This document shows, in pieces, positions 1 to 29,646 of a DNA stretch of 29,646 nt (the stretch's first letter is position 1; each line of letters opens with the position of its first letter). A program made the position numbers and the translations under genes. Source of the DNA: a virus; the IMG/VR virus record IMGVR_UViG_3300033571_010801, positions 1 through 29,646 of that record; one strand, 5' to 3'. The notes below the pieces were generated by a model. That model saw only the letters and a list, made by a program, of their open reading frames with translations. It searched no databases and was not told where the DNA came from.

Positions 1-195
1 CCCAAGGTTGTCGTTCTGGATCTTGTGAACCTTTGTCCGCAGCTTCGCTAGGTACTCATCGTTGAGGTCGAGGTATCCGCCCAGCTCCTCGACGTTCCCG
101 TAACGCAAGGCGAACCATGCACATTCAAGGATCTCAGTCATCTCTACCACGCTGATCCCTGCATCGGCCATTCGTTCGTCCATCGTCTTCGTCAT
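1..195 (-). CDS. Hypothetical protein, 3' end cut by window edge
   Basis: The ATG lies at 195-193 and the frame stays open for 65 codons to base 1, so the C-terminus is missing. The start overlaps the stop of the upstream gene by 4 nt (ATGA), and GGGAG precedes it by about 8 nt, so translation is probably coupled. The visible part is acidic and helical (MTKTMDERMADAG, then a VVEMTEILECAWFALR segment). It is the last visible member of the leftward operon. I do not recognise the family. Confidence 0.7.
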   Translation of the reverse strand, partial: MTKTMDERMADAGISVVEMTEILECAWFALRYGNVEELGGYLDLNDEYLAKLRTKVHKIQNDNLG

Positions 196-404
196 GTGTC
201 TTTCTCCCTGTCAAAGAACAACTCCATGGCGGCGATCAGTCGCTCCACCTCTTCGGACATCGGCCGGAAAGAACCAATCCCAAAATCCAGCTTATTGCCA
301 ACGGCCAGGTGCAGCGCCCGCAATAACAGCGCAAGCTCTCGCTTGGTGAGTCGCATGCTGACGGGCTGTGATTTGCGGATACCGCTTCGCACAACACTAA
401 CCAT
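192..404 (-). CDS. Hypothetical small protein (70 aa)
   Basis: The ATG at 404 follows GGAGGG at 6 nt, a strong ribosome site that decides the start. The gene overlaps the end of the upstream gene by 8 nt and the start of the next by 4 nt. The basic N-terminus (RSGIRKSQ) is followed by two amphipathic helices: KRELALLLRALHLAVGN and SEEVERLIAAMELFFDRE. No catalytic motif is visible. The helical pattern would fit a small binding or regulatory protein, but that is only a guess. Family unknown. Confidence 0.7.
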   Translation of the reverse strand: MVSVVRSGIRKSQPVSMRLTKRELALLLRALHLAVGNKLDFGIGSFRPMSEEVERLIAAMELFFDREKDT

Positions 405-606
405 GTGTTCCCTCCGCTAATGAGATTGCATTCTGTACCTGCGTTCTCCAATGAAGCAGGCGCTCTCTATCACTATCCGAATCAACCTGTGCCTGGGCAT
501 AGTCCAAGGCGTCGTCAGCAATGCGTAAGGCCGCCAGCATCTCTGGCGCTGCGGCCATGAGCCGCAGACAGGCATGATCGTCCACATAGACCACAGTCCT
601 AGCCAT
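397..606 (-). CDS. Hypothetical small phage protein (69 aa)
   Basis: The ATG at 606 is preceded by GAGGACGAGTG, the ribosome-site cassette shared by several genes of this operon. A GTG one codon upstream is less likely. The LRLMAAAPEMLAALRIADDA segment resembles the 'AAAPELLAAL' segment common in small phage hypothetical proteins (recalled, not searched). That segment is followed by a charged helix (DSDSDRERLLHWRTQVQNAI). It is probably all alpha-helical. A 34-nt gap with element copy 1 separates it from the gene before. Confidence 0.75.
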   Translation of the reverse strand: MARTVVYVDDHACLRLMAAAPEMLAALRIADDALDYAQAQVDSDSDRERLLHWRTQVQNAISLAEGTHG

Positions 607-627
607 CACTCGTCCTCCTCTGTTGTG

Positions 628-643
628 CTATGTCGCGGGGTCA
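628..643 (-). repeat. Intergenic 16-nt element, copy 1
   Basis: Exact TGACCCCGCGACATAG on the minus strand. Its TGA is the stop codon of the gene at 641-901. 21 nt separate it from the next ATG (606). Confidence 0.95.
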
Positions 644-901
644 ACGCGCCCTGTGTCCATCCGAATACAGCGGCTCGACATCGTTCAGCCGGCAGAACCC
701 GAACAGCTTCTGCGACACCATCATCAACGACGCATAGGTACGCGCCGCATCATGCAACGCACCGAACGGATCGCTCGACGCAGCGAAGTCGCGTTCGCAC
801 ACTCGCGTTGCCCAGTGACGCAGGGCGGGAGCGATGTGCCTCGCCTGCTCCAGGGTCAGGGTCAGGTCGATAGTCGCCTCGTCAGACTGCTGCTTCGGCA
901 T
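641..901 (-). CDS. Hypothetical protein (86 aa)
   Basis: The ATG at 901 follows GAGGAG at about 6 nt, and the gene overlaps the previous one by 20 nt. The N-terminus is acidic (MPKQQSDEATIDLTLTLEQA), followed by a helix-rich middle with HWATRVCERDFAA and a DPFGALHDAARTYASLMM helix. The terminal TGA is part of element copy 1. No recognised domain; probably a soluble helical accessory protein of the early operon. Confidence 0.7.
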   Translation of the reverse strand: MPKQQSDEATIDLTLTLEQARHIAPALRHWATRVCERDFAASSDPFGALHDAARTYASLMMVSQKLFGFCRLNDVEPLYSDGHRAR

Positions 902-1103
902 GACGCATCTCCTCTGTGTTGTGTCCGACGATCTCCATGATCAGACCGTAGGCTGTGTGACCTGGGTGCTTGCCGCCGGCCAGCTCGCACTTCCACTCAG
1001 GGCAATACACCATGTAGTTGCCCGTCTCTTTGTGCAGGGTGAACACCAGGGTGAAGCTGGGGTACAGCCCCTCTGCGTACTCCTGTTCGTAGGGTGTGCT
1101 CAT
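882..1103 (-). CDS. Hypothetical protein (73 aa)
   Basis: The ATG at 1103 overlaps the preceding stop (TGATG), with GGAGG a few nt upstream. An in-frame upstream extension exists but runs through the neighbouring gene and was not chosen. The sequence suggests a beta-rich core: SFTLVFTLHKETGNYMVYC followed by PEWKCELAGGKHPGHTAYG. Two cysteines (C34, C39) sit close together. The pattern recalls small phage proteins that report or bind a ligand, but I cannot assign it. Confidence 0.7.
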   Translation of the reverse strand: MSTPYEQEYAEGLYPSFTLVFTLHKETGNYMVYCPEWKCELAGGKHPGHTAYGLIMEIVGHNTEEMRHAEAAV

Positions 1104-1324
1104 CACTCTCCCTCCTTGCTCAACTCGCGGAACGCCGGGTTGCTGCTGGGAAGAAACCGGCATGCGATGTCGGCAATGGCCCGCACATGTGGGTCCATGT
1201 CCTGCGCCGCCTGCCCCCTCCCAGCCTTGAGGAAAAGACACCCTGCCTTGACCATCATGCGGACGGACCTCGCCAACATCTGAGCCGCCTCGTCCTGCTT
1301 GTTGCCGTCGATGACCTTACCCAT
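1103..1324 (-). CDS. Hypothetical protein (73 aa)
   Basis: The ATG at 1324 has the shared leader GGAGGACGAGTG, which here directly abuts the end of element copy 2. It ends in a TGATG overlap with the next gene. The protein is helical: DEAAQMLARSVRMMVKAGCLFLKAGRG, then HVRAIADIACRFLPSSNPAFREL. No family recognised. Confidence 0.7.
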   Translation of the reverse strand: MGKVIDGNKQDEAAQMLARSVRMMVKAGCLFLKAGRGQAAQDMDPHVRAIADIACRFLPSSNPAFRELSKEGE

Positions 1325-1335
1325 CACTCGTCCTC

Positions 1336-1351
1336 CTATGTCGCGGGGTCA
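1336..1351 (-). repeat. Intergenic 16-nt element, copy 2
   Basis: Exact TGACCCCGCGACATAG (minus). It provides the stop of the gene at 1349-1510. Only 11 nt separate it from the next ATG, so the element ends right where the GGAGG ribosome site begins. This is the shortest leader of the set. Confidence 0.95.
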
Positions 1352-1510
1352 GTAGCCCCCGGTGAATACGATCTCCCACTGCCGCCCGTTGATCGGGCCG
1401 ATCACCCGCTCGACCTCGAACGTCACGCCCTGCCGCACCAGCTCGGCGCAGATGCGGGCAACCGTCACCTCGTCTTCGCTCCGCTCCGGGATGATGATCT
1501 TGCTGCTCAT
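1349..1510 (-). CDS. Small hypothetical protein (53 aa)
   Basis: The reading frame runs from ATG 1510 to TGA 1349-1351, beginning MSSKIIIPERSEDEV and ending with VIGPINGRQWEIVFTGGY. The start overlaps the previous stop by 4 nt (ATGA). The stop lies in element copy 2. The flanking coupling and the shared codon style support it as a real gene despite its size. The alternation of a helix (VARICAELVRQG) and strands (TFEVERVIG, WEIVFTG) suggests a small alpha/beta fold. Function unknown. Confidence 0.75.
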   Translation of the reverse strand: MSSKIIIPERSEDEVTVARICAELVRQGVTFEVERVIGPINGRQWEIVFTGGY

Positions 1511-1764
1511 CGGTCGAACTCCATCGCTCGCCTTGCCTCGTCCATGTACTGCTTCGCCAGCTCGCTCACGACCGTAGCCCGCCGCTCGAACTCACGGCGG
1601 TCGGATTGGTAGTCGCCGCCGATCTGGTAGTCCCTGCCGTGCGGCTGCCACTGGCGCATGAGGGAGAGCGCCGCATCCAGGGATCGCGACACATCCGCCA
1701 TCTGCTCAGCCAGGACGCTGGCATGCGAGCCGTTGATGTTGGGAACCGGACTGATCATGTGCAT
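1507..1764 (-). CDS. Hypothetical protein (85 aa)
   Basis: The ATG at 1764 (MHMISPVPNIN) overlaps the preceding stop as TGATG and carries the GAGGACGAGTG leader. An upstream in-frame extension is rejected because it lies inside the neighbour. The protein is highly charged and probably coiled: LAEQMADVSRSLDAALSLMRQW, then DRREFERRATVVSELAKQYMDEARRAME. Family unknown. Confidence 0.7.
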   Translation of the reverse strand: MHMISPVPNINGSHASVLAEQMADVSRSLDAALSLMRQWQPHGRDYQIGGDYQSDRREFERRATVVSELAKQYMDEARRAMEFDR

Positions 1765-2000
1765 CACTCGTCCTCCTTCCGAACGGAGATGGTGTCGAGC
1801 CAAGCCGCATGCTCTAGCTGGTGCAGCATGGAATCGTAGTGCCACTTGCGCGTCAGGTGATCCAGGTATGGCGGGTAATAAATCTTGTCGGAGTCCTCGC
1901 CCCTCAGTTCAGCCATCGCATCGGCTTCTTCAGTGGACGCCCTCCGAAGCAAGGGCAGCAGCAGCCGCAATCCGTCGCTCTCCAGCTCAATCTTCACCAT
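1764..2000 (-). CDS. Hypothetical protein (78 aa)
   Basis: The ATG at 2000 overlaps the upstream stop (TGATG), and GGAG precedes it by about 8 nt. It starts MVKIELESDGLRLLLPLLRRAS. The C-terminal half contains KIYYPPYLDHLTRKWHYDSM and ends in acidic KEDE. No motif is recognised. Tight coupling to both neighbours supports a real gene. Confidence 0.7.
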   Translation of the reverse strand: MVKIELESDGLRLLLPLLRRASTEEADAMAELRGEDSDKIYYPPYLDHLTRKWHYDSMLHQLEHAAWLDTISVRKEDE

Positions 2001-2215
2001 CACTCGTTCTCCTCTTCGTCTGCCTCGACCTCAACGATCCGGCATCGGCCGGCGATCTCGTCTACCGGGATACGCTCCCGGCGAGAGGTCGAATAGAAAC
2101 CTTGGAACTGGAACCGATTGGCATACGCCACAGCCGCAGCCGCTGCCGCCTCCCGCGTTGGGTAGTAGTCGCTGCGGACTATGCTCATGCCGTCAGGTGA
2201 CAAAACGTCGAACAT
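2000..2215 (-). CDS. Conserved-type small phage protein (71 aa)
   Basis: The ATG at 2215 overlaps the previous stop (TGATG); a GTG one codon earlier is less likely. The text MFDVLSPDGMSI, then a helix with AAAAAAVAYANRFQ, then FQGFYSTSRRERIPVDEIAG and CRIVEV, matches a layout I recall from small uncharacterised phage and bacterial proteins (F/GYYS...RIP..E....C.I). The tail is acidic (EADEEENE). No function is known to me. The recall is from memory and not checked by a search. Confidence 0.75.
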   Translation of the reverse strand: MFDVLSPDGMSIVRSDYYPTREAAAAAAVAYANRFQFQGFYSTSRRERIPVDEIAGRCRIVEVEADEEENE

Positions 2216-2370
2216 CACTTGCCCTCCATCGCTCGTCGTGTCGCATCCGCCCGCGTCCGCGTCCGCCGCGTCCGCCGGTCGGCGTGTACCCCGGAACCGC
2301 TCCGGTGTTCGCCATGTCCCTTGCCGATCCGCCAGATCGGGCGGGGGTTGATCTTGATTCGCTCGCTCAT
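2215..2370 (-). CDS. Small arginine-rich protein (51 aa)
   Basis: The ATG at 2370 follows GGAG of the GGAGCAGGGCG leader, 10 nt after the stop of the upstream gene. It ends as TGATG with the next gene. It starts MSERIKINPRPIWRIGKGHG. The C-terminal half is a strongly basic run (RRTRRTRTRADATRR), which would suit nucleic acid or membrane contact. The CGG/ACG repeat at about 2245-2280 encodes this run and may be slippage-prone. Confidence 0.65.
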   Translation of the reverse strand: MSERIKINPRPIWRIGKGHGEHRSGSGVHADRRTRRTRTRADATRRAMEGK

Positions 2371-2380
2371 CGCCCTGCTC

Positions 2381-2665
2381 CTATGCCCGCGCGTCGGTGA
2401 CCCGCACCCGCTCGCACTTGTCCGTCAAGAAATCCCAGCCATCCCGATCCAGCTTGTAGACCAGCTCCTCCCAGACGCACCGCAGTGGCAGCTTCTCCAC
2501 CATCGTCGGCCCGCCAGTGACGGTGCATGGGTAGTAGGTGAGGATGTCCCTCGCCTTGTCCGCATCGAACGCACGAACGTCTTCGCTCCAGCGGCGGATG
2601 AATGTGCAGGGAAACAGATCGCCGTCGCACTCAGCCACCAGCTCATCGACAGTCATCTCTCGCAT
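2381..2665 (-). CDS. Hypothetical protein (94 aa)
   Basis: The start is taken at ATG 2665 (MREMTVDELVAECDGD) because GGGAG stands 7 nt before it and element copy 3 lies just upstream. A longer in-frame start at 2731 would have to read through the element. It contains LFPCTFIRRWSEDVRAFDADKA, a YYPCTVTGGPT segment and VEKLPLRCVWEELVYKLDRDGW. Four cysteines. Family not recognised. Confidence 0.7.
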   Translation of the reverse strand: MREMTVDELVAECDGDLFPCTFIRRWSEDVRAFDADKARDILTYYPCTVTGGPTMVEKLPLRCVWEELVYKLDRDGWDFLTDKCERVRVTDARA

Positions 2666-2687
2666 CGCCTTGCTCCCTTGTGTAGCC

Positions 2688-2703
2688 CTATGTCGCGGGG
2701 TCA
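2688..2703 (-). repeat. Intergenic 16-nt element, copy 3
   Basis: Exact TGACCCCGCGACATAG (minus). Here the TGA is not used as a stop: a hairpin (2716-2748) lies between it and the upstream gene's stop at 2756. It continues GGGCTACA like copy 4. Confidence 0.95.
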
Positions 2704-2715
2704 GCCCGACCGGGG

Positions 2716-2748
2716 CCGGGGCAGGCAGCACAGTGCCGCCTGCCCCGG
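2716..2748 (-). terminator. Strong GC hairpin between genes (terminator or processing site)
   Basis: CCGGGGCAGGC (2716-2726) pairs perfectly with GCCTGCCCCGG (2738-2748) around an 11-nt loop. It sits just after the stop of the DUF932 gene and just before element copy 3. No U tract follows on the minus strand. It may be an attenuator, an RNA-stabilising end or an RNase site rather than a classic terminator. Confidence 0.6.
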
Positions 2749-2755
2749 TGCTAGG

Positions 2756-3649
2756 TCAGACCGCCAACGCCAGCTCCTCAGCCCGCCGCACCGCGGCGTC
2801 GCTCGACGCCAGGATGATGCGGTCGATGTCGGTCGGGTGGCCGCGCCGCCGGGAGTCGTGTTGGACGTACCCCTGGATCGCGTTGTATGCCTCCCACGCA
2901 GACACCACGAATGAACTGTCCAATTCACCGCGACCCGTCCGCATCCGCTCGCTGTAGATCCGGCGGAAGATGGCTTCCGTCCGGTTGCGGTGGATGGTGA
3001 CTCCCCGGCCGGTGTCGCGGTCAGGCTCGCCATACACCGACCGCAGGAACTCCACCATGCTGACCCGCCTGGACTCCATCTGCTGGATGACGGTCTGCAT
3101 ATTCCCCCAGGCGTGGCGCAGCCCGCCGAAGGTTTCGATCAGCTCGTCCATCCGCGGACGCAGGCTGGAGGTATGCCGGATGGTGACCGACACACTGTTC
3201 ACCGACTGCATCCGGCTCAGGTTCCGGCAAACGTCGCGGTAGTACCCGACGCTCGCCCGAAAGCTGCCCGACCCACCGTAGGGTGCGGAGATGAACAGCC
3301 GGGGCCAGACATCGTCGCCGCCGTTGCGTCCGTTGTCGAAGACACGCAGCCGCTGCTTATCGGTCGGCTCCGCGATGACGAAGTGTCCGTCGGAGAATCC
3401 GCAACTGAGACTCGCCACCCCGTCGAACGCAGCCGACGCCGCATCGACCAGGGCAATCACATCGTCCGTCGTGTGCGGCTCGTATCGGTTGGTGACCGAC
3501 CCGCCACCGACTGCCCGCCCAGTGTCCGACCGGAACAGGCCGAACCAGGGGGTACTCAGCCCGTCCGGCCCACGCAGGGGGAACCGATCCACGCTGAAGT
3601 TGTACTGCTGCCGCACCGTTGCGGCGATGTCACACGCTTGCACATTCAT
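2756..3649 (-). CDS. DUF932-type phage/plasmid-like protein (297 aa)
   Basis: The ATG at 3649 follows GGAG at 7 nt; a GTG one codon earlier is possible. The length and layout fit the DUF932 'phage/plasmid-like' family, whose biochemical role is unsettled. Points of resemblance are a short N-terminal strand region ending in TPWFGLFRSDTG, GGGSVTNRYEPHTTDDVIALVDAA (about residues 50-72), a central beta-rich FVIAEP and LFISAPYGGSGSF region, then long helices (DELIETFGGLRHAWGNMQTVIQQME, FRRIYSERM) and a WEAYNAIQGYVQHDSRRRG end. It is the largest gene of the operon. Element copy 4 lies in front of it and copy 3 behind it. In phages this family often sits in early or replication regions, which fits its place here. 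Assignment is by remembered family features only. Confidence 0.75.
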   Translation of the reverse strand: MNVQACDIAATVRQQYNFSVDRFPLRGPDGLSTPWFGLFRSDTGRAVGGGSVTNRYEPHTTDDVIALVDAASAAFDGVASLSCGFSDGHFVIAEPTDKQRLRVFDNGRNGGDDVWPRLFISAPYGGSGSFRASVGYYRDVCRNLSRMQSVNSVSVTIRHTSSLRPRMDELIETFGGLRHAWGNMQTVIQQMESRRVSMVEFLRSVYGEPDRDTGRGVTIHRNRTEAIFRRIYSERMRTGRGELDSSFVVSAWEAYNAIQGYVQHDSRRRGHPTDIDRIILASSDAAVRRAEELALAV

Positions 3650-3688
3650 CACGCTTCTCCTAGAGGAAACCGAACCAGTTCTGTAGCC

Positions 3689-3704
3689 CTATGTCGCGGG
3701 GTCA
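3689..3704 (-). repeat. Intergenic 16-nt element, copy 4
   Basis: Exact TGACCCCGCGACATAG (minus). It supplies the stop of the gene at 3702-4088. 39 nt to the DUF932 start. Confidence 0.95.
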
Positions 3705-4088
3705 CTGGCCCCGGCCCCATGCCAGCAACGCCCGCCGGCTTGTCAGGATGGTGGCGAACCGCTCGCCGTCGATGTCCCGCCCATGCAGATCACGCCAATG
3801 CGGCGCGACCCGCGGGTTGTATTGCACCTCCACAGCCGACAGACCGTAGGGCCACGACCCGTCGGAGGTCTGCACCGACACCCGCTCTGCCTCGACCCAC
3901 GCACAAGGCGACTTGTTCTCGCCGTCGTGGATAGCCTGAGCCGTTCCGCGTCGGTTCCGCAGCCGACACCCGTACATGCGGAGGTAGGTTGTGTCGGGGC
4001 TGTGGTACTCGACCCGCCCGTCGGCGTGGCGAATCTGCCACTTGCCGTAGTTCTCGCCCGCACCAAGATGAAACCGCACCCGAACCAT
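3702..4088 (-). CDS. Hypothetical protein (128 aa)
   Basis: The ATG at 4088 (MVRVRFHLGAGENYG) follows AAGGAG at about 8 nt. Alternative in-frame ATGs at 4109 and 4130 lack a good ribosome site. It is a beta-rich protein with YGKWQIRHADGRVEYHSPDTTYLRM, CAWVEAERVSVQT, GLSAVEVQYNPRVAPHW and GERFATILTSRRALLAWGRGQ. The 'kWQIRHaDGRVeYhsPd' segment recalls small phage proteins of unknown role. The stop is in element copy 4. Confidence 0.7.
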   Translation of the reverse strand: MVRVRFHLGAGENYGKWQIRHADGRVEYHSPDTTYLRMYGCRLRNRRGTAQAIHDGENKSPCAWVEAERVSVQTSDGSWPYGLSAVEVQYNPRVAPHWRDLHGRDIDGERFATILTSRRALLAWGRGQ

Positions 4089-4141
4089 GCTGCGTCTCCT
4101 TGTGTCCATTGTCCGACCGCGCCAAGCCATGTCTCGCCCGC

Positions 4142-4157
4142 CTATGTCGCGGGGTCA
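4142..4157 (-). repeat. Intergenic 16-nt element, copy 5
   Basis: Exact TGACCCCGCGACATAG (minus). It supplies the stop of the gene at 4155-4379. 53 nt to the next chosen ATG (4088), the longest leader. Confidence 0.95.
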
Positions 4158-4379
4158 GTCCATCACGCCGCGGTAGGGGTTGATCATCGTCGTGCCTGGG
4201 GCGTCGTCGCCCTGCGGCTCGACATACTCGACGGTCAGCCGCCAGCCCTGCCCGCGCTCAGCCAGCAGCAGGCTTCCCGCTCTCGTCGCCGCCGACGCCG
4301 TGCGGAAACTGCTGACCACGAAGATCTCCGGGTCCACCTGCCCAGGCTTGTCGAGAATGAACCGCCACGAACCCTTCAT
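4155..4379 (-). CDS. Hypothetical protein (74 aa)
   Basis: The ATG at 4379 is preceded by AAGGAG at about 8 nt. It begins MKGSWRFILDKPGQVDPEIFVVSSFRTASAATRAG, with a WRLTVEYVEPQGD strand segment near the end. Probably a small alpha/beta protein. The stop lies in element copy 5. No family recognised. Confidence 0.7.
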   Translation of the reverse strand: MKGSWRFILDKPGQVDPEIFVVSSFRTASAATRAGSLLLAERGQGWRLTVEYVEPQGDDAPGTTMINPYRGVMD

Positions 4380-4414
4380 GCCATTTCTCCTTGTGTGTGT
4401 TGCCCTTCGCCCTG

Positions 4415-4430
4415 CTATGTCGCGGGGTCA
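4415..4430 (-). repeat. Intergenic 16-nt element, copy 6
   Basis: Exact TGACCCCGCGACATAG (minus). It supplies the stop of the gene at 4428-4739. 35 nt to the next ATG. Confidence 0.95.
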
Positions 4431-4739
4431 GCCGTTGTGATGTCCGGTGTAGATGTCGTCCCCGATGGGCAGGGATACGTCGCGGATGTAGTCGCCGCCC
4501 GCGACAATGCACCGCTCCATATGCCCCAGATCCTGCACCGCGCACCGGAACCGGCAGACGCCGCACCGGACTAGCACCTGTCGCAGCCGGTCAAACCCCA
4601 GGATGTCCGCGACATCGGACGAGGTGAGGAAACCATGCCGCGCCCGTATCGCGGGGGCGTTCGCCTCGAAGCGCGCGTGCGCCATATCGGGGGAAATGCA
4701 GGTTGCGTTTGGAAATCGACGGTCGGTCATGGTTTGCAT
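4428..4739 (-). CDS. Cysteine-containing hypothetical protein (103 aa)
   Basis: The start is at ATG 4739 (MQTMTDRRFPNATC) because GGAACAAACC precedes it at the same distance as GGAGCAAACC before the GP88-like gene. A longer frame would read through element copy 7. It contains NAPAIRARHGFLTSSDVADILGFDRLRQVL, which could be a small helix-turn-helix-like segment, followed by RCGVCRFRC, whose CxxCxxxC spacing might bind metal. The combination hints at a DNA-binding regulator, but this is inference only. Confidence 0.7.
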   Translation of the reverse strand: MQTMTDRRFPNATCISPDMAHARFEANAPAIRARHGFLTSSDVADILGFDRLRQVLVRCGVCRFRCAVQDLGHMERCIVAGGDYIRDVSLPIGDDIYTGHHNG

Positions 4740-4758
4740 GGTTTGTTCCTTTTCTCTG

Positions 4759-4774
4759 CTATGTCGCGGGGTCA
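4759..4774 (-). repeat. Intergenic 16-nt element, copy 7
   Basis: Exact TGACCCCGCGACATAG (minus). It supplies the stop of the GP88-like gene. 19 nt to the next ATG (4739). Confidence 0.95.
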
Positions 4775-5620
4775 GCCCGCCAGTTCGTATTGACGCCCGG
4801 CGATAGTTGCCCACAGTTGGGCAAACCCGGAGTCGATTGCCGCATTGCGAGAGTCATAGGTGCGGGCGAGCAGACGCAGCCCGACCAACACGCCCCGCGG
4901 ATCGTCCGGCCGCCAATCGGTTTTCCCGCCGTCGATAGCCGGGAACCCGCGCCACGACGCCGGCAGCCGTTGCTTGTGCGCGGCCTTGCCACACTTGCCG
5001 CCGTGTTCGTAGAACACGACCGACACATTCCCGCCGGCCCGTAGAATCCGCTCAGCGGCTTCCCAGTTCGTGCCGTCGAAAGAGAACGTCACCCAGTAGT
5101 TCGGGCGAATAGCACCCCATCGGCGCGGGTTTTTCGAGTAATCGTAGAACGATATGCCGGGGTTGGCATCGATGACGCCGTAGTGTTCCCAGGGTATGTC
5201 GGAGAACATATTGAGGCGCACCCCGACCGTAGTGTCGGGAGGGTACTTCTCCCGGAATCGGGATAGTTCGCGGTTCAATTTCGCGAGGAACCATTCCCGC
5301 GCGAGATACCACAAGACGGTTTTCGCGACTCGCGCCCCGGCCACCGACGGCACCGGCCCCTGACCTTGATGCGCCAGACAGGGAACGACGCACACTTTCG
5401 CGAACGGGCAGACGTTGCCGAAGCCGATCCCGTCCGCGGGGTAGAGCGACAGCCCCATGGTGACAACCTCATTCTTGGCTGTCTTCGGGTTCAGGTCACC
5501 CTCGCCCAGCAGCTTGCCAACCCCCGTAGGCTTTGGCAGACGACCGCCAGACACAGTGGCCCGGTTCGGGCTATGTAGCACGACGGTATAGCCGTGCTTC
5601 TCAATAGTGATGGGGTACAT
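4772..5620 (-). CDS. GP88-like phage protein (282 aa)
   Basis: The ATG at 5620 (MYPITIEKHG) follows GGAGCAAACC; upstream in-frame codons lead back into element copy 8. The protein resembles the phage 'gene product 88' family as I remember it. The points of similarity are an N-terminal GVGKLLGEGDLNPKTAKN region, VTMGLSLYPADGIGFGNV followed by a cysteine cluster CPFAKVCVVPC (C71, C77, C81), then GARVAKTVLWYLAREWFLAKLNREL, VRLNMFSDIPWE and ISFYDYSKNP. The C-x5-C-x3-C cluster suggests metal or Fe-S binding. The family has no settled biochemical function that I know. It is the first full-size gene of the leftward operon, so it is probably expressed early and strongly. Confidence 0.7.
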   Translation of the reverse strand: MYPITIEKHGYTVVLHSPNRATVSGGRLPKPTGVGKLLGEGDLNPKTAKNEVVTMGLSLYPADGIGFGNVCPFAKVCVVPCLAHQGQGPVPSVAGARVAKTVLWYLAREWFLAKLNRELSRFREKYPPDTTVGVRLNMFSDIPWEHYGVIDANPGISFYDYSKNPRRWGAIRPNYWVTFSFDGTNWEAAERILRAGGNVSVVFYEHGGKCGKAAHKQRLPASWRGFPAIDGGKTDWRPDDPRGVLVGLRLLARTYDSRNAAIDSGFAQLWATIAGRQYELAG

Positions 5621-5639
5621 GGTTTGCTCCGTTTCCCGC

Positions 5640-5655
5640 ATATGTCGCGGGGTCG
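5640..5655 (-). repeat. Intergenic 16-nt element, copy 8 (variant)
   Basis: The minus strand reads CGACCCCGCGACATAT: the core GACCCCGCGACATA is intact but both end bases differ, so no stop codon is formed. 19 nt to the GP88-like start. Confidence 0.9.
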
Positions 5656-5682
5656 AGACTCCGTTGTGTTGAGAACCGAAAG

Positions 5683-5729
5683 AGGGAACCGACGGGGTCG
5701 AACCGTCGAACGGGCCTATCCCGTTCCCT
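5683..5729 (-). ncRNA. 47-nt tRNA-like fold (T-arm plus acceptor-like stem)
   Basis: On the minus strand AGGGAA (5729-5724) pairs with TTCCCT (5688-5683). Inside are a CGGG/CCCG hairpin (5723-5711, loop ATAGG) and a perfect T-arm, GACGG-TTCGACC-CCGTC (5707-5691), with the canonical TTCGAnn loop. There is no D-arm or full anticodon arm, so it is not a normal tRNA. It lies in the 82-nt gap between element copies 8 and 9. It could be a tRNA remnant, a tRNA mimic or chance. Confidence 0.45.
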
Positions 5730-5737
5730 ACACCCTG

Positions 5738-5753
5738 CTATGTCGCGGGGTCA
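5738..5753 (-). repeat. Intergenic 16-nt element, copy 9
   Basis: Exact TGACCCCGCGACATAG (minus). It supplies the stop of the 29-aa ORF and is followed by the tRNA-like fold rather than a coding gene. Confidence 0.95.
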
Positions 5754-5840
5754 CGACGCCTTGACGAATGACAGCGCGAGGATGAATGCCGCCTCAGCCG
5801 TGAAACCCATGGCCCGATACCGATTGAATGCCTGACGCAT
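5751..5840 (-). CDS. Very small protein (29 aa), first gene of the leftward operon
   Basis: ATG 5840 follows GGAGCAAGTC, the same ribosome-site cassette as the GP88-like gene, and TGA is at 5751-5753 inside element copy 9. It starts MRQAFNRYRAMGFTAEAAF and ends with the hydrophobic ILALSFVKAS. Element copies on both sides, as with the larger genes, argue that it is translated. A short amphipathic helix is likely. Function unknown. Confidence 0.6.
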   Translation of the reverse strand: MRQAFNRYRAMGFTAEAAFILALSFVKAS

Positions 5841-5859
5841 GACTTGCTCCTTTGTCCTG

Positions 5860-5875
5860 CTATGTCGCGGGGTCA
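5860..5875 (-). repeat. Intergenic 16-nt element, copy 10
   Basis: Exact TGACCCCGCGACATAG (minus), 19 nt before the 29-aa ORF. It is the innermost of three tandem copies at the head of the operon. The TGA ends no gene. Confidence 0.95.
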
Positions 5876-5910
5876 GGGTCACGACCCGTTGTCGCTTCCC
5901 TCACACACTG

Positions 5911-5926
5911 CTATGTCGCGGGGTCG
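5911..5926 (-). repeat. Intergenic 16-nt element, copy 11
   Basis: The minus strand reads CGACCCCGCGACATAG: only the first base differs (C for T), so there is no stop codon. It is the middle copy of the tandem trio. Confidence 0.92.
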
Positions 5927-5955
5927 CGACCCGTCGTCGTTTCCCTCACACTTCC

Positions 5956-5971
5956 CTATGTCGCGGGGTCA
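5956..5971 (-). repeat. Intergenic 16-nt element, copy 12
   Basis: Exact TGACCCCGCGACATAG (minus). It is the outermost (most upstream) copy, 115 nt before the first small ORF of the operon. Confidence 0.95.
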
Positions 5972-5996
5972 CGGCACGACGCCGTCACGCGCGCGC

Positions 5997-6063
5997 GGGG
6001 GGGAGGGGGACCGATGGTTCCGTCGGTACCGTCGCAACGAACCGGGGGGGCGGGGGGGAGGGG
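5997..6063 (+). other. G-tract pair with quadruplex potential
   Basis: G7-A-G5 (5997-6009) and G7-C-G7-A-G4 (6044-6063) lie on the plus strand 34 nt apart. Both exceed the usual quadruplex run requirement. They lie beside the element trio, in the divergent control region. Confidence 0.7.
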
Positions 6064-6182
6064 TCAGCCGGCAGACACAAGCGAAGACCCCGTTCGCCCC
6101 CCACAGCCACACACATACATATATGTCCAGCTCTTGGATTTTTTCCCGAATCGCAAAGGGGTGGACCGGGACTTTGCAGCGT

Positions 6183-6285
6183 CGTGGACAGTGGACAAGC
6201 AACTCTTGTCCATGCACGAAAAGCCCTTGTTTCTAGGCACTTTCAGCCGCGGTTCGGTGGACAGGCAACTTGTCCACTGTCCAAT
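6183..6285. promoter_or_regulatory. Cluster of six TGTCCA sites resembling high-GC DnaA boxes
   Basis: Sites (5'-3' on their own strand): CTGTCCACG (6191-6183, minus), TTGTCCACT (6198-6190, minus), TTGTCCATG (6206-6214, plus), CTGTCCACC (6264-6256, minus), TTGTCCACT (6270-6278, plus), CTGTCCAAT (6277-6285, plus). Two form stem-loops: GGACAAG/CTTGTCC (6193-6211) and GTGGACA/TGTCCAC (6257-6277). The actinobacterial DnaA box is TTGTCCACA, one base from two of these. This fits an origin or a repressor operator cluster. Confidence 0.5.
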
Positions 6286-6341
6286 TCCTGGCACATGTAT
6301 TGACCCCGCAAGAGAATGCGTGTGTCACCAGGAGGCAACGC

Positions 6342-6668
6342 ATGGCAGCGACGAAATGGCTGGAGCGAGTGGTCCAGGAATGGGCCACGGCACTGAAGGA
6401 TGCCGGCTTCGAGAAGGAGGATGCCGTAGCAGCTCAGCACTACATCGACATGGAGTATTCGGATGAGTTCGAGTACCCCAAGCACTTCCTCGCCCTGCGG
6501 GCCTTCTTCCTCACCTGTGAGCTGGTCACCGGCCAGCAGGAGGACGACCACATCATGGCCGCGGACGGAACCAGAGCAGTGGTATGTGCTGAGGCGGCAT
6601 ACCGAATGGGGTACGCGGATGCCCAGAAGCAAGCCAAGGAGAAGGCAGATGGCGAGGCTGGATCTTGA
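6342..6668 (+). CDS. Hypothetical protein (108 aa), first rightward gene
   Basis: The ATG at 6342 follows AGGAGG at 6 nt; the longer in-frame start at 6270 lies in the control region and lacks a ribosome site. It is helical and acidic: TKWLERVVQEWATALKDAGF, EDAVAAQHYIDMEYSDEFEYPKHF, LRAFFLTCELVTGQQEDDH, and a charged end (DAQKQAKEKADGEAGS). No family recognised. It overlaps the next gene by 20 nt, which suggests coupled translation. Confidence 0.75.
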   Translation: MAATKWLERVVQEWATALKDAGFEKEDAVAAQHYIDMEYSDEFEYPKHFLALRAFFLTCELVTGQQEDDHIMAADGTRAVVCAEAAYRMGYADAQKQAKEKADGEAGS

Positions 6669-6891
6669 GTGCTTTGGTGGGCCGCTTTGCGGCGCGCGTG
6701 TGCCGGACACCGACCAGCTCTGGATGTGTGTGCAGCACACCAAGGTCAAGGACGACCGGCACTTCTACAAGCGGACCCAGATGATCGACTCCCTGCGGTG
6801 CAAGTCCCTTCTCATCTGGCACTACCACGGCACCGACCCGGAGAAGCCAGGGGTGCCGATGATCCGACCAAGCCGCAAGAAGTTCAGGTGA
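6649..6891 (+). CDS. Hypothetical protein (80 aa)
   Basis: The ATG at 6649 follows AAGGAG at about 8 nt and lies inside the end of the previous gene. It begins MARLDLECFGGPLCGARVPD; a 'CGGPLdGa.VP' start like this occurs in small uncharacterised phage proteins (recalled). It then has DQLWMCVQHTKVKDDRHFYKR and a basic end (IRPSRKKFR). C8, C14 and C32 could bind metal with H35. It ends 3 nt before a tRNA gene, so the tRNA is likely cotranscribed. Confidence 0.7.
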   Translation: MARLDLECFGGPLCGARVPDTDQLWMCVQHTKVKDDRHFYKRTQMIDSLRCKSLLIWHYHGTDPEKPGVPMIRPSRKKFR

Positions 6892-6894
6892 ATC

Positions 6895-6966
6895 GCCGGA
6901 ATAGCTCAAAGGTAGAGCTGCTGTTTTGTAAACAGCGGGTTGGGGGTTCGAGTCCCTCTTCCGGCT
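6895..6966 (+). tRNA. tRNA-Thr (anticodon UGU)
   Basis: Full cloverleaf: acceptor GCCGGAA (6895-6901) with TTCCGGC (6959-6965); D-stem GCTC/GAGC (6904-6907, 6915-6918); anticodon stem GCTGT/ACAGC around loop TTTGTAA, anticodon TGT at 6927-6929; T-arm GGGGG-TTCGAGT-CCCTC (6942-6958, one G-U). G1-C72, C2-G71 and G35-U36 agree with threonine identity. The discriminator is U. CCA is not encoded. It reads ACA codons, which are rare relative to ACC/ACG in GC-rich DNA, so it may supplement the host pool. Confidence 0.95.
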
Positions 6967-7021
6967 CTTTTCGCTCCCTGGGGGCGTGTGGGTCCATAAA
7001 AGCACTTGCAGGAGGTGCTGT

Positions 7022-7075
7022 ATGGACGACATGTTTTGGTGGTTGTTCGTGGACGATGACGGCGAGGACTGCTGA
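7022..7075 (+). CDS. 17-aa peptide ORF
   Basis: The peptide MDDMFWWLFVDDDGEDC starts 6 nt after a full AGGAGG and ends in a TGATG overlap with the next gene. The ribosome site is among the best in the window, so it is probably translated and couples the next gene to it. A hydrophobic FWWLFV core is flanked by acidic ends. It may act as a leader peptide or simply as a translation starter. Confidence 0.55.
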   Translation: MDDMFWWLFVDDDGEDC

Positions 7076-7326
7076 TGACGCTGGACGAGCTGGCCGACCA
7101 CAACCCGGAAGCCCTGACCGCAGACGGGTTCGAGGACGCCATCATCGGCGTGACGATCAACCCGCATCACCCGATGGTGGTCGTCTATGACTTCCAGAAG
7201 TGCGTCGAGATCATGGTGGCCCAGGGGATGTCGGAGGAGGACGCCGTCGAGTCCCTCGAATTCAACACCCTTGGGGCGTATGTCGGGAAGAACGGGCCGC
7301 TCTACATGGAGCGGATTGAGAAATGA
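7075..7326 (+). CDS. Conserved-type small phage protein (83 aa)
   Basis: The ATG at 7075 overlaps the stop of the 17-aa peptide. The layout MTLDELADHNPEAL, DGFEDAIIGVTINPHHPMVVVYDFQKCVEI, QGMSEEDAVESLEFNTLGAYVGKNGPLYMERI matches a widespread phage protein of unknown function, with the DGFE.A.IG, VYD..KCVEI, MSEEDA.E..EFN..GAYVG landmarks (recalled, not searched). Length is normal for that group. It is probably cytoplasmic. Confidence 0.8.
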   Translation: MTLDELADHNPEALTADGFEDAIIGVTINPHHPMVVVYDFQKCVEIMVAQGMSEEDAVESLEFNTLGAYVGKNGPLYMERIEK

Positions 7327-7328
7327 CA

Positions 7329-7349
7329 GGCAGCAGCATCCTGGCTGCC
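7329..7349 (+). terminator. Hairpin after the 83-aa gene
   Basis: GGCAGC (7329-7334) and GCTGCC (7344-7349) can pair around a 9-nt loop, directly after the stop codon. An A/T-rich stretch begins 11 nt later. It is a weak terminator or attenuator candidate. Confidence 0.35.
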
Positions 7350-7360
7350 GAGCGCAAGGT

Positions 7361-7394
7361 AAAAGTTTTTACGCTACAAAAGTTTTCACGCTAC
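7361..7394 (+). repeat. Tandem 17-nt AT-rich repeat (possible promoter or operator)
   Basis: Two adjacent units, AAAAGTTTTTACGCTAC (7361-7377) and AAAAGTTTTCACGCTAC (7378-7394), differ at one base. They stand out as AT-rich in GC-rich surroundings and lie in a 118-nt gap before the gene at 7445. The place and composition suit a promoter or a binding site for a dimer. No clear -35/-10 pair. Confidence 0.5.
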
Positions 7395-7406
7395 TAGAAA
7401 ACAGGG

Positions 7407-7448
7407 ATGGAGCGGATTGAACGAAACCAGAAGGAGGAAGTGCGATGA
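7407..7448 (+). CDS. 13-aa mini-ORF coupled to the next gene (doubtful)
   Basis: MERIERNQKEEVR ends in a TGA that overlaps the next ATG (ATGA). Its first 14 bases (ATGGAGCGGATTGA) repeat the end of the 83-aa gene (7308-7321). The ribosome site before it is poor. It may be a leader peptide or a duplication remnant. Confidence 0.3.
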   Translation: MERIERNQKEEVR

Positions 7449-7678
7449 GGAAGCGGCAGAAGTCGATTGGGATCAACAAGCAGGATGTCGCTGATTTCCG
7501 CAAGGCGATCGGCATGCAAAGGGAGTATGACGCCATCATTTCCCGCCTGTCGGAGAAGCTGAACTGCGACTTCTTCGACCTGGGCGGCAACGCTGAGCGG
7601 CTCCGCGACCTCGGCCCAGATGTGTCAGACGAGGATCTGTGCTTTGAGATCGGCAGGCTCGCCATGGACCGCGACTGA
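7445..7678 (+). CDS. Hypothetical protein (77 aa)
   Basis: The ATG at 7445 follows AAGGAGGAAG. The N-terminus is basic (MRKRQKSIGINKQDVADFRKAIG), then a helix REYDAIISRLSEKLNCDFFDLGGN, then an acidic DVSDEDLCFEIGRLAMDRD. No recognised motif; probably a soluble helical protein. Confidence 0.7.
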   Translation: MRKRQKSIGINKQDVADFRKAIGMQREYDAIISRLSEKLNCDFFDLGGNAERLRDLGPDVSDEDLCFEIGRLAMDRD

Positions 7679-7703
7679 CGCGACACGCCGCAGGGCGAAT
7701 AGC

Positions 7704-7754
7704 CGGCTCCTTCGTCCATAAGCAAGGCGGCGCACTCCGCGCCGACAGGAGCCG
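7704..7754 (+). promoter_or_regulatory. RNA fold that sequesters the ribosome site of the Cys-rich gene
   Basis: CGGCTCCT (7704-7711) pairs fully with AGGAGCCG (7747-7754). The latter contains the AGGAG ribosome site of the gene at 7761. Inside is a second hairpin, CGGCGC-actcc-GCGCCG (7728-7744). If formed, the fold hides the ribosome site, so translation may depend on opening of the stem. Confidence 0.5.
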
Positions 7755-7760
7755 CACGAC

Positions 7761-7922
7761 ATGGCGAAGAAAGAACCGAAGCCGAAGGCCAAGGGACTCA
7801 AGCAGAAGTTCACTGAGGCTTACGGCAAGATGAAGGCCGACCGCATGAAGGAGCGAGCCGCTGAGAAGGCTGGCTGCGACTGCGGCGGCAAGGGGTGCAG
7901 CAAGTGCGACTGCGGGAAGTGA
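7761..7922 (+). CDS. Lysine-rich protein with cysteine-rich tail (53 aa)
   Basis: ATG 7761 lies 9 nt after AGGAG. The N-terminal 38 residues are Lys-rich and helical (MAKKEPKPKAKGLKQKFTEA, then MKADRMKERAAEKAG). The C-terminal 15 are CDCGGKGCSKCDCGK, with five cysteines (C39, C41, C46, C49, C51). This spacing suits Zn or other metal binding, like a mini metallothionein or a zinc knuckle, while the basic half could bind nucleic acid. No family recognised. The ribosome site is held in an RNA stem. Confidence 0.65.
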   Translation: MAKKEPKPKAKGLKQKFTEAYGKMKADRMKERAAEKAGCDCGGKGCSKCDCGK

Positions 7923-7923
7923 C

Positions 7924-8307
7924 ATGCCCCGACGCACGACCACCCTGCCGGAATTCCAGGAGTATGTCTGGGATCAGCTCCCGTTTCAGCGGGGAATGAT
8001 CGGCAGGGAGATTGTGTTCGATGCCGTCTCAGTGGCGGTCCAGGAGTGGCCCGACGAGCAGCTCTGCGGCTGCAAGTCCGGTGGCACCGAAGAGCTGAGG
8101 GCCACCGAATCCCTGGAGGCCAGCATCCGCCGGCACCTCCGCTTGTCCTATGGGCAGGAGAAGTTCGACGCCTTGTGGCTCGTCGCTCTTCAAATCCTGC
8201 TGCCGGTCATCGTTGACCAGATCCTAAAGTGGTGGCGGCGACGCAAGGATCACCGCGGCCGGCTACGGATCTGGCGAAGGAAGTGGGTACATGGCCCAGA
8301 CGCTTAG
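7924..8307 (+). CDS. One-TM membrane protein (127 aa)
   Basis: ATG 7924 follows the previous stop by one base. The first 80 residues are soluble and charged (LPEFQEYVWDQLPFQRGM, VAVQEWPDEQLCGCKSG). A single hydrophobic segment, FDALWLVALQILLPVIVDQ to W104 (residues 81-104), is followed by a strongly basic tail (WWRRRKDHRGRLRIWRRKW), which predicts the C-terminus on the cytoplasmic side. A holin or other membrane role is possible, but a lone TM and no nearby endolysin make this uncertain. Confidence 0.7.
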   Translation: MPRRTTTLPEFQEYVWDQLPFQRGMIGREIVFDAVSVAVQEWPDEQLCGCKSGGTEELRATESLEASIRRHLRLSYGQEKFDALWLVALQILLPVIVDQILKWWRRRKDHRGRLRIWRRKWVHGPDA

Positions 8308-10099
8308 TCTCACGCCTGAAGGCAATATCCGTCAGATGCGGATTGCCCCAGAGCAGCTCATCGTTTCGGGCCGCAGTGCGCCCCCTGGGGGGCCGGACCC
8401 TGTGTCGCAGATCCCGGCAGCAAGCGTTTTCGAGACGATGCTTGGCACCGACCTGGACATGAGCAACGTCAGTCCGCGGGAGGTGTACCGCTGGGAGAAC
8501 GACCCGAAGTACGGGTACGGGGGCGACGTCCACCAGCAGTACATCGCCAACGCCGAACGGATCATGGACATGCCGGTCGTCCCTACGGCCGCTGTTAGGG
8601 CCATCATCGGCTACAGCCCAGTGCAGGCTCCGCAAATGACCGTCCGGGATGTGGTCAGGGTGGCCCCGACCATCGCTGAGGTCAAGGCCCAGGCGGCGTA
8701 TCTTGCAGACCCTGGCAGTGCAGAAAAACAGGCAGCCTACGAAAGCATCCAGCAGCTCAACGCACAGCATTACGGCGGCGATGGGCCGCGGGACACGCCG
8801 CACCCGATGGAGCAAGAGGTCTACAACGCCTTCACTGCCCAGCGGCATGACCGCTCATCTCCGCACCTCGGCACTGTGGTGGACGAAATCCTCGGCGCCG
8901 TCAGGGCAGGGACGACCGGGGGCCGGTTCGAGGACGACCCGTCGATCTCTCAGTCGGAGCTGGCTGATCTGCAAGCCAAGTACGGAGAAGAAGCCAACCG
9001 GATGCTCACCCCAGGCGGCGCGAAGAATGCCCAGCGGGAGATGGTGTTCGACTTCCTGTCCGCAGCACAGAGCGGCAGCCACCTCAACCCGCACTTTGAC
9101 AACACGGCGTACCTGACTGCCATGGTGGCTCCAGGGTGGCAGAATCTGGGCGGCGGGCAGAACAAGGGCGAGATGCTCGAAGACCCGTCGGCTCTTCGCG
9201 GCCGGATGGCAATGGCGAACTGGCGTCTTGGTCAGGCTATGCCGACGTTCGAGGCCAGCGCAGACAACCCGGAAAAGCCGTATGTGGTTGAGGCGAAAAA
9301 CTTCAACCGGCTCGACCCCAGCTCATACCAGGGCATCATGGCCCTCTCTGAGAATGCGTCGTGGCCCTATGCCCGCAACGTCTACCACCCGTTCCAGCAG
9401 CTCATGGGGTCCGCTGGCGAGAGGCTTGCCCTGGCGGACGGACTGCTCGACATGCAGCCGTTGCAGTTCCAGGTCGATGCCTCCAATCGCTCGAAGCGGG
9501 AGGCTCCGGTTCGCATGGACGGTGAGGACTACGCGGCGAACAGGGCTACCAGGACGTTCGTGAAAGACCGCGACGCCGCGGCTGCCGACTACCTGTCCAC
9601 GCATGCCCCTGTGGCAGTTGCCGATGCGGCGAATGCGTTTGGCCGTGCGGCGAACAAGGTGATTCCGCACAATACACCAGCCTTGAGCCGCACGCCGAAT
9701 GAGGCGATGAGGACTGCCTACTCGCTTCCATACGCCATGGCAACCAGCCCAGCAAACGCTGTCAGCATGGCGGTCGGAGCTGCCGGAAAGTCGCCGCTGC
9801 TTATTGCTGGGAACCTCCTCAAGGAGGCTGGCGACGAAGTTCTGGAGGATGCGATCATCGATCCGTCGAACGCCAACCCATTCCGGCCAGCCGGCGGATC
9901 TGCGTGGATGCGACCGAACGTAACCGTCCAGGACGGCATGGGCGGAATGAGAAAGAGGAAAGACGACGAGCTGCGGGCGATGTTCGATCCCGATAACAAG
10001 GAAGCATGGGATCGCGGCGTCCAGGAGACGAACGCCACTCGCGCCAGGGAGCTGCGAGATCAGTACCAGCAGTGGCGCGCCGGCACTCAGCAACGCTAA
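8291..10099 (+). CDS. 602-aa protein upstream of scaffold, probable virion protein
   Basis: ATG 8291 overlaps the previous gene by 17 nt, with AAGGAAG upstream. No enzymatic motif is visible. The protein is Ala/Asn/Pro-rich with segments such as VYRWENDPKYGYGGDVHQQY, QLNAQHYGGDGPRDTPHP, NLGGGQNKGEMLEDPSA and a C-terminal half with Ala-rich helices (VADAANAFGRAANKVI, SMAVGAAGKSPLLIAGNLL). Its place directly before the scaffold-like and capsid genes suggests a structural or internal head protein. I do not recognise the family. It is followed by a 60-nt gap without features. Confidence 0.7.
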   Translation: MAQTLSLTPEGNIRQMRIAPEQLIVSGRSAPPGGPDPVSQIPAASVFETMLGTDLDMSNVSPREVYRWENDPKYGYGGDVHQQYIANAERIMDMPVVPTAAVRAIIGYSPVQAPQMTVRDVVRVAPTIAEVKAQAAYLADPGSAEKQAAYESIQQLNAQHYGGDGPRDTPHPMEQEVYNAFTAQRHDRSSPHLGTVVDEILGAVRAGTTGGRFEDDPSISQSELADLQAKYGEEANRMLTPGGAKNAQREMVFDFLSAAQSGSHLNPHFDNTAYLTAMVAPGWQNLGGGQNKGEMLEDPSALRGRMAMANWRLGQAMPTFEASADNPEKPYVVEAKNFNRLDPSSYQGIMALSENASWPYARNVYHPFQQLMGSAGERLALADGLLDMQPLQFQVDASNRSKREAPVRMDGEDYAANRATRTFVKDRDAAAADYLSTHAPVAVADAANAFGRAANKVIPHNTPALSRTPNEAMRTAYSLPYAMATSPANAVSMAVGAAGKSPLLIAGNLLKEAGDEVLEDAIIDPSNANPFRPAGGSAWMRPNVTVQDGMGGMRKRKDDELRAMFDPDNKEAWDRGVQETNATRARELRDQYQQWRAGTQQR

Positions 10100-10159
10100 A
10101 TGTGGCTGGCAGCCCCCCTTCTCTGACGCCCACACTGGGGATCGCCCAGGAGGTGAATC

Positions 10160-11227
10160 ATGGCGGAAGAGGAAATCGTCTCGTCTGAGTCAACTGCCGA
10201 AGAAGTTTCGGTAGGTGCCGATTCGTCGCCGGCTGATGTCGCAGCTCCTCAGGAGCAGGCACCCGCTGAGTCGCCGTTCGGTGTCAATGAAATCTGGGGT
10301 GCCTTCAAGGGGCTGCCGCAGTTTCACGGCCAGGACGATCGGGCTGTTGCCACCGGCCTGTACGAAGCTCTCCAGCGGGAGCAGGCGGCGAGCCGCGCCC
10401 TCCAGCAGTACCAGCAGATCATCCCGTTTGCATCGGACTATCTGCGGTACAAGGAGCCGTTCGAGCAGTGGATGCAGCAGCGGAACGCAGCTCCGCAGAT
10501 CCCGCAGGCTCCCCAAGCAGCTCAGCAGCGGCCCCAGGAAAACCCCTGGTGGAATCCGCCGCAGCTCAAGGATTCGTATCGGCAGTGGCTGACCAGGGAC
10601 GAGAGCGGGCGGGAGGTCATCGACCCCAACGCGCCGCTCGACGCTCGCTCTGCCCTCACTGAGCATCTGGCCTACAAGGCGGATTTCGCGAAGAAGTTCC
10701 TGGAAAACCCGGAATCCACCCTCGGCCCAATGGTCGAGAAGGTCGCCGTCCAGCGGGCTGAGCAGATCGTTCAGCAGCGAATTGATCGCATGCGTGACGA
10801 GGATTTCGTCACTTCACTGGAGCGGGAAAACAAGGATTGGTTGTACGGCCCAGATGGGAATGCATCCCCGGAGGGACTTGCGGTCCAGAAATACATACAG
10901 GACGCAAGGGCGTTAGGTATCTCAGGAGCAAAGTCCCGTTGGGATTATGCGACGAGGATGGTTGAGCGTGATCTCATGCTCTTCAACCTCCAGCAGCAAT
11001 CGCAACAGGCCCAGCAACTGCAATACCAGCAGGCACAGCAGCAAGCTGTGCAGCCTCAGCTTCCGGCCGACAACGCAGCTCAACGCAACATGGAGTTCTT
11101 GCGACAGCAAGCCATGAGGCAGGCAAGCCAGCGGCAGTCGGGGACGACAGACGCAAGAGTTCCATCAAAACCCATGACCTTCTCAGAGCGGCTCGCAGCC
11201 AATCTGAAAACAGAAGGGCTGATTTAA
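10160..11227 (+). CDS. Scaffolding-like protein (355 aa)
   Basis: ATG 10160 follows AGGAGGTGA. The N-terminus is acidic (MAEEEIVSSESTAEEVS, then Pro/Ala/Glu-rich). The middle is Gln-rich and helical (QREQAASRALQQYQQ, QAAQQRPQENPWWNP), then helical with EKVAVQRAEQIVQQRIDRMRDEDF, then a Q-rich region (about 275-300, QQQSQQAQQLQYQQAQQQ), and a TFSERLAANLKTEGLI end. An acidic, Gln-rich helical protein immediately before the capsid gene is typical of phage scaffolds, which line the inside of the procapsid and leave during maturation. No protease domain is visible. Confidence 0.65.
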   Translation: MAEEEIVSSESTAEEVSVGADSSPADVAAPQEQAPAESPFGVNEIWGAFKGLPQFHGQDDRAVATGLYEALQREQAASRALQQYQQIIPFASDYLRYKEPFEQWMQQRNAAPQIPQAPQAAQQRPQENPWWNPPQLKDSYRQWLTRDESGREVIDPNAPLDARSALTEHLAYKADFAKKFLENPESTLGPMVEKVAVQRAEQIVQQRIDRMRDEDFVTSLERENKDWLYGPDGNASPEGLAVQKYIQDARALGISGAKSRWDYATRMVERDLMLFNLQQQSQQAQQLQYQQAQQQAVQPQLPADNAAQRNMEFLRQQAMRQASQRQSGTTDARVPSKPMTFSERLAANLKTEGLI

Positions 11228-11239
11228 GGAATACCGCAC

Positions 11240-12388
11240 ATGGCGAGTCCCACTGACTGGAGCCGGGTTATCGGCACTACGATCGTCAACCATCTTCGTG
11301 AGGAAGAGCTGGCGACGTTCCGCAAGTTCAAGGTCTTCGCGCTGCTGGAGTCGTCCGGCAACGTCGTGATGAACCAGAGCGGTCGCGGGATGGATTGGAA
11401 TGTGCGATTCCGCAACGCGCCCGTCACCGGCAACACAGGCGAGACTCCTCGGACCTTCAGCCGCATCAACATGTGGAAGCGGGCAGAGCTGCCCTGGCGT
11501 GGCTTTTCAACGCAAGACGCGATTTTTCGGCGCGAAATGCTGGAGAACCGCGGCCAGCAGGCTCTTGTCGATGTGGCGTCGAAGATGGCTGAGCGGCTCA
11601 AGGAATCGCTCGAACAGCACCTCAGCTACCAGCCGTATGTGGACGGCAACGCGGCGGGCCGGGAGAACGACTTCCATGGCCTGGAGTCCTTCCTGGGCTA
11701 TGACGGCACCATCGATGAGTCGGTGTCGGGCGTCGCCACGAAGCGGACGAGCAGCAACACTGCCGATCGCTTTGGCTTCCCGTCGGATACCTATGCCGGC
11801 CTGAACACGCAGCTCGGCTACTACGGCGGCGGTCGGATCAACGCGACTTCGGGCCAGTGGCCGAACGTCCCGGTGGACCCGGAATTCGACTACTACTCGC
11901 CGCTGGTCATCAATTACAACGCCTCGTCGTTCAACGCTTCGGGCGCTCGCAACTGGCGGACCAACTGCGTGTTCGCGATGCGCGAAGGAATCCACGGCTG
12001 CAAAAGAAATGACACGAAGGAGGCGCAGATCGACCTCGTCGTGCTGGACCGTCAGCTCTACATCCAGTTCCTGAACACCTACAAGGACCAGGAGCGGATC
12101 GTCGTGTCGAAGGAGAACGGGCTGAAGAGCCTGGGCTTCACAGACACCGTCACCCTCGACGGCGTGGAAATCACAAGCGAATACGCTTGCCCCGCCGGCA
12201 AGGGGTACGGACTTTCGATCGGGAATATGGAACTCCGCTGCCTCGAAAATCAACTTTTTGTAGCGGAGGGGCCGTTCTATTCAGAGGAGACACAGGCGTA
12301 CAGGTATGCCTGCTCGACCCTCGGCAACATGCGTTTCCGCAGCCCGCGGAATTTCTTTGCCCTCGCCCCCGTCACGACAGCCGCCTGA
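11240..12388 (+). CDS. Major capsid protein, probable (382 aa)
   Basis: ATG 11240 follows AAGGA by 9 nt. Length, place after the scaffold-like gene and before a cement-like gene, and the text support a capsid protein. The N-terminal helix MASPTDWSRVIGTTIVNHLREEEL is followed by FRKFKVFALLESSGNVVMNQ, the strand-rich WNVRFRNAPVTGNT, helical ENRGQQALVDVASKMAERLKESLEQHL, the LNTQLGYYGGGRINA and PEFDYYSPLVINY region, the DLVVLDRQLYIQFLNTYKDQERIVV segment, and a C-terminal MRFRSPRNFFALAPV. The last parts resemble the P-domain and A-domain text of HK97-fold capsid proteins. The fold is inferred, not shown. Confidence 0.7.
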   Translation: MASPTDWSRVIGTTIVNHLREEELATFRKFKVFALLESSGNVVMNQSGRGMDWNVRFRNAPVTGNTGETPRTFSRINMWKRAELPWRGFSTQDAIFRREMLENRGQQALVDVASKMAERLKESLEQHLSYQPYVDGNAAGRENDFHGLESFLGYDGTIDESVSGVATKRTSSNTADRFGFPSDTYAGLNTQLGYYGGGRINATSGQWPNVPVDPEFDYYSPLVINYNASSFNASGARNWRTNCVFAMREGIHGCKRNDTKEAQIDLVVLDRQLYIQFLNTYKDQERIVVSKENGLKSLGFTDTVTLDGVEITSEYACPAGKGYGLSIGNMELRCLENQLFVAEGPFYSEETQAYRYACSTLGNMRFRSPRNFFALAPVTTAA

Positions 12389-12408
12389 GCCTAAGGAGCA
12401 GATAGACA

Positions 12409-13038
12409 ATGTCGTCCATCTTCAGTGATCCGCCGTTCATTCGTGGCCGCACCCTGGGTTCCGGCGACTTCGGTGACGCCCAGACCGATCCGACCAAGCC
12501 CGACGTCATGGGGACGAGTGTGGTCGGCCAGATCAAGGCATTCCAGGACGTTGCCGCTGGCGGCCTCTCCATCAACGGAACTGCCGTGATCCCCGGCACC
12601 CTGCTCTCCAACCGGCTCGTCTACTGTCAGGCCGTGCGGTATCGGGGGTCGGAGCTTTCCGACGCCTCGACTATTGCCGGCACGGCGTTCGTCGTGGACC
12701 TCGCCCTGGAGAACGGCAAGCCCTTCTGTCAGATCTCGACTGCTGCGACCAACGCCAACGCTGGAGCTGGCCGCGAGTATGGCGTCGTGGACGAGTACCT
12801 GACGGGCGTTCTCAAGCAGAACGATGTGATCTGGATCGTCCGCAAGGGGCCGTGCTGCGTGAAGCAGGCTGCTGCCACGGCGATCACCAGCGGTGCTGCT
12901 GTCGAACTGACAGGCACTGCCGGCAAGATCCAAGCTCTGGCGAGCGGCACCAGCCTCGGCATCACCATCCTGGGTGCGAACAGCGCCGCCACGGCGGACA
13001 CCCATGTCCGCGTCAACTTGACCAGTGACGACATCTGA
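12409..13038 (+). CDS. DUF2190-like capsid cement protein, probable (209 aa)
   Basis: ATG 12409 follows AAGGAGC at about 9 nt. It is beta- and small-residue rich (GGLSINGTAVIPGTLLSNRL, VVDEYLTGVLKQNDVIWIV) and ends with GTSLGITILGANSAATADTH and VRVNL. This end and the size recall DUF2190-type head-decoration proteins, which stabilise the mature capsid from outside. Cysteines (CQAVRY, PFCQ, GPCC) are more frequent than usual for the group. Assignment rests on context plus these remembered features. Confidence 0.55.
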   Translation: MSSIFSDPPFIRGRTLGSGDFGDAQTDPTKPDVMGTSVVGQIKAFQDVAAGGLSINGTAVIPGTLLSNRLVYCQAVRYRGSELSDASTIAGTAFVVDLALENGKPFCQISTAATNANAGAGREYGVVDEYLTGVLKQNDVIWIVRKGPCCVKQAAATAITSGAAVELTGTAGKIQALASGTSLGITILGANSAATADTHVRVNLTSDDI

Positions 13039-13068
13039 GTTCCTTCCTGAAGAAGAATCGCCTCTGGC

Positions 13069-13093
13069 AGCCTGCGGTTTGACCCCGCAGGCT
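13069..13093 (+). terminator. Hairpin after the capsid operon
   Basis: AGCCTGCGG (13069-13077) and CCGCAGGCT (13085-13093) form a 9-bp perfect stem with a 7-nt loop, 30 nt after the cement-gene stop. It is followed by GTTATGCTTT, with only a weak T stretch. It could lower transcription from abundant capsid mRNA into the terminase genes. The loop and right arm contain TTGACCCCGC, a short match to the left-arm element. Confidence 0.6.
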
Positions 13094-13109
13094 GTTATGC
13101 TTTACAGGC

Positions 13110-13832
13110 ATGAGTGAACGCCTGTGTATCCGCTGCGGTAACACCTATCCGCTGGACAAGCAGCACTTCAAGTGGATTGCTTGCGAGGAGCGGTTTAGTG
13201 GCGCTTGCCTTGTCTGCCGCAGTCAGCAGCTCAAGGCGAAGAAGGAGCGGGAGAAGCAGAAGCGTCACGACTCAATGCGGAAGATTGAGGACGCTGGCGT
13301 CGATCTTCTGCTGGGGGCAGCGACGAAGGGGGGCGCCAACATCCCGCATTCTGCGGAGGTGATTGAGCGGGTCTTCCAATACTTCGGCGGCGTTGCCGGA
13401 TTCTCGGCTGTGGTCGTCAAGCAGTACTGGGATAGCGCGCCGGGGGGTTCGGCCAGAAACAGGCTGATCGAAACGCTCTGCCGGCTCGTCACCAAGAACG
13501 TCGATTCCGGCGGGGCGAAGAAGCCGTTGTCCTTGTGGACTGAGGACGAGCTGGAGCAAGAGCTGAACAAGCGGTTCGAGGAAGCAATCGGAACACTCAA
13601 GGGGACCGTCATCAATGTCCAAGCGGAAGACCCAAGGCGGATCACCTCGCAAGCGGACGAAGCACCCGAAGGTCCAGGCGCCGGTCATCCCCCCAGTGCC
13701 GTCCCTGACGCAGTTCCAGCGCGACAGCCTGAAGGATCTGCAAAACGAAATCCGCGAAAGAAAGATCGAAGCACTAAAGCTGTACCGCCCGACTCCTCAG
13801 CAGGAGGAGGTCCACAAGTGCAGGGCGAGTGA
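13110..13832 (+). CDS. Putative small terminase with N-terminal zinc ribbon (240 aa)
   Basis: ATG 13110 has only a weak AGG before it. The N-terminus has paired CxxC motifs (C6/C9 and C33/C36: LCIRCGNTYPL, ACLVCRSQQLK), a zinc-ribbon layout. A basic helix follows (KAKKEREKQKRHDSMRK), then VIERVFQYFGGVAGFSAVVVKQYW and NRLIETLCRLVTKNVDSG, helices consistent with a DNA-recognition and oligomer region. The place directly before the large terminase suggests the small subunit, but that is inference. The last 72 residues (from about residue 169) are Pro/Gly/Ser-rich and overlap the large terminase gene by 218 nt in another frame. An HNH-associated zinc-finger protein is the alternative. Confidence 0.55.
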   Translation: MSERLCIRCGNTYPLDKQHFKWIACEERFSGACLVCRSQQLKAKKEREKQKRHDSMRKIEDAGVDLLLGAATKGGANIPHSAEVIERVFQYFGGVAGFSAVVVKQYWDSAPGGSARNRLIETLCRLVTKNVDSGGAKKPLSLWTEDELEQELNKRFEEAIGTLKGTVINVQAEDPRRITSQADEAPEGPGAGHPPSAVPDAVPARQPEGSAKRNPRKKDRSTKAVPPDSSAGGGPQVQGE

Positions 13833-15345
13833 AATCCTCGTCATCGGCGGCAATCGATCCGGCAAGAGCCTCTGCACCTTCGTGGAGGATGCCCGCGCTG
13901 TGACGGGGCAAGACCCCTATGGGAAGTACCCGAAAGAGAACGGGATTCTGATCATCATCGGCCGGGATTGGAAGCACATCGGCCTAGTGGTCTATCCGAT
14001 GCTCTTCAAGGACGGCGCTTTCAAGATCATCAAGGACGAGGTGACGGGCGAGTGGCGGGCCTTTAACCCGATCACAGACGAGGCCCGCAAGTCTGAGGCC
14101 CGCAAGGCGCCGCCGCTGATCCCGCCGCGGTTCGTCAAGGCGAAGAGCTGGGTGCTGAAGAGTGCCAACTACATTCAGCAATGCACCCTGGTGAACGGCT
14201 GGGTGATTCACTTCTTCAGCTCAGAGGGCGAGCCGGCGCAGGGGTATCAAGCGGATCGGATTCATGTCGATGAAGACCTGAACGACGAGCGGCACATCCC
14301 TGAGGCACAGGCCCGACTCGCGGATCGCCGCGGTGTCTTTTGCTGGTCGGCTATGCCGCATTCGACCAATAACGCCCTGCTCTCCCTCAAGGAGCGGGCC
14401 GATGCCAGCGAGAAGGCGTTGGGCGAAGAGTCGATCATCCGTCAGTACAAGCTGCGGTTCCTCGACAACCCGCATATCCCAGATTCGGAAAAACGGAAAA
14501 GCATTGAGCGGTGGGCCGCGGCCGGCGAAGACGTCCTCCGCATGCGAGCTGAGGGTGATTTCATCACCGACTCAGTGCTGTGCTATCCGACCTTCGACAT
14601 GCGAATCCACGGCATGGATCGCTCTGAGCTGCCGGACGGACAGATCCCGAACACCTGGGCGAGGTTCGCTGTCATCGACCCAGGCCACGCCGTCACGGCC
14701 GTGATGTTCGCCGCCGTTCCGCCCAATGAGGACTACTGGCTGGTCTATGACCAGCTCTACCTCAGGCAGTCGAATGCCGTGATATTCGGCAGTGAGTTCG
14801 CCAAGAAGGTCCGCGGCTTCCACTTCCACGCATTCCTCATCGACGCCCACGGCGGCAGGCTGCGCGACATCGGCTCAGGCCGGCTTCCGGTCGAGCAGTA
14901 CACAGAGCAGCTCATCAAGCTCGGCATCAAGTCGCACACGACGGGCAGCAGTTTTCTTGCTGGCTGTGATGACATCCCGGCCCGAATGGAAGCGACCAGA
15001 ACGTCCCTGCACATCCGCCCGCAGGGTACACCGCAGCTCCGCATCCTCAAGGATGCAGCACCTGACCTGGAGCGGGAGATCAAAAGGTACAGGAAGCTGG
15101 TCAACTATGTGTCTGGTGTGGCGATCGTCACCGACCGGCCCAACACGAAGGGCGAGGTGCATTTGTGCCAATGCCTCGAATACCTCTGTGCGTACCGCCC
15201 CAGATACCACCAGCCGCCGGTCCAATCGAACGAGCCTGAGCCATGGTGGGTCAAGTGGCAGGCCGACCGCAAAAAGCGGCTGGGGGACCAGTATGGGGCG
15301 TATGTACATTTAGGCCCACAAGGAGACGGACATGGCACCAACTGA
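13615..15345 (+). CDS. terL: Large terminase, ATPase-nuclease (576 aa)
   Basis: The protein powers DNA packaging into the procapsid and cuts the concatemer. The Walker A motif is GGNRSGKS (78-85). A Walker-B-like IHVDED lies at 216-221. The RNase-H-like nuclease start is FAVIDPGHAV with D355, and a second acidic site is FLIDAHGG (D410). LYRPTPQQEEVHKC before Walker A is the usual adenine-binding-type segment. ATG 13615 is the only ATG before Walker A and has AAGGGG about 9 nt upstream. It therefore overlaps the upstream gene by 218 nt. It ends inside the next gene by 14 nt. Length is normal for the family. Confidence 0.92.
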   Translation: MSKRKTQGGSPRKRTKHPKVQAPVIPPVPSLTQFQRDSLKDLQNEIRERKIEALKLYRPTPQQEEVHKCRASEILVIGGNRSGKSLCTFVEDARAVTGQDPYGKYPKENGILIIIGRDWKHIGLVVYPMLFKDGAFKIIKDEVTGEWRAFNPITDEARKSEARKAPPLIPPRFVKAKSWVLKSANYIQQCTLVNGWVIHFFSSEGEPAQGYQADRIHVDEDLNDERHIPEAQARLADRRGVFCWSAMPHSTNNALLSLKERADASEKALGEESIIRQYKLRFLDNPHIPDSEKRKSIERWAAAGEDVLRMRAEGDFITDSVLCYPTFDMRIHGMDRSELPDGQIPNTWARFAVIDPGHAVTAVMFAAVPPNEDYWLVYDQLYLRQSNAVIFGSEFAKKVRGFHFHAFLIDAHGGRLRDIGSGRLPVEQYTEQLIKLGIKSHTTGSSFLAGCDDIPARMEATRTSLHIRPQGTPQLRILKDAAPDLEREIKRYRKLVNYVSGVAIVTDRPNTKGEVHLCQCLEYLCAYRPRYHQPPVQSNEPEPWWVKWQADRKKRLGDQYGAYVHLGPQGDGHGTN

Positions 15346-15658
15346 GTGGAAAATGCCGCAGCCTGAGCTGGGCGACACAGTTCTCTTCAGCCCAGACCTG
15401 ACGTCCTTCAACAGCCCTGCCGTCGGCTGGGTTACAGAGGTCGGTGACACGACCATAAGCATTCTGACGTTCACCCCCAGCGGTTTCGTTCAGCGGAGCA
15501 GCGTCCACCACAAGGACGACCCTGCCATCCTTGGCGACCACGGCTGGCACGACCTCGGATGCTGGCAGTTCGCCAAAGGCACTGCCACCCTCCGCGAACT
15601 GATGCTCCCCGCCAAGTCCGCAGAGAAGAACAGTGGCAGAGAAGCTGGATCGAAGTAA
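15332..15658 (+). CDS. Small SH3-like phage protein (108 aa)
   Basis: ATG 15332 follows AGGAG at about 6 nt and overlaps the terminase end by 14 nt. PQPELGDTVLFSPDLTSFNS, then PAVGWVTEVGDTTISILTFT, then SSVHHKDDPAILGDHGWHDLG look like a small beta barrel of the kind found between terminase and portal in some phages (recalled). The C-terminus overlaps the portal start by 26 nt. Role unknown. Confidence 0.7.
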   Translation: MAPTEWKMPQPELGDTVLFSPDLTSFNSPAVGWVTEVGDTTISILTFTPSGFVQRSSVHHKDDPAILGDHGWHDLGCWQFAKGTATLRELMLPAKSAEKNSGREAGSK

Positions 15659-17660
15659 CCCGCTGCGACAGGTCGTTTCGACTTGGGTTAAAAAGCTCAA
15701 GTCTGCGACAGAATACAAGAAGCCCTTCGCAGAAGATGCGAAGGAGGCGTCGCAGTTCTTCGACGGTGAACACAACTTCATGTGGAAGGATTCGTATGCC
15801 CGCGGCGAGCGGGGGTACAACTCTTCCATCGCGCCCCCCAGCTTTCGGGTTCAGCTCTGCAAGGTTTTCGAGCTGGTCGAGATCTTTGCGAGCGTCATCT
15901 ATCACCGGAATCCTGTGCGAACAGTGTCGGTGATGAACCCGCCTGACATCCCGCTCGACTTCTTCGGGCTGGGGACTCCCGTCGGCCCGAATGGGCAGCC
16001 CTCGCCTGAGCAGATGCAGATCGCGATGGTGGCGCAGCAGGACAACGAAGCGAAGCGCCAGCGGGGTATCGCCGCGACGCTGATGGAGAAGTATCTGAAC
16101 TGGACCCCCGTCGAACTCGACCTCAAGCGGCAGGCGCGCAAGGTCGTGACGGAGGCGATGATCAAGGGCATGGGTGTCTTCTGGACGGAGCTGGTCGCCG
16201 TTGACACTTCGAGCGACGGGCGGACGCCACCGATGCGGATGGTGGGCAGCTTCTATGACACCGTCGATAATCTTCTGATTGACCCGGATTTCGACAATGC
16301 CGACGACATGTTGTGGTGCGCCCGCAAGTGCGTCAGGCCGATGCAGGAGGTGGCAGACACCTACCAGATCCCGATCGAAGATCTGAAGAAGCACTTCGAC
16401 AAGGACGAGATGACCCTGGGCCGCGAGCCTCGCGGGAGGAAGAAGGTCGAGAACACCAACCAGCTCGTCACCTTCTACAAGATCTGGTCGAAGACGGGGA
16501 TGGGCGACAGGTTCAAGGATGCCCCGAAGGAGAACAAGGGCGTCTTCGACGGGCTTGGCAAGTACTGCTACTTGGTGATCTGCGAAGGCGTTCCGTATCC
16601 GCTCAATGTCCCGCCGGCCGTCATGGACGAAGAAGTGGACGAGCAAGTCGGCATTCCGCAGAGCATGCTCGCCCGCACGGCATGGCCGATCCCCTTCTAT
16701 GTGGACCCGCACGGCTGGCCGTTCACCGGCTTGTCGTTCCACTGGAAACCCGGATATGCGTGGCCTGTGTCTCACATCCGCCCAGCGATCGGTGAGCTTC
16801 GGCTACTGAATTGGGCGATGAGCTTCCTTGCCACTCGCATCGCGACTTCTTGCGAGACGATGGTCGCGGTCCAAAAAGCCGCGGACAGCTCCATCAAAGA
16901 TCAGATCCTGGCGCCGTCAGAAGGCGGACTCAAAATCGTAGAGATCTCTGAGTTGATAGGCCGACGCATAGAGGATGTGATATCGGTCTTTCAGTTTCCT
17001 CAGGTCACGAAGGACTTGTGGGATATCATCGCCGCCATCTCTGAGGAGTTCGCAAAGCGGACGGGTCTGTCGGAGCTGGCCTACGGGCTTTCCAGGAGCC
17101 AGTACAGAAGTGCTGCTGAGGCCCAGATCAAGAACGAAAACATCAGCGTTCGCCCAGACAACATGGCGAACGAACTCGAAGACTGCATGTCGCTCCTCGC
17201 CCGCAGGGAAGCTCTTGCCTGTCGGTGGCTGCTTGAGATGCAGGACATGGTCCCTGTGCTTGGGACGACGGGTGCAGTGGCATGGCAGCAGACGGTTGCC
17301 AAGCAGGACATCGTCAGCCTGACGAGAGAGTTCCTGTACCGCATCGAAGCCGGCAGCGCCAGGAAGCCGAACAAGGCGACGCGCGTCGAGCAAATGCAGC
17401 TCGCAGTCCAGACCCTGGGTCCGATACTCTCACAGCTTGTCGGAGCTGGCATGGTCGATCCGTTCAATGCCCTTATGAAGGATTGGGCCGGTTCGCTCGA
17501 CATCGACGCCAGCCCATATCTACTTCCCCCGCCGCCCCCTCCTGCTCCTGCACCGCCCCCTCCCTCCGGTGCTGCTGACGCGGAGGGCGGCGGCGGGCCT
17601 CCCGCCGGCCTGCCGTCCCCCACTGATATTCCGCCTGAGTTGCAGCCGACTCCTGCGTGA
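15633..17660 (+). CDS. Portal protein (675 aa)
   Basis: The portal is the dodecameric ring through which DNA is packaged and ejected, at one capsid vertex. The start is GTG 15633, with a modest AGAGAAG upstream. Supporting features are the position after the terminase, and helices around FRVQLCKVFELVEIFASVIYH and KYLNWTPVELDLKRQARKVV. RTGLSELAYGLSRSQ and AAEAQIKNENISV (about residues 475-510) match the late stem/crown text of portals that I recall, where a 'TGxSxLxYG...R(S/T)AtEAq' segment is common. The tail is poly-proline (LLPPPPPPAPAPPPPSG, about 629-645) and disordered. It ends in TGATG overlap with the HNH gene. Confidence 0.85.
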   Translation: MAEKLDRSNPLRQVVSTWVKKLKSATEYKKPFAEDAKEASQFFDGEHNFMWKDSYARGERGYNSSIAPPSFRVQLCKVFELVEIFASVIYHRNPVRTVSVMNPPDIPLDFFGLGTPVGPNGQPSPEQMQIAMVAQQDNEAKRQRGIAATLMEKYLNWTPVELDLKRQARKVVTEAMIKGMGVFWTELVAVDTSSDGRTPPMRMVGSFYDTVDNLLIDPDFDNADDMLWCARKCVRPMQEVADTYQIPIEDLKKHFDKDEMTLGREPRGRKKVENTNQLVTFYKIWSKTGMGDRFKDAPKENKGVFDGLGKYCYLVICEGVPYPLNVPPAVMDEEVDEQVGIPQSMLARTAWPIPFYVDPHGWPFTGLSFHWKPGYAWPVSHIRPAIGELRLLNWAMSFLATRIATSCETMVAVQKAADSSIKDQILAPSEGGLKIVEISELIGRRIEDVISVFQFPQVTKDLWDIIAAISEEFAKRTGLSELAYGLSRSQYRSAAEAQIKNENISVRPDNMANELEDCMSLLARREALACRWLLEMQDMVPVLGTTGAVAWQQTVAKQDIVSLTREFLYRIEAGSARKPNKATRVEQMQLAVQTLGPILSQLVGAGMVDPFNALMKDWAGSLDIDASPYLLPPPPPPAPAPPPPSGAADAEGGGGPPAGLPSPTDIPPELQPTPA

Positions 17661-18142
17661 TGGACAAGCGGCTCAGGAAGCGCCAGAGCAATCTGTGGGT
17701 TCGCTACCGCGTGACCCTGGCAGAGTTCGAGGCTTTGCATGCCAAGAACAAGGGGAAGTGCGAAGTTTGCCGGGAGCGTCCCGGCAAGTGCGTAGATCAC
17801 TGCCACGCCTCAGGAACAGTCCGCGGCCTGCTGTGCAAAAGGTGCAACAGCGGCATCGCGGCGCTTGGTGACCAAGCTGACGGAGTACGGAATGCACTCA
17901 ACTATCTGCAACGACACGAACGACGTTCCCGCTCACATTCAGGCGCTGGGAAGGGACGCATCGGAAATGTACGCCAAATTGAGGTCCGAAGGTCTGTCGC
18001 ACAAGTGGTGCGAAATGGTCGTGTTTCGGCAGCCGCCGGGAGTCAAGGGCGGGGATCGGTCGTTCATGGAGGGCCGATACAACAACCAGCAGCTCGACCA
18101 GATGCCGAAGGATCACGCCCAGAACATCGTCACTCTTGCTAA
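17660..18142 (+). CDS. HNH/recombination endonuclease VII family (160 aa)
   Basis: ATG 17660 overlaps the portal stop (TGATG). The zinc site CEVC (C34, C37), the core VDHCHASGTVRGLLCKRCN with D46, H47, H49, C59, C62 and N63, and an ALNYLQRH end at residue 86 match the T4 endonuclease VII (Endo VII) family in small phage form. Such enzymes nick DNA and often assist packaging or act as homing-type insertions. The known domain stops near residue 86, but the frame runs on for 74 Arg/Ser/Gly-rich residues that overlap the next gene by 251 nt. This tail looks like a read-through of a lost stop. Confidence 0.85.
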   Translation: MDKRLRKRQSNLWVRYRVTLAEFEALHAKNKGKCEVCRERPGKCVDHCHASGTVRGLLCKRCNSGIAALGDQADGVRNALNYLQRHERRSRSHSGAGKGRIGNVRQIEVRRSVAQVVRNGRVSAAAGSQGRGSVVHGGPIQQPAARPDAEGSRPEHRHSC

Positions 18143-18446
18143 GCGGGCGGGGATCAACGTCAGCGGCAAGTACTACTGTAGCGGCTTGGCGGACAAGCGC
18201 GGCATCCAAGACCCGGAGGCGTGGGTCGATGGCACCGGCGACATTCTGCGGGTAGCCCGCAAACGCAACCTGTCGGTCGATGGGTCGGTGCAGCACAAGG
18301 GCGTCCAGGAGGCTCCCAACCGGAAGCCCCTGAGCGAGCGGCTCACCAGGGAGCTGATGCGGAGCGAAAAGGACCGCCACCCAAACATGAAAAAGGGTGA
18401 GCTGCGTGAGATGGTGGTTGCCAAGTACGGGAGGGCGAAGAAGTGA
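17892..18446 (+). CDS. Hypothetical protein between endonuclease and connector (184 aa)
   Basis: ATG 17892 (MHSTICNDTNDVPAHIQALG) follows GGAG at 7 nt. A TTG at 17865 would extend it but is less likely. It contains KLRSEGLSHKWCEMVVFRQP, then DHAQNIVTLAKRAGINVSGK and RGIQDPEAWVDGTGDILRVA, and a basic end (MKKGELREMVVAKYGRAKK). It ends in a 4-nt overlap with the connector gene. It starts inside the endonuclease gene. Family unknown to me; position suggests a structural or assembly role. Confidence 0.75.
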   Translation: MHSTICNDTNDVPAHIQALGRDASEMYAKLRSEGLSHKWCEMVVFRQPPGVKGGDRSFMEGRYNNQQLDQMPKDHAQNIVTLAKRAGINVSGKYYCSGLADKRGIQDPEAWVDGTGDILRVARKRNLSVDGSVQHKGVQEAPNRKPLSERLTRELMRSEKDRHPNMKKGELREMVVAKYGRAKK

Positions 18447-19582
18447 GGACAGCCCAGGACGTCGTTGATTACCTCCTGGCGTCCATCGGCGGCGGCGCCC
18501 AGGACGGCGAGCATCGGGCCGTTCGGCAGGCCGTCGTGCATGGGGTGCGAGAGGTCATGCAGTGCCGGCAGTGGCTGTGGCATACCCGCACGAACCACTT
18601 CGCGACGCTGAATGTTACCACTGCTGTTGCCACAAATGGCATTACGCAGGGCAGCACTTCAATTGCCGTCACCAACTCGTCGCAGCTCGTACCAGGGCGA
18701 TTGATCCAGTGCGGCAACTTCTTCGATGAGCCGTGCCGGATCGTCTCCGTCCTCCCAGGCTCCGTCGTCGTTGACCTTCCGGCGAAGGCGTCGATCGCTC
18801 CCGGCTCGACAGAGACGCTGACGATGCAGACCTTCTACGATCTGCCGGCCGACCTGAAAGACATCGATTCCCTTGTGTCACACACCGTCGGCACCCTGCA
18901 CTGCTATCTGGCGCCGCACGAATGGCAGAGGCTGGACGTTCACACCAAGGGGTCGGGCGAGCCGTACTACTACACCGTCATGCGGTCGGACAGCAACCCA
19001 GACCGCTACCAGATTCGATTCGTTGGCATGCCGACGAACGGAACGGTGATGCACTACACATACAGGTACATCCCCAAGCCCATCAAGTACATGGGCTACG
19101 AAAGATCCTGTCGCCAGGGGACGGTGTCCAGCACAGACGTCAACGTCATCGGCTCGAACACGGCATTCCCTGAGGATGCAGCCGGGAGCGTAGTCCGTTT
19201 TGGCACGACTACAACAGAGGCCGATCCGATCGGTTCGCTGTCGCCGTTCACAAGCGAACGGCAGATCGTTTCCCGCGGCACCGGCACGGCCCTGGTTGTG
19301 GACACGCCGATCGTCCTGCCGGCCCTGACGAAGTACGCGATTAGCGACCCGATCGATTCGTCGCCGCAGATGTACACGGCCATCCTCAGCTCATGCGAGA
19401 TGTGGTACTCGCGAATCGCCGGCAAGCCAGCCGACGCTGCGATGCAGCTCTACAACCGCGACCTTCGGATCGCGATGGAAAACGACGAAGTGTCGCCGCT
19501 TTCCGGCCGCCCGATCACGGCTCGCCGGCCGACGCCGCTGACCATGGGGTGGCACTCAACCCTGCGGGGTGATGTGGAATGA
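18443..19582 (+). CDS. Tail-tube-A-like head-tail connector (379 aa)
   Basis: GTG 18443 overlaps the previous stop (GTGA), and GGGAGG lies about 7 nt upstream. Helical N-terminus (DVVDYLLASIGGGAQDGEHR AVRQAVVHGVREVMQ) with a WLWHTRTNHFATL strand. An inserted beta-rich domain (ITQGSTSIAVTNSSQLVPGR, RIVSVLPGSVVVDLPAK) follows. It ends with MYTAILSSCEMWYSRIAG and MQLYNRDLRIAMENDEVSPL. The helical frame and the place between portal and the large tail protein match T7 gp11-type adaptors, but it is about twice the size of gp11 owing to the insert. It is expected to sit under the portal. Confidence 0.65.
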   Translation: MRTAQDVVDYLLASIGGGAQDGEHRAVRQAVVHGVREVMQCRQWLWHTRTNHFATLNVTTAVATNGITQGSTSIAVTNSSQLVPGRLIQCGNFFDEPCRIVSVLPGSVVVDLPAKASIAPGSTETLTMQTFYDLPADLKDIDSLVSHTVGTLHCYLAPHEWQRLDVHTKGSGEPYYYTVMRSDSNPDRYQIRFVGMPTNGTVMHYTYRYIPKPIKYMGYERSCRQGTVSSTDVNVIGSNTAFPEDAAGSVVRFGTTTTEADPIGSLSPFTSERQIVSRGTGTALVVDTPIVLPALTKYAISDPIDSSPQMYTAILSSCEMWYSRIAGKPADAAMQLYNRDLRIAMENDEVSPLSGRPITARRPTPLTMGWHSTLRGDVE

Positions 19583-22500
19583 AGATCACGCAGTGGCTGG
19601 GGTTCAACGAAGAGTCCTCGCAGTACCTCCTGCGTCGCGGCGAGCTGCGTGCGCTCGTCAATCTCCAGCCTCGCCGCCCCGGCATGCTGGCGTCCCGGCC
19701 TGGGTTGATCAAGCTCTACGGGCGATATGACAGCGATGCGGTGTGCGGTCTGTACCGCCGCGACACGCCGTTCGGCTTTGTTGGCGACCTACTCTGCTTC
19801 CAGCTCTCGACCGCTGAGCGGGAGCTGACCATGGCCCAGATCGAAGCCAAGGAGTTCCCGGAGGAGCTGGTGTGGCTGGTTCGCCGGATTCAAGGCAACC
19901 AGGAGCGGGTCATCCACCAGATCCCGCTGTCGCCCAACGGCTCCACGAACGTCGCGAACTTCTCCGTCGCAGAAGACAGGCACGGCAGGATGTTCATCTT
20001 CTTCGGGCATGGCGCGAAGCCCGTCATGTACCGCCCAGGCTCAATCGCCAACATCGCGGCCGACCTGGGCATGGCTTCCCCGATGGTTGCCCCTGCCGTC
20101 GAGCCGACGGGTGATGGCTTCTTCCTTGAGAGCGTCGATGTCGCATACGGCGGCGGTGCCTACTGGGCGCCGCCGACCATCGCTGTCGATGGCGGCAGCC
20201 CCACACGCGCCGCCAGAGTGAAGGGCATCGTCCAGGCGGGGAATCTGGTCGGCGTGGATGTGATCGACGGAGGAGCTGGATACAAGAGCGCCCCATCGCT
20301 CACAGTGAGCAGCGACAAGGTGGGGTCTGGCTTTCGCGCCGTCGGGTTGCTGGAAACAGACCCTGGCATCCAGGGGTTTGTGGACACTGCCCCCGGCGTC
20401 GTCACTGGGACAGCTCCGACTGCGGTCGAGACGGTCGGGACTACCAACGACCTGAACGGCAACCAGATCATGTACCTGTCGTCGCCTGTCACTGCGTCCA
20501 CCAGGACTGTGGCCCAGGCTGCGGCGGCGACGACAAGCATGGTCCTACAGTCGATCGCCGGCATCAGCGTTGGCGATGTGGTGACCATTTACTCCGGGGT
20601 CGTGCCGGCAGAGTTCACATCGACGTCTGTGTTCCGGGTCATGTCGATCAACGCATCCACGAAGACGGTGACGCTCTCGAAGTCGTGGACCCCGGCGGCG
20701 AACACCAGCTATCTGGTGCAGTTCCGCAAGGACACATCGATCGGGTACGCCGATGCCGTGTGGGACGAGACGTCGCGTCGGTTCACTGCCTCAGTCCCGC
20801 TGCGCACGACCAGCGGCGTCGGAACCGGGGCTGAGGCAACGCTAACGCTCTCGCCGCTTGCTTACAGCTACGGCCTCGGCACATTCACACAGAGCGGATA
20901 CACCGTTCCAGGCTCGGCCCAATTCGCCTACAAGGAGACGGGCTGGGAAAACTACATCAACGACGAGTACTGGCAAGGCACTGCCCAGAACAAGAAGGAC
21001 AGCAAAGAGAACGCCACATACGCCGGAATCCAGGCGTCTGGCGCTAGCTATGTGTTCGGCTACACCGGCACCGTATCGACCAAGACGAAGTCGCGTTCCA
21101 CCAACCGTCGTGCCGACGTCTATTGGCCCGACTACTCTGCGATCAGCGTCTGGCTTGGCGAAGGCGCCCCAGGCGGCAGCATCAAGGAATACAGCCGCGT
21201 AGATGCCAAAGTCTACGAAGATGTCGCCGGCCAGCCCTACGCACTTGTGACCCTGCGTCCAGCCTCGAAGGAGATTTCCAGCTCGTCAGGTGGGCGTAAG
21301 ACGAAGAAGACGACACGCACCAAGTACACGACAGCTCCAGGCTTTCGTCCGCCTGTCATCCGCATCAACCTGCGTCGCTGCCCTGACTCCTGGATCACGA
21401 CCGAAACGGTCAATGGCAACAACAACCTCCCAACGTCCGTCAAGGAGGAGAAGCCCGACAGGCAGAAGTGGTGGCACTCCTCAGGCATCACTCCTCGCCC
21501 GATCGTAGACCTCAGGGGTTCCGCCTCCAGGCTTGATTCCGCGACGGTCGAGATTGTGGACGCTGGTGCCGGATGGGAGCGGGACACAGCGTTTAGCGTC
21601 CGCGTCCACCAAGCCAATCCGTATGACCAGCGGACGGACTACAACACCGCCGTCAGGGAAGACCGGATCAAGGCAGGGCATAAGCCATTCAGCGAGAAGT
21701 CGCGTTTTGTGGAGTTCGTATTCAAGGCGACAGCTCCAGACAACCTGACGCCAGCCGGCCCGCCGAACACCCTGGCCGGCAGCCAGTATGTCGATGTCGT
21801 CGGATCTGGTTACCGCTCAGGCGACACGGCAGCCGTGACGCTTCTGGAGCGGCATATCGACTCCCCCGTCCAATCGACCGTCCTGAGGTTCGATGCGATT
21901 TGCAGCTCCCTGGGTGACTCCACTGAGTTTACATACACAGGCGGGGTGCAGAACGCTGGCGCTGGCATCGTCAACTTGCAGGCCAACCCTGGCCGAATCA
22001 CTGCCGGCACCATCGTTCAGTGCGAAGAGCCTGGAATCCTCCTGGACTACTCGCGCGTCCTCGAAGTGAGCGGTGCCAATATCGCCCTCGACAAGATGCG
22101 CCACCCTCTTCGGAACGCATCTGCCTTCTCAGGAACAACAAGCGGCTCGCCTGAGCGCGGGTACATCAACGTCGGCTCCACGACAAACGACTTCTATGAG
22201 GTCGGGCGGCGGCTTCGCGACGCAAACACCGGACAGGTCTGCACCATCGAATCGGTCTATCAGACAGGCACCGACACTATCCTCGCCGTCACCGGCTCAT
22301 ACACAGAAGGGGCGACGCTATACCACCCCATGTTCAGGTGCGCGGCCTACACAGGGGTCGCCCAGGCGCAGACGGTCACATGGACTGCGGAGCAGATCGT
22401 CGCTGGTACTGGCGAGCAGAGAGTCACCAGCGTTCGCATTCTGAGCGGTGGCAGGAACTACATCTCACCGCCATCCGTCTTGGTTCGTGGCGGCGGCAAC

Positions 22501-25410
22501 GGCTACGGCCTATCGGTCAGGCCGACGGTCGATGGCGGCAAGGTTACAAGCGTCGAGATCCTGGACCCAGGTCGGGCCTATACAGCTCAGCCTGAACTGT
22601 ACACGGCCAGCTCGGCAGCATCGGTCACGCCGGTCATGCGGCCCACCATGCGTGGCGTCTATCGATGCGCGTACCGTTTTGCAGACCGCTCCGAAACGCT
22701 GGTCCTCGACACGACCATCACCGGAGTTCGCGGAGACTCTCCCACCGTCATCACGCTCGCGTCCGCAGAGGGAGTGGAGCCTGGGATGGTCCTGGAGTCT
22801 GAGCGGCTACCGCTCGGCTCCCGCGTCGTCAGCGTCCGTGGATCTGAGGTCGAGGTCAACCAAGAGGCGATCGGCGTCGGGCCTGTCGCAGCGGTTGTTG
22901 TCGAAGATCCAGGCAGTGGCTACGGCGTGTCGGAGGCGATCACATGCACTCTGGCTGGAGCCACAGGCGCTAGCTTCACCGTCACGAAGAAGCTCAATAG
23001 CTCAGGGACATACTCCGTCAACGATGTAGCAGTGGCGGCTGCCGGCACGGCCATGTTCGCCGCGGGGCGACTTCCCGTCACCTTCTCCGCACCTCTGACC
23101 GGCGGCGCCAGGGCAAGCGGCTATGCCTACATCACGGCGTTCAATCCCGCCTCCACATACAACAAGACCGTCACCGTCCGCGACCTGACGAAGCCGACGT
23201 CTTATTCAAACTTCTCGCCAATCGTAGACGTCGATGCTGGCCCGAACGACACGCGGTCGCACAGCAACGAAATCGTATGGAAGCTCCCAGGCGTCACGCC
23301 GCCAACAAGGGCGGACATGGTGGAGCTGTGGAGAACGTCGGCCGATCAGTCGCTGGTGTTCTACCGCACAGAAGCCTACGGCATTCCCACCAGCGACGGC
23401 GTTCAGGTCGTCGGAACGGACACCCTGTCAGACGAGGAGCTGTTCGACCCTGACAGGCCAAACTATGCCGCCATGCCCGTCGTCCTGCCGAACGGAAACG
23501 TCAACGCCTACCGATTCGGGCAGCCCAGGACAGACATGTCTGTGTGCGTCGCCTTCCAGGACAGACTCTGGTACGCGGTCAGCACCAGCGGCAAGGACGC
23601 CAACACGCTGTTCTATTCGGAGTTCGATGAGTTCGAGTCCTGCCCTGACGTCAACGACCTCCCCATCCAGAACAACCAGCGGGCCACTGACAGCCTGACG
23701 GCATTGGTGCCATACGGGTCGCTGCTGCTCGCGATGCAGACCTCGCACACCTACTCCCTCACATACAACACCGACCCAGCGGTAGACGGCGCCATCCAGA
23801 TGCTCACGCACAGGGGGTGTCTGAATCAGCGATGCTGGGACATGAACAACGGCGTCTTCTATTCGGTTGACGAGAGCGGCATCTATTCGATGGACCGCAG
23901 CGGCAACATCATGGACATCAGCGCTCCTTTTCGGGAGTGGTTCACCAATGAGCTGATCGACTTCTCGAAGCGAGAGTCCTTCTTCCTCAAGGTATGCCCA
24001 AAGACGGCCGTCCTGCGTTTCTTCTGCTGCCTCGCGTCGGACTCGCAGCCCACGCCGACGTTCGCACTCTGCTTCGACATCGACCGCAAGGCATGGTGGA
24101 CGGAAGCCTATCCGAACAGCATGTGCAGTGCTGTCGCCAGCCGGCCGGGGGTCGCGCGTATCAACAACACCATCTTCGGTGCAGACGACGGCAACCTCTA
24201 TGAGATGGCCGGCGACAAGGACCACGCCCACGACACGCTTATTCGCTGCGAGGTCCGCAATGGAGGCAGCGGATACCGTCGCTCCCCGAAGATCACATGC
24301 CCCAACTCGAAGGGTGTGCAGCTCAAGGCTGTGATCAGCGAAGGCAGTCTAGTGGACGTCCTCATCTATGCGAACGGATGGGACTGCACCCATGGCGTCG
24401 AGCTGCTGTTCCCTGGCGGCGGCGGCGTGTGGCGAGCTGTAAGCGGCCATGACGGCCGGGAAATTCACGGCGAGGAGTATGCCCCGATCCCGCTCGACAT
24501 TGGCGCCCCTGAGCCAGGAGGCACACAGGCTGAGGTAGTGGCGCATTTCAGTGAGACGACGAAGCTAGCCCGCGACGTCACAGTGAGCGTGGGCGAGTCG
24601 TTTGTCCGCGTCAACAGCATTGTCACCAACCCGATCGACACATTCGTGCCGCCGTTAATCGCCACAGAGGCTGGCGAAGTGCTGACGGCACACGGCGGAA
24701 ACCTTGAGGATGTCCCGCTCCAGACGGAGCTGCCGCCGGTCGAGATCGGCATGGAGGCTATCGGGGACTTCCTTCCGCTCAACTGCTATGTCTCGAAGAT
24801 CATCGGCCAGGACATCTACCTTGAACACCCGGACGGCACTCCGGTCATCACGCTCGGCGGTGCCGTTCGGGTAGACACGAACTCGGACGGGTGGGCTGAG
24901 TCCGGGGGAACGCAGACCATCGTCTACTTCCGAAAGCCCTACTACACGCACATCCCATTCCGGCTCGCCACCGGGGCACTCCAGCTCGCCAATGAAGAGC
25001 AGATCAACAAGGGCGGCGACGGACTCATCGACCGATCCGTCAGCCTCGTCTACACGCCGACCGAATATGACAAGGAAGTCGAGATCGTTGAGTACTACAA
25101 CGACAGCTCCACTCCTCGCCCCAACGTCATGCGTCGCAACCGCGGCGGCCCCGGAGGGTTCGAGCATCGGCAGGACAGCGCATCGACGGTTCTGAATCTC
25201 GCCCGCGGCGCCTCCCACCTGGGCGACGCCACCGGAGTGGCGAAGGCCACCTTTGCCAGCAGGGTCTACACCGACGCCACCGGAGAGGACCAGCATGTAC
25301 AGGTCGAGCTGTACGGGCGGCCCGCGCCAGCCAACGGCGGAACCGACCTTGTCCCGCAACGGTTCGTCATGCACTCCATGACGGTTCAGGGGGTGATCGA
25401 TGTCGAGTGA
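19579..25410 (+). CDS. Giant tail protein with nozzle-like propeller (1943 aa)
   Basis: ATG 19579 overlaps the previous stop by 4 nt (ATGA). The N-terminus (LVNLQPRRPGMLASRPGLIK) looks like tail-tube-B/nozzle proteins of podoviruses. A strand-rich segment at about 1240-1550 (PTRADMVELWRTSADQSLVF, FQDRLWYAVSTSG, FYSEFDEF, GVFYSVDESGIYSMDRSGN, MDISAPFREWF, WWTEAY, NNTIFGADDGNLYEM) has the text of the gp12-type beta propeller. Between and after lie eight or so copies of a glycine motif of the type v-x-v-x-x-G-G-x-G-Y (near 186, 226, 657, 738, 952, 992, 1106, 1557). The length is over twice that of T7 gp12 (about 800 aa), so the extra domains are probably decorations. It would form the tail tip or tube exterior. 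Confidence 0.7.
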   Translation: MKITQWLGFNEESSQYLLRRGELRALVNLQPRRPGMLASRPGLIKLYGRYDSDAVCGLYRRDTPFGFVGDLLCFQLSTAERELTMAQIEAKEFPEELVWLVRRIQGNQERVIHQIPLSPNGSTNVANFSVAEDRHGRMFIFFGHGAKPVMYRPGSIANIAADLGMASPMVAPAVEPTGDGFFLESVDVAYGGGAYWAPPTIAVDGGSPTRAARVKGIVQAGNLVGVDVIDGGAGYKSAPSLTVSSDKVGSGFRAVGLLETDPGIQGFVDTAPGVVTGTAPTAVETVGTTNDLNGNQIMYLSSPVTASTRTVAQAAAATTSMVLQSIAGISVGDVVTIYSGVVPAEFTSTSVFRVMSINASTKTVTLSKSWTPAANTSYLVQFRKDTSIGYADAVWDETSRRFTASVPLRTTSGVGTGAEATLTLSPLAYSYGLGTFTQSGYTVPGSAQFAYKETGWENYINDEYWQGTAQNKKDSKENATYAGIQASGASYVFGYTGTVSTKTKSRSTNRRADVYWPDYSAISVWLGEGAPGGSIKEYSRVDAKVYEDVAGQPYALVTLRPASKEISSSSGGRKTKKTTRTKYTTAPGFRPPVIRINLRRCPDSWITTETVNGNNNLPTSVKEEKPDRQKWWHSSGITPRPIVDLRGSASRLDSATVEIVDAGAGWERDTAFSVRVHQANPYDQRTDYNTAVREDRIKAGHKPFSEKSRFVEFVFKATAPDNLTPAGPPNTLAGSQYVDVVGSGYRSGDTAAVTLLERHIDSPVQSTVLRFDAICSSLGDSTEFTYTGGVQNAGAGIVNLQANPGRITAGTIVQCEEPGILLDYSRVLEVSGANIALDKMRHPLRNASAFSGTTSGSPERGYINVGSTTNDFYEVGRRLRDANTGQVCTIESVYQTGTDTILAVTGSYTEGATLYHPMFRCAAYTGVAQAQTVTWTAEQIVAGTGEQRVTSVRILSGGRNYISPPSVLVRGGGNGYGLSVRPTVDGGKVTSVEILDPGRAYTAQPELYTASSAASVTPVMRPTMRGVYRCAYRFADRSETLVLDTTITGVRGDSPTVITLASAEGVEPGMVLESERLPLGSRVVSVRGSEVEVNQEAIGVGPVAAVVVEDPGSGYGVSEAITCTLAGATGASFTVTKKLNSSGTYSVNDVAVAAAGTAMFAAGRLPVTFSAPLTGGARASGYAYITAFNPASTYNKTVTVRDLTKPTSYSNFSPIVDVDAGPNDTRSHSNEIVWKLPGVTPPTRADMVELWRTSADQSLVFYRTEAYGIPTSDGVQVVGTDTLSDEELFDPDRPNYAAMPVVLPNGNVNAYRFGQPRTDMSVCVAFQDRLWYAVSTSGKDANTLFYSEFDEFESCPDVNDLPIQNNQRATDSLTALVPYGSLLLAMQTSHTYSLTYNTDPAVDGAIQMLTHRGCLNQRCWDMNNGVFYSVDESGIYSMDRSGNIMDISAPFREWFTNELIDFSKRESFFLKVCPKTAVLRFFCCLASDSQPTPTFALCFDIDRKAWWTEAYPNSMCSAVASRPGVARINNTIFGADDGNLYEMAGDKDHAHDTLIRCEVRNGGSGYRRSPKITCPNSKGVQLKAVISEGSLVDVLIYANGWDCTHGVELLFPGGGGVWRAVSGHDGREIHGEEYAPIPLDIGAPEPGGTQAEVVAHFSETTKLARDVTVSVGESFVRVNSIVTNPIDTFVPPLIATEAGEVLTAHGGNLEDVPLQTELPPVEIGMEAIGDFLPLNCYVSKIIGQDIYLEHPDGTPVITLGGAVRVDTNSDGWAESGGTQTIVYFRKPYYTHIPFRLATGALQLANEEQINKGGDGLIDRSVSLVYTPTEYDKEVEIVEYYNDSSTPRPNVMRRNRGGPGGFEHRQDSASTVLNLARGASHLGDATGVAKATFASRVYTDATGEDQHVQVELYGRPAPANGGTDLVPQRFVMHSMTVQGVIDVE

Positions 25411-26110
25411 TCTCGAAGGCAGCCTTGTGGATGGGGGGATCACGCCCATGGCGGCGAAGATCATCTCGAACGCTATCGCGAACCTCGCGTCCTCGCAGCT
25501 CTCGCTGGGACGGCAGTATGGAGACGCAACGCCGGCTAAGCAGCTCCGCATGGTGGACGGCAACACCAGACGGTATGTCCTCACGAACCTCGACCACCCG
25601 TCCGACAGTCAATTCGCCGGCTCCCTTTCTCGTCGCGGCGACCGCTACAAACCCAGGGACACTCGTCACCCATACGAAGGAAGCCAGCCGGCTACGGCCC
25701 AGCCGACCTTGACGACCACTTCCGTAACGGGCGGCGACTACATGTCGGCGGACCCAGCCACAAAAGACAGCGTCTCGCAGACCAAGGTGGGGCTGAAGGT
25801 CAGCAGGCAGGGCGGATCACACGCCCGCCTCAACCCAGCTACGGGGACTGTGGAGTCAGTCCCGTTTTTGGTTGAGAACGACCAAGAACAGTTTATACAC
25901 GCCAAGTTCGAGGAGCGACCAGAGGGGACGGTCCTCAAGCTGCGGCTAAGAAACCTGGACAAGCTGTTCACTGTGACGACGTCGCACCCCAATCTGATTG
26001 AAGGCACTGTTACGCCCACGAACGAAGGCGTCGCGCTGAATATCACGCTGAAGGGCATCCGCGGCTTCAACGACTTTACGAACGCGCCTCTGTGGGCATG
26101 GGACAGGTAG
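25400..26110 (+). CDS. Hypothetical virion protein (236 aa)
   Basis: ATG 25400 overlaps the tail gene by 11 nt. The N-terminus is helical (MAAKIISNAIANLASSQLSL), and the middle is polar and Pro/Thr/Gly-rich (RDTRHPYEGSQPATAQPTLT). The C-terminal half is strand-rich, with FIHAKFEERPEGTVLKLRLR, KLFTVTTSHPNLIEGT, GVALNITLKGIRGF, and may form a beta-sandwich that binds the tail or host. No family recognised. Confidence 0.7.
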   Translation: MSSDLEGSLVDGGITPMAAKIISNAIANLASSQLSLGRQYGDATPAKQLRMVDGNTRRYVLTNLDHPSDSQFAGSLSRRGDRYKPRDTRHPYEGSQPATAQPTLTTTSVTGGDYMSADPATKDSVSQTKVGLKVSRQGGSHARLNPATGTVESVPFLVENDQEQFIHAKFEERPEGTVLKLRLRNLDKLFTVTTSHPNLIEGTVTPTNEGVALNITLKGIRGFNDFTNAPLWAWDR

Positions 26111-26111
26111 C

Positions 26112-26669
26112 ATGGGAAAAGCTCCAAAAAAGCCAGATCCGCTTGCGAACATCCCGCGGCCGGGGTTCGAGAATCCTCAGTTCCCGACCATCGGGAAGAA
26201 AGAACCGACGGGGACCATCCGGTCGCAGATCGATGTCTCAAATGCCATCGGCCCTGCCACAGAAGGCATCGTCAAGGACGTCATCAATCCGTTTCGGCCA
26301 GCAGGACGCACGGCCACTGCCTACGCCCCAGGGATTCTTTCGTCGCTCACAGGCGACGCATCCCGCGCCGCAGCTTCCAGGGCTATCACCGACACGACCA
26401 AGAACGCACTCACGCAGTCCATTGCTGAGCTGAACCAGAAGCAGCAGCAGCAAGCTGAGAAGAGCCGCGCTGAGGACAAGCTGGCGCAAAGCCAGAACTA
26501 CAGCGACAACTGGCGGGCGGACACGCTTTTCGATGTGTTCGGTGTGGACATCCGAACCGACTTCACGCAGAAGGTCAAGGAGCTGGCGAGGTACTACGAG
26601 CGCGAGAAGAAGAACAGTCAAGCCATGGTCACAGCCTCCATGCTGGGGATGCTGGGAGGTCTGATCTAA
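26112..26669 (+). CDS. Hypothetical virion-region protein (185 aa)
   Basis: ATG 26112 comes one base after the previous stop. It opens with a basic/proline segment (MGKAPKKPDPLANIPRPG), then Ala/Thr-rich helices and a coiled segment (QSIAELNQKQQQQAEKSRAEDKLAQ), then a helical YYEREKKNSQAMVTASMLGM end with a short hydrophobic AMVTASMLGMLGGLI tail. The last hydrophobic stretch may insert into a membrane. In T7-like phages genes after gp12 often encode internal virion proteins, which suits this but does not prove it. Confidence 0.65.
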   Translation: MGKAPKKPDPLANIPRPGFENPQFPTIGKKEPTGTIRSQIDVSNAIGPATEGIVKDVINPFRPAGRTATAYAPGILSSLTGDASRAAASRAITDTTKNALTQSIAELNQKQQQQAEKSRAEDKLAQSQNYSDNWRADTLFDVFGVDIRTDFTQKVKELARYYEREKKNSQAMVTASMLGMLGGLI

Positions 26670-27185
26670 ATGTTCTCCCAATCCACTCCCAGCACAAACT
26701 CGCCGGTCAAGTACCAGACGACGCAGCTCTACGCTCCGACGTTTTCTGGGCCGATCCAGCGCGACCAGCAGGCGTTTCAGACGGCGCGTAATCAGTCGAT
26801 GGCTCAGGCCGCATACGCAGGGGATATGCGAGCCTACATGGGTCAGCCGGGGAAAGGCATTCGAGCTGGCGGCAAGCAGTCGGCCTATAGGGCTGGCCTG
26901 CTTGCAGACACAGAGTCCGGCAAGGCATACGCCCAGGCCCAGCAGGACCAGCTCAACCGCTACGCGGATCAGTCTGCGTCACGGCTGCTGTTCCAGGAGC
27001 GTCAGGCTGGAGAGCAGGGCTGGCTTCGCGATTTGCTACTCGACAGGCTCGACACGCAGATGCAGGAGCGGAAGGCAGCCTACAAGCGTAAGGCGGACAT
27101 CGACATCCGCGACTACCAAATCCGCGTCGATGACGCCGTGGCCCGCGACCGAAGAGAAGCAGAAATCTGGAGTTCTTTGCTATGA
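26670..27185 (+). CDS. Hypothetical virion-region protein (171 aa)
   Basis: ATG 26670 starts directly after the previous TAA; GGGAGG stands about 11 nt before it. The N-terminal region is polar (MFSQSTPSTNSPVKYQTTQL), and the rest is Gln/Arg-rich and helical (FQTARNQSMAQAAYAGDMRA, KAYAQAQQDQLNRYADQSASR, then a strongly charged LLDRLDTQMQERKAAYKRKAD tail). Likely a coiled-coil structural protein. Family unknown. Confidence 0.65.
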   Translation: MFSQSTPSTNSPVKYQTTQLYAPTFSGPIQRDQQAFQTARNQSMAQAAYAGDMRAYMGQPGKGIRAGGKQSAYRAGLLADTESGKAYAQAQQDQLNRYADQSASRLLFQERQAGEQGWLRDLLLDRLDTQMQERKAAYKRKADIDIRDYQIRVDDAVARDRREAEIWSSLL

Positions 27186-27499
27186 GTCTGAAGGACACAA
27201 AGCTGGAGGGCGAATACGAACTCGACCTCAGCGAAATCACGCACAAGGGTCTTCAGCGGATGCTCCGCACGGCGCTCGCAAAGTCGAAGGATCGTCAGCT
27301 CCCGCTGCACAAGCGCGGAGAGGTCGAGTCGAAAGACGTCGATGACGACACCGACGAGGCCGACAAGGAGAACACCAAGCTGGTTGAGATGCACCAGGGG
27401 CGCGGCTCCCCTGCCCCGATTCCGGCAACCGACGAGGATCTCCCGGAACCCGTAGCCGACAAGCTGCCGAAGAAGTCTCCTAAGAGCAAGAAGGCTTAG
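27182..27499 (+). CDS. Hypothetical acidic protein (105 aa)
   Basis: ATG 27182 overlaps the previous stop by 4 nt (ATGA). The first half is structured (KLEGEYELDLSEITHKGLQR). The second half is a run of charged residues (EVESKDVDDDTDEADKENTK) and a Pro/Lys-rich end (PKKSPKSKKA), probably disordered. Function unknown. Confidence 0.65.
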   Translation: MSLKDTKLEGEYELDLSEITHKGLQRMLRTALAKSKDRQLPLHKRGEVESKDVDDDTDEADKENTKLVEMHQGRGSPAPIPATDEDLPEPVADKLPKKSPKSKKA

Positions 27500-27501
27500 C
27501 C

Positions 27502-29148
27502 ATGGCCGGACTGCGGGACTTTATGAACCGCACTAGGGGCCAGGGCGCCACTAGTGAGAGCCGTGCCGTCGAGCGGGCCATGGACGCGGCCGGCGTCGAG
27601 CTTGGGCAGGGAGATCTGCAACAGGCTCAGCAGCAGACGATCGTCCGCCGCCTTGTGGCCGGCGACCCGTCGTTCCGCACGACGTTCGCCAACAACCTCA
27701 CAGAGCTGACAGAAGACCCTGCTGAGTATGAGCGGGCGATCGGGGCGCTTGAGGAAGCTGAGGCGCAGGCTCCTGGCGTGAAGATGGAGGTGCTGTCCCA
27801 GATTGGGGCCACGAAGAATCAGCAGCTCGCAGAACTCGTCGCTCGGAACCCCGCCCCTGTTGAGGCGCAGCCGGCCGCAACGGAAGAGAAGACGACCCGC
27901 GGGAAGGCCAAGGTTTCTGCAAAGGCAGGGTGGAAGGACATTGAGCTGCTGCGGACGTTTGGTGCCGGAACCGACTCCAGGAAGTACACCAAGGACGAGA
28001 GTGGCAGAAAGGTCTACGCGCGGGACGAGCAGGGCGACGTCATCGGCGGCAAGTCCCAGGGGCTTGGCGAACTTGCGTCTGCCTGGGTCGAGAGCAAGCC
28101 AAGGAGCGAGCGACTCGTCAACCCCGGAGACATTCGGTCGAAGGAGTATTCGGCCAATCCAGAGCTGTATCGGAAGATTGCAAACGAGCAGCGGGCGAAG
28201 CTGATGCAGACTCCGCTCTCTCCAGAGCATGTTGCTCTGCTTTCAGACGAACAAGTCAGGAAGCTGGGCGCTGCTGACAGACAGCTTCTAATCGGCGTAA
28301 CACTCCCAGAAGAGCTTGTGCCTGTGTTGTCTCGCGGGCAGATCGACAAGATCGTCGGCGGCGGGACGTTCGAGGGGCTGGGCGAGGAAGACGCGGCTCG
28401 GCTCGCCGCCCAGTTGGCAAAGGAAGAGTCGGCTTTCGCATCAGACGACGTTTCGGCCTACGAAAGCACGACCGCTCAGGACAAGTTCCTGCGTCGGATT
28501 CACAACTTGGCGGATGTGAAGCGGCGAGATGTCAGCGGGGTGGACGTCTACCAGATGGGTGATTTCGCCGCCACGAACTTCTACCGCTACCCGTTCCCAA
28601 CGTCGGAGGGCGGGCAGATCGTCACGAAGGACGTTGCTCCTTCCGGCGAGTTCATGGCCCACCTCCTGAGGCCGCTGGTGGACCCGCTCAAGGAAGACGG
28701 GCAGTGGATCTCCGACGCATCGGCGGTCTTTGACGAGGCAATCCGCGATCAAGCGGCCCTGTCGCCGCGCACTGAAACCTATTTGAAGAGCGTTGGGAGG
28801 CCAGAGAGCTTCTTTGCCAACCTCCAGCTTCCGCCGTACCGCAAGGGCGCGCCGCTGATTCAGGCTGAGCGTGAAGGCCAGTGGACTTTCCCGCAGTTCA
28901 TGGAGGGCGTTTGGATCAACCGCGGCAAGCCGAAGCCCAACCTCGACCTCGGCGGTCTACTCCTTGACAGGGAGTCCCTGAGGGCCGGTTCCGCGACAGA
29001 ACAGCCCATAAGCACACCAGACGGCATGCAGCAGGAGCCTGCCGCGCCGCCGTCGGAGCCGCCGCCTCCGACCCCTGCCGGCGACGAGGTCAGCATGTAC
29101 GGCCGGCGGCCGATGGACATGGAGCTGCTCGCAGCCCTGCTCGCATAG
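27502..29148 (+). CDS. Hypothetical structural-region protein (548 aa)
   Basis: ATG 27502 follows the previous stop by 2 nt. It begins with helical, Gln-rich text (AMDAAGVELGQGDLQQAQQQ), then Ala/Glu linkers and Lys-rich KTTRGKAKVSAKAGWKD. A stretch around residues 238-300 has repeated leucine steps (LSPEHVALLSDEQVRKLGAA, LPEELVPVLSRGQIDKI). A compact middle follows (VYQMGDFAATNFYRYPFPTS, GEFMAHLLRPLVDPLKEDG). The end is Pro/Ala-rich (PAAPPSEPPPPTPAG). It lies in the late structural block after the tail genes. An internal virion or ejection-protein role is possible. No recognised family. Confidence 0.65.
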   Translation: MAGLRDFMNRTRGQGATSESRAVERAMDAAGVELGQGDLQQAQQQTIVRRLVAGDPSFRTTFANNLTELTEDPAEYERAIGALEEAEAQAPGVKMEVLSQIGATKNQQLAELVARNPAPVEAQPAATEEKTTRGKAKVSAKAGWKDIELLRTFGAGTDSRKYTKDESGRKVYARDEQGDVIGGKSQGLGELASAWVESKPRSERLVNPGDIRSKEYSANPELYRKIANEQRAKLMQTPLSPEHVALLSDEQVRKLGAADRQLLIGVTLPEELVPVLSRGQIDKIVGGGTFEGLGEEDAARLAAQLAKEESAFASDDVSAYESTTAQDKFLRRIHNLADVKRRDVSGVDVYQMGDFAATNFYRYPFPTSEGGQIVTKDVAPSGEFMAHLLRPLVDPLKEDGQWISDASAVFDEAIRDQAALSPRTETYLKSVGRPESFFANLQLPPYRKGAPLIQAEREGQWTFPQFMEGVWINRGKPKPNLDLGGLLLDRESLRAGSATEQPISTPDGMQQEPAAPPSEPPPPTPAGDEVSMYGRRPMDMELLAALLA

Positions 29149-29160
29149 GAGAAGGTATAG

Positions 29161-29646
29161 ATGGCAAAGACTCGCGGATCGAACGCTGGGCAGAGTGCCG
29201 CAGCACAGCCCACAGTCTCCCAGGCTGAGGCGGCAGCGGCTCAGGGCGACCAGACGTTCGCTGGCCTCAAGCTGGAAGATCTTCGCCGCGGGGTTCCGCA
29301 AGAGCTGCATCCGTACCTCGCAGACGCCGACGGGGTGCAGCGGCTGCTCGGCATGGGCGGGATGAGCGCCAAGCAGCAGAAGAAGATCCTGAACGCCAAG
29401 GATGCCGACGGCAACCCGACAGGCGGCGAGGATGTGCTGGCGTTCTTCACTGATCCAGATGTGCTGAACAAGCTCGCTTCTCGAATCTCTGCGGCAACCG
29501 GCAACACTGGGCCGCAGGCGTCGTCTGCCGTTCCCGGCCCGTCGCAGGCAGCTCAGGCCGCTCAGCAGGGTGGCTCGGCTCAAGCCGGCCCGCAGCCATC
29601 CGCTGCCGTTCCCGGCCCCTCACAGGCAGCTCAAGCAGCTCAGCAG
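29161..29646 (+). CDS. Hypothetical Q/A-rich protein, cut by window edge
   Basis: ATG 29161 follows AGGAGAAGG and the frame stays open for 162 codons to the last base. It begins MAKTRGSNAGQSAAAQPTVS and has a folded-looking middle (QELHPYLADADGVQRLLGMG, VLAFFTDPDVLNKLASRISA). The visible end is a Pro/Gln/Ala repeat (units at 29524 and 29602). The repeat suggests a disordered linker. Role unknown; partial. Confidence 0.65.
   Translation, partial: MAKTRGSNAGQSAAAQPTVSQAEAAAAQGDQTFAGLKLEDLRRGVPQELHPYLADADGVQRLLGMGGMSAKQQKKILNAKDADGNPTGGEDVLAFFTDPDVLNKLASRISAATGNTGPQASSAVPGPSQAAQAAQQGGSAQAGPQPSAAVPGPSQAAQAAQQ
29524..29646 (+). repeat. In-frame coding repeat, 78-nt period
   Basis: Two units, encoding SAVPGPSQAAQAAQQ (29524-29568) and AAVPGPSQAAQAAQQ (29602-29646), stand 78 nt apart with a GGSAQAGPQPS linker. 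Their codons differ (for example CCG TCG CAG against CCC TCA CAG), so the peptide rather than the DNA appears conserved. The window ends exactly at the second unit, so more units may follow. Confidence 0.85.

Follow-up and report, generated by a model that had tools for sequence, protein, structure and literature searches.

The stretch of DNA considered here, from an uncultured bacterial virus and called the window (G000), is the complete 29,646-base IMG/VR record IMGVR_UViG_3300033571_010801. It is apparently a genome fragment, its kin measuring about 60 kb. One block of its genes is read leftward, from the minus strand. The first of these is a 29-aa ORF (5751..5840), matched by a similar tiny ORF at the equivalent place in the related phage G001, and the second is a GP88 family gene (PF17338; 4772..5620), whose rank corresponds to that of gene 87 in Mycobacterium phage Sabertooth. 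Farther along lie the genes for a 128-aa protein (3702..4088), common to phages G001, G020, G021, and G022, all of which bear the kind of element described below, and for a DUF932 protein (PF06067; 2756..3649) that is 65% identical in G001. Upstream of the leftward genes and on the same strand, alignment with G001 and another relative, G017, revealed a conserved promoter-like block at 6107..6165, with an A-tract and GGACATATATRTATGTG. This block is a candidate early promoter, judged from its conservation; a simple sigma-70 scan did not call it.

A repeated one-way element at leftward junctions

The word TGACCCCGCGACATAG occurs 12 times in the window, always on the minus strand, between positions 628 and 5971 and nowhere else. 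Ten copies are perfect, that at 5911 has one mismatch (CGACCCC...) and that at 5640 has two (CGACCCCGCGACATAT), while the 14-base core, GACCCCGCGACATA, is invariant in 12 of 12. The 12 positions and the identical core reported in a preliminary description of this DNA were thus all correct, as was its statement that the rightward structural block holds no full copy: neither this block nor the plus strand contains one, even at three mismatches. That description would have taken random occurrence on both strands as evidence against a signal. Instead, 12 matches at up to three mismatches were found on a single strand, against 0.39 expected by chance and a maximum of two in 100 shuffles. The element is real and strongly selected. 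Its conserved unit spans 16–17 nt, with conservation dropping sharply at the borders, and no second motif (a hidden -10 or other) was found at a fixed distance from it beyond a weak ribosome-binding-site context. An Rfam search at the elements returned no known RNA family, the sole significant match being a tRNA-Thr at 6895. The exact word also appears in 40 other viral contigs, with a single copy in each, which we judge to be chance.

The word scan places three copies, all on the minus strand like the rest, in the untranslated leader, where they form an array ahead of the first leftward ORF: the first at 5956..5971, about 140 nt downstream of the promoter-like block, the second at 5911..5926, and the third at 5860..5875, which lies 19 nt before the 29-aa ORF. 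The GP88 gene adjoins this array. In seven of the 12 copies, the TGA of the element also terminates the preceding gene, as its stop codon. This is the stop of the 29-aa ORF for the copy at 5738..5753, that of GP88 at 4759..4774, and the upstream stop codon at 4415..4430, 4142..4157, 3689..3704, 1336..1351, and 628..643. The two remaining copies lie 19 nt before the GP88 start (5640..5655, the copy with two mismatches) and 52 nt past the DUF932 stop, directly after a strong hairpin (2688..2703).

Placement follows a simple rule when junctions are counted on a curated gene list of the leftward block. The element is present in all eight junctions with a gap of at least 24 nt, with two copies in the 130-nt gap, and in none of the eight that overlap or are separated by 10 nt or less. 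The earlier assertion that stop/start overlaps lack the element is borne out, and the assertion that every gapped junction carries it applies to gaps of at least 24 nt and fails at the 10-nt gap at 2371–2380, which is empty. Likewise, the distance of 11–53 nt to the next start codon given previously describes the junction copies, including that at 628, which reads 21 nt from the ATG at 606; the copy at 5738 and the outer members of the array stand 70–117 nt away.

Unrelated words in related phages

A search with the capsid protein identified 63 related viral contigs, and 20 records, among them the window itself, were examined over their whole length for repeats. Strict repeats occur in only three of the 20: the window, G001 (59.4 kb), and G017 (15.9 kb). 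Since its contig ends overlap, G001 is essentially complete. It carries 25 copies of GATTTCCGGCAAC, 24 of them exact, and G017 carries 13 copies of AACTAACGGCAAG, each set in one orientation, confined to the early block that starts with GP88, and headed by a four-copy leader array. The structural proteins of the three phages are mostly 60–88% identical, and yet their words are unrelated. The leaders themselves can be aligned, each presenting the promoter-like block (A-tract, GGACATATATATATGTG), a conserved TTGCGACGGTGCCG, and then the first element, so that the place held by 5956..5971 in the window is retained in G001 and G017 with the word swapped. Apart from small insertions, the order of the early genes is preserved. 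The preliminary description had proposed searching related phages for the same core; the relatives have either unrelated words (G001 and G017) or none (G002–G006).

Spacing to the start codon is near-constant in these relatives, at 19–25 nt (G001) and 21–27 nt (G017) for most copies. In G001, seven copies run into the predicted 3' end of the gene before them, yet most of these keep a distance of about 20 nt to the following start, which indicates that the constraint acts on the nucleotides. The G001 word is GC-rich and may be followed by any base. At both ends of the G001 contig, a stretch of about 233 bp between two element copies is present in one path and lacking in the other. This phage also encodes a tyrosine integrase.

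In siblings G002–G006, which lack the GP88/DUF932 early module, no word is enriched upstream of genes: the best word precedes two to four genes, against one to four in shuffles, compared with eight genes in the window, 16 in G001, and 10 in G017. GP88 alone is nevertheless no predictor of the element, since other GP88 phages (T7-like Lo5R7ANS, TRX32-1, Bylgja, S42-C7) have no comparable junction repeats. The G001 word was found in G001 itself and as single copies elsewhere; in the one contig with several copies, these belong to an 18-nt coding repeat. Searches of phage records by DNA or by proteins of the structural region, capsid included, gave no match, and the genome search for a host yielded a single planctomycete bin contig, no firm pointer to the host.

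A shared early gene led to a second phage group, which includes the sister phages G021 and G022, most of whose proteins are 80–99% identical. Five junctions were compared between them, and where conservation is best the sequence next to the element matches exactly for tens of bases, on one side or on both. The differences fall in the element core, which changes from CGGCTGnnnGTT to CGGCTTGTAGTT at matched junctions. A single mutated site could drift, but a concerted change across junctions requires a trans-acting reader of altered specificity. These comparisons of sequence point to a fast-evolving, lineage-specific reader that acts in trans and is probably encoded by the phage.

The same comparison singles out a 113-aa helix-turn-helix protein adjoining a helicase; this protein is 47–49% identical between the sisters while the flanking genes are 86–91% identical. 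Shorter relatives of this candidate are present in siblings without elements, and no homologue was found in G001, for which reasons it is a mere lead. G001 yielded no repressor, whether of the cluster A type or of another. The sigma-like protein of the family was also considered as the reader and set aside, since siblings without the element have it at about 70% identity and it cannot account for entirely different words. An antisense small RNA was rejected as well, there being no complementary word in the window, nor in G001 at zero or one mismatch.

Comparison with known phage repeats

Three systems raised by the preliminary description, namely T7 promoters, cluster K start-associated sequences, and cluster A stoperators, were run as yardsticks in one word scan. 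All three gave a signal comparable to that of the window, and therefore the type of system cannot be told from copy number and polarity alone. For each of the three, a defining feature was looked for and not found, and by membership the element belongs to none of them.

Cluster A stoperators are known from mycobacteriophages of the L5, Bxb1, and Peaches group, and Sabertooth, a cluster A phage with known stoperators, served as the positive control. In both arms of Sabertooth, site orientation tracks transcription. The majority of its junction sites are no more than 5 nt away from a stop codon and 11–16 nt from the next start, and four sites stand upstream of the first leftward gene, a tiny ORF that is followed by GP88 as the second. 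The leader sites of this phage contain TTGACA and then a -10-like hexamer. Sites in cluster A are mostly in one orientation, their motifs diverge together with the repressor (PMC6550527), and they are bound by a two-domain monomer (PMC9283540).

The window shares with this system many copies of an asymmetric site (about 13 bp in cluster A) in one orientation relative to transcription, located at stop codons and shortly before starts and in short gaps, with an array near the putative promoter and the start of the leftward operon. It also shares GP88 as the second leftward gene and a word that differs between relatives. In contrast, the words of the element have nothing in common with the cluster A consensus, and the capsid protein of the window has no match in the phage collection. 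A profile of nine cluster A repressors detected nothing significant in G000, G001, G017, or G020–G023, whereas it recovered Sabertooth at E 4e-86. The stoperator model of the preliminary description thus agrees with the data in orientation, leader array, stop-codon position, GP88 synteny, and divergence, and departs from them in the missing repressor homologue; for this reason the element is called stoperator-like and is not assigned to the cluster A system.

Cluster K phages carry start-associated sequences (SAS/ESAS) of 13–16 nt in one orientation, before the starts of non-structural genes only, with ESAS words that differ between subclusters (PMC3203893, PMC12699233). A short one-way word before start codons of non-structural genes is common to both systems. 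However, the ribosome-binding site is part of the SAS, which lies 3–8 nt from the start, whereas the element sits about 20 nt upstream and has further copies arrayed in a leader that holds no ORFs. No GGGATAGGAGCCC-like word with a ribosome-binding site 3–8 nt before the start was present, and the word differs. The cluster K model put forward earlier therefore does not fit, despite a similar spread. The phages of cluster O (Corndog) have more than 30 invariant 17-bp repeats in the genome (PMC4351075). Their many invariant short repeats per genome resemble those described here, but they are palindromic, about one third fall in coding regions, and they have no link to junctions.

Proposed control of the early leftward operon

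Tentatively, the best single explanation is that the early leftward operon is under stoperator-like control, a reading that we rank ahead of the RNA-level and promoter rivals and place slightly under an even chance. A sequence-specific, fast-evolving, and most likely phage-encoded protein would recognize the element and control expression of the operon, which one host-type promoter near 6107–6165 would drive. Once bound, the protein may act as an orientation-dependent roadblock, first in the leader, at an array of three to four sites, and again right before each gene or gene group. The probable purpose would be to keep the early genes shut off while the phage is repressed. We infer both that a DNA-binding protein is the reader and that it represses; the tyrosine integrase of G001 makes repression in lysogeny plausible. 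Against stoperator-like control count the missing cluster A repressor homologue and the absence of any copy on the putative promoter block, itself only predicted. The rightward block, too, is devoid of copies, where cluster A phages have sites in both arms. A distance to the start codon that stays near 20 nt in G001 and G017 would, moreover, suit a signal linked to translation or a promoter just as well.

The leading rival would have the element work in RNA, as an mRNA site upstream of the ribosome-binding site that a phage RNA-binding protein or nuclease recognizes, with effects on translation, processing, or antitermination of the individual cistrons. The element is transcribed in the sense direction in every case, and its distance to the start, 19–25 nt in G001 and 21–27 nt in G017, is kept even for copies inside the upstream gene. 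Strong hairpins adjoin some copies, and many elements of G020–G022 have a hairpin with a short T run behind them. The hairpin, however, precedes the element in some phages and follows it in others, the copies of the leader array have no ORF behind them, and a repeat at each junction is unlike processive antitermination. Neither does a complementary copy, as a small antisense RNA would provide, exist in G000, or in G001 at zero or one mismatch. We regard an RNA-level signal as rather unlikely, yet it stands closer to the favored reading than a phage-specific promoter does. Such a promoter, read by a phage RNA polymerase or a sigma-like factor so that every gene group would begin with a short 5' leader, has geometry on its side. 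T7 promoters include 12 exact 13-mers in one orientation, with doublets before the first gene, and in 7 of 14 their first three bases double as the stop codon that ends the preceding gene. The likeness extends to the gene-junction position and to a similar copy number, and the window word ends in ACATAG, with a G at the end of the site in 11 of 12 copies. The family also encodes the sigma-like protein, weakly recognized as such (PHROG E 6.5e-4; RpoE E 0.048).

The conserved purine start seen in the window is absent in G001, whose GC-rich word accepts any following base; the element, unlike T7 promoters, is restricted to the early block; and the sigma-like protein is conserved at about 70% identity in siblings without the element. 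The RNA polymerase search suggested by the preliminary description, which the window, being a fragment, could not settle, found no match to the single-subunit family PF00940 in G001 or G020–G023, while a T7-like control phage scored 4e-113. PF00940 was likewise not detected in the siblings, in a search that had no positive control. Large unassigned proteins gave no polymerase match either, and the one of 1943 aa reads as a tail protein. With no detectable polymerase in the essentially complete G001, a T7-like or virion RNA polymerase is rejected for that phage. The T7-like model, toward which the preliminary description leaned, is supported by the geometry, more strongly than that description knew on account of the embedded stop codons, and contradicted by the lack of a polymerase and of a conserved start G in G001. 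T7-type promoters are an unlikely identity for the element, and the chance of a phage-specific promoter of any kind is low. Lowest of all is that of a cassette boundary, in which the repeats would exist mainly through gene gain and loss by recombination between identical short sequences. The stretch of about 233 bp flanked by two elements in G001 and the small insertions among colinear early genes suit this account, although the former could be an assembly effect. The account leaves unexplained the single orientation, the leader array, the spacing to start codons, and the coordinated word change at otherwise unchanged junctions of G021 and G022. Those junctions already suggest that elements are kept where gene content does not vary, and a cassette origin is very improbable.

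Beyond stoperator-like control of this one operon, it is possible, with a confidence somewhat below that of the stoperator-like reading, that the element represents a novel class of control tied to a GP88-type module in unrelated uncultured phages. A phage-encoded factor unrelated to the cluster A repressor would read the one-way word at each early cistron, and factor and words would switch specificity jointly, in the manner of immunity types. If the stoperator-like reading is true, silencing through one-way sites recurs in unrelated phages with the GP88 module by means of different proteins, and is not peculiar to one actinophage group. The pair G021 and G022 is a natural experiment in which the co-evolution of regulator and site becomes directly testable, and the words could serve to tag uncultured phages by regulatory specificity group.

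Hairpins and a tRNA-like piece at element-bearing junctions

A strong hairpin lies on the minus strand at 2716-2748 of the window, 3' of the DUF932 gene and immediately ahead of a copy of the element, and the essentially complete relative G001 carries a hairpin at the matching position. Further phages with GP88 or the early module (L181, L051, L182, L197 and L198) have junction repeats of their own, where hairpins often stand between the element and the start, with loops such as GGCACGTTGCC.

After another element copy, the minus strand of the window holds a tRNA-like piece (5684-5728). Its T-arm, GACGG-TTCGACC-CCGTC, is closed by GGGAA/TTCCC; it also includes a small hairpin, CGGG-ATAGG-CCCG, and the anticodon arm is absent. 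ARAGORN and Rfam returned no call for this piece. A similar stretch, GGATAGGCC...GACGGTTCGAGTCCGTC, follows the element of G001 near 57690.

Inverted repeats and contig ends

Between the divergent operons, inverted repeats TGGACAAG...CTTGTCCAC occupy 6183-6212 and 6256-6277 of the window. They are also found in the 15.9-kb relative G017, with 15 identical bases (TTGTCCACTGTCCAC), and are candidate operators of a dimeric regulator.

At the contig ends of G001, positions 1-123 are identical to 58947-59069, and 100-198 to 59279-59377. A stretch of about 233 bp (74-aa ORF) between two element copies seems to be present in one path and missing from the other, as if deleted through recombination between elements, with an assembly effect also possible.

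Other proteins of the phage family

The 602-aa protein at 8291-10099 of the window, which gave no family match, shares about 27% identity with its syntenic G001 counterpart, whereas neighbouring proteins share 60-85%. G001 encodes a small sigma-factor-like protein of 173 aa (L149:10877-11395, minus strand), with orthologues in genomes G002-G008, about 70% identity across the phage family and a weak match to RpoE. In its early block, a gene at L149:8702-9562 matches the queuine tRNA-ribosyltransferase family phrog_887 and possibly serves DNA base modification; its protein is 56% identical to a relative in G020, an element-bearing phage.
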